In this document: in pieces, positions 1 to 64,000 of the stretch | Position numbering within the stretch: the first letter of the stretch is position 1 | How the letters are laid out: the number at the start of each line of letters is the position of its first letter | Assembly: GCA_030432235.1 (NCBI GenBank) | Contig: JAUIHT010000003.1 | Span: 372,001-436,000, forward strand | DNA length: 64,000 nucleotides | Source of the DNA: Verrucomicrobiia bacterium | GTDB taxonomy: Bacteria > Verrucomicrobiota > Verrucomicrobiia > Opitutales > Cerasicoccaceae | Direction of reading: 5' to 3' | The notes under the pieces: model-generated | What the model was told of the DNA's origin: nothing | Databases searched by the model: none | Seen by the model: only the letters and a program-made list of their open reading frames with translations | Position numbers and translations under genes: made by a program

Positions 1-162
1 GCCATCCAGGATTACAGCGGCGACGTGTTTCTCATGACCACCGATCTAACAGCGCTGAGCGACCCGACGCCCCTCGTCCCCGAGCCCTCGACCTACGCCG
101 CGCTGGCTGGCGTGTTTTTCCTCGGCCTGGCCGTGTGGCGCAGGAGAAAGTCAAAAGCCTAA
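1..162 (+). CDS. PEP-CTERM protein, C-terminal fragment
   Basis: This is the last 53 residues of a protein that begins before the window. The reading frame is open from base 1 and ends at TAA 160-162. The tail carries VPEPSTYAALAG, a hydrophobic stretch (VFFLGLAVW) and a basic end (RRRKSKA). That is the tripartite PEP-CTERM sorting signal, which in this family directs an exported protein to an exosortase for processing at the membrane. The mature domain lies outside the window, so its role cannot be told. The final codons and the stop lie inside the left arm of a heptad inverted repeat (149-180), so the repeat itself encodes part of the basic tail. The next gene is another PEP-CTERM protein in the same direction. 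Confidence 0.85.
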   Translation, partial: AIQDYSGDVFLMTTDLTALSDPTPLVPEPSTYAALAGVFFLGLAVWRRRKSKA

Positions 163-233
163 AGACGAAAGTCGAAAGCCCATGCAGCGTGCCTCTTGAC
201 CAAGCTTTAGACTTTAGCCTTTCGACTTTTGAC
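149..233. repeat. Heptad inverted repeat, copy A
   Basis: The left arm (149-180) and right arm (203-233) are imperfect inverted repeats matching at about 26 of 32 positions. Both arms are built from 7-bp units; read on the pyrimidine strand the units look like GGCTTTC, GACTTTC, GTCTTTA, GGCTTTT. The loop is about 22 bases. The left arm contains the stop codon of the upstream gene. The right arm ends about 28 bases before the ATG of the next gene. A transcript would fold into a long hairpin. Related copies occur at 816-970, 2296-2775, 12021-12121, 29501-29630 and 53586-53680. Confidence 0.8.
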
Positions 234-261
234 GCCTACACACCTTTACCACACCACTACC

Positions 262-831
262 ATGAAACTCAAAACTGCACTCCTCGCCGCCGCCTGCGCG
301 GCCCTCCTAACGCTGCCTGCCCAGGCTATCCTTTCGATTACGAACTGGGCCATAACCACCGACAGCCTCTCCTTTGATATCACGGGCGATGCCGCCTCGG
401 TTGCAACACCCAGCAACAATCCCGACACCCTCTATGTCGGCCCAATCAGCAATGACACCTGGATCAATTCCAGCGGCGGCGCGACATCCTTTTCCGGGAC
501 GGCAGATGAGGTGGCCATCGCAGGAGCCAACGCTATAGATGTTGGAGGATTCGCTGACTACATTTCTTTTTCGACCGGGGGCATACCCATGGACTTTACT
601 AACGGTGGCACCATCAGTATATCGGTAAACTTCTCAGGTGTCAGCGGTCAGTTCACCCCCGCCAATATCGATGTGAACGACGTCATCATCTCCTGGGGCT
701 TCAACACCACGAGTCAATTCCCGGATCCGTCGACGCAGCTGAACACCGTCCCCGAGCCCGCGACCTACGCCGCGCTGGCGGGCCTCGGCGTCATGGCCCT
801 GGCAGGCCTGCGCCGGAAGACGAAAGTCTAA
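262..831 (+). CDS. PEP-CTERM secreted protein, function unknown
   Basis: The 189-residue product starts with a clear signal peptide (MKLKTALLAAACAALLTLPAQA). I chose this start over an ATG 33 bases upstream because it puts the basic residues and hydrophobic core at the very N terminus. The middle is a Ser/Thr/Gly-rich, beta-type sequence with no recognised catalytic motif. The end carries VPEPATYAALAGLGVMALAGLRRKTKV, a complete PEP-CTERM signal with hydrophobic segment and basic tail. The family expectation is export, exosortase processing and often a role in exopolysaccharide or surface material. The stop codon lies inside the left arm of a heptad repeat. It follows another PEP-CTERM gene, and a rho-independent terminator lies just downstream. 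Confidence 0.88.
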   Translation: MKLKTALLAAACAALLTLPAQAILSITNWAITTDSLSFDITGDAASVATPSNNPDTLYVGPISNDTWINSSGGATSFSGTADEVAIAGANAIDVGGFADYISFSTGGIPMDFTNGGTISISVNFSGVSGQFTPANIDVNDVIISWGFNTTSQFPDPSTQLNTVPEPATYAALAGLGVMALAGLRRKTKV

Positions 832-970
832 GGACGAAAGGCAAAAGCCCGTGGGGCAAAGTTTTCCGAGAGGTCGTGCCGGTAGGTGCGGCCTTTTTTG
901 TAAGCACCACACCCATTGCCCCAAAAGGACCCTTCTGCCCTCACCTTTCGACTTTCGTCTTTTGTCTTCC
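816..970. repeat. Heptad inverted repeat, copy B, flanking a terminator
   Basis: The left arm (about 816-850) overlaps the last codons and stop of the PEP-CTERM gene. The right arm is about 942-970. Core alignment of the arms gives about 21 matches in 27, with CTTT blocks in 7-bp register (units such as CGACTTT, CGTCTTT, TGTCTTC). Unlike copy A, about 90 bases lie between the arms, including a separate terminator hairpin. The rest of the 832-1037 gap holds no recognisable gene. Confidence 0.65.
872..899 (+). terminator. Rho-independent terminator
   Basis: A 9-base stem (872-880 with 885-893, allowing G-U pairs) and a 4-base loop are followed by six T residues. It sits 40 bases after the PEP-CTERM stop, so it should end transcription of that gene before the glycosyltransferase. 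Confidence 0.65.
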
Positions 971-1037
971 TCCCTCCTTCGCCCTTGCCCTTCTGTGTCG
1001 ATTGGCCTAGACCCTGCTCTGACTCGATAAGAGCATC

Positions 1038-2300
1038 ATGCCGAAGAACATCGGATTTATCTCGACCCGCTTTGCCGGGACGGACGGCGTTTCCCTGGAG
1101 AGCGCCAAATGGGCGGAGGTGTTGTGGGACAGCGACCGCCACGTCTCCTTCTGGTACAGCGGCCGCAGTGACCGCGAGCCGGGCATCTCCTACGTCGTGC
1201 CGGAGGCCTACTTTGGCCACCCCGAGAGTGACTGGATTAACGAGCGCTGCTGGCGCCTCACCCGGCGCGACCCGCTGGTGACCGCCCGCATCCGGGACGC
1301 CGCGGATTATTTAAAAGGCACGCTCTACGACTTCGTGCGGCGCTTTGAAATCGACCTGCTGGTGCCGCAGAACGCCATTACGATCCCCATGCAAATACCT
1401 TTGGGAATCGCCATTACGGAATTTCTGGCCGAGACCGGCATGCCCGCCATCGCCCATCACCACGACTTTTATTGGGAGCGTACGCGGTTCAGTATTGGAT
1501 GCGTCAATGACTACCTGAGCTGTGCCTTTCCGCCCGCGTTGCCGAACATCCGCAACGTCGTCATCAACAAGCAGGCTGAGGAACAGCTCGCCCTGCGCAC
1601 CGGCCAGAGCGCGTTGCTCATCCCCAACGTCTTCGATTTCGACAAGCCAGCGCCGCCCCCCGACGACTACTCCAAGGATGTCCGCTCTGAGATCGGCCTC
1701 TCCGACGACGATATCTTTGTCCTCCAGCCGACCCGCGTGGTGCCGCGCAAGGGCATCGAGCATGCCATCAAAATCGTCGGACGGCTGAACGACCCGCGCT
1801 ACAAGCTCGTCATCTCCCACGAGGCCGGTGACGAGGGCGACGACTACCTGCACATGCTTCAGGAAATGGCCCGCGAGGAGGGCGTCGACATGCGCATCAT
1901 CGCCGACCGCGTCGGGGAAGTGCGCCAGTACGACGACCAGGGTCGCAAAATCTACACCCTCTGGGACATCTATCCGCACTGCGACATCGTCACCTACCCC
2001 AGCACCTACGAGGGCTTCGGCAACGCCCTGCTGGAGACCATCTACTTCCGTAAGCCGCTGGTCGTAAACCGCTATTCCATCTTCGTGCAGGATATCGAGC
2101 CCAAGGGCTTCCGCTTCGCCGTCATGGACAACATCGTGACCAACAAGGTCGTCAACGAGGTCAAACGCATCCTCGACGATCCCAATTATCGCAAGGAGAT
2201 GATTGAGCACAATTACCGCGTCGCCCGGCGCTTTTACTCGTACACCGTGCTCCGCCGCAGCCTGCGAACGCTCATGACATCACTGACGGGGTTGAGCTAA
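1038..2300 (+). CDS. GT4-family glycosyltransferase
   Basis: The 420-residue cytosolic enzyme has the two-Rossmann (GT-B) organisation of glycosyltransferase family 4. The N-terminal half opens with [22 protein letters not shown], with a Gly-rich acceptor-side loop. The C-terminal half has [17 protein letters not shown] (donor-domain start, with the Arg/Lys pair) and [24 protein letters not shown], which contains the E-x7-E nucleotide-sugar motif. Retaining GT4 enzymes transfer sugars from NDP-sugars. The GH13_18 phosphorylase two genes downstream suggests a glucosylglycerate or mannosylglucosylglycerate type solute pathway, but donor and acceptor are inferred, not seen. The stop codon overlaps the left arm of the repeat that encloses the next gene, so an insertion seems to separate this gene from its likely partner. 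Confidence 0.85.
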
Positions 2301-2775
2301 AAGCCTAAAGCGAAAAGCTGAAAGCCATGGAAGACCTACTAAATGAACAGAGCACCGTCGAACTTCATGAGCCCAAAGTGGAGTTTTACCAATCCAACTT
2401 TGAGCGACTGGAAGTTTGGAAGCGTGCCTGTCGTTTAGCCGTACGGGTTTATCAAATTACACGAGACTGGAAGGACTGGGGCCTGCGTGATCAGATTAAC
2501 CGTGCCGCCATTTCAGTACCTTCTAATATCGCAGAAGGCTCGGAGCGAGGCACCGATCCAGACTACGCACGCTTTTTGCGAATCTCAAAAGGCTCCAATG
2601 CAGAACTGCGAACGCAACTATACATCGCGAATAAAGTCGGCCTTATTGAACCAAGCACCGCAAAAGAACTTATCCACGAAACCATCGATATAAGTCGTAT
2701 GCTTCAAGGCCTCATCAATCAAATGAATAAACCATGAACACGTTGGCTTTAAGCTTTTCGCTTTTCGCTTTCAGC
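2296..2775. mobile_element. Putative IVS-like element: four-helix-bundle gene between heptad inverted repeats (copy C)
   Basis: A 31-bp left arm (2296-2326) and a 31-bp right arm (2745-2775) match at 27 of 31 positions as inverted repeats. Each is made of 7-bp CTTT-type units (for example CAGCTTT, TCGCTTT). The left arm contains the stop of the upstream gene and ends exactly one base before the ATG of the four-helix-bundle gene. The right arm begins seven bases after that gene's stop and ends eight bases before the next ATG. The enclosed gene is visibly less GC-rich than its neighbours. S23-type genes are known inside 23S rRNA intervening sequences with base-paired ends; here the same arrangement sits between two protein genes. 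No target-site duplication was identified. Confidence 0.6.
2327..2737 (+). CDS. Four helix bundle protein (S23 / 23S rRNA IVS-type)
   Basis: The 136-residue protein has the signature of the TIGR02436 / S23 four-helix-bundle family. It reads FERLEVWKRACRLAVRVYQ, then LRDQINRAAISVPSNIAEG, then YARFLRISKGSNAELRTQL. Family members are encoded by intervening sequences in 23S rRNA of spirochaetes and others. They are also homologous to the Avd accessory protein of diversity-generating retroelements, which binds nucleic acid as a pentamer. No enzymatic motif is present. The gene is bracketed tightly by 31-bp inverted repeats and has lower GC than the glycosidase and transferase genes on either side. 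Both facts suggest acquisition by insertion. Its actual role here, DNA- or RNA-binding, is unknown. Confidence 0.9.
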   Translation: MEDLLNEQSTVELHEPKVEFYQSNFERLEVWKRACRLAVRVYQITRDWKDWGLRDQINRAAISVPSNIAEGSERGTDPDYARFLRISKGSNAELRTQLYIANKVGLIEPSTAKELIHETIDISRMLQGLINQMNKP

Positions 2776-2783
2776 TAATAACA

Positions 2784-4526
2784 ATGATCAAACCCATCTC
2801 ACACGAGCAACTCGCCAAGGTGCGGCGGCGTCTGCGCTTCCTCTATGGGGATCAGGCGGACAAGCTGGCCGAGCGTTTCTATTATCTGGTCGGCCGCTAC
2901 GGTGTCGGCCTGGCACAACGCGAGGCAGAGCCGCGACGCTGGGACCAGAAGGACGTCATGCTCATCACCTACGCCGACATGGTTCACAAGGAAGGCGAGC
3001 GGCCCCTGCAAACCCTGACGAAGTTCTGCGCCGACCACCTCAAGGGCGCGGTCAGCACCGTGCATATCCTGCCCTTCTACCCCTGGAGCAGCGACGACGG
3101 TTTCTCCGTCATCGACTATCGCAAGGTCCACCCCGACTACGGCAAGTGGGACGACGTCGAGGCCCTCGGCAAGGAGTTCGCGCTGGCCTTCGACCTGGTC
3201 TGCAACCACTGCTCGGTCCAGAGCCCGTGGTTCCGCGACTTCCTCACCGGCATCGCTCCTGGCAAGCATTACTTCCTCGAGATGGACCCCAAGACGGACA
3301 CCTCCGCCGTCTTCCGTCCGCGCACCAGCCCGCTCCTGACCAAAACCCAGACGCGGTACGGCGAATCGTGGGTCTGGACCACCTTCAGCGCCGACCAGGT
3401 GGACGTGAACTGGCAAAACCCGGACCTGCTTTTCGAGTTCCTCGACATCCTCTTTCTCTATTTAAGCAAGGGCTGCCGCATCCTGCGGCTGGACGCCGTC
3501 GCCTTCTGCTGGAAGGAGCTCGGCACGAGCTGCGTCCACCTGCCGCAGACGCACGAGCTGGTCAAACTCATCCGCGACGCGTGCGAAATCGTCGCACCCG
3601 ACACGCTTATCCTGACCGAGACCAACGTCCCGCACCCCGAGAATATCAGCTACTTCGGCGAGGGCGACGAGGCTCACATGGTTTACAACTTCAGCCTGCC
3701 CCCGCTGACGCTCCACGCCCTGCTGACCGGCAACGGCCACTACCTGACTAAGTGGGCGAGGGCCCTCGACTACCCCGCGCAGAGCTGCACCTTCCTCAAC
3801 TTCACCGCCTCCCATGACGGCATCGGCGTCGGCCCGGCTCGCGGTCTGCTGCCCGAGAAGGAGCTGACCAAGGTCATCAAGCAAGTTGAAACGCGCGGCG
3901 GCAAGGTCTCTTACAAGGCCCTCGGGGACGGCTCCAAGATCCCCTACGAGCTCAACATCACCTATGCCTCCGCCCTCGACGACGAGAAGGACCCCGCCCT
4001 CGGCCAGGAACGCTTCCTCTGCTCGCAGGGCATCGCGCTGGCTCTCAAGGGCGTGCCCGCGGTTTACTTCCACAGCCTCATGGCCACTCCCAACGATCAG
4101 GAGGGTGTGAAGGAGAGCGGCATCCCGCGCCGTATCAACCGCCATAAGTTCACCGAGTCCGAGCTGCTCGGCGTGCTCTCCGAGGCCGAGGGCCTCCAAG
4201 CGCAGGCCTTCCGCCGCTACGTACAGCTCTTGCGCCGTCGCGCCAATTACCCCGCCTTCCACCCCGACGGCGCACAGAAAATTCACAATCTCGGCGACCA
4301 CTTCTTCTGCCTCGAGCGCACATCCCGGCTGGGCAATCAGACCGTCTACTGCGTCTTCAACCTCACCGCCGAAGCCCAGACATTGAAGAATCCGGCCAAC
4401 TCTGAGGCCCTGGCCAAAGCCAAGAAGTTCTACGACATCGTCTCCGGCAAGACCTACTCCAACGGCAAGAAAGGCGTCAAACTCGCCCCATATCAGTTCC
4501 TCTGGCTCGTTCCCCGTGAGGAGTAA
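2784..4526 (+). CDS. GH13_18 sucrose/glucosylglycerate phosphorylase-like enzyme
   Basis: The 580-residue (beta/alpha)8 enzyme belongs to the alpha-amylase superfamily, subfamily 18. Visible catalytic residues are the nucleophile Asp237 (in RLDAVAF), the acid/base Glu279 (in LTETNV) and the transition-state Asp345 (in ASHDGIG). HILPFYPWSSDDGFSVIDY near residue 94 is the typical first conserved region of this subfamily. Members phosphorolyse sucrose, sucrose-6-phosphate, glucosylglycerol or glucosylglycerate to give glucose-1-phosphate. There is no signal peptide, so it is cytosolic. The length is longer than classical sucrose phosphorylase (about 490-500) and closer to the glucosylglycerate phosphorylase (YcjM-type) group. 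With the GT4 gene upstream, a compatible-solute turnover role is plausible; substrate assignment is inference. Confidence 0.85.
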   Translation: MIKPISHEQLAKVRRRLRFLYGDQADKLAERFYYLVGRYGVGLAQREAEPRRWDQKDVMLITYADMVHKEGERPLQTLTKFCADHLKGAVSTVHILPFYPWSSDDGFSVIDYRKVHPDYGKWDDVEALGKEFALAFDLVCNHCSVQSPWFRDFLTGIAPGKHYFLEMDPKTDTSAVFRPRTSPLLTKTQTRYGESWVWTTFSADQVDVNWQNPDLLFEFLDILFLYLSKGCRILRLDAVAFCWKELGTSCVHLPQTHELVKLIRDACEIVAPDTLILTETNVPHPENISYFGEGDEAHMVYNFSLPPLTLHALLTGNGHYLTKWARALDYPAQSCTFLNFTASHDGIGVGPARGLLPEKELTKVIKQVETRGGKVSYKALGDGSKIPYELNITYASALDDEKDPALGQERFLCSQGIALALKGVPAVYFHSLMATPNDQEGVKESGIPRRINRHKFTESELLGVLSEAEGLQAQAFRRYVQLLRRRANYPAFHPDGAQKIHNLGDHFFCLERTSRLGNQTVYCVFNLTAEAQTLKNPANSEALAKAKKFYDIVSGKTYSNGKKGVKLAPYQFLWLVPREE

Positions 4527-4576
4527 GGCGAAAAACCTTTATTAGAGGGCTGAATGAGATATACTCAGGTTATCTC

Positions 4577-6058
4577 ATGAAGCGTATCGTTAAGGCACTG
4601 CTGATCCTTCTCGGCGTCCTCATTGGCGCCTACCTCGTCGCCACGCTGCTGATCAACATCCATGGCGAGCGCGAGCTACAAAAGGCTCTCGCCCGAGCCG
4701 AGGCCCAAGGCATCTCCATGGACTGGAGCGACTACGTCCCCGACCCCATCCCGAATGAGGAAAATTTGTACGCCCTGCCCGAGTGGGAGCGGTTTTGGAA
4801 TAAGAAGTATAAGTTCTCCCAAACCGACAATAGTCTGTCCAAGACCGTTTCCTTTCTCTATCCAGAAGACTGGCGGACCGGCAACCTCTTCCCCGAGCGT
4901 TGGTTTGCCCACAAGCAAAAGCAGTACAAGAATCGGCTGGGGCTCGATCTGAACGACGAAGCCGCCGTCTGGGGGCAGGTGGACCAAGAACTGGCCCCTT
5001 ATCGCGAAGACCTGGATGCCCTGGTGCAAACCGCCTGGAGCCGATCCGGTTTCCAGTTACCCTACGATGGCAGCGAATCACCCTTCATGTTTCCGCTCTT
5101 GTCCTTCGGGCAAATGCGCAACTTCGGCCGCGCCTTGTGCCTAGATGGCATACTCGCCCTCCAGGCCAGCGATACGGAACGTGCCTTCGGCAGCCTGCAA
5201 ACGCTGGGCAGAATCAGCGCACTCAACAGTGATGCCCCATTCGTGACCAGCCAGATGGCCTCACAGGTGATTTTTCACAATAACTTCATGCCCCTCTTCT
5301 ACTCCGGGCTCCATGACGGGCTCTGGAGCGATGAGCAGCTCGCATGGGCAGAGAACTACCTCGGCGACATCCACTATCTGGAGCGCACCTTCTGGTCCGT
5401 TCGCAGTGAGATGGCCGCCATCTATTCCGCATGGAATGAGTGGCTGGACTGGGACATGGTCCAGATGTTTACCGACTGCGAGGGCAGACCGCCGAACAGC
5501 GCCGAGGCATTCGGGCTCAACCTCGCCCCCGACGGTTATGTAAAAGCCAACCTGGCCAAAGTGCTGGAAGGCCACGAAATTCTGGTCAGCAGTTTTAATC
5601 CAGAGACTGGAAGTTTCGACCCGGAGATAATGAAAGCCTATAATCAATTCGACGAGGAACTGGACGAGAATGCGGGTATTTTCTATGCCCTTGCGGCCAT
5701 GACCATAGGCGTCTTCGACGGCTCCGTATCTTACGCCCTCTCCTGCGACGCCTACGCGCGCATGGGAGCCATTGCCTGCGCTCTGGAGCGCTACAAATTG
5801 GCCGAACACACTTATCCGGATAACCTTAATATCCTCGCACCTACTTGGATGGCCGACATCCCCGGGGATCCCGCAGCGGACGGCGCGCCCTTCCACTACG
5901 AAGTTGTCGATAACCGCGCGGCCTACCGGCTCTGGTCCCTGGGCGGAAACCGCCTCGACGACGGCGGCATCGTCGCGTTGGAGGACTCCGGGAGCAAAGT
6001 CCGCAATGACGCCGGGGACTGGGTTTTTCCCTATCCGAAGGCTCCAAATCAGGGATAA
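4577..6058 (+). CDS. Membrane-anchored protein with pseudopilin-like C-terminal tail
   Basis: I do not recognise a named family for this 493-residue protein. It starts with one transmembrane segment (residues 5-27, IVKALLILLGVLIGAYLVATLLI), so the bulk should lie outside the cytoplasm. The long middle is helical and rich in aromatic residues, with no catalytic motif seen. The C-terminal 90 residues (ALERYKLAEHTYPDNLNIL, then DIPGDPAADGAPFHYEV, then AYRLWSLGGNRLDDGG) strongly resemble the calcium-loop tail of type II secretion major pseudopilins and of many planctomycetal and verrucomicrobial proteins. Here it lacks the N-terminal prepilin cleavage site. The gene is 50 bases after the GH13_18 gene and in the same direction. 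It might belong to the same transcript. Confidence 0.6.
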   Translation: MKRIVKALLILLGVLIGAYLVATLLINIHGERELQKALARAEAQGISMDWSDYVPDPIPNEENLYALPEWERFWNKKYKFSQTDNSLSKTVSFLYPEDWRTGNLFPERWFAHKQKQYKNRLGLDLNDEAAVWGQVDQELAPYREDLDALVQTAWSRSGFQLPYDGSESPFMFPLLSFGQMRNFGRALCLDGILALQASDTERAFGSLQTLGRISALNSDAPFVTSQMASQVIFHNNFMPLFYSGLHDGLWSDEQLAWAENYLGDIHYLERTFWSVRSEMAAIYSAWNEWLDWDMVQMFTDCEGRPPNSAEAFGLNLAPDGYVKANLAKVLEGHEILVSSFNPETGSFDPEIMKAYNQFDEELDENAGIFYALAAMTIGVFDGSVSYALSCDAYARMGAIACALERYKLAEHTYPDNLNILAPTWMADIPGDPAADGAPFHYEVVDNRAAYRLWSLGGNRLDDGGIVALEDSGSKVRNDAGDWVFPYPKAPNQG

Positions 6059-6145
6059 ACACGTTCCAGAGCGGAAAAACGCAGAGAAATGCCATGAAAT
6101 CCGCTTGTCTTAAGCGATATAGAATGCTGAAATAACCGTTCTCAC

Positions 6146-7573
6146 ATGCCCCGGCGTAAAGTAAATCTCCCCCTCATCGAAGTTATCGGTGTCAGCCTCC
6201 TCCTTCACGTGGTAGGTCTGCTGGTGCTGGGCGGTTTGACCATCTGGCAGGTCATCCAGCAGCCGGAGCCTGAGTTTGAGGCGCCCCCACCCCCACAGGA
6301 AGCCATTCAGCCCCAAGAGCTTAAGGTACGCCTGCAAAAAACTCAGCAGAAGAGCCGCCAGCCCACCCGCGTCATGCAGGTGCAGAATCTGAGCAACCTC
6401 AATCTGCCCAAACTGGATATCAACATGCCCACGGTGGACAGCCGCGTGTCCGTCAGCGCAGGCGCCGGTGGCGGTGGCATAGGCCGCGGATTCGGGGCCG
6501 GAGGACTGGATATGTCCAAATCGGCGGTAAACTTTTTCGGCATCAAGTCCACTGGTGAGAACATCGTCTTCATCGTGGACGTCACCCGAAGCATGCTGGA
6601 GCCGAAGCGCGGGGACGTCTGGGGCTTCAACCGGGTCAAGGAAGAGATCGGCAACATGATCGACGGCCTCAGCCCGGGTACCCTGTTCAATATCTACGCC
6701 TACGAGCGCGGGCTGGACGTCTACAGCGTGCGACCGATGCCGGCCACTCCCGAAAACAAGGAAGCGGCCAAGAAGTGGATTAACCAGTACTGGGCATTTC
6801 AAGGAACCCGCATCGTCGGGAGGCAGGGCGCTAATTCCAACAACTACCGCCCCACCTTCACTGAGGACATGGATGTGCGTCGCAACAAGGTCATCACCAA
6901 GGGCAACGGCAGCAACTGGTCCGCCGAGCTTGTGCCTATCCCCGAAGAGCAGTGGGGCCAGGGCAGCAATTCCACTTCACGCATGGAGCTGGCCCTGCTG
7001 GCAGCCTTTGAAAACTACGCCGATACGATTTTCATCATCACGGACGGCACGCCTCAGGTTGCACGCGACATCAAGCAGGAGGAATTCAATGCCTGGGAAC
7101 GCGCCCGGGCCAAGTGGGAAATCGAGGAAGAAAAGGTCAAAGGCACGCCCAAATGGCAGGCCTACCTGGATAAACGCCGGGAATATGAGCAAAAGGTGGC
7201 CGCCTACAAGGAAGAGCGCCGTAAGAAAGGCCTGCCGCCGGAAATCCGTGAAAATAGCCACATTGGAGGCATCCGTCCGCCAGAGCCGCCCATGGGTTGG
7301 GCTCCCAACATCAGTCACCGCAACATGTCCTTCAAGGATATCAACGCCTTCCTTCGTGACCGCGCCCGCGAGCTTTACAAGGAGCGTGACCGCAGGCCAC
7401 CCCCGATGCACATTGTCGGGTACGGTGTGGACGAAAAGGCTCAGGAAAATCTGGAAGAACTGCAAAAAGGCTTTCCAAGTAGCAAATTCCGCCACCTGAA
7501 GAGTGAGGATTTGAAGGAGCCCGAGAAGGAAGAGAAGAAAGACGAGAAGGAGTCCTTCTTCAACCCAAGCTGA
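6146..7573 (+). CDS. von Willebrand A domain protein with TonB-like N terminus
   Basis: The 475-residue inner-membrane protein has a short basic N terminus and one transmembrane helix (about residues 12-33). The helix contains Ser17-x-x-x-His21, the same spacing and almost the same position as the S16/H20 motif of TonB. A Pro/Glu-rich stretch follows (EPEFEAPPPPQEAIQPQELK, 41-60), as in TonB linkers. Next comes a Gly-rich spacer and then a vWA domain from about 138. It has a MIDAS-like DVTRSM (Asp145, Thr147, Ser149; Thr replaces the usual Ser) and IFIITDGTPQ for the later MIDAS loop. The end is Lys/Glu-rich. No TonB C-terminal domain is present. The role is unknown; the sequence suggests a periplasmic adhesion or assembly domain that could couple to an ExbB/ExbD-type motor. 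Confidence 0.75.
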   Translation: MPRRKVNLPLIEVIGVSLLLHVVGLLVLGGLTIWQVIQQPEPEFEAPPPPQEAIQPQELKVRLQKTQQKSRQPTRVMQVQNLSNLNLPKLDINMPTVDSRVSVSAGAGGGGIGRGFGAGGLDMSKSAVNFFGIKSTGENIVFIVDVTRSMLEPKRGDVWGFNRVKEEIGNMIDGLSPGTLFNIYAYERGLDVYSVRPMPATPENKEAAKKWINQYWAFQGTRIVGRQGANSNNYRPTFTEDMDVRRNKVITKGNGSNWSAELVPIPEEQWGQGSNSTSRMELALLAAFENYADTIFIITDGTPQVARDIKQEEFNAWERARAKWEIEEEKVKGTPKWQAYLDKRREYEQKVAAYKEERRKKGLPPEIRENSHIGGIRPPEPPMGWAPNISHRNMSFKDINAFLRDRARELYKERDRRPPPMHIVGYGVDEKAQENLEELQKGFPSSKFRHLKSEDLKEPEKEEKKDEKESFFNPS

Positions 7574-7669
7574 GCCAGCGCTCTAGGCGATTTCCGCACC
7601 TAATCCCGCTAAACTGTCAAACAGCGCTTATTTTGCGAGTGGTGTTTGCTTCTGGCACATTAGCGGGAA

Positions 7670-10600
7670 ATGCCCCGCTCGTACATTGCCCCGTTCGTAC
7701 TTAGTGTGCTAGCACTGTCCCCGTTGCCCGCCGCAAATGTCTACCTGACCTACCACTGGCACTTGCACCAGCCGATTTATTGGCCGGAGCAGATGATCGG
7801 GCTGGACCGCTACCAGTTCGCCTACGACAGCATCCAGCTCAAGTTCAACGACCAGGGTAACTACTACGCTGGCTCTTCCTACGAGCATCCGCGCAACCAC
7901 CTCTGGGACGGCGACGGCGGCGAGTACGACGCGGTCTTCTCCAAAGACGACCGCCGCAACGTCTATCAGGGCGGCGCACGCAACAGCATCGCCACTCTGG
8001 GCGGGCACCCGAACGCCGGTGCGTCCGTTTCCTATTCCGGTTCCCTGCAGGAAAACATCGGCAGCCTGGGGCGCCACAACTTCGGCGGCTACGGAACCGG
8101 CTGGGCCGACGGCTACCGGGAAGCCCATGGCTGGACCACTTCCGGAGGGCACCCCAAGGCCGACATGCTCGGCATGACTTACCACCACGCCTTTTCCCCG
8201 CTTCTGCCCAAGAGCGTGCTCCGCAAGGAGATTCAAATCTTCAAGGAAATCTGGTGGAAAAGCTGGGGCGGCAATCCCGACAAAAGCGACCACTCCAAGG
8301 GCTTCTGGCCCATCGAAGGCGCCTTTTCCCGCCACATGATCCCCATCCTGCTGGACGAGGGTTACGAGTGGAGCATCATCGCGAACAGCCACCTTGCGCG
8401 CACTTGCCAGAACTACATGGACGTCGCCCAGCGCGGCAACAGCGGCTGGAACATCGATCCGCCCAACCGGGCTGACCGCCTCGGGCCCAACGTCCCCGCC
8501 GACCAGTGGTGGAGCAGCACCATCGACGGCCGCGGCGGCGCTTTTCCCGCACCCTACGCCTACCAGGCCCACCGCGCCCAGTACATCGACCCGGCGACCG
8601 GCCAGGAGCGCCTGCTGGCCGTCGTGCCGATGTGCGACTTGCTCAGCTACCAAAACGGCTTCGGCACCATGGGCACGGGACAAATCGAATCCGAAATCGC
8701 CGCCTATCGCGACGCCCCTTACAACGACACCGGCGTCCCGCTCATCATCCTCTTCGCCCACGACGGCGACAACGCCTGGGGCGGCGGCAGCAGCTACTAC
8801 TTCGAGAGCGTGCCCGCCCTCATGAACGAAGCCGCCTCCAAGGGCTACAAACCCAGCACCATCCAGCAGTACCTGAGCGAGTTCGATCATAACCAGATGC
8901 GCGTCGTCCACATCGAGGACGGCGGCTGGGTCAACGCCGCCAACGACTGGGGCCACCCGCAGTTCATCAACTGGCTCTGGCCACCCCAGCGCGACCCCAC
9001 CAGCCCCGCCTACGACTTCAACGACCCACGCACCTGGCCCGACTTCGAGACTCCCGGCTGGACCGAGGACTGGCGCAACTGGGCCGTCATTGTCGCCGCC
9101 ACCAACTACCTAGAGACCGCCGAGCAGCTCTGGACCGGCGACGGCGGCACCGTGGAAGCCTGGCGCATCCAGGAGCCCAACCAGCACGACGGCGCCAGCA
9201 ACAACGCCAACTTCATCGAGCTGGGCTGGCATCTCTTCCTCGGAGGGCTCGACAGCGGCTTCATGTACTATGGCACCAGCCTCGACGACGAGGTCAAGCA
9301 GACCCTCGCCTGCAACCGTGCCCTCTCCCGCAGCGCGCCCGCCGATGGTGATTTGAAAGGCTGGGTCGAGGCCCGCACGGACGACGATGAAACCGCACCG
9401 ACCGTCTTCAAGCCTCAACGTTATCCCTGGAATCCTGGCGGCATGGGCTGGGGCCCCAATACCGGCTACCGCACCATCGGCTTCGACGGCAACGACCCAT
9501 GGCCCAGTGCCTTCCACGTCTGGACTCACGTCTACGATGTCTCCGGCGTGCAGAGCGTCACGCTCAAGGTCCGCATCGACAACGACGGGCTCAACCCGCT
9601 CGACCAGCACGAGAACGAGACCTACGCCGGTGGCTCATCCGTCGGAGCCTGGATTGACATCCCCATGACCAAGCGTTCGCTCGACCCCGCTTTCAACGGC
9701 GGCAACAGCCAGATCGACTTCTTCATGCTGCCCGACCGCATCGCCGACTACTACTTCGCCAAGGTCGAAGGCGCCGAGTACAAGGATCGCCTTCTCGACT
9801 ACTACATCGAGGCAGTCGACAACCACGGCAACGTCCACCGCAGCGACATCCAGCACGTCTACGTCGAGGACGACGGGCTCGCCACCGACCCGCCTGACGT
9901 ACCCACCGGCCTCGCCGCCACGCCGGTTTCCACCGAAAGTATCCAGCTCTCATGGAACGCCTCCTCCGGGGCCAGCCGCTACGTGGTTTACCGCGACGGC
10001 CTGGCCATCGCCGAGCCCTCCGCGCCCAGCTACACCGACACCGGTCTGACCGACTCGACCACCTACACCTACTCCGTCAAGGCCTTCAACGCAGCCGGCA
10101 CCTCCGCCTCATCCGACGAGGCCATGGCCACGACCCTCTCGCCACCTCCGCCCGACCCCAACCCGCCCTTCGTTATGGACGGCGACCGGGACTTCGACGC
10201 TTACCTGCAAACCGCTCCCGGCATGACCCTTTACGCCGCCCTGCGCGGCACCAAGCTGTACGTCGCCACCTGGACCACCGGTAACGGCGCGGCCAATGAC
10301 CATTTCATTTTGGTAGCCGACCAACTGCTACCAAACGCAACCACTGCAGCCCCCTGGGGTAAGGCGGGCTTCACCGCCGCCCCAGAGGGCTTACCTTTCC
10401 TCGCCGCCGAGGCCGACAACGCTTACCTCGGCTGGTTCAATGCCCCCGAAAGCGCCGCCGCCGTCAAATCCGCCACCGATGGCGAGCAGATGGAAGGCGT
10501 CATCGACCTGCGCGAAGCCTTCACCACCGTGCCCGATGTGGTTTACATCGCCGCCTTGGCCTATCCCACCGACGAAGGCGGCGCACTGGCCGCGCAGGCC

Positions 10601-10945
10601 CCCGACGGTAACGGCGACGGCAACGTCGACCTCGCCGAGTTTCTCGCCCTGCCACTGGTCGCCCTGAAGGACGTCAACGGTGACGGTGCCTGGGACCGCG
10701 CCGACCCGCGCCGGGACTTCGTCGCCCGCGCCGCAAAGATGCAAGGCGGCGAGCCCGGCCTCACTTGGGCCACCCTGCCCGGGCGCAGTTACCAAGTGCG
10801 CTACACCAGCGATTTCCAGACCTGGCACGACGCCCCCGACGGTCTCGTCACTGCCAGCTCCGCCCAGACCGAGCTCTCCTACACCTGGCCGAGCGCACTC
10901 GAAAACGGTACCCCCGTTTTCTTCACCGTCGAGCTGGTAGAGTAG
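7670..10945 (+). CDS. Secreted GH57-like glycoside hydrolase with Fn3 domain
   Basis: The 1091-residue protein begins with a signal peptide (MPRSYIAPFVLSVLALSPLPAANVY). The N-terminal half opens with TYHWHLHQPIYW, the first conserved motif of family GH57. GFWPIEGAFS (near residue 205) fits the motif holding the nucleophile Glu, and FAHDGDNAWGGGSSYY (near 360) fits the later Asp motif. Family members act on alpha-glucans. A fibronectin type III domain follows (about 740-830, PTGLAATPVSTESIQLSWN). A beta-rich region comes next, with two EF-hand/dockerin-like calcium loops (DGNGDGNVDLAEF and DVNGDGAWDRAD). The C-terminal domain ends in FFTVELVE. Most GH57 enzymes are intracellular, so secretion and accessory domains are unusual. 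Substrate is not established. Confidence 0.75.
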   Translation: MPRSYIAPFVLSVLALSPLPAANVYLTYHWHLHQPIYWPEQMIGLDRYQFAYDSIQLKFNDQGNYYAGSSYEHPRNHLWDGDGGEYDAVFSKDDRRNVYQGGARNSIATLGGHPNAGASVSYSGSLQENIGSLGRHNFGGYGTGWADGYREAHGWTTSGGHPKADMLGMTYHHAFSPLLPKSVLRKEIQIFKEIWWKSWGGNPDKSDHSKGFWPIEGAFSRHMIPILLDEGYEWSIIANSHLARTCQNYMDVAQRGNSGWNIDPPNRADRLGPNVPADQWWSSTIDGRGGAFPAPYAYQAHRAQYIDPATGQERLLAVVPMCDLLSYQNGFGTMGTGQIESEIAAYRDAPYNDTGVPLIILFAHDGDNAWGGGSSYYFESVPALMNEAASKGYKPSTIQQYLSEFDHNQMRVVHIEDGGWVNAANDWGHPQFINWLWPPQRDPTSPAYDFNDPRTWPDFETPGWTEDWRNWAVIVAATNYLETAEQLWTGDGGTVEAWRIQEPNQHDGASNNANFIELGWHLFLGGLDSGFMYYGTSLDDEVKQTLACNRALSRSAPADGDLKGWVEARTDDDETAPTVFKPQRYPWNPGGMGWGPNTGYRTIGFDGNDPWPSAFHVWTHVYDVSGVQSVTLKVRIDNDGLNPLDQHENETYAGGSSVGAWIDIPMTKRSLDPAFNGGNSQIDFFMLPDRIADYYFAKVEGAEYKDRLLDYYIEAVDNHGNVHRSDIQHVYVEDDGLATDPPDVPTGLAATPVSTESIQLSWNASSGASRYVVYRDGLAIAEPSAPSYTDTGLTDSTTYTYSVKAFNAAGTSASSDEAMATTLSPPPPDPNPPFVMDGDRDFDAYLQTAPGMTLYAALRGTKLYVATWTTGNGAANDHFILVADQLLPNATTAAPWGKAGFTAAPEGLPFLAAEADNAYLGWFNAPESAAAVKSATDGEQMEGVIDLREAFTTVPDVVYIAALAYPTDEGGALAAQAPDGNGDGNVDLAEFLALPLVALKDVNGDGAWDRADPRRDFVARAAKMQGGEPGLTWATLPGRSYQVRYTSDFQTWHDAPDGLVTASSAQTELSYTWPSALENGTPVFFTVELVE

Positions 10946-11008
10946 TTCATATCGCAATCTCCGACGAATCCTTTTGACAAAAAGGCATGGAAGCGTCTGA
11001 ACTTCAGC

Positions 11009-12016
11009 GTGCTCGGATTTTTATCGAACGACATCGGGATCGACCTGGGGACGGCGAACAGCCTCGTGTTTGTGCGCGACAAAGGCATCGTCCTGCGTGA
11101 GCCCAGCGTGGTGGCCGTCTACAACAACACCAAGAAGGTCCGCGCCGTCGGCCTGGAGGCCAAGCGCATGCTGGGCCGCACGCCGGGCAACATCACCGCC
11201 CTGCGCCCGATGAAGGACGGCGTCATCGCCGACTTCGAAATCACCGAGGCCATGCTGCGGCACTTCATCCAGAAGGTGGCGCACAACACCAAGCTCGTAC
11301 CGCCGCGTGTCGTCGTGGCCGTGCCCTCCGGTATCACGGAGGTCGAGCGCCGCGCCGTGAAGGAGTCCGCCATCCACGCTGGGGCGCGCGAAGTATTACT
11401 TTTGGAAGAACCCATGGCCGCCGCCATCGGGGTCGGCCTGCCCATTGAGGAACCCGCCGCCAACATGATTGTGGACATCGGCGGCGGCACCACCGAGGTC
11501 GCGATTATCTCGCTGGCCGGCGTGGTCTTCACCCGCTCGCTCCGCGTCGGCGGGGACGAAATGGATAACGCCATCATCGGCTACATGAAGCGCGCTTACA
11601 ACCTCATGATCGGCGAGCGCATGGCCGAGGACATCAAGATGCGCATCGGCTCGGCCTACCCGCTCGAAGAAGAGATGACCATGGAGGTCAAAGGCCGTGA
11701 TTCCGTCGCCGGGCTGCCCAAGACTTTGCACATCTCCTCGCAGGAAATCCGCGAAGCCCTCGCCGAAGTTTTCAACAGCATCATCGAGGTGGTACGTTCG
11801 GCGCTCGAACGTTGTCCGCCGGAGCTTTCGGCCGACCTGGTGGACCGCGGCATCGTCATGGCTGGGGGCGGCTCCATGATTCGCAACCTCGACCGCCTCC
11901 TGAGCGAGGCCACCGGCCTGCCTGTCATCATCGCGGACGACCCCCTCAGCGCCGTAGCCAACGGCACCGGCCTTGTCCTGCAGGACCTGTCCTGGTGGCT
12001 GAAGGACAACGCGTAG
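11009..12016 (+). CDS. mreB: Rod shape-determining protein MreB
   Basis: The 335-residue bacterial actin polymerises under the inner membrane and guides lateral wall synthesis. The signature begins [16 protein letters not shown] (phosphate loop 1), with [15 protein letters not shown]-type phosphate loop 2 near residue 155 ([14 protein letters not shown]) and [15 protein letters not shown] for the adenosine motif near 289. The start is GTG at 11009; it gives the usual short N terminus (MLGFLSND), and no in-frame ATG lies nearby upstream. It is followed by mreC and mreD, as in most rod-shaped bacteria. Between mreB and mreC lies a 110-bp gap filled by a heptad inverted repeat that could form a hairpin in the transcript and lower mreCD expression relative to mreB. 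Confidence 0.97.
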
Positions 12017-12020
12017 GAGG

Positions 12021-12121
12021 TTAGACAAAAGTCAAAAGTCGAAAGCTAGAAGTTTAAAGCGTACTAATACCGCACTACTGAGCTTTAGACTTTCGACTTT
12101 TAGCTTTCGACTCTTAGCTTC
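12021..12121. repeat. Heptad inverted repeat, copy D, between mreB and mreC
   Basis: The left arm (12021-12060) begins four bases after the mreB stop. The right arm (12080-12121) ends six bases before the mreC GTG. On the pyrimidine strand both arms read as consecutive 7-bp CTTT units (GCTTTAG, ACTTTCG, ACTTTTA, GCTTTCG). The arms align in the same register with about 25 of 40 matches; the conserved CTTT blocks line up and the changes fall between them. The element fills nearly the whole gap inside an operon. Confidence 0.7.
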
Positions 12122-12126
12122 CTTCT

Positions 12127-12978
12127 GTGTCCCGCCGCTTTTCCCATCTGAAGCCCCTCTTTGGCCTGCTCATTTTCCTGGCCTTGTGGTGGCTGGTGCC
12201 GGCAGGGGTCAAGCTGTTCACACGCGGCGGCTTTTACGAATTTCAGGCGCCGTTGACCGTTACCTCTTCGCACTTGCGCGACCTGCAAACCTACTGGAGT
12301 TTGCGCGGGCAAAGCGACGATGAGCTCATTGAGGCCGGACGCGACTTGGCCCGCATCAACGCGCAAGCAGCGCTAAGCCGCCAGCAAACCGAGACGCTGC
12401 GCGACGAGGTGGCGCGGCTGGAGTCCTTGCTGGAGCTGCCCGAAGCCGACGGCTACCATTACGAAATAGCCCGCGTGGCCCGGCGCGATTTGACCGCCTG
12501 GTGGCAGCGCCTGACCATTCGCAAAGGGCGTAATCACGGCATCGTCGAAGGCGCGGCGGTAGTCTACGCCGGAGGCGTGGTGGGCCGCGTGCGCGAAGTC
12601 CACACCTACACTTCTGTGGTCGAGCTGGTGACGAGCCCGGGCTTTCGCATGGCCGCGACGCTCGAGGGCGAGGAGCGCCCCGTAACCTACCAGGGGCTGC
12701 CCAATCCGCCCTTTGTGCCGCCGGTGGGCGAGGCTTTAAACATTCCGCCGGATATCCGGGTCAGCCCGGCGGACCCTAGGGCTCTTGTCTCCTCGCGCCT
12801 CGGCGGCGTCTTCCCCGAGGGGCTGACCATTGGCCTGGTGACCGAACTCGAACCGGGTTCTGACGGCTACTTTCAAAAAGGCACGGTGCAACTATCCGGT
12901 GAACTAGGCTCGCTCATGGAAGTGGCCGTGGCCATACCCGACAAACCCGCGGCGGAGGCCTTCGAGGATGGACTTTGA
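12127..12978 (+). CDS. mreC: Rod shape-determining protein MreC
   Basis: The 283-residue bitopic inner-membrane protein links MreB to the wall synthases in the periplasm. It shows a short cytoplasmic N terminus, one transmembrane helix (about residues 9-28, LKPLFGLLIFLALWWLVPAG), a coiled coil (about 70-105), and the beta-rich MreC domain. That domain reads RKGRNHGIVEGAAVVYAGGVVGRVREV near 137-163, then TVQLSGELGSLMEVAVAIP at the end. The start is GTG 12127, directly after the repeat. The last 11 bases overlap mreD, which indicates translational coupling. Identity rests on domain layout and gene order; sequence similarity in this family is generally low. Confidence 0.9.
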   Translation: MSRRFSHLKPLFGLLIFLALWWLVPAGVKLFTRGGFYEFQAPLTVTSSHLRDLQTYWSLRGQSDDELIEAGRDLARINAQAALSRQQTETLRDEVARLESLLELPEADGYHYEIARVARRDLTAWWQRLTIRKGRNHGIVEGAAVVYAGGVVGRVREVHTYTSVVELVTSPGFRMAATLEGEERPVTYQGLPNPPFVPPVGEALNIPPDIRVSPADPRALVSSRLGGVFPEGLTIGLVTELEPGSDGYFQKGTVQLSGELGSLMEVAVAIPDKPAAEAFEDGL

Positions 12979-13492
12979 TTTCCGCGGCCCCCTCCTGCTA
13001 CTGGCCAATCTGCTGTTGCTCAGCCTGCTGCGGTTGCTCAACGATGCCCTCGGGCCGATGGGCCTGACGCTCTTTTTGCCCGCGCTCTTTTTGCTGGAGC
13101 CCGCCTTGGTCTTGCGCCTGCGCTGGGCCCTGCTGGTGGCAGGGCTGACCGGGCTGGCCTTCGACGCCTACTCGCCACTGCCTTTCGGTTTCAGCCTCGT
13201 GCTTTTCGCCGCCATGACGACTCTGCTCTTTGCCAATCGTCAGGGTCTGCGCCGGGCCTCCGCCTGGCAACATCTCTGGGTGCTGCTGGCGATCAACGCC
13301 TTGCTCTGGCTAGTCATGACTATCTCCATGGGACGCCCCTGGCTCGGTGAATCACTCTATTGGGAGCGTTCCCTCGCCGACCTTGTCGTGTCCTCCGTGC
13401 TGCTTTTCCCCATCGGTGCGTGGTTCCTTAGCGTGCAGCGCATGCTCGTCGAGCTGACCGGCCGCGAGTTCGACACCGAGATGGAGGGGTGA
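12968..13492 (+). CDS. mreD: Rod shape-determining protein MreD
   Basis: The 174-residue, very hydrophobic protein has five or six predicted transmembrane helices (for example PLLLLANLLLLSLLRLL, LTLFLPALFLLEPALVL and LWVLLAINALLWLVMTISM). It fits MreD in size, topology and position. MreD is a membrane partner of MreC in the elongasome. The ATG overlaps the end of mreC by 11 bases and has a GAGG sequence just upstream. No rodA or PBP2 gene follows, as it often does in other bacteria; a PBP2 gene lies about 40 kb further on. A short inverted repeat after the stop separates it from the convergent ychF gene. Confidence 0.85.
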   Translation: MDFDFRGPLLLLANLLLLSLLRLLNDALGPMGLTLFLPALFLLEPALVLRLRWALLVAGLTGLAFDAYSPLPFGFSLVLFAAMTTLLFANRQGLRRASAWQHLWVLLAINALLWLVMTISMGRPWLGESLYWERSLADLVVSSVLLFPIGAWFLSVQRMLVELTGREFDTEMEG

Positions 13493-13495
13493 GTG

Positions 13496-13575
13496 GGGAG
13501 ACAAGGAGAGCCGGAGATCGGGCGATAGAGAAAATGTATCACCGTTTCTCCACTTCTCCGTCTCTCCCGATCTCC
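13496..13575. repeat. Inverted repeat with about 8-bp periodicity between convergent genes
   Basis: The 10-base arms GGAGATCGGG (13513-13522) and CCCGATCTCC (13566-13575) are perfect inverted repeats. They lie inside longer purine-rich (13496-13530) and pyrimidine-rich (13545-13575) arms whose CTCC units recur every 8 bp. The element fills the gap between the stops of mreD and ychF, so it could end transcription from both sides. Confidence 0.6.
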
Positions 13576-13576
13576 A

Positions 13577-14677
13577 TCACGCACCGACCTTGAAGAGGGC
13601 GACATCGCCGTCTTTGAAGAGGTATTCCTTGCCTTCGAGACGGTATTTGCCGGCGTCGCGGGCGGCAGCCACATTCCCGGCGGCAATGAGATCGTCGTAG
13701 CTGACCACCTCGGCCTTGATGAACTTGTGCTCGAAGTCCGTGTGGATGACCCCAGCGCATTGCGGAGCCTTCATGCCCAGCTTAAAAGTCCAGGCACGCA
13801 CCTCCTTTTCCCCGGCGGTAAAGTAGCTGGCCAGCCCGAGAAGTTGGTAGGCCCCACGAATGAGCGTACTGACTCCGCTGCCTTTGACACCCAGCTCAGC
13901 CAGGTACTCGGCAGCCTCGGCGGGTTCCAGCTCGGACAGTTCTTCCTCGATGCGGGCGCAGATGACGCAGGAGCCAGCTTCGTGATGCTCGGCCGCCCAG
14001 GCGGCGACCTTCTCGGTGTGTTCGTTGCCGCCGGCGGCGAGATCGGCCTCGGCCACGTTACAGGCATAGAGAACCTTTTTGGAGGTCAACAGGGCAAAGC
14101 CCTTCATGCGGACGGCTTCCTCTTCGGTGACGGCGAGCGTGACGGCGGGTTTGCCGTCGTTAAGGTGCGGCACCAGGCGCTCGAGCAAGGCGACGTTGGC
14201 AACGGCTTCCTTGTCCTGCCCCTTGGCCTTGCGGCGGGTCTTATCGAACTGGCTTTCGGCGGACTGCAGGTCGGCCAGAACGAGCTCGGTATTGATGACT
14301 TCGATGTCGCGGAGAGGGTCGACCGAGCCCATGTTGTGAATGACATCCTCGTCCTCGAAGCAGCGCACGACGTGTACGATGGCGTCGACCTCGCGGATGT
14401 TGGCCAGGAACTGATTGCCCAGGCCCTCGCCCTTGCTCGCACCGGCAACAAGCCCGGCGATGTCCACAAACTCGATGGCCGCCGGAATGATCACCTGTGT
14501 CTTGGCGATGGCGCGGAGCGGCTCCAGGCGATCATCCGGCACCTCGACCACGCCCACGTTCGGCTCGATGGTGCAGAACGGGTAGTTGGCCGCCTCCGCC
14601 TTACGGGTGCGTGTGAGGGCGTTAAAGAGGGTGCTTTTGCCCACGTTGGGCAGTCCGACGATACCAGCTTGAAGCAT
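13577..14677 (-). CDS. ychF: Redox-regulated ATPase YchF (OLA1/Obg family)
   Basis: The 366-residue P-loop protein belongs to the TRAFAC class. It shows G1 GLPNVGKST near the N terminus, the [20 protein letters not shown] switch region (G3), a coiled-coil insertion, and the C-terminal TGS domain ([37 protein letters not shown]). YchF binds ribosomes and hydrolyses ATP rather than GTP. I placed the start at ATG 14677, giving [16 protein letters not shown], which matches the usual N terminus. The frame stays open upstream, but that region is a tandem repeat and the extension looks non-coding. It converges on mreD and diverges from the GYF_2 gene. Confidence 0.95.
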
Positions 14678-14684
14678 GGGAAAA

Positions 14685-14712
14685 GAAGTAAGGAATAAGA
14701 AGTAAGGAATAA
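14685..14712. repeat. 14-bp direct tandem repeat (two 7-bp halves) upstream of ychF
   Basis: GAAGTAAGGAATAA occurs twice without a gap (14685-14698 and 14699-14712). Each copy is two 7-mers, GAAGTAA and GGAATAA. It looks like one arm of the heptad-repeat family with no visible partner. It lies eight bases upstream of the ychF start codon, in its leader. Confidence 0.8.
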
Positions 14713-14810
14713 GGAGGACAAGACGCACAAGGGGGCGGCGCAAGAAGGAAAAACAGTGGCGCGCCGATTCATGGCTTGGATTCACACGCGGAAATCGCCA
14801 TGGTACCGCC

Positions 14811-15455
14811 ATGAGCAACTACATGATGGTTGGCGGCGACGGCAACGAGTACGGGCCCGTGACCGCGCAGGATCTTCGCAATTGGGTCAAACAAGGCCGT
14901 GCCAATGCCCAGACACAAGTCAAGCAGGACGACGGCAACTGGAGGAACCTCGGCTCCTTTCCCGAGTTCTCCGACCTCTTCGGCGCAACACCCGCGCCTA
15001 TGCCACAGTCTGCCCCTTCGCCGGCCATGAGCATACCCATGACTTCGCCCCACGCCACCCCCTACTCACTGACGGGCGGCGGTACCTCCGGCAGCGCACG
15101 CGAGGCCGTCATGGGTGTGATAGCTCCCCTGGCCGCCGCAGGCGGTTGGATGAAGATGATAGCAGTTCTTTGCTTTATCGGCGGCGCTCTTAACGTACTC
15201 AGCATCTGGGGCATCGTTATCGCGTGGCTACCTATCTGGCAGGGGGTGCTCCTCTGGAAGGCCGCCGGACGCGCCCAGGCCGCTCTGATGGACGGCAGCG
15301 AGATGACCGCGGAGGCCGCCACCAAAAGCCTGAAGACCTATTTCACCCTCATGGGTGTCATGGTCCTGTTGAGCATTATCGCCGCTGTAGGCATCATGGT
15401 CCTCGCCTTCATCATCGGCTCCTCCGGGGCCGCCGATGAGTGGTTCCAGTACTAG
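14811..15455 (+). CDS. GYF_2 domain membrane protein
   Basis: The 214-residue protein has a GYF_2 (DUF4339-type) domain at the N terminus, with MVGGDGNEYGPVTAQDLRNWVKQGR and then WRNLGSFPEF. In other systems this domain binds Pro-rich peptides. A Pro/Ser-rich linker (60-90) follows. Two hydrophobic regions come next (about 115-150 and 180-205, IAVLCFIGGALNVLSIWGIVIAW and TLMGVMVLLSIIAAVGIMVLAFII), with a helical hairpin between them resembling the DUF5362 type. The GYF domain probably faces the cytoplasm. The gene diverges from ychF and converges on the DUF481 pair. The partner and the function are unknown. Confidence 0.75.
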   Translation: MSNYMMVGGDGNEYGPVTAQDLRNWVKQGRANAQTQVKQDDGNWRNLGSFPEFSDLFGATPAPMPQSAPSPAMSIPMTSPHATPYSLTGGGTSGSAREAVMGVIAPLAAAGGWMKMIAVLCFIGGALNVLSIWGIVIAWLPIWQGVLLWKAAGRAQAALMDGSEMTAEAATKSLKTYFTLMGVMVLLSIIAAVGIMVLAFIIGSSGAADEWFQY

Positions 15456-15470
15456 GACGCGCCGAGTTTC

Positions 15471-16487
15471 TTAAAACGGCACGCCGAGCTGAACGAGGAT
15501 GCGCTCCTCGACCTTGTCCGCACCGGGCCCGACGATGTTGTCGAAGTTGTACTCGTAGATGACACCGGCTTCGACCCAGTCGGTCACGTCGGCGACAAAG
15601 CCCGAACGAAAATCATAAGCGTATTCGACCGGCTGGCCGGGATTATACTCGGCACTGCCCTCCTGCTCCAGACGCAGGGAGTGGTTGATGTGGTAAACAA
15701 GGTTCTGGTAGAGCGTGGCCAGGCCCAGCCAGTGCTGGTCGAAGCCCTGCGCGTCGATGTAACGACCAGCGATCGCCGGTGTAACCGCTAGCTCAATACG
15801 CTCCTCCTGAAGGAGCTTGTAACCAATCCCCAGGCTCTGCGTGGCGGAGTGGTCGATGTCCCGCAGCATGTCCTTGAGGTAGATCGAACGTGTTTGAAAG
15901 GACCACAGGTCAGTCAGGTGATGCGTCCAGCGAAAGCGTGTGGAGTAGCGGTCGATGTTCTTGGTATCAACACCCTGCGGGGAGGTTTGCAGGCCGTAAT
16001 CGTAGGCCCCGGCGAACAGGTACTCGTTGTCACCGGAGGTCCGTGTTGCCTCGGCGGCAAAGACCACACTCTCCACTGTGGAGTCGGTGTTGAGTCGGCT
16101 GAAGCCGAAGTTTGCCACGCCTGACCAGCCTTCCGGCAGGAAACGCTGGGACAGCGCACGCATTCCGGTGGGCTCCTCCTGCAACTCGACGGGCTCGTCG
16201 TCACCGGGCAGGTAGTGGGAAGCCACCGTCTCGGGTGGACGCCAGGCCAGCATAGGCGGAATGTATCCGGCGAAAGCGGAGTCCGCCGTCAACTCCACCT
16301 CAAGCGCATCCTCGGAGCCCTGCACGACGCCGAGATGCTCCGTCTCGAACTGTATGTTGCCATCACGGACGCCCAGGTAGTTCCCGCTGATGCGCTCTCC
16401 GTTGGGCAGGATAAGGATGTCGGCGCCCAGGCGCCCCACCACAATCAGCAGGAGTAGGGAAAACGATGCCGTTCGCCTGCCGATCAT
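15471..16487 (-). CDS. DUF481 family outer-membrane beta-barrel protein (copy 2)
   Basis: The 338-residue protein has a signal peptide and a short N-terminal beta domain (ILPNGERISGNYLGVRDGNIQFETEHLGVVQ, about 27-57). A spacer follows, and then a DUF481 (YdiY-like) barrel from about residue 118 (GWSGVANFGFSRLNTDSTVESVVFAAEA). The repeated amphipathic strands and terminal Phe (ILVQLGVPF) fit an outer-membrane barrel. The function of the family is unknown; salt- or acid-stress links have been reported for E. coli YdiY. It lies three bases after a paralogue with the same domain order, so the two are probably a duplication and co-transcribed. Confidence 0.8.
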   Translation of the reverse strand: MIGRRTASFSLLLLIVVGRLGADILILPNGERISGNYLGVRDGNIQFETEHLGVVQGSEDALEVELTADSAFAGYIPPMLAWRPPETVASHYLPGDDEPVELQEEPTGMRALSQRFLPEGWSGVANFGFSRLNTDSTVESVVFAAEATRTSGDNEYLFAGAYDYGLQTSPQGVDTKNIDRYSTRFRWTHHLTDLWSFQTRSIYLKDMLRDIDHSATQSLGIGYKLLQEERIELAVTPAIAGRYIDAQGFDQHWLGLATLYQNLVYHINHSLRLEQEGSAEYNPGQPVEYAYDFRSGFVADVTDWVEAGVIYEYNFDNIVGPGADKVEERILVQLGVPF

Positions 16488-16490
16488 AAG

Positions 16491-17540
16491 TTAGAACGGC
16501 ACCCCGAGGGCGAAGATGATCTGCTGCTCGCCCTTGACGCCGCCAGGGCCGACCGTGGTGTCGTAGGTATATTGGTAGTTCAAGCTGGCGTCGATCCAGT
16601 CGGTCAGCTTGGCCACAAAGGCGGCATTGAAGTAAGCCTGGTAGTCGTTGACATTGAGTGGGCTGACGCGAATCCCGGCGTCCTGCTCCACGCGGAAAGT
16701 CTCATTGAAGCGATACATCAGCTCGTCGCCAAAGGTGCCATAAAACAGCCAATGCTCATTGAAGCCTTCAGAGTCGATGTACTGGCCGGCAACACCGGGC
16801 AAGAGACTGAAGGTGAAGTCTTCCTCGTTGATAACCTTATAGCCGAGGCTAACCGTCTCGGTAACCTGATGATTGATATTTTTGACCAGGTCACGCAGAT
16901 AGTCGGTGTCGGACTGCAGGAACCAGCGCTCCGTGAGATCGCGCGAATAGGTGAAGCCGCCGCCCCACTTGTCGAGGGTCTTGCTTTGCACGCCGTTGGC
17001 ATCTTTCTGGCTGGTGAAATTGTAGAAGGCGTAGACACCGTAGTGATTCAGCCCGGAATCCTTCTTGGCGGTGAGGTTGGCGTTCCAGGCTTGGGAAGTG
17101 GTACTCGTGTCGACGTAAGATACACCGAAGTTGAATTTGCCAGACCACCCCTCGGGCACGATGTAGTCCACGTAGCTCTTGGCTTTGAGAACCCCCTTGT
17201 CGAAGGCGTTCTTCTCACTTTCTTCGTCGCCTTCACCCTCGGGCGCATCCGGGGGTGGCGAAATTTCACCCTCATCGGCAGCCATACCTGAGTTCACATC
17301 CGCCATGGCTTCGGATGGCGCCGGCACCTCCAGCGTGTCGGCCGGTGTAATGACAGTGGCTTCATCTGACGGAACCGTGATTTCACCGACCACATCGCTT
17401 TTGAAGACAATCTTGCCGTCTTCCTCGCGGACGAATGTACCGGTGAGGCTGTCACCATTCTTAAATTTGAGCGTGTCCCCCATCGCCATGGCGGGGATCA
17501 GGCATGCGAACGCAAGCGCAGTCAGTCGTGAAAGTACCAT
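16491..17540 (-). CDS. DUF481 family outer-membrane beta-barrel protein (copy 1)
   Basis: The 349-residue paralogue of the downstream gene has a signal peptide (LTALAFACLIPAMAMG). Its SH3-like N-terminal motif is LKFKNGDSLTGTFVREEDG and then IVFKSDVVGEITVP (24-57). An acidic, Pro-rich spacer (about 75-108) follows, then the DUF481 barrel from about 130 (GWSGKFNFGVSYVDTSTTSQAW), which ends IIFALGVPF with the terminal Phe recognised by the BAM machinery. Both copies share SLGYK and QYIDSEGFNEHW-type motifs in the same places. As the first gene of the pair it probably drives both. Its ligand or role cannot be told from sequence. Confidence 0.8.
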   Translation of the reverse strand: MVLSRLTALAFACLIPAMAMGDTLKFKNGDSLTGTFVREEDGKIVFKSDVVGEITVPSDEATVITPADTLEVPAPSEAMADVNSGMAADEGEISPPPDAPEGEGDEESEKNAFDKGVLKAKSYVDYIVPEGWSGKFNFGVSYVDTSTTSQAWNANLTAKKDSGLNHYGVYAFYNFTSQKDANGVQSKTLDKWGGGFTYSRDLTERWFLQSDTDYLRDLVKNINHQVTETVSLGYKVINEEDFTFSLLPGVAGQYIDSEGFNEHWLFYGTFGDELMYRFNETFRVEQDAGIRVSPLNVNDYQAYFNAAFVAKLTDWIDASLNYQYTYDTTVGPGGVKGEQQIIFALGVPF

Positions 17541-17611
17541 AAGCGTTAGGAGGTTTGAAAACCTTCCGAGCTATTTCAATGCCTTTCTGGCTAAAAATGC
17601 CCTTTTTGCAT

Positions 17612-18475
17612 TCAACCGTCTTGCGGGTTGTGGTGCGGACTGAGCACTCCCGCGAGGGTCACGCCAAGCAAAAGCGCCTGCGCCGTGTAGTAAATCCACA
17701 GCAGGAAAACGACGAGGGTGTTGGCTGCTCCGTAGGCCGAAGTGATCCAACTGTGCTGCAGGTAGAGGTTTAGCAGCAAGCGTCCCAGTTCGAAGGCCAC
17801 CAGCAGGAACCCCACGCCCCAAAGGGTCCCGCTCCAGCCAGGCGGATGAAGCGGCAACAGGCGAAAAACCAGCAACGCCACCACGGCAATAAGCACCACG
17901 GCCACCAGCCGTACTATCAGCCAATCGGTCACTCCCGCATGCACAGCCAGAAGCGGCGCCAGGGAGCCCGCCACCGCCGCCAGCCAGATACCCGCCGTCA
18001 TGATGATGCCCGCGCCCAGGGTGAACAACAGCGCATGCAGACGCCCGATGAGACTGTTTTTCACCGCTTGTTTCATGTCCTTGGAGGTACAGCCGAGCAG
18101 GCGATTGACACTCACCCGCAGCCGCACAAAGGACAGCGACGCCGCCCAAAGGAACATCACCACCAGTACGATGGTCATCCACCAGGGTTGCCCTTTCCAA
18201 TCACCCATATGAACGAGGTTAACCAGATCCGCGGCCTCGCTATTGGAGACAAAACCCTGCAGCCAGCGCTCGGCGCCCTCCCGCGCGCTTTCCTCCCCGA
18301 GAATGTGCGAAGCCGCCAGCACTGAGAACACCAGGATCGGCGCCAGCGAAAACATCGCATAGAAGGACAAGGCGGCGGACAACCCGAAGCCATCGGCCCG
18401 CAGCCAGGATTTCAATAAATCCATAATCACGCGCTTTATGGCCTTCCACATGCTTATTATTGAGGGGAAAGACAC
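17612..18475 (-). CDS. YihY/BrkB family inner-membrane protein
   Basis: The 287-residue polytopic protein has about six transmembrane helices. It carries the family signatures ADGFGLSAALSFYAMFSLAPILVF near the N terminus and SAYGAANTLVVFLLWIYYTAQALLLG near the C terminus. The family was once called RNase BN, but that assignment was withdrawn; a transport or envelope role is likely. The frame opens with GTG at 18475, and ATG 18451 (MWKAIKRV) is an equally possible start. It lies downstream of no obvious partner, 71 bases beyond the divergent DUF481 pair promoter region, and diverges from the SirB1-like gene. Confidence 0.88.
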   Translation of the reverse strand: MSFPSIISMWKAIKRVIMDLLKSWLRADGFGLSAALSFYAMFSLAPILVFSVLAASHILGEESAREGAERWLQGFVSNSEAADLVNLVHMGDWKGQPWWMTIVLVVMFLWAASLSFVRLRVSVNRLLGCTSKDMKQAVKNSLIGRLHALLFTLGAGIIMTAGIWLAAVAGSLAPLLAVHAGVTDWLIVRLVAVVLIAVVALLVFRLLPLHPPGWSGTLWGVGFLLVAFELGRLLLNLYLQHSWITSAYGAANTLVVFLLWIYYTAQALLLGVTLAGVLSPHHNPQDG

Positions 18476-18557
18476 CGCGCGGGGCGAGCAACTTCGCTAA
18501 AAGTTTAACACAAACAGCCCTTGCCTGTGCGGCCCGATTCCACTAGAAATAACCACC

Positions 18558-19430
18558 ATGAAAGAAGCACCAGGAAACGCCCTGAAGCCAGCCCATGCCC
18601 AGGCGCTGGTGGCGTTGCTCGACGACCCCGCGCCCACCGTCCAGGCGGCGCTGCTGGAGGAGTTCGCGCGCCTGGGTGAGGCCGGCGCGGTGCTCCTGCG
18701 TCAGCTGGCCGAGGAGGGCGCACCGGCTCAGAGCGAGGCTGCCCGGCGGCACCGGCGGCGCCTCGGCGCGGAGGACACGCAGGGGGCCTTCCTGCGCTTC
18801 ATCCGCTCCACCAGCTACGAGCTGGAGACCGGCAGTATCCTGCTCGATCGCACCCTTTACCCGCATGTCGAGCCTTCGCAAATCTGCACGGTGCTTGATG
18901 AGATTGCGCGCCGCGTCAAGCAGCTCCTCATCAAACCTGCGACGCCCGCCGAGCAATGCCGCGTGCTCAATCGCGTGCTCTTCCACGAGTACGGCTTCCG
19001 GGGCGACCAGGAGGACTTTTACCACCCGCACAACTGCTTCATGCACAAGGTCATTGAGCGTCGTCGTGGGCTGCCCATCAGCCTGGCCATCATCTACCTG
19101 CTGGTGGCCTACCGCTGCGGCATCGAGCTGGAGCCCGTCGGCCTGCCCGGGCGCTTCGTCGTGGGCTGCTTCACCGCCGGAGAACCTTTCTATATCGACG
19201 TCTTCGAGGGCGGCGCCTTCCGCTCACGCGCGGATCTGGAGGTGCTCCTGGACAACTTCGAGCTGCCGCCGGACGACAGCTACTTTCTGCCGCTCTCCGT
19301 CGGGGACGTCATCCTCCGCTGCTGCCGCAATCTGGTTAACCAGTTCACCCGCGCTCATCAGGCCGAGAAAGCCAAGCTCTTCGCCCACTTTGTGCACGAG
19401 TTTGAGTCCGTCTATCAGGGGCAGAACTAG
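18558..19430 (+). CDS. SirB1-like transglutaminase-fold protein
   Basis: The 290-residue cytosolic protein has two parts. The N-terminal 75 residues form HEAT-like helices (LVALLDDPAPTVQAALLEEFARLGEAGAVLLRQL). The rest is the Transglut_core2 (SirB1/YchA) domain: RVLFHEYGFRGDQEDFYHPHNCFMHKVIERRRGLPISLAIIYLLVAYRCGI, then VGLPGRFVVGCFT, then FYIDVFEGG. The HNCFMHKVIERRRGLPISL segment is the family hallmark. A papain-like triad is suggested by the fold but no activity is established in this family. In enterobacteria the gene sits beside prfA/prmC; here it is directly upstream of aroE. Confidence 0.85.
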   Translation: MKEAPGNALKPAHAQALVALLDDPAPTVQAALLEEFARLGEAGAVLLRQLAEEGAPAQSEAARRHRRRLGAEDTQGAFLRFIRSTSYELETGSILLDRTLYPHVEPSQICTVLDEIARRVKQLLIKPATPAEQCRVLNRVLFHEYGFRGDQEDFYHPHNCFMHKVIERRRGLPISLAIIYLLVAYRCGIELEPVGLPGRFVVGCFTAGEPFYIDVFEGGAFRSRADLEVLLDNFELPPDDSYFLPLSVGDVILRCCRNLVNQFTRAHQAEKAKLFAHFVHEFESVYQGQN

Positions 19431-19501
19431 GCAAGGCAAAGCCTTGCATCGCCGTAATCGCTCATTGCCGAATCCATCTTTTGTGTTTTTTGTGCCTTTT
19501 C

Positions 19502-20461
19502 GTGGCGAAAACACATTCCAAGCCCCTGACTCTCGAAGACCTGGCCGACTTCCACCACGACGGCACCGCGCTGGCCGTGTTGGGGCATCCCGTCGCGCAC
19601 AGCGTCAGCCCGCAGATGCACCGCGCTGCCTTGCTGGCCATGGCGCAAACGCATCACTGCTTCGCCGACTGGGACTATTTTAAACTCGACGTTCCGCCCG
19701 AGAGGCTACCCGAAGCGCTTCCGCTGCTTTGGGACAAAGGTTTCCTCGGACTCAACCTCACCATCCCGCACAAGGTGCAAGCCGTCGGCCTGGTCAAGGA
19801 AATCGACCCCGAGGCTGAGGCCATGGGCGCGGTTAACACCCTCAAGCGCCTTCCTGACGGCGGTTACGCCGGTTACAACAGCGACGGCTACGGCATTGAG
19901 ATGGCATTGAAACGCAGCTTCGGCGCGGAGATCGAAGGAGCCGACATCCTGCTGCTCGGTGCTGGCGGGGCGGCCCGTGCCACCGCCTTCCACTGCCTCT
20001 TCCGGGGCTGTCGCAGCCTCACCATCGGCAACCGCAACCCTGAGCGCCTCGGCGAGCTGCTCCAGCTCCTGCACGAGCACGACTTCGCCGACCGCATCAA
20101 CGGCTTCGAGCTGGATGGAAGCCCTTTCAACGAAGACAGCCTTCCCTCGTCATTCGCCACCCGCCCCTCGCCACTCCTGATCATCAACGCGACTTCACTC
20201 GGGCTCAAAGAAGACGACCCCGCCCCCATCGACCTCACGCCGTTCCAAGGCGCGGCCAAGGTCTACGACATGACCTACGGTGTGGACAACGCTCTCGCCA
20301 AACAGGCCCGAGAGCTCGGAATACCCTATGCCGACGGCCTCTCCATGCTCGTCTGGCAGGGCGTGCGCAGCCTGGAAATCTGGAGCGAGAGCGCCGTCCC
20401 GGCCCAGCCCATGATGTCCGCCGCCTGCCACGCCAAAGGCTTCCCCGCACGGGACGCCTAA
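19502..20461 (+). CDS. aroE: Shikimate dehydrogenase
   Basis: The roughly 319-residue enzyme reduces 3-dehydroshikimate with NADPH in the chorismate pathway. Substrate motifs are VLGHPVAHSVSPQMHRAAL, NLTIPHK (catalytic Lys) and YNSDGYG (catalytic Asp). The cofactor domain has LLLGAGGAARATAF with NRNPER next, and the end has DMTYGV and GLSMLVWQG. I favour GTG 19502 (VAKTHSKPLTLEDL); the frame is open to 19481, but that stretch is a TTTTGTG-type repeat. A variable linker just before LLIINATSLGL is encoded by a heptad-like array (20146-20180). The gene is longer than E. coli AroE (272), mostly at the N terminus and in this linker. Confidence 0.93.
   Translation: MAKTHSKPLTLEDLADFHHDGTALAVLGHPVAHSVSPQMHRAALLAMAQTHHCFADWDYFKLDVPPERLPEALPLLWDKGFLGLNLTIPHKVQAVGLVKEIDPEAEAMGAVNTLKRLPDGGYAGYNSDGYGIEMALKRSFGAEIEGADILLLGAGGAARATAFHCLFRGCRSLTIGNRNPERLGELLQLLHEHDFADRINGFELDGSPFNEDSLPSSFATRPSPLLIINATSLGLKEDDPAPIDLTPFQGAAKVYDMTYGVDNALAKQARELGIPYADGLSMLVWQGVRSLEIWSESAVPAQPMMSAACHAKGFPARDA
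20146..20180 (+). repeat. Heptad-like array inside aroE
   Basis: Five consecutive 7-mers, CTCGTCA, TTCGCCA, CCCGCCC, CTCGCCA and CTCCTGA, fit a loose YTCGYCA consensus. They encode the linker around PSSFATRPSPL, just before the conserved LLIINATS strand of AroE. The 35-bp stretch has the same period as the intergenic heptad arms but a different core. No inverted partner is visible. Confidence 0.4.
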
Positions 20462-20467
20462 AAAGCA

Positions 20468-22447
20468 CTAGCGCTCACCGAAGTCGTCGTAAGCGACGCC
20501 AGTGAGCGGGAAAATCGGGTGTTTCAAGCGTTTCGAGGAGATGTCTTCGAACTGGAGCCCAACGAGGAAGTCCGTGCTGATGAACTCGAGGAAGTCACGG
20601 CGCTGCACGACAAGGCAACGGCTCTCGGTGATGGCCAGGATGTCGGCGGTGGCAGTGCTGTTTTGCAGGAGGCTGATTTCACCGAAGAACTGCCCGGTGG
20701 CGAGCTTGGCCACGCGCTTGCCCTCTACCATGACCTCCAGCAAGCCGTCGTAGATGAGGTAGAAAAACTGGTTGCGCATGCCCTGACGAATAACGGCCTC
20801 GCCGTTGTGAAAGGCCGCGATGTGGGCCAGGCGGGCGAAGCGCGTCAGCGCCTGCGGGTGCCAGTTGTGGCACAGCTCAATGCGGTGCAGGAAGGAGTGC
20901 TTCTCAATGATGGCCTCGACTTCCTTCGCGCCGAGGTTGCGAACGATCAGCTCCTGGAAATCCGCCCGTGAAAGCATGAGCAGCAGGCTCTTGCGCGTGG
21001 CCCGGACGCTTCGCGTGCGCGGGACGTTGTGCAGCAGCGCGATTTCCCCGAAGACATCGCCGGGCTCCAGCTCGGTCACACGGAGGGGGCGGCCGGACTT
21101 GAGCTCCATCAGGACCTCCACCCCGCCGTCGTAGACAAAAAAGAGGTCGTCGCCGGGCTCACCCTGACGCACCACGAGCTTCTTCGGCTGGACCACCAGC
21201 CCGCGCACACGCCCGGCAATTTCATGCAGAAGCGCTTCGTCGAGTCCGCGCAGCAGGAGGGTCTTTTTGAAAAAGCCCACGATATCGGCGGTGGTCAGCT
21301 CGAGCTTGCTGTCGATATCGAGCTTGGGCTTACGGCGGGCCTGATACTCGTCGATGACGTTGAGGAGGTTCTTCGCGATAATCCAGGAAAGCGCTCCGAG
21401 GCTACCGAGGAAGAGCACCCCGATGATAGCCAGCACGATAATGGCAGTGAGACGGGCCATGCCGGAAGTCATGAACTGCCGCGAAAGTTCCGGGAGGTTA
21501 AGATCAAAAGCGCTCAAACTGGCCAAACAAACCGTGCCCAGCCAAGTCAGCGTGAAGGTACTGAAGATGAGCAGATACTTCTTGTCGGTGAACTTCACCC
21601 GCGCGTTGATGAGCGTCCAGAAGAGGCGATTCTGCACGAAGAGGAAGTCACGCGTCGTCGAGAGCGGATAACGTCGGTAGACACTTCGCAACAGCAGGCA
21701 GGCCGGACTGTGGCCCGTCGGCACGGTGACGTAGAAAATGCCCAGCAAGAGGATAAACTCCAGATGCGGATACCAGAACGCCACCATCCCGTTGATGAAG
21801 AACATCGGCGCCATCTGCATCAGAGCGATGGTCATCTCGCAGAGGCGACCGCCCATGCGGGCGTCTTCCACGTTGCAGTGAAAATGCGGGAAGGCGTGTT
21901 TCCACTTAAAGCCGACATCGTAGACCTCGCGGTCGAAGCCCACCAGCAAACAGGCCGACAGAAAGTAACCTATCGTCAACGAGCCGCAAATGAGCAGCCA
22001 GCCGACGAGGATTTCGATGAGATTGCGCGGCACCTCGATGGGATTCAACAACAGGGTAACGAACCCGAAGAGGATCGCCGCCACCCCGAACCAGTGCGCC
22101 ATGCCGAAGCGCAGGCTGTGGTCCCACTCGACCGCCTTGACGCGCTTGGCCTCCGCCTGTTCCTGCCCATCCACCAGCAGCATGCCGGAGACCACCGCCT
22201 TCAGCACCAGCTCGTAAAGGCTCCGCAGCGGCAGGCATTTGCGCTCCGTGATGAGCAGCGGAATCAGCTCCTGCAGGGTCGTGGCCTCCTTGAATCGCCT
22301 CAGAAATGCCCACTGGTCCGTGTCGACGACCAGATATTGTTTGAGCGGCACCTGCTTGAGGATGAGGAACTCACCGTCCGTATCGCTGGCCTCGATGTCC
22401 TCCGATAGCTTGAGGAGCGCCTTGGTCAAAATATGCTGCTGGTCCAT
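20468..22447 (-). CDS. Multi-pass membrane protein with PqqD-like N terminus and two cyclic-nucleotide-binding domains
   Basis: The 659-residue protein starts with a PqqD-like segment (FLILKQVPLKQYLVVDTDQWAFLRRF, 26-51). About six transmembrane helices follow (about 113-340), in an arrangement like the M50-family proteins that also carry a PqqD-like domain. The usual HExxH zinc site is not visible: the first helix has GMAHWFGVAAILFG and a later one GHSPACLLL. It may be an inactive relative. Two CNB domains follow. The first (about 405-520) contains RQGEPGDDLFFVYDGGVEVL and GDVFGEIALLHNVPRTRSVRA. The second (about 530-640) contains RQGMRNQFFYLIYDGLLEVM and GQFFGEISLLQNSTATADI. The first keeps the FGEIALL...RTRSVRA phosphate-cassette pattern. 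Ligand and output are unknown. Confidence 0.7.
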   Translation of the reverse strand: MDQQHILTKALLKLSEDIEASDTDGEFLILKQVPLKQYLVVDTDQWAFLRRFKEATTLQELIPLLITERKCLPLRSLYELVLKAVVSGMLLVDGQEQAEAKRVKAVEWDHSLRFGMAHWFGVAAILFGFVTLLLNPIEVPRNLIEILVGWLLICGSLTIGYFLSACLLVGFDREVYDVGFKWKHAFPHFHCNVEDARMGGRLCEMTIALMQMAPMFFINGMVAFWYPHLEFILLLGIFYVTVPTGHSPACLLLRSVYRRYPLSTTRDFLFVQNRLFWTLINARVKFTDKKYLLIFSTFTLTWLGTVCLASLSAFDLNLPELSRQFMTSGMARLTAIIVLAIIGVLFLGSLGALSWIIAKNLLNVIDEYQARRKPKLDIDSKLELTTADIVGFFKKTLLLRGLDEALLHEIAGRVRGLVVQPKKLVVRQGEPGDDLFFVYDGGVEVLMELKSGRPLRVTELEPGDVFGEIALLHNVPRTRSVRATRKSLLLMLSRADFQELIVRNLGAKEVEAIIEKHSFLHRIELCHNWHPQALTRFARLAHIAAFHNGEAVIRQGMRNQFFYLIYDGLLEVMVEGKRVAKLATGQFFGEISLLQNSTATADILAITESRCLVVQRRDFLEFISTDFLVGLQFEDISSKRLKHPIFPLTGVAYDDFGER

Positions 22448-22553
22448 CCGTTAGTATAGCGTCAATAAATTATGAAAAACGACAACGGCGGTCAATCTTT
22501 TGCCTGCGCGAAAAGTGTTTGAAGCCTCGGGCCAGCAAGGTCTTATTGAGTGC

Positions 22554-22964
22554 ATGACTCACGAAGAACTGGAAGAGGGCAAGACCCTGGCACTCGATTT
22601 TACCAAACTCAAGAAAGTCGCCGCTTGCGGCGAGGACATCGTCCCGGCGGTGGCACAGGACGCCGAGACCGGCGAGGTGCTCATCGTCGGCTACGCCAAC
22701 GCGCTCGCGCTGGAAACCACCTTGAAAGAAAAGATGGCGACCTTCTGGAGCACCTCCCGCAACGAGCTCTGGATCAAAGGCAAAACCTCGGGAGACTTCC
22801 TCGCACTCGTCGAGGCGCGGGTGAACTGTGAGCAGAACAGCCTGCTGTATCTGGTCAAGCCGCAGGGCAAGGGCGCCTGCCACACCAAAGACGCCGAGGG
22901 CAAGACCCGCACCGGCTGCTACTACCGCCGCATCACCGACAGCGGCGAGTTGGAGTTTGTGTAA
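22554..22964 (+). CDS. hisI: Phosphoribosyl-AMP cyclohydrolase (HisI-type), variant metal motif
   Basis: The 136-residue enzyme of histidine synthesis opens the purine ring of phosphoribosyl-AMP. Family motifs are GEVLIVGYANALALETTL, ATFWSTSRNELWIKGKTSGDF and GKGACHTKDAEGKTRTGCYYRR; the zinc-binding cysteines fit Cys92, Cys109 and Cys122. The usual DCDxD magnesium motif is replaced by NCEQN (Asn91, Glu93, Asn95). The frame is open to a TTG at 22500; I chose ATG 22554 because conserved sequence begins well after it. It diverges from the CNB-domain gene. It is a lone his gene here, with no hisE domain fused. Either a tolerated subfamily variant or a changed metal requirement is possible. Confidence 0.88.
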   Translation: MTHEELEEGKTLALDFTKLKKVAACGEDIVPAVAQDAETGEVLIVGYANALALETTLKEKMATFWSTSRNELWIKGKTSGDFLALVEARVNCEQNSLLYLVKPQGKGACHTKDAEGKTRTGCYYRRITDSGELEFV

Positions 22965-22999
22965 TCGTGCGATTTCCTTGATCGTCTCCAGCGCCTGCG

Positions 23000-24472
23000 A
23001 TGCAAATACAGACTCCAGCGAGCGCATCATCCGCCAAGAAAATGGGCGTGGGTGGCATGATCCTCCTGGTCCTCTTCGGCCTGTTCTTCGCCGGCATGGG
23101 CAGCTTTTTTCTGGCCATGATGCTACTGGGGAAAATGGAGGACGAGGGCGACGTCTGGGTCGGCTATGTCGTCAGCAGCGTCTTTATCGCGGTGGGCCTC
23201 GGCATCGCCGGCGGTGGTATCATTGGCTGGAAAAAGTCCAAGACGAATGCCATCCTCGCCGCACAACATCCAGACGATCCCTGGGTACTCAACAAACAAT
23301 GGGCCAGCGGGCGCATCAAAGACAGCAACGCCGCCGGAGCCATGGGGATGCTGTTCTTCGCGCTCTTCTGGAACGCCATCTCCTGGACCATCACGATCGC
23401 TTTCTTCAGGGAAGGGAAGCAGGAGGAGGAAGCCGCCATGTACTTCGTGCTGCTCTTTCCCTTCGTCGGCATATTCATTGCCTGGTCGGCCCTGCACGCG
23501 TTGCTGAAGTGGTTCAAGTTCGGCAGCTCGGTCTTCGAGATGGCCGAAGTACCGGGAGTCATCGGCGGACAACTGGGCGGCATCATCCGCGCCAAGGCAG
23601 GCGTGCGTCCGCGCGAGGGAATCAAACTCGCACTGCAATGCATCTTTAAAAAGGTCACCGGCAGCGGAAAAAACCAACGCACCCACGAGGAAACCCTTTG
23701 GGAAAAAGAGCAGCTCGTGCCGCAAAGCGATCTCCAGGCCAGTGGCATGCACAGCCTCATCCCGGTGTTCTTCGACATCCCCTACGAATGCAAGCCGACC
23801 GAGGAGATTAGCCCCAGTCAGGAGCACTACTGGAAGCTTTCCGCCACCGCCAAACTGGACGGCATCGACTACGCCGCGGACTTCGTCGTGCCCGTCTTTA
23901 AAACCGCCGACAGCCGCCCCGATGCCACTCGTGCCGACACCGCTGGCGCGGACACAAAGCCCTTCGATGTCGCCGACGCCGTCGCGCTGAAGGAGGCAGG
24001 CATCGTCCTGAGTGAAACCGCCTCCGGCGCCGAGCTGCACTTCGAGCGCGGGCGGCGCGCCCTGTACGCCCTTTTCCCGCTAGCTATCGGCGGAGCTATG
24101 ACCTTTGGAGCCGTCGCCATGGGAATCTTCAGCGATATCCCACTCATCTTCCCTATCTTCATTGGCGGTTTCGGGCTCTTTGTGGAAATCTCTTCGCTGG
24201 CCTTCCTCGTCGGCAAGGTCAGCCTGCGGGTCGATGCCACCCACCTGGAATACCGCAAGGCCGGCCTCGGCGGGGCCAAGCAGGAGCGCATCCCGGCGGA
24301 ATCCATTACCAGCATCGAGCCCTACTCGACCATGACGGTCAACAGCACGGCTTTCTACGGATTCAAGGTGGAGCGCAGTGACGGCAAAACGTTGAATGTC
24401 CCCGCCAACATCAAAGGCCGACTCCACGCCGACACCGTCTGCCGTATTCTCAAGCGGCATCTGAAAAGGTAG
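23000..24472 (+). CDS. Polytopic membrane protein, function unknown
   Basis: I do not recognise a characterised family. The 490-residue protein has a Gly-rich helix near the N terminus (MGVGGMILLVLFGLFFAGMGSFFLAMMLL, 15-43) and a second (VGYVVSSVFIAVGLGIAGGGIIG), in the style of DUF3592-type proteins. A third and fourth helix lie around 113-165. A large beta-rich soluble region (about 180-345) is followed by two more helices (about 353-400) and a C-terminal PH-like segment (LEYRKAGLGGAKQERIPAESITSIEPY). No catalytic motif is seen. It lies 35 bases after hisI in the same direction. The stop codon forms part of a 50-bp palindrome. Confidence 0.6.
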   Translation: MQIQTPASASSAKKMGVGGMILLVLFGLFFAGMGSFFLAMMLLGKMEDEGDVWVGYVVSSVFIAVGLGIAGGGIIGWKKSKTNAILAAQHPDDPWVLNKQWASGRIKDSNAAGAMGMLFFALFWNAISWTITIAFFREGKQEEEAAMYFVLLFPFVGIFIAWSALHALLKWFKFGSSVFEMAEVPGVIGGQLGGIIRAKAGVRPREGIKLALQCIFKKVTGSGKNQRTHEETLWEKEQLVPQSDLQASGMHSLIPVFFDIPYECKPTEEISPSQEHYWKLSATAKLDGIDYAADFVVPVFKTADSRPDATRADTAGADTKPFDVADAVALKEAGIVLSETASGAELHFERGRRALYALFPLAIGGAMTFGAVAMGIFSDIPLIFPIFIGGFGLFVEISSLAFLVGKVSLRVDATHLEYRKAGLGGAKQERIPAESITSIEPYSTMTVNSTAFYGFKVERSDGKTLNVPANIKGRLHADTVCRILKRHLKR

Positions 24473-24518
24473 AAGCGGCTTCCAGCCGCTTGCCAAAGCG
24501 CCAAGATGGCGCTTCTAC
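24469..24518. repeat. REP-like palindrome between convergent genes
   Basis: GTAGAAGCG (24469-24477) and CGCTTCTAC (24510-24518) are perfect inverted repeats, and a second internal hairpin (AGCGGCTTCCAGCCGCT) lies between them. The TAG stop of the upstream gene is within the left arm, and the stop of the LON-domain gene follows two bases after the right arm. It may act as a bidirectional terminator. The layout resembles dispersed REP-type elements, but no second copy is in this window. Confidence 0.7.
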
Positions 24519-24519
24519 G

Positions 24520-25200
24520 TCAGTTGCGGTCCGCATCGTCAGCATCAAGCTCTCCACGCAGTTGCTTATCCAGCGCCAGGCGGGCGTTCTCAGCGGAAAG
24601 ATAATTCATATATGCCGTGTAGCGCTGGGCAGTGTCGAGAGTCTCCAGCAGATGCTGTTTCTCTTCGTCATTCGAACAGAGCGTAAACGCAGCCAAGTCG
24701 ATGACCGCGTCGGCATCATCCACCGTTTCCAGAAAATTGAGCACCTCCTCGGGAACGCGTCCGCCGAGCCTGGCGTGGCTCTTCAGTACCTTAATCAACC
24801 GCCGCTTGTTGGCGGAAAGCACATCCGGCTCGGCGCCGGGCTCACTGGCCAACGGCTCGATTTCTGCCAGGCGATAGGGTTCCTCCTGAATAATGCGGCG
24901 CACACGCACACGCGTCAGCCCCTGCAGGATGAGGTTCGAGGTGCCGTTCTCGTTCTGGTGGCTCGCTCGCACGATACCGACGGAGGCAATCTCGTAGGGC
25001 GGCTCAAAGCGGCCATCGTCTTCAACCAGAGATTCGTTCTGGCCAGCCACGCAAAAGATACGCTCTCCCTCGAGCACATCCTCCAGCATCTGGCGATAAC
25101 GCGGCTCGAAGATATGCAGCGGCAGCATGGCCTGCGGAAAAAAGACCACCCCGGAAAGCGTCATGACCGGTACCTCGCGCGGTATGCTGAACGCTGGCAT
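24520..25200 (-). CDS. LON peptidase substrate-binding domain protein
   Basis: The 226-residue protein consists of a LON N-terminal (LonN/PUA-like) domain only: MTLSGVVFFPQAMLPLHIFEPRYRQMLEDVLEGERIFCVAG, then VGIVRASHQNENGTSNLILQGLTRVRVRRIIQEEPYRLAEIEPL. A helical tail follows. No ATPase or Ser-Lys protease domain is present. Such stand-alone proteins are common in bacteria, are cytosolic, and have no firmly known role. I chose ATG 25200 (MPAFSIPREVPV) rather than the upstream start at 25221, which adds only MRVIVLI. It converges on the membrane protein gene at the palindrome. Confidence 0.88.
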   Translation of the reverse strand: MPAFSIPREVPVMTLSGVVFFPQAMLPLHIFEPRYRQMLEDVLEGERIFCVAGQNESLVEDDGRFEPPYEIASVGIVRASHQNENGTSNLILQGLTRVRVRRIIQEEPYRLAEIEPLASEPGAEPDVLSANKRRLIKVLKSHARLGGRVPEEVLNFLETVDDADAVIDLAAFTLCSNDEEKQHLLETLDTAQRYTAYMNYLSAENARLALDKQLRGELDADDADRN

Positions 25201-25253
25201 AATTAACACTATGACTCGCAATCAGCCCGCTGGCAAGCCCACCGAACGAAAAG

Positions 25254-25541
25254 CTAGCCCATCCACGCGTTGACGTGCAGCAGGCGCTGGTCGGGCTCGG
25301 GCGTCTCAGCATAGTAAACTGCGAGGCGAAACCACGGCAGGAAGTCAGCCGGGACATCCGGGCGCTTCTTTTTCAACTCCTCGAAGAGACCCTCCGGCGA
25401 ACGCCCCTGCAATTGATAGACCTCCTGCACACCGGCATCCAGCAGCCCGCGCGCGATTTCCACTTTCATGGAAGGAATCTTCATGAAAGACGAGGACAGC
25501 GCCGCAAAGTCGGTCTTTTTCTTCTTCTGTGGAGGAGCCAT
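25254..25541 (-). CDS. Cdd1-like helix-hairpin-helix protein
   Basis: This 95-residue basic protein starts MAPPQKKKKTDF. The core (SSFMKIPSMKVEIARGLLDAGVQEVYQLQGRSPEGLFEELKK and then FLPWFRLAVYYAET) resembles the Pathogenicity-locus/Cdd1 family (PF11731), a small helix-hairpin-helix fold related to DNA-binding modules. In that family the FRxAVYYA segment is conserved; the usual Cys before it is absent here. ATG 25541 was chosen because the upstream extension (MTHWLGWLLTVA) is out of keeping with the family. The role is unknown; nucleic-acid binding is a guess from the fold. It sits just upstream of the LON-domain gene in the same direction. Confidence 0.65.
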   Translation of the reverse strand: MAPPQKKKKTDFAALSSSFMKIPSMKVEIARGLLDAGVQEVYQLQGRSPEGLFEELKKKRPDVPADFLPWFRLAVYYAETPEPDQRLLHVNAWMG

Positions 25542-25593
25542 GGCAACAGTCAGTAGCCAACCAAGCCAATGAGTCAACCCTGACGCAACCTTA

Positions 25594-26646
25594 CTACCAC
25601 TCCGTATGCTCGCGGATCGCAGCCGTCAATTCGTCGGCCATTTTTTGGTCCTTGATGACGCTGGGATGATAATGCCCGCCAATATCCACAGGGCCGTCAA
25701 ACTTGGAAAAGACGACAACATAGGCAGCGTCGAACTGCGCGGCAACCTCGGGCAGCCACGACGCTACAGGCTCGATGACCATCGGGCCGATGCTCAGGAA
25801 CAGCTTGCTGTCCGGGGCAACCTCGCGGATGCGCTTGAGAAAGGCGACGTAGGCCTGACAGTAGTCATCCTTGTCTAGGGGTGCTTTTTTATCATCCCGG
25901 GTAGCCAGGTCATTGGTTCCCAGATTGATCACAACAACATCGGGAATGTAGCTCCCGTGGTCCCACTGAAGACTGGCGTCCGTGGGAAGCGTCTGCTCAA
26001 AAAGCACGGGCATGACGTTCTTGCGGTCATTCTCAAGACTACGATTGCGAAACAGGCCGTGGCCGGACCAGCAAATCATGGTCAGATCGGCGTTCAATTC
26101 ACGCGCCGCGATGGCCGCGTACGACATATAGCCGTTCTCGTTGGTCACCGTATTGCCTTCTTTGACATCGGTCGCTTCATTGCCGTAGCCGCACGTAATG
26201 GAATCGCCTACAACCAGCATTTTGCGCTCGGGCGGCGGGACCGGCGACAGCTTTCCGTCTTCGGAAATCTCAAAACCGTAAAAGCGCACACTGCCCATGT
26301 ACGGCTCGGTGCGCTTGAAAAGCCCAATGGTGTGGGGCACGCCGGGCTCCAGGTCTTCAGCCAGCGTATAGGTGTGCCGTCCGGCCTTGATTTCGAGAAA
26401 GTGCTGCTCTCCATCGATCACCACCGCCATACCGGTGACCTTCCCCTCATATAAGTCCAGGTCCGCCGAGATGGTCGAGCCGTCAAACTGCGTTTCAATC
26501 ATGCTGCCGGTCCAACCGAAGCGATAATCGTCGCTGAAGCGACCGGCGTAGCGGATGGCGGGGTCCGACGGGTCGATCTTTTCGGCATGGACTGCCGAAA
26601 AGAGGGCCAACAGGCAAAAGAGGGGGAGCACCAAGGTATTTCTCAC
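25594..26646 (-). CDS. Carbohydrate esterase family 2-like SGNH hydrolase, secreted
   Basis: The roughly 350-residue exported protein has a signal peptide (RNTLVLPLFCLLALFSAVHA, from GTG 26646; the frame is open to 26718). An N-terminal jelly-roll domain (AIRYAGRFSDDYRFGWTGSMIETQFDGSTISADL) fits the CE2 N domain. An SGNH-hydrolase domain follows. Catalytic Ser lies in GDSITCGYGNE, the Asn block in INLGTNDLA, and catalytic His in GGHYHPSV near the end. CE2 enzymes remove acetyl groups from xylan, glucomannan or similar polysaccharides and use a Ser-His dyad. The expected location is periplasm or outside. The neighbouring GH63 gene on the same strand suggests polysaccharide or oligosaccharide use, but the two are not clearly one operon. 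Confidence 0.82.
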   Translation of the reverse strand: MRNTLVLPLFCLLALFSAVHAEKIDPSDPAIRYAGRFSDDYRFGWTGSMIETQFDGSTISADLDLYEGKVTGMAVVIDGEQHFLEIKAGRHTYTLAEDLEPGVPHTIGLFKRTEPYMGSVRFYGFEISEDGKLSPVPPPERKMLVVGDSITCGYGNEATDVKEGNTVTNENGYMSYAAIAARELNADLTMICWSGHGLFRNRSLENDRKNVMPVLFEQTLPTDASLQWDHGSYIPDVVVINLGTNDLATRDDKKAPLDKDDYCQAYVAFLKRIREVAPDSKLFLSIGPMVIEPVASWLPEVAAQFDAAYVVVFSKFDGPVDIGGHYHPSVIKDQKMADELTAAIREHTEW

Positions 26647-26736
26647 AAGTAAACGCTGGGTTAAAGAGATGGGAGTTTCTGGAAAACCAACATGCTGAAG
26701 GAGCGCGGACAGTGTCAACGCCGCCGTCGATTTTTC

Positions 26737-29454
26737 TCACAGCTCCGATTCCATCACTTCCGAGGGCCGGCAGGACTTGCAGCGGTCCTCCAGGAGCTTC
26801 GCCACGAGCCCGGTCCAGCCGGTTTGGTGGGAGGCACCGACACCGCGGCCGTTGTCACCGTCGAAGTACTCGTAAAAGAGGCAGAGGTCTTTGAAGTGCT
26901 CATCGCGGTACCAGGGGGCATGCTGACCGTGTACGGGGCGGTTGCCATCCCCATCGGGCATGAAGATATCGATGAGGCGACGGGCGATCTCGTCGGCAGC
27001 CTTGTCGAGCGTGACGAAGTTACCGGAGCCGCGGGGTAGCTCGACCTGCAGGCTGTCGCCATAGAAATGGTGATACTTCTCCAGGGCCTCGAGCAGGATG
27101 TAATTGACCGGAAACCAGATCGGTCCGCGCCAGTTGGAGTTGCCCCCGAAGAGGTAGCTGTGGGACTCGGCGGGCTCGTAGCTGACGGTATGCTCCTCGC
27201 CGTCGAAGTTCATCGTGAAGGGATGCTGTTGGTGGTACTTCGAGAGACTGCGCACGCCGTAGGGCGAGAGGAACTCGCTTTCGTCAAAGATATACTCCAG
27301 CACCCGCGTGAGGCGGTGGCGCGAAGGCAGGGCCAGCAGCATCTTGGCCTTGCGGCCCTTGCCGTCACCGCTGGCGAAGACCAGACTGGAGGCCTCGGCC
27401 TCGAAGATCTTGTTGTGGTGCAGGAACCACTGCATGCGGCTCTTGAACTCCGGGAGCTTGTCGACGATCTCCAGGTCCAGCACCTCGACCGCACAGATGG
27501 CCAGCAAGCCAACCATGGAGCGGATGCGCATGGGCATGGGCTGCCCCTGGTAGACCAGCACGTCGTAGTAAAACCCGTCCTCGTGGTGCCAGAGACCGCT
27601 GCCGCCGAGGGTGTTGGCCGCCTCGCCGATGCTCACGAAATGCTCGAGGAACTTCGAGGCCACGCCTTCGTAGGAGGGGTCGTGCGAAGCCAGCTCCAAC
27701 GCGATGCTGAGCATAGTCGCACAGTAGAAGGCCACCCACGCGGTGCCGTCTGCCTGCACGAGCTGCGCGCCGCCGGGCAAAGGCTTGGAACGGTCGAAGG
27801 CCCCGATGTTATCCAGCCCCAGGAAGCCGCCGCTGAAGACGTTGTTGCCGTCGGGGTCCTTGCGGTTGACCCACCAGGTGAAGTTGAGCAGGAGCTTGTG
27901 GAAATTCTGCGCGAGGAAGTGCAGGTCGCGATGGCCGCGGTCACCGGTCATTTTGTAAATACGCCAGACGGCCCAGGCATGCACCGGCGGGTTGACGTCG
28001 GAGAAGTTCCACTCGTAAGCGGGGATCTGGCCGTTGGGGTGCATGTACCACTCCCGCAGGAAGAGCGTGAGCTGGTGCTTGGCAAAGTGTGGGTCTATCT
28101 TGTCAAAGGGGATCATGTGGAAGGACAGATCCCAGGCGGCGAACCACGGGTACTCCCACTTGTCCGGCATGGAGATGACGTCGCGGCAAAACAGATTGTC
28201 CCAGTCGCCGTTGCGGATGTTCCCGCGGCCCGGAGGCGGAGGCGGCGATCCGCTGTCGCCGTTGAGCCAGTCGCGCACGGAGTAGTGGTAGAACTGCTTC
28301 GACTGGAGCATGCCGGCGTAGGCCTGACGAAGGATGCCGCCTTCGCTGGCACAGAGGTTGCCCTCAGTGATAGTATGGTAAAAGGCATCTGCTTCATCGA
28401 TGCGTTGCTTAAATACCTTGTCGAAGCTGCTGAAGGCACTGCGCGGAGTGGCATCGTGCGCATGGAGGCGGAAGCGCAGGCTCTGCTCCTCGCCGGGCTT
28501 CAACCGAAGCACGTAGTGAAAAGCCGCCTTGGTCCCACGCCCTTCCTGGCTAACGGCACTCCGGTTGCCGTGAACGACATAATCATGAAAAGCGTCTTTG
28601 ACGCAGGGATGCTTGTTTTCCTCCCCGTAAAGCAGTTGCAGGTTGGTTTCATTCTCAGTGAAAAGCACCGGCGCCATACCCTCGGCTCGAAAGTGGAATT
28701 CGCCCAGAGACTCGTGCTTGGCGATCAAGTGGCCCTCTCCAGCGCCTTCGATTTCCGGACGATCGTCATGGCAGCCGTCATGCTCGCAGAACCAGCTCCA
28801 GGTGTTGCGAAACCATAGCGTGGGCAACAGGTGCAGCGTCGAGTCGTCCGGGCCGCGATTGGCCACGGTGATTTTGACCAGAATGTCGTCCGGGCCACCC
28901 TTGGCGTACTCGGCGAAGACATCCCAGTAGCGGTTGCCGGCAAGGGCCTCGGTGTCGAGTAGCTCGAATTCCGGGTCGTCGAGCCCCCGGCGGCCATTTT
29001 CCGCCTTGAGCAGCTCGTAGGGATACTCGTTTTGCGGGTACTTGTAGAGCGACTTCAGGTAGCTGTGCGTCGGGGTGGAATCGAGGTAGTAGTATAGTTC
29101 TTTGCAGTCCTCACCATGGTTCCCCTCGGGCCCGGAGAGGCCATAAAGTCGCTCCTTGAGGATAGGGTCCTTGCCGTTCCACAGGGCCAGCCCGAAGCAC
29201 AGGCGGCACTCCCGATCCGTGATGCCCAGCAGGCCATCCTCGCCCCAGCGGTAGGCACGACTCCTGGCGTGGTCGTGCGGGAAATAGGTCCAGGCCTCGC
29301 CATCGGGCGAGTAGTCCTCGCGCACCGTGCCCCATTGACGTTCGGACAGGTAAGGCCCCCAACGCTGCCAATTCTCCTCCCTTTTGACGGATTTGAGTAA
29401 ACGCTCGCGCTCGGTGTGCGCAGACTTCGGCGTAGCAGCTTTCTTCTTGGGCAT
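26737..29454 (-). CDS. GH63-family glucosidase
   Basis: The 905-residue protein has no signal peptide. It begins with a basic tail and then RWGPYLSERQWGTVREDYSPDGEAWTYFPHDHARSRAYRWGEDGLLGI, the hallmark of the bacterial GH63 'glucosidase' group. The (alpha/alpha)6 domain holds YEWNFSDVNPPVHAWAVWRIYK and SHSYLFGGNSNWRGPIWFPVNYILLEAL, with conserved acidic and aromatic residues lining the pocket. GH63 includes processing alpha-glucosidase I and the mannosylglycerate/glucosylglycerate hydrolases, which are shorter. Substrate is not established; the GT4 and GH13_18 genes 23 kb away make a glucosylglycerate-type sugar a reasonable test. It is read away from rpmB. Confidence 0.85.
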   Translation of the reverse strand: MPKKKAATPKSAHTERERLLKSVKREENWQRWGPYLSERQWGTVREDYSPDGEAWTYFPHDHARSRAYRWGEDGLLGITDRECRLCFGLALWNGKDPILKERLYGLSGPEGNHGEDCKELYYYLDSTPTHSYLKSLYKYPQNEYPYELLKAENGRRGLDDPEFELLDTEALAGNRYWDVFAEYAKGGPDDILVKITVANRGPDDSTLHLLPTLWFRNTWSWFCEHDGCHDDRPEIEGAGEGHLIAKHESLGEFHFRAEGMAPVLFTENETNLQLLYGEENKHPCVKDAFHDYVVHGNRSAVSQEGRGTKAAFHYVLRLKPGEEQSLRFRLHAHDATPRSAFSSFDKVFKQRIDEADAFYHTITEGNLCASEGGILRQAYAGMLQSKQFYHYSVRDWLNGDSGSPPPPPGRGNIRNGDWDNLFCRDVISMPDKWEYPWFAAWDLSFHMIPFDKIDPHFAKHQLTLFLREWYMHPNGQIPAYEWNFSDVNPPVHAWAVWRIYKMTGDRGHRDLHFLAQNFHKLLLNFTWWVNRKDPDGNNVFSGGFLGLDNIGAFDRSKPLPGGAQLVQADGTAWVAFYCATMLSIALELASHDPSYEGVASKFLEHFVSIGEAANTLGGSGLWHHEDGFYYDVLVYQGQPMPMRIRSMVGLLAICAVEVLDLEIVDKLPEFKSRMQWFLHHNKIFEAEASSLVFASGDGKGRKAKMLLALPSRHRLTRVLEYIFDESEFLSPYGVRSLSKYHQQHPFTMNFDGEEHTVSYEPAESHSYLFGGNSNWRGPIWFPVNYILLEALEKYHHFYGDSLQVELPRGSGNFVTLDKAADEIARRLIDIFMPDGDGNRPVHGQHAPWYRDEHFKDLCLFYEYFDGDNGRGVGASHQTGWTGLVAKLLEDRCKSCRPSEVMESEL

Positions 29455-29500
29455 GAGGGAAGTATGTATTTCGGCTTCGGTTGTTCAAGTGTTCTGTGAG

Positions 29501-29630
29501 GGGGGATATGAGATGGGAGAAATGAGAAGTGGGACTGAGGAGGACGGGGCTTTCAAAATTCTTTTAGTTCGTTCTCGGGCTATGTGCCTCATGGGCCGTA
29601 CATCTCATATCCCACATCTCCCATCTCTCC
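29501..29630. repeat. Heptad inverted repeat, copy E (TC-rich)
   Basis: The left arm (29501-29540) is purine-rich and the right arm (29601-29630) pyrimidine-rich. A 13-bp inverted match is perfect: GGGATATGAGATG (29503-29515) with CATCTCATATCCC (29601-29613). On the pyrimidine strand the right arm reads CATCTCA, TATCCCA, CATCTCC, CATCTCT in 7-bp steps. It occupies the gap between the GH63 start and rpmB. The rest of the 29455-29702 gap shows no gene. Confidence 0.7.
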
Positions 29631-29702
29631 GGCATTTTCTCCTTGCCAAAAGTCGTCAGAGGGCCATTTTCGTCACTTTTCCCTGAAACGAAAGGTATCC
29701 AA

Positions 29703-29933
29703 ATGTCACGAGTTTGTTCAGTCACCGGCAAGCGTCCTCAACGCGGTCGCCGCATCCATCGCAGCGGTCTGACCAAGAAGAGCGGCGGTATCGGCACGCA
29801 CGTCACGAAGGTAGTCAAGCGCACCTTCCGCCCGAACGTACAGCGCATCCGCGTGAAGCTGCCCAGCGGGCAGGTCAAGCGCCAGTGGGTCTCCGTCAAG
29901 GCCATCAAGGCCGGCAAGGTCGAGAAAGCCTAA
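29703..29933 (+). CDS. rpmB: 50S ribosomal protein L28
   Basis: The 76-residue basic protein has the L28 signature SRVCSVTGKRPQRGRRIHRSGLTKKS, followed by a KRTFRPNVQRIRVKLPSGQVKRQWVSVKAIKAGKVEKA tail. It is a component of the large ribosomal subunit near the L1 stalk. The start at ATG 29703 gives the usual MSRVC N terminus; the frame continues upstream into repeat sequence. It has its own terminator 28 bases after the stop, so it appears to be a single-gene unit. Only one Cys (Cys5) is present, so the zinc-ribbon form is not indicated. Confidence 0.97.
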   Translation: MSRVCSVTGKRPQRGRRIHRSGLTKKSGGIGTHVTKVVKRTFRPNVQRIRVKLPSGQVKRQWVSVKAIKAGKVEKA

Positions 29934-29960
29934 GCGCAGCCACTACAACCGTTTAACTGA

Positions 29961-29989
29961 GTCCAGCATGACAACTGCTGGACTTTTTT
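29961..29989 (+). terminator. Rho-independent terminator of rpmB
   Basis: A perfect 8-base stem, GTCCAGCA (29961-29968) with TGCTGGAC (29976-29983), and a 7-base loop are followed by six T residues. It lies 28 bases after the rpmB stop. Confidence 0.93.
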
Positions 29990-29998
29990 ATTTCCTTG

Positions 29999-30067
29999 GC
30001 CGCAGATTAACACAGATTTTCGCAGATTAGTTTTTAAATCTGCGTTTCATCTGCGTTAATCTGCGGC
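29999..30067. repeat. Inverted repeat with 10-bp periodicity upstream of def
   Basis: GCCGCAGATTAA (29999-30010) and TTAATCTGCGGC (30056-30067) are perfect 12-base inverted repeats. Each arm contains about three 10-bp units (CGCAGATTAA, CACAGATTTT, CGCAGATTAG against AAATCTGCG-type units). The loop is only a few T residues. It ends 11 bases before the def ATG, so it lies in the def leader and would form a strong hairpin there. Confidence 0.85.
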
Positions 30068-30078
30068 TTTAGAAAATC

Positions 30079-30654
30079 ATGCTTTTGCGCATCACACAGT
30101 TCGGAGAGCCCATCCTGAAGCAAAAGGGCGAGCCGGTGACCGTTTTCGACGACGGGCTGAAGAAGCTCGCCGCCGACATGCTCGAGGCCATGTACGAGGC
30201 CGACGGCATCGGCCTGGCCGCCCAGCAGATCGACAAGGCTATCCAACTCTTTGTCATGGACTTGCAGGTACGCGAGCGCGAAGTGGATTTCCAATACACC
30301 CTCGACGGGCGCACGCCGCCTTTGGACCTCATCATGCCGCTAGCCATGGTCAACCCCGAGGTCGAGGCCTTCGGCGAGGAGCAGCCCTACGACGAAGGCT
30401 GCCTGTCCTTCCCCGGTGTGCGAGGGAACGTCATCCGGCCCTCCCAGGTACGCGTGCGCTACCAGGACCTCGATGGCCAATCTCACACACTGGAATGTGA
30501 TGGCATTTTCGCGCGAGTCATCCTCCATGAGAACGACCACCTGCAGGGGGTGTTGTTCATTGAACGGATGCATCCGGACACGCTCCGCGGCCAGGAAAGC
30601 AAGCTGAAGAAGCTCAAGCGTGCTTCGCGTGACTTCCTCAAACGCCGCCGGTAG
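30079..30654 (+). CDS. def: Peptide deformylase
   Basis: The 191-residue metalloenzyme removes the formyl group from new proteins. The three motifs are present: GIGLAAQQ (motif 1, residues 43-50), EGCLSFP (motif 2, with the metal-binding Cys), and HENDHLQG (motif 3, HExxH with two metal-binding His and the catalytic Glu). A 20-residue loop between motifs 1 and 2 (REREVDFQYTLDGRTPPLDL) is somewhat longer than in E. coli Def. It is not followed by fmt, its frequent partner. The leader holds a 10-bp-period inverted repeat that ends just before the start codon. Confidence 0.96.
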   Translation: MLLRITQFGEPILKQKGEPVTVFDDGLKKLAADMLEAMYEADGIGLAAQQIDKAIQLFVMDLQVREREVDFQYTLDGRTPPLDLIMPLAMVNPEVEAFGEEQPYDEGCLSFPGVRGNVIRPSQVRVRYQDLDGQSHTLECDGIFARVILHENDHLQGVLFIERMHPDTLRGQESKLKKLKRASRDFLKRRR

Positions 30655-30753
30655 GAAGAAAGTGTTTCCCGGCCCGATTTTTGCTTGAGCCTCTGCGCCC
30701 CTGCTCAAGGCTGGACCCTTAATCGTTAATTTGCTCTCATTTTTGCCTAACAA

Positions 30754-33381
30754 ATGATTTCGACGCCGTCGCGCATCGCACTCTGCCTGTTTTCGCTACT
30801 GACCCTGCCAGCTTTTGGTCAGGAATCGGAACGGGAAACCGCCCAGAAGGAGGCCGACTCGGATCTGCCCGAGCTGGCAGAATTTGTCGCCGAAGAAACC
30901 GGGAATGACTTCCTAGACGACTCCATTATGCAGACCTCCGGGCCTGCCGCCGGGGTCTACCCCTACCCCATGGACCTCGTGGACATCCCGCGCGCGGTGA
31001 CGAATATCACGCCGGAGATGATGCAAGACTTCGGCATCCGGGGCATGCAGGACATCCAGCGGGTCTCGGCCAACACCACCCAGGCGAACTTCTTCGGCAT
31101 CGCGGGCATCCCCTACATCCGCGGGCGCAACGCCAACGTGTACTTCAACGGCATGCGCAAACTCTATCAGCGCAACGAGGCCCCCACCAGTATCTACGGC
31201 GCCGAAAGCATGGTCGTGGTCAAGGGGCCCGCCCCGGCCTACCTCGGGCCCTCCCGCATTGGCGGCTACGTGAACCTCGTGCCCAAGGCCCCCAACCTGA
31301 CCGAGGCCGAGGGCCACATCCAGGCCACCGCCGGCAGCTACGATTATTACCAAGGCCAAGTCGACGCCAGCATGCCCTTCACTGTAGGCGAAGACATGCC
31401 GGGAGCCTTCCGCGTCTCCATCACCGGGCAGGATGCCGACAGCTACTACAACAACGTCGAGAACAACTTCATCGAGGCCTTCGCCAGCGCGGTCATCCAG
31501 ATAGACAAAAACAACAGCCTCTTCACCGGCACGGAATACTTCTACTCGCAGGCCAACGAAAACCCCGGCTGGAACCGCGTCACCCAGGACCTCATCGACA
31601 ACGGTCGCTACATCGTCGGCACTCCCGTGGACCTCACCAGTGCCTACGCCGGGGGCCTCGTCGGCAAAGGCAGCGTGCCCGGCTACGGCACTGCATTTGC
31701 CACCGGCGTCTTTGCTCCCGGTTCCCCACTAGGCACACCTATCCCGACCGGACGCATCGGCGGCACCGCCGGGTCCACCCCTTATCCTGACAATCCTGAC
31801 GGCACGACGGTCGATGCTGGCATCTACCCGCCGGGGACGCAGTTCGGCGCGCTCATTCCCTCGACCACTTTCATCACCAATAACGCCACCCCGGCGCAGG
31901 CCGCCTTGCTCGGGCCCAATGGCGAGTACACCCCCGCTTACCTGGCCGCCGGCGGGCCGGTTGAGACCCAGCAGATTGAGGGCAATCAGACTCTGGTAGA
32001 CCCCGACGACGTCGCCAACAGCCAGGACTTTCTCTACTTCCTCGACTGGGAAAACACCGCTGACCCGGACAAGACGGTTAAGAACCAGCTCTACCTGGAG
32101 TACTTCGGCACTGACCGACGCTCCTCCTACGGTTTCAGCATCGACGCCGACCAGTTCGCCATCGAGGACCGTTTCAGCGTTACCCAGAAAGCCGGCGACC
32201 TCTTCAAGTCCGAGGAGCAAAACACCATCGTTTACGGGGCAAGCTTCCGGTACACCTTCGCCAAGATGCTGCGCGACTTCGACGCCGAGCCCTTCAGCCG
32301 CCGCGACGTCTCCAAGGCCGACATCCCCGCAAACACCAAGGTCGCTACCGGCGACCAGCTCAACGCCGACGGCACCAACAACTGGTCTTACTTCTCCGAC
32401 GCCAGCGTCGAGAGCGACCTTTACGAGACCGGCATTTTCGTCAACTGGCAAACCGAATGGAGCGACTGGCTGACCACTATCGCCGATGTGCGCGGGGAGC
32501 TCGTCTTTTTCGATGCCCGCCAGCCCAGCGAGCCGAACTACCCCTGGCCGGGCTACATCGCCTTCGGCGGGACCACGGCCAGCGCGCGCGGCTCACGCGG
32601 CGGCGGCGGCGCGGGCTTCTCCCCCGTCGTCACGGTCATGGACGGGCTCAACCTCTACGCCACGGTGGACTTTACCACCACGCAACTTTACCAGAGCACC
32701 AACGCCGTCACCGGAGCAGACAGTTTCGGTCAGGCCACGCTCTACGAAGTCGGCGCCAAGGCCCAACTTTTCGACAACACCCTCTACGCCGGTGTGGCCG
32801 CCTACTACTTCGACGAAGACCGCCTTCCGGCGCAGGGTGCAGGGCAGTTGAAAGTCCGCGGCGAAGGCCTGGAGTTTGAAACCACCTGGGTACCCAACGA
32901 GTGGTTCTCGCTCCTCGGCACCACAGGTTATCAGCGCGTTTACCTGCGCAACGACCTGCCCTTCCGCTTCCAGTACGTCGGTGATCGTCTGCCGCTCGTG
33001 GCCGGAGGCAACTACGCAGCTGGCGGCGACCCCACTGGGCTCGTCGCCCAAAACAACCCGGACAAGGTTGTGCCGGTCGTGCCGGAGTTCACCGCCAACC
33101 TCTTCGCCATCGTGCAAACACCCATCGGGCTCGGCGCAGGCATCGGCCCGACCTACCGCGCCAGCTACTGGCTCAACTACGAGCATACCCTGAACGCGCC
33201 CAGCGCCGTCATCTGGAATGCCATCGCCTTCTACCGCCAGGAGCGCTGGGAAGTCCTCGTCGAGCTTAACAACCTCTTCAGCGAACGCTACATCCTCGCC
33301 GGCAGTGATTTCGAGTCCAACGCCCTCGTCACCCAGGCCCCGCCCATCGAGGCCAAGGTGACCGTGAGCTGGAAATGGTGA
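30754..33381 (+). CDS. TonB-dependent outer-membrane receptor
   Basis: The 875-residue protein has a signal peptide (about residues 1-22, ending AFG) and a linker rich in acidic residues. The plug domain contains PRAVTNITPEMMQDFGIRGMQDIQRVSANT, IRGRNANVYFNGM, and SIYGAESMVVVKGPAPAYLGPSRIGGYVNLVPKAP. The C-terminal 650 residues are a 22-strand barrel that ends VTVSWKW with an aromatic residue, as recognised by BAM. Such receptors import siderophores, vitamins or glycans using TonB energy. The substrate is unknown. No tonB gene lies in the window. It converges on the PEP-CTERM propeller gene. Confidence 0.9.
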   Translation: MISTPSRIALCLFSLLTLPAFGQESERETAQKEADSDLPELAEFVAEETGNDFLDDSIMQTSGPAAGVYPYPMDLVDIPRAVTNITPEMMQDFGIRGMQDIQRVSANTTQANFFGIAGIPYIRGRNANVYFNGMRKLYQRNEAPTSIYGAESMVVVKGPAPAYLGPSRIGGYVNLVPKAPNLTEAEGHIQATAGSYDYYQGQVDASMPFTVGEDMPGAFRVSITGQDADSYYNNVENNFIEAFASAVIQIDKNNSLFTGTEYFYSQANENPGWNRVTQDLIDNGRYIVGTPVDLTSAYAGGLVGKGSVPGYGTAFATGVFAPGSPLGTPIPTGRIGGTAGSTPYPDNPDGTTVDAGIYPPGTQFGALIPSTTFITNNATPAQAALLGPNGEYTPAYLAAGGPVETQQIEGNQTLVDPDDVANSQDFLYFLDWENTADPDKTVKNQLYLEYFGTDRRSSYGFSIDADQFAIEDRFSVTQKAGDLFKSEEQNTIVYGASFRYTFAKMLRDFDAEPFSRRDVSKADIPANTKVATGDQLNADGTNNWSYFSDASVESDLYETGIFVNWQTEWSDWLTTIADVRGELVFFDARQPSEPNYPWPGYIAFGGTTASARGSRGGGGAGFSPVVTVMDGLNLYATVDFTTTQLYQSTNAVTGADSFGQATLYEVGAKAQLFDNTLYAGVAAYYFDEDRLPAQGAGQLKVRGEGLEFETTWVPNEWFSLLGTTGYQRVYLRNDLPFRFQYVGDRLPLVAGGNYAAGGDPTGLVAQNNPDKVVPVVPEFTANLFAIVQTPIGLGAGIGPTYRASYWLNYEHTLNAPSAVIWNAIAFYRQERWEVLVELNNLFSERYILAGSDFESNALVTQAPPIEAKVTVSWKW

Positions 33382-33384
33382 GCC

Positions 33385-35868
33385 TCAACCGCGCAGCCGG
33401 CGGCGCAGACACAACACGAGCAATCCGGCCAACGCGAACGCGGCGGCGCTCCAGGCCGGCTCGGGGATGAGGGAGGAGACATTATCCAGTGACCAGGCAC
33501 CCCGGCCCAAAGTACCGGCGACCAGAATGTCGTCGGCCAGGTTATAATCGAGGTCGAAAACCGTGACGTTGGGCAGGAGTTCGCTCATATCGTACCAAAG
33601 CCCGGGATTGTTCAGCATCGTGTAGAAGATGCCGCCGAATCCGCCTACGACGAGTGCGTCGATGAGGCCTAAATCGATAAAGGCCAGTGAATAGAATTCG
33701 TAAGCCCCGAAGCCGAACAGGTTGCCGGAAATGTCGGTGAAGTTGGCGCCCGAGTCATCGCTAAAAAAGACGCCATAATAACTGCTAACAAAGACGTTGG
33801 ACCAGTTGCCGCTATCGATGGCCACATCCAATATCAAGTAGTCGAAGGAACTGACTAGTTCGGGTTCGTGACCCATGACAGTGCGTGAGTAAAAATCGAC
33901 TCCGGAGCCGAAATAAAGCAGGTCGGCGTTGGGAACGCCCTCCTGGTAGCCTCCGTAGGCAATCGGATCGCCAAAAGCATTGGCCGGACCTACGCCGACA
34001 CCCGGTAGGGCCGTGGCAATGGTTTCTCCCCTGTCAGCACTTTCATACACGCCGTTGGTGCCGCCAAAAGCTATCCGGTTGGGGTCAACCGCGTTAAGGG
34101 CAATCGGCGTCTTAAAATTAGGAACCATCGGATCCTGGCCCGTCTCCGGCGTCAGAGCCGGATAGACCGTTTCCAGCAACGCCCCGCTGGCATCGTAGGT
34201 GTTGCGTTGAAACAGGCCCAGATTCTGGTTGCTCGAATAAACGGTCGAAGTTGTCGGCGAGGACAGATTATCGACGGCCACGTCACCGCCGTCGGCAGTC
34301 GAAATGCTGTACCATGGCACTTCGTCTCCCCCGGCAGCGCCGTTAACATCCTGTATTGGCGTTCCGGTATCCTGCGCGCCCCCCACAATTGAATTGCTGA
34401 GAGAATCATAAGCAATGTCATGAAATTCCGTTACGCGGATGTCTCCATTAAGACTGAACCAATCACCCTCGTTAGAAGAGGGATTGGTGCGAATGTAGAT
34501 TCCGCCGTCGTCGACCTCGATAAGGTTGCCATTGGCATCGAATGTCATATCGCGCGAATCCGCGTGCGGCGCACTGCCGCTGAGCGTGCCACCGCCCGGA
34601 AACTCGGCCACCTCATCGTGCGTGAGGTTGGCCCACTGGTCACCAGAAGACTGGGAGGCATCGCCCCGGAAAAGCCGTCCGGTGTAGTCCGTGGCGCCAA
34701 TGGAATTAGGCCAGGACGGCGATTCTGTGCCTTCATCGTAGATGGGTTGACGGTCTCCGCCTACATAGACGCGGTTCGGGTCCGTAGGGTCGGCCGTCAT
34801 GGAAAAGTGGATAGCTCCCTGACCGCCGGCAATCTCAGCGGGAGCGCCTTCGACGGGCCCCTTGAAGCCTTTGGGATTGAGGCCGAAGTCACCCGAGCCT
34901 TCGTTGGTTTCGGGCAGGTCCATCTCGACCCAGGCGCCGGCATTCACTCCGGTGCCGTCGGAGGAGCGGAAGATGCCGACAGGCCGCCCGGCATTAATGA
35001 TGGTGGCGTAAACCTCGTTGGAATTACCCACCGAAAGGGCAACGTTACTGGTGTTCTCTTCAAAAAGATTATCCATGGCCGTGCTGCTGACCTTGCTCCA
35101 GCTCGCACCGGAATCCGCCGAGCGGAAAATGCCGTTCTGGCCTTCCGACAGGGCCACGGAGGTGTAAAGCACGCCGGGCGCGTTGCTGTCGGCCATTAAG
35201 CTGTAGCTGGCGCCCGTGGACAAACCGGAGCCTCCGGACACTTGATTGAACGAGGTACCCCCGTCGGTGCTGCGAAAGATACCGACCGTACTGGTACTGT
35301 AACTGTCCGCGGTATTGACCGACACGACCATGGTCTGCCCGTTGGCGTACACTCCGGATATGTTCAGGCCGTAGAGCGTGCCGCCGCCGTCTATCGCAGA
35401 CCAATTCTGGCCGCTGTCGGTGCTCTTAAGCAATCCGGTGCGCGCCCCGCCCATCCGGCTGAAGGAGCTATAGCGCCCGATGCCGGCCACGAGTGTGCTT
35501 GAGGTCGAGTCGCTCCGATCAAACTCCAACGCGCCGATGGAGAGCGACGATTCGAAATCGCTCAGTGGAGTCCAGTTCGGCCCCGAAGCACTGAGCGCAT
35601 TGGTGGTTTTCCAGAGGCCTCCGTTGGTGGCGCCGACATAGAGCGTATTGGCGTCGGTCGGATGGGCCAGGACGTTATTGATGGCGCCGACCACCGGCCT
35701 GCCAGTGATGCCCTCCACCTGGCCGTCCAGGGTCGGCCCCGGGCCCATACTTTGCCAGGCAAAGTCCGAGCCAAAGGCGATAGAGCCCGCCAACAGGTAG
35801 GCAAGGGTGGTAACGGAAAGCAGTACTTTCCCGAATCTTTTGAGTATGTAGTCGCGTAGCATTTTCAT
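33385..35868 (-). CDS. PEP-CTERM sialidase/VPS10-like beta-propeller protein
   Basis: The 827-residue exported protein has a signal peptide (MKMLRDYILKRFGKVLLSVTTLAYLLAGSIAFG). Multiple BNR/Asp-box-like repeats (STDSGQNWSAI, STDGGTSFNQVSGG, SADSGASWSKVSS, SDDSGANFTDISG) fold into propellers as in sialidases and VPS10/xyloglucanase relatives. Propeller blades are also seen in GALEFDRS and RVYVGGDRQPIYDE-type segments. The C terminus has IPEPAWSAAAFALAGLLVLCLRRRLRG, a PEP-CTERM signal. No sialidase Arg triad is evident, so a binding or structural role is as likely as hydrolysis. I chose ATG 35868; the frame is open to 35952 but that extension lacks signal-peptide character. Confidence 0.78.
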   Translation of the reverse strand: MKMLRDYILKRFGKVLLSVTTLAYLLAGSIAFGSDFAWQSMGPGPTLDGQVEGITGRPVVGAINNVLAHPTDANTLYVGATNGGLWKTTNALSASGPNWTPLSDFESSLSIGALEFDRSDSTSSTLVAGIGRYSSFSRMGGARTGLLKSTDSGQNWSAIDGGGTLYGLNISGVYANGQTMVVSVNTADSYSTSTVGIFRSTDGGTSFNQVSGGSGLSTGASYSLMADSNAPGVLYTSVALSEGQNGIFRSADSGASWSKVSSTAMDNLFEENTSNVALSVGNSNEVYATIINAGRPVGIFRSSDGTGVNAGAWVEMDLPETNEGSGDFGLNPKGFKGPVEGAPAEIAGGQGAIHFSMTADPTDPNRVYVGGDRQPIYDEGTESPSWPNSIGATDYTGRLFRGDASQSSGDQWANLTHDEVAEFPGGGTLSGSAPHADSRDMTFDANGNLIEVDDGGIYIRTNPSSNEGDWFSLNGDIRVTEFHDIAYDSLSNSIVGGAQDTGTPIQDVNGAAGGDEVPWYSISTADGGDVAVDNLSSPTTSTVYSSNQNLGLFQRNTYDASGALLETVYPALTPETGQDPMVPNFKTPIALNAVDPNRIAFGGTNGVYESADRGETIATALPGVGVGPANAFGDPIAYGGYQEGVPNADLLYFGSGVDFYSRTVMGHEPELVSSFDYLILDVAIDSGNWSNVFVSSYYGVFFSDDSGANFTDISGNLFGFGAYEFYSLAFIDLGLIDALVVGGFGGIFYTMLNNPGLWYDMSELLPNVTVFDLDYNLADDILVAGTLGRGAWSLDNVSSLIPEPAWSAAAFALAGLLVLCLRRRLRG

Positions 35869-36030
35869 AGGGAATATGTGGTAGTGTTGATTGCATGATT
35901 CTATACGAGCCCATCTCAGATACTCAATCATGGCAAACGTGGCAATATTCAATCAGCCACAGCTCGGATGACCGCACTTCAAGACAATAAACAGCTTGCC
36001 TGCGAACCGGGCCTCTCCTTTTTTAGTGAC

Positions 36031-36186
36031 ATGAAAATCACTGCACTGCTTTCGCTTTTTCTGGTCGCCTTCGCGTTTGTACTCGGCGGTTGCGCCACCC
36101 AACAGACCGAAGAGGTCAACTACGGCTACGGTGTCGAGATGGAGGAAAACTCCGACGCCGACCAGGCCGAGGTGCTGACCAAGTAA
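36031..36186 (+). CDS. Small lipoprotein
   Basis: The 51-residue product has a lipobox (MKITALLSLFLVAFAFVLGGC, with LGGC at residues 18-21), so it should be lipidated at Cys21 after signal peptidase II cleavage. The mature part is about 30 residues and acidic (EEVNYGYGVEMEENSDADQAEVLTK). I chose ATG 36031; the frame extends to 35968 but the added residues are not part of a signal peptide. No family is recognised. It lies between the divergent propeller gene and rnr. The following gap (36187-36347) holds nothing recognisable. Confidence 0.65.
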   Translation: MKITALLSLFLVAFAFVLGGCATQQTEEVNYGYGVEMEENSDADQAEVLTK

Positions 36187-36347
36187 TCGCGGAACGTATC
36201 CGCCGGCCGCTTGTCTTTCAATACGTGGCCACCTAAAGACGCGGTTGCACTCTGCCGGATTCTCGTGCAGTTTGACTGAACCGCCTACCGGAATACATTT
36301 GGGGCCTGCAATTGGGTCTCCCGTGGTTCCGTGGCTAACTAACTCAT

Positions 36348-38816
36348 ATGCCACTCGAAGACCGAATTTTAACCCACCTGCAAAAGCCTGACTACGCGCC
36401 TCTGGACGCCATGGAGCTGGCCAAGGCCCTTCAACTCAAGAAGAACGAGCGCCGCCAGCTTTCCCGCACGCTGCACAAGCTCCTCGACGACGGCGCCATC
36501 GCCAAGGTCAAGCGCGACCGCTTCGTCCTGCCCAAGGACGCCGATCTGGTCAGCGGGGAAATCCGCTTCCGGCAGAGCGGCTCCGCCGTGCTCATTCCGG
36601 ACAAGGCCGGCGCCGAGGCCCTCCAAATCATGGCCGAGGACACCGCCGTGGCCATGCATGGGGACAAGGTGCTCGTGCGCCTGCAGGACGAGCCCGCCTG
36701 GCGACGACGCAAGCGCAAACGCGGTGCCGGCCCCACCCCACCCGCTGAAAGCTACGCGCGCGTCATCCGCATCCTTCAGCGCAAAAACAACACCGTCACC
36801 GGTACCCTGAAGAAATCGCGGCTCTTTCACTTCGTCATACCGGACGACCCGCGCATCATCCAGGACATCCTCGTGCCGCCTCCCGAGGAGTGCCCGCTCA
36901 CGCCCAAGCCCGCCATCGACAGCAAGGTTGTGGTGCGCCTGCACGAGTGGAAGCAGCGTCACCTCAACCCCGAGGGCGAGATCGTCGAGGTCCTGGGTAA
37001 GACCCACGAGCCCCTGGCCGAGTTCAAGGCGCTCCTGCACAAGTTTGACCTCTCGCCGGACTTCCCCGAGGCCGTCATGGAGGAAGTGGAAAACATCCCC
37101 GCTGAGGTCTCTAAAAAAGAGCACGGCAAGCGCCGCGACATGCGAAAGGTCTTCACCCTTACCATCGACCCGGACGACGCCAAGGACTTCGACGACGCGC
37201 TCTCCCTGGAGCCTTTAGCGGGCGGCGGCTGGCGCATAGGGGTGCACATCGCGGATGTCTCGCACTACGTCACGCCCGGCAGCTCGCTGGACTCCGAGGC
37301 ACGCAAACGCGGCAACAGCACCTACCTCGTCGGCTGCGTCATCCCGATGCTCCCGCACGCGCTCAGTAATGGCATCTGCTCGCTGGTCGAGGCGCAGGAC
37401 CGTCTGACCAAGGCTTGCTTCCTCGAGTACGACAAAAGCGGCAAACTAACCTCGACGTGGTTTGCCAACACCCTCATCCGCTCCAACAAGCGCCTGACCT
37501 ATCGCCAAGCCTACGCTTTTCTCACTAAGGACTCCCTCGACGAAATCCGCGGCACACCCATGCCCCCCGCGCACCAGACCGGCTCCACCGGTCGAGCGTT
37601 GACCGAGCTCGACGATCACGAGCTGCGGCAAATTCAGAAGACCGTGCGCACCTTCTGGTCCATCGCTTCACAACTGCGCGAAGACCGCTTCAAGAAAGGC
37701 AGCCTCGAGCTGGACATGCCCGAGGTCAAAATCTACGTCGACGAGAACGGCTATGCCGACCGCATGGAGACCACCGAGCACGACGAGTCCCACCAGCTCA
37801 TCGAGGAGTTCATGCTCGCGGCCAACGAAGCCGTCGCCAAGGCCTTCTTTGACGCCGGCATGGCCACCATCTCCCGCGTCCACGACGACCCCGATCCGGA
37901 AAAACTCGACGAGCTGCGCGACCAGGTCACCCTGGCGGGCATCGCCATCGGCGACCTGACAAAGAAGGGCGAGGTCAAAAAGCTCCTGCGCACCATCAAA
38001 GACCACCCGCAGGCCTACACCCTCAAGCTCGCCTTCCTCCGCTCGCTCAAGCAGGCCTGCTATCGCGCCGCCTACGACGGCCACTATGGCCTGGCCAAGC
38101 AGTACTACCTGCACTTCACCTCGCCCATCCGCCGCTACAGCGACCTCATCGTCCACCGGCAGTTCGACTTCTACGCGGCCCGGCAGGGCCTAGACACCGC
38201 CCCCGCCAAACCACCCCGGCCCTACAGTCCGGGCGACCTCGACGCCGCCGGCGCGCACCTTTCCATCACCGAACGCAATTCCCAGGAAGCCGAACGCGAG
38301 TCGGTAAAGATCAAGCTGCTGGAGTTCTTCGAGCGCGAGGTAAAGAAGGACAACAAGCAGCGCTTCGAAGCCGTCGTGCTCGATATCAAGAACCACGGCA
38401 TGTTCGTGGAGCTGACCGAGTCCCTCGCCTTCGGTCTCGTCCACATCTCCACCTTCCAGGACGACCTCTACAACGTCAGCCCGGACGGCACGGAACTTGT
38501 CGGCCGCAAGACCCGCAATCGCTACATCCTCGGCCAGACCGTGACCGTCACGACCGAGCGCGTCGACCGCTTCAAGCGCCAGATCGACTTCCGCATCGTC
38601 GGAGTGCCACAGCAGCAAGGTCGTCCGCACACACCCGAAGATTTTTCCCAAAAGCCCCGCCCTCCAAAACGCAATCAAGGCAAATCTTCCCGCGCCGACA
38701 TGAACCGCCGCAGCGGCAAGAAAAAACCCGGCGGCAAGCCCGGCAATAAATCAGGTGGCGGCTTTCAACAAGGCGGCCAGCGTGCGAAAAAACAGGGCCG
38801 TAAGCGACGCCGTTAA
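36348..38816 (+). CDS. rnr: Ribonuclease R
   Basis: The 822-residue 3'-5' exoribonuclease degrades structured RNA. Domains in order are: a winged-helix N terminus (PLDAMELAKALQLKKNERRQLSRTLHKLLDDG), two cold-shock domains, and the RNB catalytic domain with TIDPDDAKDFDDALSLEPL (four Asp residues binding Mg) and GVHIADVSHYVTPGSSLDSEARKRGNSTYL. Then come LHFTSPIRRYSDLIVHR near residue 590 and an S1 domain (FEAVVLDIKNHGMFVELTESLAFGLVHISTF). The tail is a Lys/Arg/Gly-rich extension that binds RNA. Length and domain order are typical. A multi-hairpin repeat follows the stop. Confidence 0.96.
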   Translation: MPLEDRILTHLQKPDYAPLDAMELAKALQLKKNERRQLSRTLHKLLDDGAIAKVKRDRFVLPKDADLVSGEIRFRQSGSAVLIPDKAGAEALQIMAEDTAVAMHGDKVLVRLQDEPAWRRRKRKRGAGPTPPAESYARVIRILQRKNNTVTGTLKKSRLFHFVIPDDPRIIQDILVPPPEECPLTPKPAIDSKVVVRLHEWKQRHLNPEGEIVEVLGKTHEPLAEFKALLHKFDLSPDFPEAVMEEVENIPAEVSKKEHGKRRDMRKVFTLTIDPDDAKDFDDALSLEPLAGGGWRIGVHIADVSHYVTPGSSLDSEARKRGNSTYLVGCVIPMLPHALSNGICSLVEAQDRLTKACFLEYDKSGKLTSTWFANTLIRSNKRLTYRQAYAFLTKDSLDEIRGTPMPPAHQTGSTGRALTELDDHELRQIQKTVRTFWSIASQLREDRFKKGSLELDMPEVKIYVDENGYADRMETTEHDESHQLIEEFMLAANEAVAKAFFDAGMATISRVHDDPDPEKLDELRDQVTLAGIAIGDLTKKGEVKKLLRTIKDHPQAYTLKLAFLRSLKQACYRAAYDGHYGLAKQYYLHFTSPIRRYSDLIVHRQFDFYAARQGLDTAPAKPPRPYSPGDLDAAGAHLSITERNSQEAERESVKIKLLEFFEREVKKDNKQRFEAVVLDIKNHGMFVELTESLAFGLVHISTFQDDLYNVSPDGTELVGRKTRNRYILGQTVTVTTERVDRFKRQIDFRIVGVPQQQGRPHTPEDFSQKPRPPKRNQGKSSRADMNRRSGKKKPGGKPGNKSGGGFQQGGQRAKKQGRKRRR

Positions 38817-38867
38817 AGCAGCTATAAAATCGTAGCCGTTATCTGGTTGGTTCAGAGTACTGTCATC

Positions 38868-39054
38868 AAGGCTGAAAGCCTTATCCACCGTAGCCAGGGG
38901 CAACGCCCCTGGTTGGCTGATGAACAATTATCGCAGGCTGAAGGCCTGCTCTAACTATACGCTACGTTTGTGGCAGGCCTTCAGCCTGCGAGTCAGTTAG
39001 CTTCTCAATCCTAGGGCGCTGCCCTAGGCTTCGTTGGTTCAGGCCGTTGGCCTG
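38868..39054. repeat. Multi-hairpin repeat cluster between rnr and the MOSC gene
   Basis: Six short palindromes lie in the 302-bp gap: 38868-38882 (AAGGCTGAAAGCCTT), 38894-38912 (CCAGGGGCAACGCCCCTGG), 38933-38949 (GCAGGCTGAAGGCCTGC), 38973-38989 (GCAGGCCTTCAGCCTGC), 39010-39028 (CCTAGGGCGCTGCCCTAGG) and 39040-39054 (CAGGCCGTTGGCCTG). The third and fourth are also exact reverse complements of each other. A transcript could form several hairpins or one cruciform. No ORF is evident. It also lies between convergent genes. Confidence 0.85.
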
Positions 39055-39118
39055 TAAAATCATGTGACTACAGATTTTATTTAAGCCCTCTGATGGCTAT
39101 AGTTTTATATGAAATGCT

Positions 39119-39670
39119 CTATCCGCACTTCGCCACCGTATCCCCCACCCGCACGATTCCGCCTTGGATGATGCGGCAGAAGATACCGCGCAGGCGTAGT
39201 GGGTGGTTAGCCGGGTCGCGAATCCATTGGTACGCCTCCTGTCCGAAGCGCTGGACGAACTTCCCGCAGGCATCGTTGTAGACATCCGACACTTCCAGCA
39301 CGGCCTCGCCGACCCGCAGGCGCGCGTCCACAGGCAGGTTCGCCTCAGACAGATCGAAGTCGACGAAGAGATTGTCTCCGCAGTCTCGGGCGCGCTCCTC
39401 GGAGCCGGTGATGAGCGCCATAATATTGAGGTTGGTCACGGACACCTGCACACGCGGGTCGGGCGCGCCATCAGGCAGCTTTAACCATGCGGTCTTTTCC
39501 CAACGATCGCCGACGATTCCCTTTGCCGGGCAAAGTTCGAGCGAATCCACCGGCTCGTGCACACCTTCGCTTGGACGATTGCTCAGCATAGCTACACGCC
39601 CGCGCTCCCGAGGAAAGGGAGCCAAATCATTATAACCAGCTTCGAGTTGCTCTCGCGACAGTACCTTCAA
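39119..39670 (-). CDS. MOSC-domain protein
   Basis: The 183-residue protein has the MOSC (molybdenum cofactor sulfurase C-terminal) fold: CPAKGIVGDRWEKTAW, SVTNLNIMALI, LFVDFDLSEANLPVDARLRVGEAVLEVSDVYNDACGKFVQRFG and GIFCRIIQGGIVRVGDTV. The conserved Cys is in DACGKF. MOSC proteins carry sulfur or bind Moco-containing enzymes; the small stand-alone forms are mostly uncharacterised. The ATG overlaps the end of ruvB by four bases, so translation is coupled to it. It is therefore downstream of ruvB in a two-gene operon, an unusual pairing. Confidence 0.87.
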   Translation of the reverse strand: MKVLSREQLEAGYNDLAPFPRERGRVAMLSNRPSEGVHEPVDSLELCPAKGIVGDRWEKTAWLKLPDGAPDPRVQVSVTNLNIMALITGSEERARDCGDNLFVDFDLSEANLPVDARLRVGEAVLEVSDVYNDACGKFVQRFGQEAYQWIRDPANHPLRLRGIFCRIIQGGIVRVGDTVAKCG

Positions 39671-40698
39671 AAGAGTGCCCCTTGCTGGCCACCGGGCTTG
39701 AGGCCGAGCAACTCCCAGGCTTTGGGAGTGAGCACGCGTCCCTGGGCAGTGCGGGCGATGTAGCCCTCCTGGATGAGGTAGGGCTCATGCACCTCCTCAA
39801 GGGTGTGCTCCTCCTCGCCCACGGCAACCGCCACGGTGCCGAGGCCGACGGGGCCGCCTTTGTAGTTCCCGGCCATGAGGCGCAGGATACGCTTGTCCAT
39901 CTCATCGAGGCCGTGGGCGTCGATTTCCAAAAGCTCCAGCGCAGCCGAGGCAGCCGGGCCGGTGATGACGCCCTTGGCGCGTTGCTGGGCGTAGTCCCGC
40001 GCGAAGTTCACGAGGTTGTTGGCGATGCGTGGTGTGCCGCGAGCGCGCCCGGCAATCTCCCGCGCGCCATCGGCGTCGACCTCCACGTCGAGCAGCTTGC
40101 AGGTGCGCCGGACGATTTTATCCAGGATCGCCCGGTCGTAATAGTCGAGGCGCGTCTGCAAGGTGAAACGGCTGCGCAGCGGCGCGGTCAGCAAACCGGT
40201 GCGGGTGGTGGCGCCGACAAGGGTGAAGCGCGGGATGCTCAGGCGGACGCTGCGGGCGTTGGGCCCCTGATCAATCATGATGTCGATGCGATAGTCCTCC
40301 ATCGCGGAGTAGAGATACTCCTCGACGCTCTTGGGGATGCGGTGAATCTCATCGATAAAGAGCAGGTCGCCCTCCTGCAGACCGGTGAGGAGCCCCGCGA
40401 GGTCACCGGCTTTTTCGATGACGGGCCCGGAGGTGATGCGGACATTGCTGCCCATCTCGTGCCCCAGAATGTGCGCGAGGGTGGTTTTTCCCAACCCCGG
40501 CGGGCCGTGCAGCAGGATATGGCTCAACGCCTCACCGCGCGCCTTGGCCGCGCCGACCATCACCTGCAGGCGCTCCACCGTCTTGCCCTGCCCGGAAAAA
40601 TCCGCGAAGCTCAGCGGGCGCAAGGCCTTTTCCTGAGCAGTCTCGGGCGCATCGAGGACGGTATGCAGGTAGTCGGTGCCGGTCGGCTGTTCAGGCAT
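39667..40698 (-). CDS. ruvB: Holliday junction branch migration ATPase RuvB
   Basis: The 343-residue AAA+ motor drives branch migration with RuvA. Signatures are Walker A HGPPGLGKTTLAHIL, Walker B LLFIDEIHRIPK, sensor 1 TLVGATTRTGLLTAPLRSRF (also the arginine-finger region), and the C-terminal winged helix (GGPVGLGTVAVAVGEEEHTLEEVHEPYLIQEGYIARTAQGRVLT). Length is typical. No ruvA or ruvC lies nearby. A terminator separates it from the upstream PEP-CTERM gene on the same strand. The MOSC gene overlaps its 3' end. Confidence 0.97.
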   Translation of the reverse strand: MPEQPTGTDYLHTVLDAPETAQEKALRPLSFADFSGQGKTVERLQVMVGAAKARGEALSHILLHGPPGLGKTTLAHILGHEMGSNVRITSGPVIEKAGDLAGLLTGLQEGDLLFIDEIHRIPKSVEEYLYSAMEDYRIDIMIDQGPNARSVRLSIPRFTLVGATTRTGLLTAPLRSRFTLQTRLDYYDRAILDKIVRRTCKLLDVEVDADGAREIAGRARGTPRIANNLVNFARDYAQQRAKGVITGPAASAALELLEIDAHGLDEMDKRILRLMAGNYKGGPVGLGTVAVAVGEEEHTLEEVHEPYLIQEGYIARTAQGRVLTPKAWELLGLKPGGQQGALF

Positions 40699-40734
40699 GA
40701 TCCGATTTCAAGCGCTTCCCCGCCGAAAGGCACG

Positions 40735-40766
40735 AAAAAAGCGCCACCCATTTCGGGTGACGCTTT
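40735..40766 (-). terminator. Rho-independent terminator of the PEP-CTERM gene
   Basis: On the minus strand an AAAGCGTCACCC / GGGTGGCGCTTT stem (one G-U pair) with a small loop is followed by a run of T residues. It lies 20 bases after the stop of the PEP-CTERM gene and before ruvB. Confidence 0.8.
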
Positions 40767-40785
40767 GACGTAGAGCAGAGAAATT

Positions 40786-41583
40786 CTATTTTTTGCGACG
40801 GCGATAAATTCCCAATGCCAAGACCACCACACCGAAGGCAGCCGCCCAGGTGGAAGGCTCGGGTACGACCGTCCAGCTGCCGGTACTTGAGAAGGTGCCG
40901 GGGTTGCTCAGGGATACCGGCGTAAAGCTGTCTGCGATGTAGGAGATTTCCATGGAGCCTCCACTCAGGGTGGAAAGTTCGTTGAAGAAATCCTCTCCCG
41001 CGGCGGTGAAATTCGTAATAACCACATCGCCAACGGCAGTCGCGTTATCCGCGGCGATATCCGTCACGGTGGTGACGAAGCGCGTAACGTAACCAGTAAC
41101 CCACTCCTGCAGGCCACCATCATCGTAGTAAAAGGTGATGTTCTTGGCTGCCGTGCCGCCGGCGGTGTCGTAACGATAGTCTTCCTTCCCCTCGGTGGCA
41201 GCACCGGGTGAGACCGTTTCGCTACCAACACCCGTGTAAAGCGTCATGGCCGCATCGGTATCATTACCCCCCACAACGCCGATTTCCCAGGATAGCTTGG
41301 TGATGTCATAGCCAGCACCGCCAAAGATGGAAAAGCCCACCTGGGAATCTGCTGAGGCGCCACTGGGCCCTAACGGGCTACCGCCGTAGTCCTTGATGAT
41401 CGTCTGGAACATCTTGGAGGGCGTACTGGCCGGAAAAGGAGGAGAGGGGAGGTAAACCCAATTGGGGGTACCGGAAGTACCGGAGGTGTTGTTAACACCG
41501 TTAGTGTAAGTGACAGTTGCAGCCGGCGCCAAATTGGCAGAGACAGCAAAACATGCCAGAGAGAGGAGAGCAGTACATTTCAT
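40786..41583 (-). CDS. PEP-CTERM secreted protein, function unknown
   Basis: The 265-residue protein has a signal peptide (MKCTALLSLACFAVSANLAPAA). The mature part is Gly/Thr/Ser-rich and beta-type (residues 22-235), with no recognised enzyme motif. The C terminus is VPEPSTWAAAFGVVVLALGIYRRRKK, a complete PEP-CTERM signal. This fits the other PEP-CTERM genes here and indicates an exosortase system elsewhere in the genome. It has its own terminator. Nothing in the sequence suggests a specific ligand; secretion to the cell surface or matrix is the family expectation. Confidence 0.85.
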   Translation of the reverse strand: MKCTALLSLACFAVSANLAPAATVTYTNGVNNTSGTSGTPNWVYLPSPPFPASTPSKMFQTIIKDYGGSPLGPSGASADSQVGFSIFGGAGYDITKLSWEIGVVGGNDTDAAMTLYTGVGSETVSPGAATEGKEDYRYDTAGGTAAKNITFYYDDGGLQEWVTGYVTRFVTTVTDIAADNATAVGDVVITNFTAAGEDFFNELSTLSGGSMEISYIADSFTPVSLSNPGTFSSTGSWTVVPEPSTWAAAFGVVVLALGIYRRRKK

Positions 41584-41672
41584 AACTGTTTAAAACGCTA
41601 GAGCATAGCCCCCATAAGAGCAAGCAAGAAGCTGTATAAGAGGACTTTTTACATTCTCTTGACGTCAATCAA

Positions 41673-42716
41673 TCAACCCCAAGCCAGATTCGTCGCCCGG
41701 ACTGTGTGCTGCCAGAGCTCGCGCTGCTCGAAGTCCAGCACGACAAGACTGTAGTGGTAGGCAAAAGTCGGACCTTCCTCACCGAGGGCACGCCGCACAC
41801 GCCGCAGAATAGGCAGCGCGCCATAGCGGCCATCCGGGGACAGCGCTATGGGGCGGGCCTGGGTAACCTCCGCATGGGGGTTGCCCGCCACGGCGAAGAT
41901 GCGCTCCGTGGCTGCCTTGGCCAGGCGATGTACGAACAAATCCGAGCTGCTCTCACTGAAAAACAGTTGCTCGCCGTCACGGCTCCAGACCGGCTGCTGG
42001 CCACGCGGATGGACCTGCTGGATGTTGCCGTGCTCACGGTTCCAAAGGGCAATGCCCCGCCCTCCCAAGGCGATAAGGGGGCGCGTGGGGTGGATATTGC
42101 CGCCGCGACCTTCCGGAATGCCCTTAAATTGCCGCAGATGCGCGACTCGGTCCCCCTTCAGCCCAACGACCTGCCAGCCTTCGGCCCCGGAGAAGAGCAC
42201 TTCGCGGCGCCCGGGGTGGAGATCACAGGGCATAAAGGCGTCGCGTGGCAAGGGCACGAACAGGCGCTTGCCCTTTTTCAGGTCGAAGAGGCCAAGCTGA
42301 TGCTGGATACGTACGCCTTCACCCGGCATATGCGTGGCCACCATGGCCACGAGCAAGTCCTCTTTTGCCAGATGACGCAGCATCCAGACTACCCATTGGT
42401 TCAGACCCAGGCGAAAAGCTTTAGACGTGTTACCCGCTGTCAGATCGAAAGACCGGATTTCGCTGTAGTCCAGAGACTGGCCGTCGGTACAGGCATAGCG
42501 ATAAGCGACACCCCGGCCTGTGTCCACCGCCACAGGGCAATCGATGCGACCGATTTCACCGACATCTTTGATCGCGGCGAAATCCGTCTCCGAGGCAAAC
42601 AGGCGTCCGGCGCTTTCCCATAGCAGCCGCATCCCGCAAGCCCGGGCTGGCACCTGACGCCAGCCCTCGCCCAGCAGCAGGGGCAATGCACGACCCGGCT
42701 GCGAGGTCTCAGGCAT
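41673..42716 (-). CDS. Beta-propeller (WD40/TolB-like) cytosolic protein
   Basis: The 347-residue protein begins at ATG 42716 (MPETSQPGRALPLLLGEGWRQV), overlapping the last 8 bases of the ridA-like gene. The frame is open further upstream, but there it is a shadow of ridA. Repeats such as NIHPTRPLIALGGRGIALWNREHGNIQQV, PVWSRDGEQLFFSESSSDLFVHRL and ALSPDGRYGALPILRRV are propeller blades. There is no signal peptide. TolB-type propellers are usually periplasmic and oligogalacturonate-lyase-type propellers act on oligosaccharides; neither motif set is complete here. It is co-transcribed with ridA, and the function is unknown. Confidence 0.65.
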   Translation of the reverse strand: MPETSQPGRALPLLLGEGWRQVPARACGMRLLWESAGRLFASETDFAAIKDVGEIGRIDCPVAVDTGRGVAYRYACTDGQSLDYSEIRSFDLTAGNTSKAFRLGLNQWVVWMLRHLAKEDLLVAMVATHMPGEGVRIQHQLGLFDLKKGKRLFVPLPRDAFMPCDLHPGRREVLFSGAEGWQVVGLKGDRVAHLRQFKGIPEGRGGNIHPTRPLIALGGRGIALWNREHGNIQQVHPRGQQPVWSRDGEQLFFSESSSDLFVHRLAKAATERIFAVAGNPHAEVTQARPIALSPDGRYGALPILRRVRRALGEEGPTFAYHYSLVVLDFEQRELWQHTVRATNLAWG

Positions 42717-43170
42717 CGACCTCCACGATGACCTGAATTTCCACGGTGGAGTCCAGTGGCAAGCCGGAGACGGCCACGGCGGTGCGAGCATGCTTGCCCG
42801 CATCCCCGAAGACCTCCGCGAAAAAGTCCGAGGCGCCATTGATGACCTGGGGACTCTTGGTAAAGCCCGGCACGGCATTGACGAAGCCCTGCACCAACAC
42901 GATACGGCGCACATAATCCAGGCTGCCAACGGCCTCGCGGATAATGGCCGCACTGTTCATGGCGCAGACACGCGCGGCGGCGTAGCCTCCTTCCAGGTCC
43001 TGTGCTTCGCCCACCTTGCCCTGGTAGAGCATGTTACCGTCTACCATGCAGATGGTTCCGGCCAGGTAAAGCAGGTTGCCGGATTTTACCCAGGGCACAT
43101 AATTGCCTGCGGGCTTGGGAGCATCAGGCAACGTAACATCCAGGGAAGCGAGTCGGGATTCGTGATTCAT
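42709..43170 (-). CDS. RidA/YjgF-family protein
   Basis: The 153-residue protein is of the RidA/YER057c/UK114 family: GNLLYLAGTICMVDGNMLYQGKVGEAQDLEGGYAAARVCAMNSAAIIREAVGSLDYVRRIVLVQGFVNAVPGF, and then GKHARTAVAVSGLPLDSTVEIQVIVEVDA. The RTAVAV motif contains the Arg that in true RidA binds the carboxylate of the 2-iminoacid. RidA clears reactive enamine/imine intermediates made by PLP enzymes. The N-terminal extension (about 20 residues) fits the YjgF longer group (153 residues against about 128). Its stop overlaps the next gene's start by 8 bases. Confidence 0.88.
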   Translation of the reverse strand: MNHESRLASLDVTLPDAPKPAGNYVPWVKSGNLLYLAGTICMVDGNMLYQGKVGEAQDLEGGYAAARVCAMNSAAIIREAVGSLDYVRRIVLVQGFVNAVPGFTKSPQVINGASDFFAEVFGDAGKHARTAVAVSGLPLDSTVEIQVIVEVDA

Positions 43171-43206
43171 GGGAGCAGCTAAAAGCCGAAAGGAGATAAT
43201 AGAAAA

Positions 43207-43238
43207 GAAAAAAGCCCGGCTCGCAAGGAGCCGGGCTT
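43207..43238 (-). terminator. Rho-independent terminator of amtB-glnK
   Basis: A 10-base stem (AGCCCGGCTC with GAGCCGGGCT) with a 5-base loop is followed on the minus strand by a T-rich tract. It lies just after the glnK stop at 43270, separating it from the ridA-like gene. Confidence 0.85.
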
Positions 43239-43269
43239 CGAAAATTGCCTTAGAAAGGAATGGCGTGCC

Positions 43270-43632
<363 letters not shown>

Positions 43633-43672
43633 TTATATTAACAAGTTCAAGTACAAGTGTGCGAGAACTTGA

Positions 43673-45100
43673 TTAGCCCTTAGTGGCGCCCTGGAAGTCC
43701 GGATAGGCTTCCTGGCCGTGCTCACCAATATCGAGGCCCTCGTACTCTTCTTCCTCGCTGACGCGAACACCCATGACGGCCTTGATGATGCCGAAGACGA
43801 TGATGGAGAAGATGAAGGCAAAGGCACCGATGGACAGGGTACCAATGAGCTGGGTAACGAAGCTGAAGCCGCCGCCTTCCTGCTGGAAGATGGCCACTGC
43901 AACCGTGCCCCAGATACCACAAATGCCGTGCACGGAAACCGCACCGACCGGGTCATCAATCTTGATCTTGTCGAAGAACAGGATGGAGAAGACCACAATC
44001 GCACCGGCAATAAGACCGATGAAGACCGAGCCGTACAGAGTCACGGAGTCCGCACCAGCGGTGATGCCAACGAGACCTGCAAGGATGCCGTTCAGCGCCA
44101 TGGAAAGGTCTGGTTTTTTCAGCACAACCCAGGAAACGAAGATGGCGGCGAGGCCACCAGCAGCAGCGGCGATAGCAGTCGTCACGAAGACGAAGGAAAC
44201 GGCCTCAGGAGCAGCGCTCAGGACGGAACCACCATTAAACCCGAACCAACCGAGGAACAGGAGGAAAACACCGATGGTTGCCAAGGGCATGGAGTGACCG
44301 AGGATCGGCTTGATCTTGCCACCCTCGAGGTACTTGCCCTTACGCGCACCCAGCAGGATAACGCAAGCCAGAGCCGCGAAACCACCGAAGGCGTGAACGA
44401 GGGAAGAGCCCGCAAAGTCGTAGAAGCCCATGGCGTCGAGCCAGCCACCGCCCCATTTCCAGGAGCCGGTTACCGGATAACCGAAGGTCACCAGCAGCGT
44501 TGCGAAGATCATGAAGCTGGAGAGCTTGACACGTTCGGCGACAGCACCGGAGACGATGGTCGCGGCGGTCGCGGCGAACATGGCCTGGAAGATAAAGTCG
44601 GTCCAACCGGTCATGCAAAGGCCCGTGCCACCATACGAGAAGTCGGTGCCGCCATAGTCAGCCATTGTAAGCGGTGTCCCCATGGCGAAGAAGCCATTGA
44701 AGTCACCGGGATACATCGCGTTAAAGCCCCACAAGAGATACGAGATGAGGCCCATGCAGATGATAAACACGTTCTTGAACAAAACGTTCACCGTGTTCTT
44801 GGACTGGGCAAGGCCGGACTCGAGAGTAGCAAAGCCAAGGTGCATCAAGAACACCAGGGCAGCTGCAATCAGAGTCCAGAGGTTACTGATGGTGAAGAAG
44901 TCGAAGGTGGCACCGTAGGTTGCCACCAGCGCGAGGTAATCCTCGTCAGGCTCGGCAGGTGTAGGTGCGGCTTCTACAGCAGCCTCCACGACCTCAGTCA
45001 CTTCTTCTTGCGCCATCAAACCGGTGCTGAGGAGGCCCGAGATGAGACCCAGCCCGGCAATCAGCGCCAGTAGCTTGAATAGACTAGTTTTTTTGCTCAT
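43673..45100 (-). CDS. amtB: Ammonium transporter AmtB
   Basis: The 475-residue channel has a signal peptide, an acidic Pro-rich linker (residues 31-52), and eleven helices. The twin conducting His residues are in GSSLVHAFGG and SVHGICGIWG. The periplasmic gate and substrate site include the FNAMYPGD-type and WGGGWLDAMGF segments. AmtB conducts NH4+/NH3 and is blocked by GlnK. The C-terminal tail (EEEYEGLDIGEHGQEAYPDFQ) has the interaction region for GlnK. The first 50 residues are longer than in E. coli AmtB. It is the first gene of amtB-glnK and lies downstream of a strong sigma-54 promoter. Confidence 0.96.
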   Translation of the reverse strand: MSKKTSLFKLLALIAGLGLISGLLSTGLMAQEEVTEVVEAAVEAAPTPAEPDEDYLALVATYGATFDFFTISNLWTLIAAALVFLMHLGFATLESGLAQSKNTVNVLFKNVFIICMGLISYLLWGFNAMYPGDFNGFFAMGTPLTMADYGGTDFSYGGTGLCMTGWTDFIFQAMFAATAATIVSGAVAERVKLSSFMIFATLLVTFGYPVTGSWKWGGGWLDAMGFYDFAGSSLVHAFGGFAALACVILLGARKGKYLEGGKIKPILGHSMPLATIGVFLLFLGWFGFNGGSVLSAAPEAVSFVFVTTAIAAAAGGLAAIFVSWVVLKKPDLSMALNGILAGLVGITAGADSVTLYGSVFIGLIAGAIVVFSILFFDKIKIDDPVGAVSVHGICGIWGTVAVAIFQQEGGGFSFVTQLIGTLSIGAFAFIFSIIVFGIIKAVMGVRVSEEEEYEGLDIGEHGQEAYPDFQGATKG

Positions 45101-45178
45101 GACTATTTGTTTGCGTTATCAGAGTATTGTTTAACGAGGTTTGCTTAGGGTTGCAGAAACCGTCGGAGCACTCCCTTG

Positions 45179-45194
45179 AGCAATCGCTGTGCCA
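45179..45194 (-). promoter_or_regulatory. Sigma-54 (RpoN) promoter of amtB-glnK
   Basis: On the minus strand the sequence TGGCAC-N5-TTGCT matches the -24/-12 consensus TGGCAC-N5-TTGCW exactly. It lies about 80 bases upstream of the amtB start, giving a leader of about 67 bases. This promoter class needs an enhancer-binding activator such as NtrC, which is the expected control of ammonium uptake. A weak inverted-like GCGCACAGGGGTGGC further upstream (about 45280) could be an activator site but is uncertain. Confidence 0.82.
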
Positions 45195-45461
45195 ACTGCA
45201 TTTTTGGCCTCTGGAGCCACGTCCGATCAATGAATCAAGACGCACAAGACTCTTGCTACAAGTGAGTTACAGGAACGCCACCCCTGTGCGCAAAACCTGC
45301 CAATCCGTCATGTACAAAAATTTTACAAATCCATAAGACATTTTGACTGCTGACGGTCTCCAGCAGACGACCTTATGGTTACCTTATTAATCCTAGGTTT
45401 GTGAATCGATTGCGGATAAGATGACGTTGACGGAATCAGGCGCATTCCCGACGCTCCTCCG
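45195..45461. other. Divergent intergenic region upstream of amtB and dnaB
   Basis: Apart from the sigma-54 promoter at 45179-45194, this gap contains only a short hairpin around 45346-45365 (CTGCTG...CAGCAG) and AT-rich stretches. I see no RNA gene. A vegetative promoter for dnaB is likely here but no convincing -35/-10 pair was found. Confidence 0.4.
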
Positions 45462-46880
45462 GTGGCACAAAGAGACCAACATCGCGATACGCCTAAAATA
45501 ATCCAATGGGACAAGGTGATCGGGGACCGCACCCCGCCTCACAACGTCGATATGGAGCAGGCGTTGCTGGCCTGCATCATCCTGGAGGGGGGCGGCAACA
45601 GCTTCCCCGTCTGCATTCAGGAGAAGATCAAGCCGGAGTGCTTTTACAGCGGGCGCCACCAGCTCATCTACGCCGCCATGCAGAAGCTCTACCAGGCCGG
45701 CGTCAGCCCCATCAACGAGGTGCTGCTCATCGACCAGCTCCGCAAGGACGAGGCCCTCGAGCAGGCCGGCGGGGATGCCTATCTGATCGAGCTGACCAAC
45801 CGTATCGACACCCCGGTCGGCCTTCAACACTACGTAGACCGCGTCCGCGACGCCCACCTGCTGCGGGAAATCATCAAGGCCTCCAACGAGGCCATTGAGA
45901 GCGTTTTTACCGACCAAAGCGACGTTGCCGGGCTCATCGACTCGGTTGAGCAGCGCATCTTCAAGATCAGCGAAAACCGCATCAGCGACTCCGCCAAGCA
46001 CCTGAAGGAGTCCATCGACTCGGCCATGGCGCTGGTGCAAAACATGATTCAGCGCCGCGGGGAAATCACCGGGGTGACCACTGGCTTCATCGATTTGGAC
46101 AAAATGACCACCGGCTGGCACCCCACGGAAATGATCGTGGTGGCCGCCCGCCCCTCCATGGGGAAAACCAGTGTGGCCCTGAATATGGCCGAAGCCGCCA
46201 TCCTGCCCAGCGGCGACCGCAAACCCTGCCCCACCCTGATGTTTAGCCTGGAAATGGGCGCCGATCAGCTCGCCATGCGCCTGCTCTGCTCCCGTGCCCG
46301 CGCCAACATGACCAAGCTCCGCGACGGCTTCCTGCCCCGCGAGAAGCAAAAGGACCTCATGCAGGCGGCGAAGGAGCTGCAGGGCGCACCCTTCTATATC
46401 GACGACTCCTCCGGCCTGAACATCCTAGAGCTGCGCGCCAAGGCCCGCCGCATCCACAACCAGCTCAAGCACGGCCTCGGGCTCATCATCGTCGACTATC
46501 TCCAGCTCGTGGCCGGGACCGACCCCCGCGTGCCCCGTGAGCAGCAGATCGCCGAAATCTCGCGCGGCATGAAGGGCATGGCCAAGGAATTGAACATCCC
46601 GGTCATCGTCCTCGGGCAGCTCAATCGCGAGTCCGAACGTGAAAAACGGCAGCCCCGTTTGTCCGATTTGCGCGAGTCCGGCTCCATCGAGCAGGACGCC
46701 GATGTAGTGCTGCTTCTATCCAAGCCGAAGGAGAACCGGGAGAACGAAGATATGGAAGCGGACGTGGTGCCGCGCGATTTAATCATTGCCAAGCAACGAA
46801 ACGGGCCGGTAGGAAGCATAACTTTGCACTTTATTCGGAACCTGACGCGCTTTGAAAACTATACGCCTCACTCGGCTTAG
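45462..46880 (+). CDS. dnaB: Replicative DNA helicase DnaB
   Basis: The 472-residue hexameric 5'-3' helicase of the replication fork has the N-terminal collar (PPHNVDMEQALLACIILEGG and LRKDEALEQAGGDAYLIELTNRI) and the RecA-like motor. Walker A is ARPSMGKTSVALNMA and Walker B is GLIIVDYLQLV. LGQLNRESEREKRQPRLSDLRESGSIEQDADVVLLL contains the arginine finger and sensor region. No intein interrupts it. The start is GTG 45462. The last 29 bases overlap the bamA coding region, so replication and outer-membrane assembly genes are translationally adjacent. Confidence 0.96.
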   Translation: MAQRDQHRDTPKIIQWDKVIGDRTPPHNVDMEQALLACIILEGGGNSFPVCIQEKIKPECFYSGRHQLIYAAMQKLYQAGVSPINEVLLIDQLRKDEALEQAGGDAYLIELTNRIDTPVGLQHYVDRVRDAHLLREIIKASNEAIESVFTDQSDVAGLIDSVEQRIFKISENRISDSAKHLKESIDSAMALVQNMIQRRGEITGVTTGFIDLDKMTTGWHPTEMIVVAARPSMGKTSVALNMAEAAILPSGDRKPCPTLMFSLEMGADQLAMRLLCSRARANMTKLRDGFLPREKQKDLMQAAKELQGAPFYIDDSSGLNILELRAKARRIHNQLKHGLGLIIVDYLQLVAGTDPRVPREQQIAEISRGMKGMAKELNIPVIVLGQLNRESEREKRQPRLSDLRESGSIEQDADVVLLLSKPKENRENEDMEADVVPRDLIIAKQRNGPVGSITLHFIRNLTRFENYTPHSA

Positions 46881-49260
46881 CCCCGCGGCCCTCCCGCTGG
46901 CATTCCTGCTGCACGTCCTGCTCCTGCTGGCCCCCGGGCTAGCCTCCGGCCAAATGGCCGAAGGCGGGCAGATCGTGGACGAAATTACGATAACCTTTGA
47001 AGGCGCACAGAACGTCTCCGCCCAGAATGTCCAGGCACACATCCGGTTGCGAGTCGGGCAACCTTACAGCCAAGCCCTGGTGGACCAGTCCATCCGCGCA
47101 CTGTATGCCACCGGGAACTTCGAATTTATCGAGGTCAGGCGACAAAACCTGGCCGGAGGCGGCATCCGCGTGGAGTTCGTGGTGGTGGCCAAGTACCGCA
47201 TTTCCGCCATCAAGTTTGAAGGCAACGCCAACATGTCCGATTCCCGTCTGAAGGACGAAATCGACAACGAGATCGGCATGCCGCTGGACGAGGTGCAGGT
47301 CAAGCGGGACTCCACCAAGATTTTCCAGTACCTGCAGAAAAAGGGCTACACCAACGCCACCGTCAGCTACGAAATCGACCGCAACGAGGAGGCCGGCACC
47401 GGCGTCGTCATCTTTAAAATCGAGGAGGGCGAGCGCCTCAAGATCGACCACATCAAGTTCGTCGGCAACGAACACATCGATAGCGGCGACCTACGCGGGG
47501 TTATGGAAACGAGCGAGTACATCTTCCTCTGGTCCTGGCTCTCCGGCAGCGGCCGCCTGCAGGAAGAAGAGTTCCAGGACGACCTCGAGCGCCTGCGCAC
47601 TTATTTCAAGAACCACGGCTTCCTCGACGTGGAAATCCCCGAGTCGGAAGTCATGCTCGAATACCCCGATCCGGGCTGGATGGACATCGTCATCACCGTC
47701 CACGAAGGCCGCCGCTACTACATCGGCAACATTACCTTCGAGGGCAACAAGCTCTTTACCACCGAGGACCTCGAAAAAGTCCTCACCATTCACAGCGGCG
47801 ACATCTTTTCCCCCGAGCAAATCGATAAAAACGTCGAGTCCCTCAAGGACTTCTACGGCGAGGTCGGCTACCTCGACACCTTCGTCCGCGTGGAGCGCTT
47901 TCCGGACCTGGACAGCGGCAACATCGACGTCAAAATCATCATCACCGAGAGCGAGAAGTTCTACGTCGAGACCATCAACCTGCAGGGCAACACCAAGACC
48001 AAGAGCACCGTCATCATCCGTGAGCTGGCCCTGGCCCCAGGCGACGTCTTCGACCTGGTGCGCATGAAGAGCAGCCAGGCCCGTCTGGAAAACACACGCT
48101 ACTTCGACGCGGTCAACCTTTCCCCCGAGTCCACCAACCTGCCCAACCGCCGCAACCTGCGCATCACCGTCAAGGAAGGCCGCACCGGCAACCTGACTTT
48201 CGGCGCAGGCTTCTCGTCCGTGGAATCCATCGTGGGCTTCGTGGAAGTCAGCCAGAGCAACTTCGACCTGTTCAACTACAAATCGATGTTCCAGGGCGCC
48301 GGGCAGAAGTTCCGCCTACGCCTGTCCATCGGTACCCGCAGTAACCAGATACTGCTCTCCTTCGAGGAACCCTGGCTCTATGAGCGCGAGATCGCCCTCG
48401 GCTTCGAGATCTACCGCACCGAGAGCAACTTCCTCTCTGCCCAGTACAACGAAATCCGCACCGGCTTCGAAGTTTACTTGCGCAAACGCCTTTTCGAGCT
48501 CGTGGAAGGCCGCCTCTCCTACAGCCTGCAGGATGTCGAAATCAAAAACGTCGCCACAAACGCCCCGCAGGTCATCTACGATCAGCAGGGCAGCCGCAGT
48601 ATCTCCATGGTCGGCTGGAACATGCTCCGTGACACACGCGACAACTTCATCTTCCCGACCCGGGGCAGCCGCGTGCAGAGCATCACCAACGTCGCCGGTG
48701 GGCCCTTCTTCGGACAAACCGACTTTGTGCGGCAGGAGTTCCGCGGCGCCAAGTGGTTCAAGACCTTCGATTTCCTGACCCAGACAATTATGTTCTCGGG
48801 ACGTACCGGTACGATTATCCCCTACGACAACGATACCGTTCCGTTCTTCGAAAGCTACTATCTGGGCGGGCCCTACACTCTGCGTGGTTTCCGTTTCCGC
48901 CAGGTCAGCCCCTTCGCCAACAACACCAACACCGGTGGCGGCGCCGAGCCGATTGGCGGCAATACCATGGCCATGGTGCAGGTTGAGTACACTTTCCGCC
49001 TCTTCGAGCCCCTCGGCTTCGCGGTCTTCTACGACGGTGGTTTCGTCAACTACAGTGACCTGGACTGGAACACCGCCTACTACAACGACAACTTCGGTTT
49101 CGGCTTCCGCATTCTGCTCCTGGGCGCCCCGCTCAATCTGGACTTCGGCTTCCCCATTCAGAGCGGTCAGCCCATTCTCAACAACGCCGGCAGCAAAATT
49201 GGCACCTTTAACAACGACGGCGGCATGCAGTTCAACTTCTCCTTCGGCACCGTCTTCTAA
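46852..49260 (+). CDS. bamA: Outer-membrane protein assembly factor BamA
   Basis: The 802-residue Omp85 protein inserts beta-barrels into the outer membrane. It has a signal peptide (LSPAALPLAFLLHVLLLLAPGLASG), about five POTRA domains (residues 40-440, for example GQPYSQALVDQSIRALYATGNFEFIEV and ITFEGNKLFTTEDLEKVLTIHSGDIFSPEQID), and a 16-strand barrel. The barrel carries VEGRLSYSL and GGPYTLRGFRFR (the (V/I)RGF-type Omp85 loop motif, here LRGF) and ends in FNFSFGTVF. The start is TTG 46852, within dnaB by 29 bases, because no other start provides the signal peptide. It is followed by ompH and lpxD, the classic order. Confidence 0.95.
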   Translation: MKTIRLTRLSPAALPLAFLLHVLLLLAPGLASGQMAEGGQIVDEITITFEGAQNVSAQNVQAHIRLRVGQPYSQALVDQSIRALYATGNFEFIEVRRQNLAGGGIRVEFVVVAKYRISAIKFEGNANMSDSRLKDEIDNEIGMPLDEVQVKRDSTKIFQYLQKKGYTNATVSYEIDRNEEAGTGVVIFKIEEGERLKIDHIKFVGNEHIDSGDLRGVMETSEYIFLWSWLSGSGRLQEEEFQDDLERLRTYFKNHGFLDVEIPESEVMLEYPDPGWMDIVITVHEGRRYYIGNITFEGNKLFTTEDLEKVLTIHSGDIFSPEQIDKNVESLKDFYGEVGYLDTFVRVERFPDLDSGNIDVKIIITESEKFYVETINLQGNTKTKSTVIIRELALAPGDVFDLVRMKSSQARLENTRYFDAVNLSPESTNLPNRRNLRITVKEGRTGNLTFGAGFSSVESIVGFVEVSQSNFDLFNYKSMFQGAGQKFRLRLSIGTRSNQILLSFEEPWLYEREIALGFEIYRTESNFLSAQYNEIRTGFEVYLRKRLFELVEGRLSYSLQDVEIKNVATNAPQVIYDQQGSRSISMVGWNMLRDTRDNFIFPTRGSRVQSITNVAGGPFFGQTDFVRQEFRGAKWFKTFDFLTQTIMFSGRTGTIIPYDNDTVPFFESYYLGGPYTLRGFRFRQVSPFANNTNTGGGAEPIGGNTMAMVQVEYTFRLFEPLGFAVFYDGGFVNYSDLDWNTAYYNDNFGFGFRILLLGAPLNLDFGFPIQSGQPILNNAGSKIGTFNNDGGMQFNFSFGTVF

Positions 49261-49371
49261 TTGCGGGCTTTTTTCAGAAAAGGAACTAATCACGCTTTTT
49301 CCTTTCAAATACTGACTTGGACGCTATTTATCATACTTTTCGCATCTATTTAAAACCACCTACGCAATCTC

Positions 49372-49929
49372 ATGATTAAGAAAATCTCCCTCGTGACCGC
49401 CCTGATGTTCTTCGCGGTCTTTGCTTACGCCCAGAAAACGCCTCTCGTGCTGACCGTCGATATGGGGCAGCTTTACAACGACTACTGGAAGGCCCAGGAA
49501 GCCCAGGAGAAGTTCAACAGCTCCGTTGAAAACGCCCAGCAGGAAATCCAGACCATGATCGACGAAGGCATGGCCATGGCTCAAGACCTTCAGGGCATGC
49601 AGGAGAAGCTGAACAATCCTGCCCTCTCCGAGGACGCCAAGAAGGAAATCGCCACCGAGGCCCAGGCAAAAGCCAACCTCATCCGCCAGAAGGAACTGGA
49701 TGTGAACAACTACCGCCAGCAGACGGACCGCACCTTGCAGCAGCGCCGCCAGTCCATCGTCAATCTCCACCTCAGCGAGATCAAGGAAGTCGTGGTGGAA
49801 GTGGCCAAGTCCAAAGGCGCCGACCTGGTGCTCAACACCAACGGTCTCGCCGTCGTTTACTTCGACCCCTCCTTCGACGTCACTCAGGACGTTCTGGCCA
49901 AGCTTAACGCCAACAAGCCGCAGGAGTAA
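49372..49929 (+). CDS. OmpH/Skp-family periplasmic chaperone
   Basis: The 185-residue protein has a signal peptide (MIKKISLVTALMFFAVFAYA) and a long coiled-coil middle (about 45-140, rich in Gln/Glu/Ala). It ends with the conserved beta-strand segment SKGADLVLNTNGLAVVYFDPSFDVTQDVLAKLN. That layout is Skp/OmpH: a trimeric chaperone with helical tentacles that carries unfolded outer-membrane proteins to BamA. It lies between bamA and lpxD, as in most diderms, and has its own terminator after the stop. Confidence 0.9.
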   Translation: MIKKISLVTALMFFAVFAYAQKTPLVLTVDMGQLYNDYWKAQEAQEKFNSSVENAQQEIQTMIDEGMAMAQDLQGMQEKLNNPALSEDAKKEIATEAQAKANLIRQKELDVNNYRQQTDRTLQQRRQSIVNLHLSEIKEVVVEVAKSKGADLVLNTNGLAVVYFDPSFDVTQDVLAKLNANKPQE

Positions 49930-49943
49930 GCACTCTTTCACTG

Positions 49944-49974
49944 AGCCCCGTGCTGCAAGGCACGGGGCTTTTTT
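49944..49974 (+). terminator. Rho-independent terminator after ompH
   Basis: A perfect 10-base stem, AGCCCCGTGC (49944-49953) with GCACGGGGCT (49960-49969), and a 6-base loop are followed by T residues. It lies just after the ompH stop and before lpxD. Confidence 0.93.
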
Positions 49975-50033
49975 ATTTTTAGATTTCGGTATTACTTGCT
50001 CGGCTCAATGCGGATACGCTAGCGTAACCCAAA

Positions 50034-51074
50034 ATGGACATCGAATTTACCCTCGAACAGATAGCCCAGCTCGTGTCAGCCAGCGCGGTGGAAGGCCAGG
50101 CAGGCCAGACCGTGAGCAGCATTGCGTCCCTTTCTCAGGCTGGCCCCGGGGATTTGTCCTTCCTCGGTAATAAAAAATACACGCCCGAGGTCGCGGGCTG
50201 CCGCGCCAGCGTCGTGCTCCTCCCGCCGGACTACGAAGGCACACCCACCGAAGGCCAGGCCTTTGTGCGCGTGGAAAACCCCTCGCTGGCCCTGGCCGCC
50301 CTCTGTACGGAAATCGAGCGCCGCCTGCACCCCGTACCCGTTGCGGGCATTCACCCCAGCGCCGTAGTGGCGGACACCGCCGAGGTTGATGCCACTGCCA
50401 CAGTCGGCCCGCAGTGCGTCATCGAGGCGGGTTCCAAGGTCGGCCCCGGGACGGTACTGGCCGCACAAGTCTATATCGGACGCGACGCGGTCGTCGGGGA
50501 GAATTGCATGCTGCGTCCCCACGCGACTGTCGGCGACCGCTGCGTGCTCGGTGCGCGCGTCACCCTGCATGCCGGGGTCGTGGTCGGCTCGGACGGCTTC
50601 GGCTACGAGACCGTCAACGGCGTCCACCAAAAGGTCCCGCAAATCGGCAACGTCGTCATCGAGGACGATGTGGAAATCGGGGCCAACTCGACCATCGACC
50701 GCGCCCGCTTCAGCAGTACGCGCATCGGCCAAGGCACCAAAATCGACAACCTGGTGCAGATTGCCCACAACGTCGAAACCGGCAAAGGCTGCATTATCGT
50801 GGCCCAAACCGGCATCGGCGGCAGCACAACCCTGGAGGACTACGTCATCCTGGCCGGGCAAACCGGCATTGCCGGCCATCTGCGCCTGTCCCAAGGTACG
50901 ATTCTGGCCGCTCAATCCGGACTGCACAATAACACGAAGCCCGGCGACAGGCTCTTCGGCACTCCCGCCATCGAGGCCAAGCTGGCCTACAAGACCGACG
51001 TTTTGAAAAAGCGGCTACCCGAATTGTTCAAAAGAGTTGCCAAGTTGGAAGAGGACATGAAAGGTAACGCCTAA
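50034..51074 (+). CDS. lpxD: UDP-3-O-acylglucosamine N-acyltransferase LpxD
   Basis: The 346-residue enzyme adds the second acyl chain in lipid A synthesis (third committed step). The N-terminal domain ([34 protein letters not shown]) binds uridine. The left-handed beta-helix (about 105-300) is built of hexapeptide repeats and contains [15 protein letters not shown] (nucleotide site) and [42 protein letters not shown], with catalytic His in IAHN. A C-terminal helix ([18 protein letters not shown]) packs the trimer. It confirms a Gram-negative lipid A-making cell. prs follows five bases later. Confidence 0.95.
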
Positions 51075-51078
51075 ACCT

Positions 51079-52029
51079 ATGCTGGAAAACGAACTGAAGG
51101 TCTTCACCGGCAACGCCAACCCCAAGTTGGCCGAGGAAATCTGCGAAAAAATAGGCATCCCCCTCGGCAAGGCTACGGTCACGACCTTCCCCGACGGCGA
51201 GACCTTCGTCCGCATCGACGAGAACATCCGAGGTCGCGATGTTTTCATCATTCAGCCCACCAGCTCGCCGGCCAATCAGCAGCTCATGGAGCTGCTCATC
51301 ATGATCGACGCCGCCCGGCGCGCCTCGGCCAGCCGCATCAGCGCGGTGCTACCCTTCTTCGGCTATGCCCGGCAGGACCGCAAGGACCAGCCCCGCGTGC
51401 CCATCACGGCCAAGCTCGTGGCCAACCTCATCACCGCAGCCGGCGCCAATCGCGTGCTCACTATGGACCTGCACGCGCAGCAGATTCAGGGCTTTTTCGA
51501 CATCCCCGTCGATCATCTCTACGCCTCGCCCGTCTTTTCCGACTACCTCCGCAAGCTCAAGCTCGAGACCGATCTGGTGGTTTACTCGCCTGATGTCGGC
51601 GGCATGAAGATGGCGGCGGCCTACGCCAGCATTCTCAACGCGCCCCTCGGCTTTGTCGCCAAAAAGCGCACCAGCGCCACCGACGTGCATGCCTTCAACC
51701 TCATCGGCGACGTCCAGAACAAGGACATCCTCCTGGTCGACGACATGACCGAGACCGCCGGTACCCTGACCGCCGCCGCCAAGCTCCTCAAGGACAACGG
51801 CGCCCGCAGCGTCCGCGCGGCCGTCAGCCATGGCGTGCTGAACGACATCGGCTACGAGCGCCTGTCCAAAGGCATCCTGGACGAGCTCATCACCACCAAT
51901 TCGACCCCCGTGGAGCCCCGTGGTCTGCCGATCACCGTGCTGAGTGTGGCCGACATCCTCGGCAAAGCCATCAAGCACATCCACAGCAACGAATCCGTCA
52001 CCGATTTGTTTGAGATTAAGGGCTTCTGA
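51079..52029 (+). CDS. prs: Ribose-phosphate pyrophosphokinase (PRPP synthase)
   Basis: The 316-residue enzyme makes PRPP from ribose-5-phosphate and ATP for purine, pyrimidine, His and Trp synthesis. Signatures are TTFPDGETFVRIDENIRGRDVFIIQPTSSPANQQLMELLIMIDAARRASA, FGYARQDRKDQPR (catalytic flexible-loop region), SPDVGGMKMAAAYA (divalent-cation site), and the PRPP-binding VDDMTETAGTLTAAAKLLKDNGA. Length matches the class I family. It lies directly after lpxD with a 4-base gap, so they are probably co-transcribed. Confidence 0.96.
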   Translation: MLENELKVFTGNANPKLAEEICEKIGIPLGKATVTTFPDGETFVRIDENIRGRDVFIIQPTSSPANQQLMELLIMIDAARRASASRISAVLPFFGYARQDRKDQPRVPITAKLVANLITAAGANRVLTMDLHAQQIQGFFDIPVDHLYASPVFSDYLRKLKLETDLVVYSPDVGGMKMAAAYASILNAPLGFVAKKRTSATDVHAFNLIGDVQNKDILLVDDMTETAGTLTAAAKLLKDNGARSVRAAVSHGVLNDIGYERLSKGILDELITTNSTPVEPRGLPITVLSVADILGKAIKHIHSNESVTDLFEIKGF

Positions 52030-52092
52030 TCAAGATGCCTCTTGGGCTTGTCTGGAACTTAAGCCCGGTTATGCTTGTTTAAGGAAACACTT

Positions 52093-53585
<1,493 letters not shown>

Positions 53586-53598
<13 letters not shown>

Positions 53599-53680
53599 TA
53601 GAAGCAAAGCGATGAAGTGAGACGATCGCAGAACTCGAAACGTATTTACTTCATCTTTCATCTCTCTTCTTTCATCTTTG
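53586..53680. repeat. Heptad inverted repeat, copy F, between the DegP-like gene and mrdA
   Basis: The left arm (53586-53623) includes the last codons and stop of the protease gene. The right arm is 53645-53680. On the pyrimidine strand both read ACTTCATC, then 7-bp units, then TTCATCTTT; the flanking units are identical and the middle ones differ. The right arm is CTTCATC, TTTCATC, TCTCTTC, TTTCATC in 7-bp steps. The arm ends seven bases before the PBP2 ATG. Confidence 0.65.
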
Positions 53681-53686
53681 TCCATC

Positions 53687-55621
53687 ATGGAGCACATCAA
53701 GGTATACCGGCAATGGAACCCCCGGCTAAGGCTGTTTTACGGGGTCTTTGGCCTGTTGTTCCTGGTGCTGGCAGGAGGGCTGGCCTGGCGACAGCTCGTC
53801 ATGCGGGGCGAGTATCGCGAGAAAGAAGAGCGCCAGAACATGCGCCGCGTCATCCAGCCCGGTCCACGCGGGCGCATCCTCGACCGCAACGGTGAGGTAC
53901 TGGTCGACAACCGCCCCCGCTTCTCCGCCGTGGTCTCGCTCAAGGACCTGCGTGATGAATTTCAGGACGAGTACTACGAGCGGCTTAACGCCATGCGCGA
54001 AGCTCATCGGGAAAGCAACAGCGCGGAGCCCTTCAAGTTTGACTGGGAAGACCTGCAATGGGAGTCCCGCGCAGCCGTCCTGCAAAAGCGCCTCGACCAA
54101 ATCAACGCCATCCTCGGCACCGACGAGAAGCTGAGCTCGCGTGACATCAAGCGGCACTTCTGGCACCGCCTGCTCATGCCCTTCCCGCTCATGAGTGACC
54201 TCGAGCCCGAGCAGTACGCCAAGCTCATCGAGCAGCTCCCGCTCGGCAGCGACGTTTTTATCTACACCGATACCGCCCGCGCTTACCCTTACGGCGATGC
54301 CGCCGCGCACACCCTCGGCTACGTGGTCAGCACCCGCGAAGGCGCCGAGGCCCCCGAGGGCTTGCCCGGCGAGGATCTCAAGACTTTCACCTACAAAGGC
54401 GAGGTAGGCCGCAACGGCCTGGAGCGTGCCTTCGATGAGGAGCTGCAAGGCGAAGCCGGCGGCGAAATCTGGGTCGTCGACCGCTTCCAGTTCCAGTACG
54501 ACAAGCCTCTGGAGAAGGCCGCCAAGCAGGGCGAAGACCTCGTCACCAGTCTCGACATCGGCATGCAGCTCGCGGCCGAGCGCGCCCTGGAGGAGAAGAC
54601 CGGGGCCGTCGCCGCCGTCGATGTACGCACCGGCGAAATCCTTACCCTGGCCAGCCGCCCCAGCTACGATCTCAACGACCTCTCGCCCAGCATCCCGCAG
54701 GCGGTTTTCGACGATATCAACGCGCGCGGGGCCTGGCTCAACCGCGCCACGCAGGGTCTCTACCCGCCCGGTTCCACCTTCAAAATGATCACCGCCATCG
54801 CCGCCATGCGCAACGGCGACCTCGAAGGGGACGAAATCATCGAGTGCAGCAGCCATTTCCCCGTTGGTCGGCGCCTCTTCCCCGAGCACGGGCGCCATTC
54901 CTACGGTCAGGTGGACCTCCCCAAGGCACTGGAAAAAAGCAGCAACGTTTACTTCTATCAGGTCGGCCTGCGCACCGGTATCGAGAATATCGCCGCCGAA
55001 GCCAAGCGCTTCGGTCTCGACGAGCCCGTCGGCGTTGAAGTCCCCTTTGGCGCCACCCGCATGATCGTGCCCGACAAGGAGTGGAAGCAGGAAACGCAGG
55101 GCTTTGGCTGGGTCGGCGGGGACACCGCCAACGTATCCATCGGCCAGGGCTATCTGCTGACAACGCCTCTGCACATGGCCGAATTCGTCGCCTCCCTGGC
55201 CCGGCGTGAAACCCGCACCGACCTCACCCTTCTCAAGCGTGAGCCCGGCGAGGTCGTTAACCACGGCGGCGAAACCATCGGCCTGACCGACGAGCAGTAC
55301 GCCTCCATGGTCGCGGGCATGGAGCGCGCCGTGGGCCGAGAGGGCACCGCCCGCTACGCCATGCTTCCCGGGGTCCGCATCGCGGGCAAGACCGGCACCG
55401 CCCAGGTCAAGAAAGACGGCCAACCGCTGACCCTTGCCTGGTTCGTGGGCTTCGCCCCGGTGGAAAATCCCCGCGTGGCCATCGCCGTCTGCATCGAGGG
55501 TATGGAGCGGGGTGACAACTACGCCGGCGGCAAAACCGCCGCCCCCGTGGCCCGCGCCGTCCTAGAGGCGTATTTCCGCGAATACGGAAACAGCGACCTG
55601 CTTTCTCAATACAATTGGTAG
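53687..55621 (+). CDS. mrdA: Peptidoglycan DD-transpeptidase PBP2
   Basis: The 644-residue class B penicillin-binding protein makes crosslinks in lateral wall growth with MreBCD and RodA. It has one N-terminal helix (RLFYGVFGLLFLVLAGGLAW), a dimerisation domain (RGRILDRNGEVLVDNRPRFSAVV; KGEVGRNGLERAFDEELQGEAGGE), and the transpeptidase domain with SxxK PPGSTFKM (Ser363, Lys366), SxN KSSNVYFYQ, and KTG AGKTGTAQV. I chose ATG 53687 over TTG 53678. No rodA follows. It is 40 kb from mreBCD in this window. Confidence 0.94.
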   Translation: MEHIKVYRQWNPRLRLFYGVFGLLFLVLAGGLAWRQLVMRGEYREKEERQNMRRVIQPGPRGRILDRNGEVLVDNRPRFSAVVSLKDLRDEFQDEYYERLNAMREAHRESNSAEPFKFDWEDLQWESRAAVLQKRLDQINAILGTDEKLSSRDIKRHFWHRLLMPFPLMSDLEPEQYAKLIEQLPLGSDVFIYTDTARAYPYGDAAAHTLGYVVSTREGAEAPEGLPGEDLKTFTYKGEVGRNGLERAFDEELQGEAGGEIWVVDRFQFQYDKPLEKAAKQGEDLVTSLDIGMQLAAERALEEKTGAVAAVDVRTGEILTLASRPSYDLNDLSPSIPQAVFDDINARGAWLNRATQGLYPPGSTFKMITAIAAMRNGDLEGDEIIECSSHFPVGRRLFPEHGRHSYGQVDLPKALEKSSNVYFYQVGLRTGIENIAAEAKRFGLDEPVGVEVPFGATRMIVPDKEWKQETQGFGWVGGDTANVSIGQGYLLTTPLHMAEFVASLARRETRTDLTLLKREPGEVVNHGGETIGLTDEQYASMVAGMERAVGREGTARYAMLPGVRIAGKTGTAQVKKDGQPLTLAWFVGFAPVENPRVAIAVCIEGMERGDNYAGGKTAAPVARAVLEAYFREYGNSDLLSQYNW

Positions 55622-55638
55622 GTCCGTCCCTAACCGAT

Positions 55639-55974
55639 TCAGTACAGCAGATAAGGCAGCAGGAAGAGCGCGGCCAGGATGCCCGCGCAGACCAGCACCA
55701 CGAGGATGAAGCACCCAACCTTCTGCTCGGAGGTAATGCCCTCCGCCGGGCCGTCACTGGAAAAATCCATGGTCGAAGTCCCCGCCGCAATAGGCGTCAC
55801 TGGCGTAGACGCTGCCGGAGCGGGGGTCACGACGGGCTGCGGTGCTGGCGTTACGGACGTTTCCACCTCTGGCGAGGCATCGTCGCCGGACTCGGCCAGC
55901 TTGGCGTCGATCCAGCGAAGCTGCTCCTCGACGAGGGCCTTCTGCCTGAGCAGCTCTTCTCGGGTCAGATTCAT
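55639..55974 (-). CDS. Small tail-anchored membrane protein
   Basis: The 111-residue protein has a helical N terminus (LTREELLRQKALVEEQLRWIDAKLAESGDD), a Pro/Thr/Ala-rich linker (35-75), and a C-terminal helix (GCFILVVLVCAGILAALFLLPYLLY, 87-111). That suggests an anchored cytosolic or periplasmic coiled segment. No known family is recognised. Its ATG overlaps the end of rpe by four bases (ATGA type), so it is translationally coupled downstream of rpe. It converges on mrdA. Confidence 0.6.
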   Translation of the reverse strand: MNLTREELLRQKALVEEQLRWIDAKLAESGDDASPEVETSVTPAPQPVVTPAPAASTPVTPIAAGTSTMDFSSDGPAEGITSEQKVGCFILVVLVCAGILAALFLLPYLLY

Positions 55975-56621
55975 GCCTGCAGGGTCTCGGTGAAGGCGAG
56001 CTTGTCCGGGGCCTTGAAGAAAGCCGTGCCGCAGACGAAGGTGTCGGCCCCGGCATTCTTGCAGAGCAGCCCGGTGCCGTCATCCACGCCGCCGTCGACC
56101 TCAATGCGGAAAGGATAGTCGTTATCCGCGCGCCATTTGGCCACGGTCTCAATCTTCGGCAAGACGTCCTCGCGGAACTTCTGCCCGCCGAAGCCCGGCT
56201 GCACCGTCATGAGCAGGACGAGGTCGACGTGCTCCAGAAAAGGCTGTAAATCCTCCGTGGATGTGCCGGGGTTGATGCAGATACCACAGGTTGCGCCCAG
56301 CTCACGAATCTTTTTCAACGTTTCCAGGTGCGGGTAGTCCGGCTCGGTGTGGATGGTGACATTCTGCCCACCGGCCTCGACGAAGGCCTCGACGTACAGG
56401 TGCGGGTTGTCGAGCATCAGGTGGACGTCGAAAAAAAGCTTACTGCCCGGGCGAAGGTTTTTGACCGTCTGCGGCCCGAAGCTGAGGTTGGGCACGAAAT
56501 GCCCGTCCATAATGTCAATGTGGACCCACTCGATGCCGGGGGTGGCTTCGGCCTCGCGCAGGCTGTCGGCGAGGGCGGCGTGATTTCCGGCAAGAATGGA
56601 TGGCGCAACCAAGGGCTTCAT
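55971..56621 (-). CDS. rpe: Ribulose-phosphate 3-epimerase
   Basis: The 216-residue TIM-barrel enzyme interconverts ribulose-5-phosphate and xylulose-5-phosphate in the pentose-phosphate pathway. Signatures are APSILAGNHAALADSL, WVHIDIMDGHFVPNLSFGP (metal-binding His and catalytic Asp), VHLMLDNPHLY, LMTVQPGFGGQKFREDVLPKI, and IEVDGGVDDGTG with the second catalytic Asp. Length is typical. It precedes the small tail-anchored gene by a 4-base overlap, and lies 150 bases after the last gene of the ExbB/ExbD operon. That gap (56622-56772) holds two GC-rich hairpins (near 56711 and 56730) but no gene. Confidence 0.95.
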   Translation of the reverse strand: MKPLVAPSILAGNHAALADSLREAEATPGIEWVHIDIMDGHFVPNLSFGPQTVKNLRPGSKLFFDVHLMLDNPHLYVEAFVEAGGQNVTIHTEPDYPHLETLKKIRELGATCGICINPGTSTEDLQPFLEHVDLVLLMTVQPGFGGQKFREDVLPKIETVAKWRADNDYPFRIEVDGGVDDGTGLLCKNAGADTFVCGTAFFKAPDKLAFTETLQA

Positions 56622-56772
56622 GGGCGCGAGCTTGCCCCATCACGTCGCCCTTGGCGAGTGTCTTTCTGCTCTGGTGTGAGCATGCGAGGCTGGCGAACAA
56701 CTTGGGGCTACGCGCCCCAGGCCCGCGGTGCGTGACCGCACAGGACAAAGTTTTGCCCGGCCAAGGCCCGCA

Positions 56773-57240
56773 TCAACGCTTATAAAAATCGCCCTCAATG
56801 CCGTAAACGCGCACGTCGATGTTGCTGAATCCCAGGCTCTTGAGTAGGTCGATCAGCTTTGTCACGGACTCGAACTCGGACTCCGGGTGAACATTGACGA
56901 ACATCTCGATCTCCGTTCCCTGCTCGCGGGCCAGCTTCGCGATGTCCTCGCGCAGTTGCGCGTCCTCCACCGTGAATCGCCGCCCATGGCCACCCCGGTC
57001 AAAAGACTTACGGTCGCTCAGTGAAATGCGGCCCTGATCATCCATGGTGACTTCCGCGAAGGAGAATTCCCGCTTCGGATTGAGGGCGGCAACGGTCTCG
57101 GGCAAGGTGAACTCCAAGTGCTCTTCGAATTCGCTCAACTGGGTCGCCACGAGGAAGAAAATGAGCAACAGGAAGACGCAGTCGATCAGCGGGGCCAAAT
57201 CGATTTCGGGTGGGTTTTCTCCTTCAGGTTCGAAGCGCAT
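56773..57240 (-). CDS. ExbD/TolR-family protein (second copy of the operon)
   Basis: The 155-residue inner-membrane protein has one N-terminal helix (IDLAPLIDCVFLLLIFFLVATQL) with the conserved Asp20 that carries protons in ExbD/TolR, and a periplasmic domain of 110 residues. That domain contains RISLSDRKSF and VNVHPESEFESVTKLIDLLKSLGFSNIDVRVYGIEG, matching the ExbD fold. ExbD forms the core of an ExbB5ExbD2 motor. Here a second, distinct exbD gene is 2 kb upstream, so the motor could hold a mixed dimer. Its ATG overlaps the stop of the preceding gene by one base (TGATG). Confidence 0.9.
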   Translation of the reverse strand: MRFEPEGENPPEIDLAPLIDCVFLLLIFFLVATQLSEFEEHLEFTLPETVAALNPKREFSFAEVTMDDQGRISLSDRKSFDRGGHGRRFTVEDAQLREDIAKLAREQGTEIEMFVNVHPESEFESVTKLIDLLKSLGFSNIDVRVYGIEGDFYKR

Positions 57241-59075
57241 CAGTTGGTGGTTGATTCCGGTTCAAGGGTGGGCAGCAGGATGACGGAAAAGTGGCAGGTG
57301 CCCGGACTCGTCTCCACGCGACCGCGAATGCGGTTGATGCCCTTGCGAAAATGCACCTTGCGAAAGCCCTCAATGGGCTCCCAGGCATGCCGGGTGTTCG
57401 AGCTTTCAAAGACCAGCAGGTCGTTGACCCAAAAGCGGGCGGCATCGTCGGAACCGAGCGCGATCCAGATATCTGCGGCCTCGTCGAACCAGACCTCCGT
57501 GTAGACGAAATACACGGCGCGCTCAGCCAAGGGATACGCCAGCATCTTGATTTCGTTGGACTGATTGAAGTTCCAGCGAACGGGCTTGCCATCCTTGCCG
57601 GTGTACTCGCGGTCGAGGTCGAGCTCGGTATCAGGCGAATGCAGGCGGTCGAACTTGATTTTTCCGTCGTTCTCGAAAGGCCCGAGAATATACCAACTAT
57701 CAATAAATACGGTGCCGGAGCGCGTGGCATTCTCTCCCGTAACGCTGATTTTGCGCGCGGGCACGGCCTGGCTGAGAACCTTATCCCGATGCATCACTGT
57801 CGGGTTGGTGGACTCCATCACGCCGTAGTCGGAGCCCGACATGGGAAAGTCGTTGGGGTCGTACTTGAAGCCTGAGCCGTCCTGCTGGCCACCACCCGTG
57901 AAATCGAACCCTTTCATCAGGTCGCTCATGTCTACGAGCTGAGCCTCGCCCTTGCCGGTCCCGGCGACACGCGCCAACAAGGCCTGGCGTTCAGCAGGTG
58001 TCATGGCGGCCAGTCCCTCCTGCATGGTGATGCCCTGCTGCTCCTGCTGCTGGCCTTCGCCCTCGGTCTGTTCGCCCTCGCCGCTCTCGTTTTGATTTTG
58101 CTCACCGGACTGGTTTTGAGCCATCGCTTCCTGTCCCTGCTGCTCACCTTCCTCGCCTTCAGCCTGCTCACCCTCTTCGCCTGCCTGTTGAGCTTCACCT
58201 TCGGCAACCTCGGTCTGCTCACCCTCTTCCTGCTCAGCTTCCTCGGTTTGCTCCTGCTCTTCGGTTTGCTCGGCCACGACTTCCTCCTCAGGCGGCTGTT
58301 CTTCCATGGCCTGCTCTTCCTCCGGCGGGACCTCCTCCTCGGCTTCCTGCTCCAGTTGAATATCCACGAACTGCCACTGGTTCTGCATCTGCTCGAGAAA
58401 ACGCCGGATGCGTTCGGAGGCCATCGCGACCTCGCGGATGGATGTGTTGGCCAGCGCCTTGAAATTCTCGAGCTCCGCACGGGTGCGAACGGACTCGAAG
58501 GACTTGGTCAACTCCGGCCCCAAATCGTACATCCCGGGGTAGTCGGCAGCCACCAGCGAAAAGGCCTCGTCGTCGGAAATGCCCTGCCGGGCGATGAGGT
58601 CAAGTGCGCGAGTGTCCTTCATCAGGCCGTCGGCGGTAAAGTCCATGCTCCGGGCGTAGTCGTACAACGGGCTCAAACCCAATGCATCGCGCACCGTGGC
58701 CTCGCGCAGAATCTCCGGAAGGGCCTCCTGCGCGTTCAGACGCTCAAAAAGCGCCTGCCAGGCATCTTTGGGGCGAGGCAGGGTGGCATCGGTCACCCGG
58801 CGCTCACGGAAAGCGTAAAGCTCGTCCATGGCTTCTTCCAGGATAACGACCTCCTTGAGCATTTCCTTGCGCTTGGCCTCCGCCACGTGATCCAGGATTT
58901 TCTTGATGAGATCCTCGGGCAGGGGCTGATCCATTTCCTCCTGACGTTCCTCCAGCGAGAAGTAGGAAACCAACAGACCGCGCACAGGGGTAAAAAAGGC
59001 CAGGTACAGCATGACAAGGCCTACGGCGAGGGCCAACGCCAGCCAGGGCCAGGTAGGTGTGTCGGGTCTATCCAT
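57240..59075 (-). CDS. ExbB/ExbD-operon protein X: one helix, E/Q-rich linker, C-terminal beta-sandwich
   Basis: The 611-residue protein lies between two exbD genes with 8- and 1-base overlaps. It has one N-terminal helix (WPWLALALAVGLVMLYLAFFTPV) and a long helical region (about 40-240). A 105-residue stretch of almost only Glu and Gln with Ala/Gly (about 241-347) follows. A C-terminal domain of about 150 residues (VFIDSWYILGPFENDGKIKFDRL, then WFDEAADIWIALGSDDAARFWVNDLLVFESS, then GINRIRGRVE) resembles the PA14/discoidin-like beta-sandwiches that bind sugars or act in adhesion. No TonB C-terminal domain and no SxxxH in the helix are present. Operon and topology suggest it is the arm energised by the ExbB-ExbD motor. 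The ligand is unknown. I chose ATG 59075 over 59105 because the overlap with exbD is short there. Confidence 0.72.
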   Translation of the reverse strand: MDRPDTPTWPWLALALAVGLVMLYLAFFTPVRGLLVSYFSLEERQEEMDQPLPEDLIKKILDHVAEAKRKEMLKEVVILEEAMDELYAFRERRVTDATLPRPKDAWQALFERLNAQEALPEILREATVRDALGLSPLYDYARSMDFTADGLMKDTRALDLIARQGISDDEAFSLVAADYPGMYDLGPELTKSFESVRTRAELENFKALANTSIREVAMASERIRRFLEQMQNQWQFVDIQLEQEAEEEVPPEEEQAMEEQPPEEEVVAEQTEEQEQTEEAEQEEGEQTEVAEGEAQQAGEEGEQAEGEEGEQQGQEAMAQNQSGEQNQNESGEGEQTEGEGQQQEQQGITMQEGLAAMTPAERQALLARVAGTGKGEAQLVDMSDLMKGFDFTGGGQQDGSGFKYDPNDFPMSGSDYGVMESTNPTVMHRDKVLSQAVPARKISVTGENATRSGTVFIDSWYILGPFENDGKIKFDRLHSPDTELDLDREYTGKDGKPVRWNFNQSNEIKMLAYPLAERAVYFVYTEVWFDEAADIWIALGSDDAARFWVNDLLVFESSNTRHAWEPIEGFRKVHFRKGINRIRGRVETSPGTCHFSVILLPTLEPESTTN

Positions 59076-59490
59076 GGTCTTTCTCCTCGTGGGCTTTGAC
59101 GCCAAAGTTTTTCAAATCGAGAATCTTGATCTGGTCCAGCACCTCGGCCACGGAGCGGAAGGGCGCGGCGCGGTCGGCATCCAGCCGGATGCGCTTGTCG
59201 GGCTCTTCCTCGGAAATGGTGAGTAGTTCCTGGTGCAAGTACTCGCGGGTAGCCTCCTCGCCGTCCAAGTAGATGATGCCATCGGCGTCGATGGCGATAA
59301 TGACAAACTCCGCCACCTCTTTCTTCACCCGGGTGGTGTTTTTCATCTCGGGCAAGTCCAGCTCGATCTCCTTGTCCTCGGACTTGATCGTGGTGGCCAC
59401 CAGGAAAAAGATCAGCAGCAGAAAGACCACGTCAATCAGCGGGGCCATCGCTATGCCGTCGTCCGGCGGCGTATCATCCTTGATTCTCAT
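59068..59490 (-). CDS. ExbD/TolR-family protein (first copy of the operon)
   Basis: The 140-residue protein has one helix (AMAPLIDVVFLLLIFFLVATTI) with conserved Asp20 and a periplasmic domain (EIELDLPEMKNTTRVKKEVAEFVIIAIDADGIIYLDGEEA, then IRLDADRAAPFRSVAEVLDQIKILDLKNFGVKAHEEK). It is a canonical ExbD. The start overlaps exbB by four bases (ATGA) and the stop overlaps protein X by eight. Together with the second ExbD the operon has two paralogous ExbD subunits with the same helix motif but different periplasmic domains. Confidence 0.93.
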   Translation of the reverse strand: MRIKDDTPPDDGIAMAPLIDVVFLLLIFFLVATTIKSEDKEIELDLPEMKNTTRVKKEVAEFVIIAIDADGIIYLDGEEATREYLHQELLTISEEEPDKRIRLDADRAAPFRSVAEVLDQIKILDLKNFGVKAHEEKDHG

Positions 59491-60272
59491 GCGGTTGCTT
59501 CCGGTTCCTCTGCCTCTTCACCCTCGCCGAGGTGGGCGTTCTGCCAGACAAACAGGAGCTCGGTGACCTGTTTTTCCAGCAGGATGGCGAGCTTGGAGGT
59601 CTTGCTGCGGAAGTAGTGATACAAAAGCAAAAAGGGAATGGCCACCAACAGACCCACGGCGGTCGTGACCAACGCCTTGGAGATACTATCCGCCAGGATG
59701 GACGCGTCACCCATGGAACCGGCGATGGCAACGATCTGGAAGGCCTCGATCATCCCGATAACCGTACCGAGCAAACCGAGCAGCGGGGAGGCCGTCGCTA
59801 CCACCATCAACATGTAGGCGCGCTGCTGGTGCATACGGATGGACTGCGAGCCGATGTCGCCCGCGGCCACCGCCATCTGGTTGAAGTCGGTGAACTGGTT
59901 GTCCATGACGAAGCGCACGATGTCGGTGAGGGTGCTGCGATCCTTGTGGCAGAGCTTACGCATGCCGTCGTAGTCGTGCTCCTCGTTCATCCTCTTGAGC
60001 TTGGTGAAAACGCCCGCCGGGGCGATTTTCGACACGCGGCAATTGGCCAGACGCTCAAAGAGGAAGCCGAGCCCCAACAGAGTCAGCAACCCAAGCGCCA
60101 CCACCGTCCAGCCGCCTTTGGTCAACTGCTCTACCCAGTCGAGCTGGCCGGACACCGCATCCGCCGCTGCGGGTGGTGCATCCGCAGGTGCGTCAGCCTG
60201 CCCGAGCGCGCACACCGCGCTCAGAATTAAGAATGTAATTATGTGCAACCAGAGGCGAGCGTCCTTAAACAT
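59487..60272 (-). CDS. ExbB/TolQ/MotA-family proton channel protein
   Basis: The 261-residue protein begins with a signal-like helix (LWLHIITFLILSAVCALG), a Pro/Ala-rich linker (residues 28-46), and the MotA/TolQ/ExbB domain. It contains GGWTVVALGLLTLLGLGFLFERLANCRV, then ASPLLGLLGTVIGMIEAFQIVAIAGSMGDASILADSISKALVTTAVGLLVAIPFLLLYHYF, with the conserved TPLLGLLGTV-like and LxTTxxGLxVAIP motifs. ExbB forms the pentameric channel around ExbD. I chose ATG 60272; the frame is open to 60347. It is the first gene of the operon, which lacks tonB. Confidence 0.94.
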   Translation of the reverse strand: MFKDARLWLHIITFLILSAVCALGQADAPADAPPAAADAVSGQLDWVEQLTKGGWTVVALGLLTLLGLGFLFERLANCRVSKIAPAGVFTKLKRMNEEHDYDGMRKLCHKDRSTLTDIVRFVMDNQFTDFNQMAVAAGDIGSQSIRMHQQRAYMLMVVATASPLLGLLGTVIGMIEAFQIVAIAGSMGDASILADSISKALVTTAVGLLVAIPFLLLYHYFRSKTSKLAILLEKQVTELLFVWQNAHLGEGEEAEEPEATA

Positions 60273-60400
60273 TAATAGAGTCAAAGGGGGTCTTCGAATG
60301 CAATCAAGGTGGAAATCCTGTTCAAATGATTGGGTTTTCCTGACCAAATGATCAAAAGCCGCTTGCCATGAAGGCCCTACCGCCTTCTAAATAACACGCG

Positions 60401-60775
60401 ATGGAGATCGCCGATTACCTTCCCGTTTTGATTCAGGTGCTGCTGGCTGCGGCTTTGGCCGGCGCCATCCTGATGGCCAGCCATGTGTTCGGCCAGCGCG
60501 CGCGTGGGAACTACATCAAGGACAAGGCCTACGAATGCGGCCTGCCCATGGAAGGCAACCCCCATCCGCGCTTCGGCGTCAAGTTCTACGTCGTGGCCAT
60601 GCTCTTTATCCTCTTTGATATCGAGGCCGTCTTTTTGATTCCCTGGGCTTTGATTTATCGCGAGTTCATCGCGTCACATATCCCCATCCTCTGGCCGGTG
60701 ATGTTTTTCATCGGCATCCTGGTGCTCGGGCTTGCTTACGAAATGAAGAAAAAGGGATTGGAGTGGGAACGCTGA
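60401..60775 (+). CDS. nuoA: NADH-quinone oxidoreductase subunit A
   Basis: The 124-residue three-helix subunit of complex I is recognised by ECGLPMEGNPHPRFGVKFYVVAMLFILFDIEAVFLIPWALIYREF, which contains the conserved ECG, FDIE and W motifs. The N- and C-terminal helices fit. It is alone: the downstream gene is the EIIA/DAC fusion and no nuoB-N is in the window. In most bacteria nuoA heads a 13- or 14-gene operon. Another full nuo operon may exist elsewhere, or the genes may be dispersed. Confidence 0.94.
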   Translation: MEIADYLPVLIQVLLAAALAGAILMASHVFGQRARGNYIKDKAYECGLPMEGNPHPRFGVKFYVVAMLFILFDIEAVFLIPWALIYREFIASHIPILWPVMFFIGILVLGLAYEMKKKGLEWER

Positions 60776-60807
60776 TTTTTCTTTCCGGCAATCATAGTTA
60801 TTCCATA

Positions 60808-60830
60808 GGTGCGACCATTTCGGTCGTACC
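60808..60830 (+). promoter_or_regulatory. Hairpin before the EIIA/DAC gene
   Basis: GGTGCGACC-ATTTC-GGTCGTACC forms a 9-base stem (one G-U pair) with a 5-base loop. There is no T run, so it is not a standard terminator for nuoA. It ends 24 bases before the chosen ATG of the next gene. It could be a leader hairpin that influences its translation. Confidence 0.4.
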
Positions 60831-60854
60831 TTGCTAGATGCCGTCAGAAATTTC

Positions 60855-62207
60855 ATGCACCTCGACCGTTATATCTCCAAGACCCGCATCATCGATATCG
60901 TCAGCAGCGATTTCGAAGGGGCTTTGCGCGAGTTGCTTGAGGTCTGCAAGCTCGACGACAAGGTCAACAAAGAGAAAATACTGACCGACCTTTTGGTGCG
61001 GGAGAAGACGATGACCACCTATCTTGGCAGCGGCATCGCCCTCCCCCACCTGCGCCTGCCCATGAAGCGCCAGTACATCTTTGCACTGGGCCGCTGCCCC
61101 GACGGGCTGGACTTCAACGGCAACGAGGAATACCGCGACCTGCGGCTTATCTTCCTGCTGCTGGCCTCGGAGAAGGAAAACTCCTACCTGAACGTGCTGG
61201 CCTCGCTGGCACGCGCCTTCCAGGAGCCCAGCACAGTCGAGCAGCTGACCGAGGCCGACGATCTTGAGACACTACGCAAGAGCGTCTCCACCACCTTCGG
61301 ACGCGGATCGGACCGCAAGCTGACCAAGGACAACAAGTTCAACCGGCTCATCCTGCGCGAGGGCCTGAAGGTCGCCCAGGGGGCCAAGTGCTCCTCCGTC
61401 ATTATCTTCGGAGACACCTTCGCGGGCGGCGTGGACGTCTCCGATCAGTTCGAGAATTTCAAAACCATCCTGGTCACTCAGTCCTCCTCGGAAGTCTCCT
61501 ACAACAAGCAGAACTTCAACGCCATCATTCCGGTGCGCTCCTTCAGCACCAACCGCCTGTCGCAACTGCGCAGCGCCATGCTCATCGGGCTGACGCGCGG
61601 CATCTTCAAGGGCAACGAACGCATCTGCTGCGTCGGCGGCATCCACGCCAGCAATCAGTTCGACACCGTCGTGGTGGTCGACGTCGAACGGGAATTCCAA
61701 TCGGTCTTCACCCGCCAGGCGGACATGCTCCCGCCCACGGTCAAACCCGAGGTCCTCGAACGTGTCCTGGGCATTGCCACCGAGCTGGCCGTCGAAGGCC
61801 GCGAGGGACGCCCCGTCGGCTGCCTCTTCATCCTGGGGGACTCCGCCAAGGTCAAACCGCACATCAAGCAGCTCGTGCTCAATCCCTTCTTCGGCTACGA
61901 CGCCGAGGAGCGCAACATTCTGAATCCCTTCATGGACGAAACCGTGAAGGAGTACTCCTCGCTCGACGGCGCTTTTATTATCAAGGGCGACGGCGCGCTG
62001 GAGTCCGCCGGCAGCTTGGTGCATGCTCCAGAGTACCCGCAAAAGCTGCCCAGCGGCCTGGGCGCACGTCACGCCGCCGGAGCCGCTATTTCAATCGCCG
62101 CCGATTGCATCGCCATCGTGGTCTCGGCCAGCACCGGTACCGTCAATCTCTTCCGCCGCGGTCAAATGCTCCCGCTCATCGAGCGCGCCGTCGGCAAGGA
62201 AGTCTAA
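60855..62207 (+). CDS. PTS EIIA - PK_C-like - diadenylate cyclase fusion (predicted c-di-AMP synthase)
   Basis: The 450-residue cytosolic protein has three parts. Residues 1-145 are a fructose/mannitol-type PTS EIIA domain, with the phosphorylatable His65 in YLGSGIALPHLRLP. Residues about 152-287 (CSSVIIFGDTFAGGVDVSDQFENFKTILVTQ, then ICCVGG) resemble the pyruvate-kinase C-terminal domain that precedes the cyclase in archaeal CdaZ-type proteins. Residues 290-450 are a DAC domain with both catalytic motifs: DGAFIIKGDG (371-380) and GLGARHAAGAAIS (402-414), followed by IVVSASTGTVNLFRRGQ. Known DAC enzymes condense two ATP into c-di-AMP. In many DACs the second motif is RHRAA; here it is RHAAG. 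I chose ATG 60855; the frame is open to TTG 60831. Confidence 0.85.
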   Translation: MHLDRYISKTRIIDIVSSDFEGALRELLEVCKLDDKVNKEKILTDLLVREKTMTTYLGSGIALPHLRLPMKRQYIFALGRCPDGLDFNGNEEYRDLRLIFLLLASEKENSYLNVLASLARAFQEPSTVEQLTEADDLETLRKSVSTTFGRGSDRKLTKDNKFNRLILREGLKVAQGAKCSSVIIFGDTFAGGVDVSDQFENFKTILVTQSSSEVSYNKQNFNAIIPVRSFSTNRLSQLRSAMLIGLTRGIFKGNERICCVGGIHASNQFDTVVVVDVEREFQSVFTRQADMLPPTVKPEVLERVLGIATELAVEGREGRPVGCLFILGDSAKVKPHIKQLVLNPFFGYDAEERNILNPFMDETVKEYSSLDGAFIIKGDGALESAGSLVHAPEYPQKLPSGLGARHAAGAAISIAADCIAIVVSASTGTVNLFRRGQMLPLIERAVGKEV

Positions 62208-62220
62208 GCAGGGCAGCGGC

Positions 62221-62454
62221 CTAATTCTTGCGCTTCAATTTCGCGTATACCAAAAAGCCAGACCCTAGCACCAGCCCGGCTGCTGCTCCATAGAGTGGAT
62301 AAATAACGTAGCCACGCTTATATTCTTCTCTGCTGACCGGCTCTAAGCTTTTTTGGCCACTTGTGGTAAGCTCATCAAAGCCAGTTGCGTGTATTAACCC
62401 AGAAACAGCCCCGGCAATCATAAAGGCGGCCAACGTGATTAACGTGGCTTTCAT
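62221..62454 (-). CDS. Small two-helix membrane protein
   Basis: The 77-residue protein has two hydrophobic helices (LITLAAFMIAGAVSGLIHATG, 5-25, and VIYPLYGAAAGLVLGSGFLVYA, 50-71) and a basic C terminus (KLKRKN). No family is recognised. It is clearly less GC-rich than its neighbours. It lies four bases after phoU on the same strand, so it may be read with the pst-pho transcript. It might be a recent addition. Nothing in the sequence points to a specific role. Confidence 0.6.
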   Translation of the reverse strand: MKATLITLAAFMIAGAVSGLIHATGFDELTTSGQKSLEPVSREEYKRGYVIYPLYGAAAGLVLGSGFLVYAKLKRKN

Positions 62455-62457
62455 TGC

Positions 62458-63138
62458 CTACGAAGCTTCCAGCGAACGCTTGACGGCCTCGGTGTGGCGG
62501 ATGTCGTCGCCTTCGAGCAGGTAGATGACTTCCTCGGCGATGTTGGTGGCGTGGTCGCCGATGCGCTCGAGACTCTTCGAGATAAAGATAAGCCCGATGG
62601 CCATATCGACATCGACCTTGCCCGCCTGGGCGGCCTCGGTCAGCGCGTTATAGTTTTCACGGTTGAGATCATCCACGTCACGATCGCGATGAGGCACGGA
62701 GTAGGCTTTTTCGATATCCTCGTCGATAAAGCTGTCGAGAGCGTCGCGAAGCTGCTCAAGCACCGCAGCGGCCATGGTCGGAATGCCGTGGAGCTGGCGC
62801 GCGGGGCCTTCCTTGGCGATGCGCTCCACGCGCTTGGCAATGGAGGAGGCTTCGTCACCCACACGCTCGAGATCATGACAGGCTTTCATTGCCACCGTCA
62901 GCAGGCGCAGATCAGAGGCTACGGGGGCGCGCAAAGAGATATAGCGGATGGCTTCGCTGTCGATCTGCTTTTCCAGTGCATCTACCTCGTCATCCATATG
63001 ACGGACGCGGCGCGCCACTTCCGGCTCGCTTGTTTCCAGCGAATGCACGGCGAATCGCACGAGGTCGACGGCCTTTTCCCCCATAAGGACAAGACTGTCG
63101 CGAATGCGATCCAAATCATTCTGATAAAAGGAACTCAT
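62458..63138 (-). CDS. phoU: Phosphate-specific transport regulator PhoU
   Basis: The 226-residue protein is a pair of three-helix bundles. Signatures are FYQNDLDRIRDSLVLMGEKAVDLVRFAVHSLETSE, MDDEVDALEKQIDSEAIRYISLRAPVASDLRLLTVAMKACHDLERVGDEASSIAKRVERIA, then the second repeat ending GLIFISKSLERIGDHATNIAEEVIYLLEGDDIRHTEA. The metal-binding ExxxD and ERxGDxA motifs occur in both halves. PhoU damps the PhoR-PhoB response and controls Pst. It lies downstream of pstB on the same strand, as usual. Confidence 0.96.
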   Translation of the reverse strand: MSSFYQNDLDRIRDSLVLMGEKAVDLVRFAVHSLETSEPEVARRVRHMDDEVDALEKQIDSEAIRYISLRAPVASDLRLLTVAMKACHDLERVGDEASSIAKRVERIAKEGPARQLHGIPTMAAAVLEQLRDALDSFIDEDIEKAYSVPHRDRDVDDLNRENYNALTEAAQAGKVDVDMAIGLIFISKSLERIGDHATNIAEEVIYLLEGDDIRHTEAVKRSLEAS

Positions 63139-63234
63139 GTTACGAAAAAAAAGATGGCTGGTGATTTTTAGTATAGCTCATCATGCGCCGGTTTCCATTA
63201 GGAGCGATAAAATTAACAAAAAATTCCTGTGACA

Positions 63235-64000
63235 TTATCCGAACCGACCTGACACATACGCTTCCGTCTTGGGATCTTCGGGGTTCATAAAAATCTGTTC
63301 GGTCTCGCGATACTCCACCAAGCGACCCAGATAAAGAAAGGCTGTGCGGTCGGATACGCGGGCAGCCTGCTGCATGTTATGCGTAACCACAACGATGGTG
63401 TAATCGCGTTTAAGGTAATGAATAAGCTCCTCGATTTTCCCTGTCGCCACCGGGTCCAGAGCCGAGCAAGGCTCGTCCATCAGAATAACCTCGGGCTCGT
63501 TAGCGATGGCCCGCGCGATGCACAACCGCTGTTGCTGACCACCGGACAGGCTCAACGCGCTGGTGTGTAGCCGGTCCCGCACTTCATCCCAGAGTGCCGC
63601 GCGTCTCAGGCTGGACTCCACCGCCTCGTCCAGAACGCCTTTGCGCTTTTCTCCGGATACCCGTAAGCCGTACGCCACGTTTTCGTAAACCGACTTGGGG
63701 AAGGGGTTCGACTTTTGGAAAACCATCCCGATGCGACGACGCAGGGAAATGACCTCCTGGGCCGGGTCGTAAATGCTCTTCCCGTGCAGCAGGATGTCGC
63801 CACTGTGATGCGTTTCCTGCACGAGGTCGTTCATGCGGTTCAGGCAACGAATGAGCGTGGACTTGCCGCAGCCGGACGGCCCGATGAGCGCCGTGACCTG
63901 GCGCGGCATGATGGCCATATTCAGGTCGAAGAGTACTTGGTTTTCACCGTACCAGAAGCTGTAATCGCCCTTCACCTCGATGATGGGCCGGGCCTCGGAT
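63235..64000 (-). CDS. pstB: Phosphate ABC transporter ATP-binding protein PstB (partial at window end)
   Basis: The visible 255 residues are the ABC ATPase of the phosphate importer: Walker [23 protein letters not shown]-loop [22 protein letters not shown], signature [16 protein letters not shown], Walker [24 protein letters not shown], and switch His in [15 protein letters not shown]. These are typical of PstB. The frame is open to the last base ([18 protein letters not shown]), so the start lies beyond the window; a GTG at 63975 is not likely to be the real start. pstS, pstC and pstA are probably upstream. Confidence 0.96.

Follow-up and report, generated by a model that had tools for sequence, protein, structure and literature searches.

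A gene in the window (the whole 64,000-nucleotide stretch of Verrucomicrobiia DNA that was analysed) encodes a 450-residue protein in which a PTS EIIA domain, a pyruvate-kinase-C-like (PK_C-like) domain and a diadenylate cyclase (DAC) domain follow one another in a single chain. Judged from its sequence, the protein belongs to the c-di-AMP synthases of the wider DacZ/CdaZ kind, to which an EIIA receiver domain has been added, its cyclase activity being predicted. Most DACs of the order Opitutales are of this fusion type, which is also found elsewhere in the phylum. On balance, we lean towards a model in which a regulatory PTS gates c-di-AMP synthesis via EIIA; in this model we infer phosphorylation, cyclase activity, the coupling and its direction, and the potassium output. 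Literature searches gave little on c-di-AMP in this bacterial group.

Domain architecture and predicted fold

The reading frame is open from an ATG at 60855 to the stop at 62207 (Table 1). An alternative TTG start at 60831, given in the list of open reading frames, is disfavoured because M1 is kept in at least 98% of 116 aligned sequences. These 116 non-identical full-length sequences, to which the residue counts refer, come from 141 loci after identical copies were dropped.

Table 1. Coordinates of the fusion gene, its domains, key residues and upstream neighbour in the window
Feature	Position	Strand	Basis
Upstream neighbour, 79 bases before the fusion	60401..60775	+	ORF
EIIA-DacZ_P-DAC fusion protein, 450 aa	60855..62207	+	ORF and M1 conservation
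PTS_EIIA_2 domain, residues 14-142	60894..61280	+	Pfam E 3.6e-21
Codon of His65, candidate phosphorylation site	61047..61049	+	Aligned to PH of PtsN / mannitol EIIA sequences in PDB; 116/116
DacZ_P domain, residues 161-282, pyruvate-kinase-C-like	61335..61700	+	Pfam E 3.7e-17
DAC (diadenylate cyclase) domain, residues 312-437	61788..62165	+	Pfam E 2.4e-18
DGA motif, residues 371-373	61965..61973	+	D371, G372 116/116; A373 111/116
R405-H406 of the RHR equivalent (RHAAG here)	62067..62072	+	R405, H406 116/116
S424-A425-S426, at the place of CdaA SEE	62124..62132	+	Alignment to 6hvl and 4rv7

PTS_EIIA_2, DacZ_P and DAC all score well above their Pfam cut-offs in the 450-residue protein. The PK_C-like DacZ_P domain, which precedes DAC, reaches 62.6 bits against a cut-off of 27.4, and the DAC domain reaches 66.3 bits against 27. 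The top match among curated NCBIfam models is archaeal DacZ (NF041371); its score of 111.4 bits lies far below the cut-off of 430 for this halobacterial DacZ equivalog, to which the protein is accordingly not assigned. The PtsN equivalog (TIGR01419) likewise scores below its cut-off (43.4 against 138.7 bits).

The structure of the fusion was predicted by AlphaFold2 (58 sequences; mean pLDDT 81.6, pTM 0.64). The EIIA part of the model matches EIIA-Ntr (1a6j) with a Z of 18.6 and 2.4 Å over 145 residues. The DAC part matches both DisA (9y9y; Z 16.3, 2.1 Å over 126 residues) and CdaA (8c4n; Z 16.2, 2.7 Å over 131 residues). The middle domain was modelled alone (residues 156–292; pLDDT 81.8, pTM 0.77), and the 50 Foldseek matches listed for it are pyruvate kinases, the chains of 3khd being titled only PFF1300w. 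Comparison with residues 344–471 of M. tuberculosis pyruvate kinase gives a VIA Z of 13.6 and 3.7 Å over 122 residues. A true pyruvate kinase is hit by the DacZ_P profile as well, in its PK_C part, and one DacZ_P match (G175) was rejected as a family member, the protein being a pyruvate kinase.

The original prediction had read the protein as EIIA, a PK_C-like middle and DAC, with a phosphorylatable histidine at residue 65, and had proposed a structural check of the three domains. This reading stands. The three Pfam assignments and the predicted folds agree, the middle domain on its own matches the pyruvate kinase C-terminal domain, the C-terminal domain is predicted to fold as DAC, and His65 lies in GIALPHLRL as claimed.

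Less can be kept of the accompanying statement that the well-known DACs have other partners. DacZ/CdaZ, known from archaea and some bacteria, already combine a PK_C-like domain with a following DAC domain (PMC6741144); the fusion has an extra N-terminal EIIA. DacZ of H. volcanii makes c-di-AMP from ATP, with Mn, and class DacD in the same paper lists proteins of Lacunisphaera, Coraliomargarita and other Opitutae (PMC6741144). These entries probably are the fusion family, because they come from the same group of bacteria, where most genomes with a DAC have none besides the fusion type; the assignment is judged by taxa and by the mostly single-copy DAC. EIIA and phosphotransferase are not mentioned in the text of that paper (PMC6741144). 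A narrow literature search found no paper linking a diadenylate cyclase with EIIA-type terms, nor one with relay, permease, PgpH and co-loss evidence for this fusion, and there is a real chance that the bare EIIA-DacZ_P-DAC architecture has been tabulated before.

EIIA-Ntr (PtsN) shares its fold and the phospho-His motif with the fusion, and the relay in the genome of the window likewise comes without the PF02378 permease. EIIA-Ntr is a free protein, whereas EIIA here is fused to a cyclase, its presumed target being covalently attached. CdaA with PgpH is the c-di-AMP signalling pair of Firmicutes. The fusion shares the DAC fold and motifs with CdaA, and a PgpH-type protein is present in the genome of the window, but the membrane domain CdaA_N is not among the Pfam matches of the fusion, and the input domain differs from that of CdaA.

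Active-site residues of the DAC domain

Six residues are invariant in all 116 sequences: H65 and R67 of EIIA, and D371, G372, R405 and H406 of DAC. Two of these DAC positions belong to the second motif, which reads G-A-R405-H406-A-A-G. The third residue of RHR is thus alanine instead of arginine, as in 108/116 sequences. Position 409 is alanine in 109/116 and glycine in the other seven, this protein (G409) included; the family consensus is RHAAA and RHAAG is a minor form of it. Other members read RHEAA (f31), RHTAG (f84) or RHRAA (G232). Compared with the RHAAG or RHAAA of the fusion, two plasmid-borne DacZ proteins of Haladaptatus have RHHAA; the CdaA-type protein of G040 (L180) has RHAAA. 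Because histidine stands at the third position in these two DacZ proteins and alanine in this CdaA-type relative, the position varies across the superfamily and may not be defining for active DACs.

Published substitutions bear on the same motifs. Changing all three RHR residues to alanine abolishes DAC activity, the third residue alone not being among the changes in the passages cited, and D110A/G111A abolishes the activity of CdaM, while the G73A enzyme of M. tuberculosis stayed active (PMC3328451, PMC13022847).

The protein departs from other DACs at a second place, on which the original prediction is silent: where CdaA has SEE, Ala425 occupies the position of the first glutamate, and glutamate is found there in 5/116 sequences. 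The form SES occurs in all ten fusions read from outside Opitutales and in G001, which is 83% identical to this protein. The glutamate is probably not essential, because the residue differs between near relatives. S-A-S in place of SEE is nonetheless, on sequence grounds, the best argument against full activity.

These replacements are what would speak for a dead DAC domain that binds ATP or c-di-AMP and steers EIIA, which would then be the output towards the PTS or other partners: RHA stands in place of RHR, and most members have another residue where CdaA has its glutamate. We consider this explanation improbable. The aspartate, glycine, arginine and histidine are invariant, RHAAA also occurs in the CdaA-type L180 (its own activity being only predicted), and SES in G001 places the glutamate difference between near relatives. 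In addition, DAC co-occurs with a PgpH-type hydrolase, and three genomes have lost the EIIA domain yet kept DAC (see below). The original prediction had raised doubt about activity from RHAAG in place of RHRAA. The motif letters are right, but the hint of a broken enzyme is weakened by RHAAA being the family consensus and recurring in L180, by RHHAA in Haladaptatus DacZ and by the co-occurrence with the hydrolase, and a dead enzyme was not retained on the strength of RHAAG.

Distribution and probable c-di-AMP turnover

The genome collection holds 242 encoding places for the fusion, and full-length copies are present in 44 of 54 genomes surveyed (the genome of the window and 53 relatives), so the fusion is not a chance occurrence. 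Among the best 80 of the 242 places, the closest named relatives are Cerasicoccus (71–72% identity), a Coraliomargarita (58%) and Pelagicoccus (51–54%). DAC is present in 49/54 genomes; besides the 44 with the full fusion, these are G020, where the fusion is divided between two contigs, G042, where EIIA is degenerate, and G033, G050 and G051, which are without EIIA. In 47 of the 49, all but G040 and G005, no DAC other than the fusion-type cyclase was matched, and it is also the only DAC found in the genome of the window, which is 96% complete. With at most four candidates scored per genome, the full fusion was met in at least six genomes from other parts of the phylum, belonging to three families. 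In f31, a family of the same class outside the order, DacZ_P is found in seven genomes, and all four proteins read carry the full fusion. The candidate phospho-acceptor histidine is present in all ten fusions read from outside Opitutales.

Some genomes hold further cyclases. In G005, of the same family as the window genome, L181:1073-2821 (-) encodes a second protein of DAC type, which combines the sensor domains DACNG and DACNH with a DAC domain that scores more weakly. L188:1238-2137 (+) in G221 encodes a second DacZ-like protein without EIIA, in the SES form, beside the usual fusion, and at L180:15-2327 (+) G040 has, additional to the fusion, a cyclase of CdaA type with a DHH-DHHA1 protein next to it. 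An 840-residue open frame in G305 matches over residues 543–830, and the remainder looks by eye like frame running upstream of the gene.

The gene neighbourhood was compared over 63 loci, the window included, leaving out L037 and loci shorter than 9000 bases. The cluster of the fusion itself came out in 57/63, its place being taken by overlapping frames in the others. The ORF preceding the fusion in the window is one that we take, by eye, to be NuoA-like. In 40/63 loci a nuoA-like cluster precedes the fusion on its strand, and a gene named trpA-like by eye lies downstream in 29/63. Neither kind of neighbour says anything about the role of the protein, and the neighbourhood was set aside as a clue to function. 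Inspection by eye of the ten common neighbour clusters showed none that looked related to the PTS or to potassium, a point against the model favoured here. Scans of 60300-62500 were uninformative: the single promoter-like site (0.6 expected) lies downstream of the gene, and terminator-like sites number four, against 2.1 expected with an sd of 1.5.

A protein with 7TMR-HDED, which we take to be the extracellular part of PgpH, is found in 47/54 genomes, including that of the window, where the protein also has 7TM and HD domains. In the 54 genomes, DAC and the PgpH-type protein occur together in 46, both are missing from four, DAC stands alone in three and the PgpH-type protein in one (Fisher p 5e-4, kinship ignored). 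With the count restricted to the 49 genomes of 90% completeness or more, the corresponding numbers are 46, 2, 1 and 0 (p 0.0026, kinship ignored). This co-occurrence suggests c-di-AMP turnover. In G051, the DAC gene is adjacent to a lysine-decarboxylase-like gene, which in turn is adjacent to a pgpH-type gene, all three on one strand.

On the output side, c-di-AMP has been tied to potassium (PMC13022847). With strict filters, the c-di-AMP riboswitch RF00379 was not found in 53/54 genomes, which likewise counts against the favoured model; the sole match, G026:C32:6320-6489 (-) at L243, is in a genome that is 50% complete, and could be a binning error. Elsewhere in the window, 20468-22447 (-) encodes a 659-residue membrane-like protein, the C-terminal part of which looks by eye like two cyclic-nucleotide-binding domains.

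A proposed PTS relay and the candidate phospho-acceptor histidine

In the genome of the window, two EI-type proteins exceed the NCBIfam cut-off of 341.7 bits; the higher-scoring one reaches 611 bits and contains TSHAVIMAR. Two HPr proteins are likewise above cut-off, with the GIHARPA motif present. No EII gene is evident by eye beside the better-scoring EI gene. Within PF00359, the EIIA family searched, the fusion is the one match in this genome (96% complete). Across the survey, the EI N-domain is found in 43/54 genomes and HPr in 46/54. PF02378, the PTS_EIIC permease family searched, is absent from 48/54 genomes, that of the window among them. Sugar supply, which the original prediction had offered as a possible controller, is less likely in a genome without this permease.

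In the model that we favour, phosphate from phosphoenolpyruvate would travel by way of EI and HPr to His65. Depending on whether it is phosphorylated, EIIA would alter the pairing of the PK_C-like middle and DAC domains and so move c-di-AMP synthesis up or down, and the PgpH-type hydrolase would remove the product. A switch of pairing by an N-terminal EIIA is plausible because DAC domains must pair face to face, and act only when they do (PMC8573169, PMC11066881). The PK_C-like middle would perhaps be regulatory, as has been suggested for such a domain (PMC6741144). As in the PTS-Ntr of Proteobacteria, the input would be the PEP-to-pyruvate balance rather than sugar import. The output would be c-di-AMP, which often regulates potassium and osmotic balance, with potassium as the presumed end point. 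PTS-Ntr has no membrane parts, is purely regulatory and acts on TrkA and KdpD (PMC4635465); unphosphorylated EIIA-Ntr binds KdpD (PMC9239096) and provides a precedent for steering potassium regulators (PMC9239096, PMC4635465).

If true, the model would provide a direct wire from phosphoenolpyruvate to c-di-AMP through a covalently attached PTS receiver. It would also give a purpose to a PTS whose common permease is absent from most of these genomes. A wider form of it is tentative and short of probable: the Opitutales PTS would be mainly a signalling relay, with one EIIA of its family welded to one c-di-AMP synthase, and PEP/pyruvate would set c-di-AMP, and thereby the potassium and osmotic state, via phosphorylation of His65. 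In that form, PTS-Ntr and c-di-AMP, two potassium-regulating systems, would be merged in a single protein.

Since the fusion is the sole PF00359 EIIA found in its genome, HPr may lack another acceptor of that family. This would suit an active cyclase that works in both directions, with binding of c-di-AMP or ATP altering the uptake or return of phosphate by EIIA and the protein serving also as a phosphate sink for the relay. Such a two-way role would depend on PF00359, the EIIA family searched, and we regard it as very improbable.

The distribution of the histidine bears on our preferred model and on a different reading of EIIA, in which the protein is an active c-di-AMP synthase, EIIA is a docking or dimerising module with vestigial or minor phosphorylation, and the real input reaches the protein through the PK_C-like domain. 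The histidine is conserved throughout the close set (116/116) and kept in 41/49 DAC genomes. The original prediction had staked its case on such conservation among orthologues, which fails in two families. Although EI is found in all six genomes concerned, the fusions of f4 (G012, G038, G053) and f20 (G046, G225, G453) lack the histidine: it is replaced by Tyr in f4 and by Ser in G046 and G225, and the motif is gone in G453. One of the searches behind these EI assignments counted long PF02896 proteins (~920 residues) as pyruvate phosphate dikinase by length alone. DAC is kept in these families without a phosphorylatable EIIA, which is evidence against a universal switch. A second EIIA match is found elsewhere in G053 and G046, and none in G038. 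The family f20 itself splits: G028 has a free EIIA-like protein (L239:1367-1921 (+)), with no DAC or PgpH-type protein found, and G046, G225 and G453 have the His-less fusion.

A docking module would account for f4 and f20 keeping the domain without the histidine, and for the EIIA domain being retained without EI in G015, G034 and G037. EIIA-free related cyclases also exist, as a second copy in G221, in G305 and G491, and as Haladaptatus DacZ. Against this, the histidine is invariant in the 116 sequences and in the ten fusions from outside the order, and the domain or the histidine is lost more often without EI and HPr, a weak test. We hold the docking reading to be unlikely, though less so than the other alternatives.

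The test is as follows. EIIA or the histidine is lost in 4/6 DAC genomes in which neither EI nor HPr was found (G033, G050, G051, G042) and in 4/43 of the others (G012, G038, G053, G046), a contrast (p 0.004) that was picked after the data were seen and that treats related genomes as independent. For EI only, the numbers are 4/10 and 4/39 (p 0.044, related genomes again treated as independent), with G020 scored as EI-less although it has a truncated EI-type fragment. Six genomes without detected EI keep the histidine (G015, G020, G023, G034, G037, G044), which speaks against the favoured model. The EIIA domains of G042, G044, G015, G034 and G037 are 1.3 to 2.6 sd low; faster change of EIIA in EI-less genomes is a weak proposal and was not adopted, as several EI-bearing genomes are also low and G023 is not.

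In a tree of the DacZ_P-DAC part, G015, G042, G037, G050 and G033 form part of a supported clade, and a different clade unites G034 and G051, the places of G051, G042, G015, G050, G453 and G232 being flagged as unsure, on long branches. Read on this tree, the pattern suggests that EIIA function was lost about three times within two clades lacking EI, compared with two losses (f4 and f20) among the rest.
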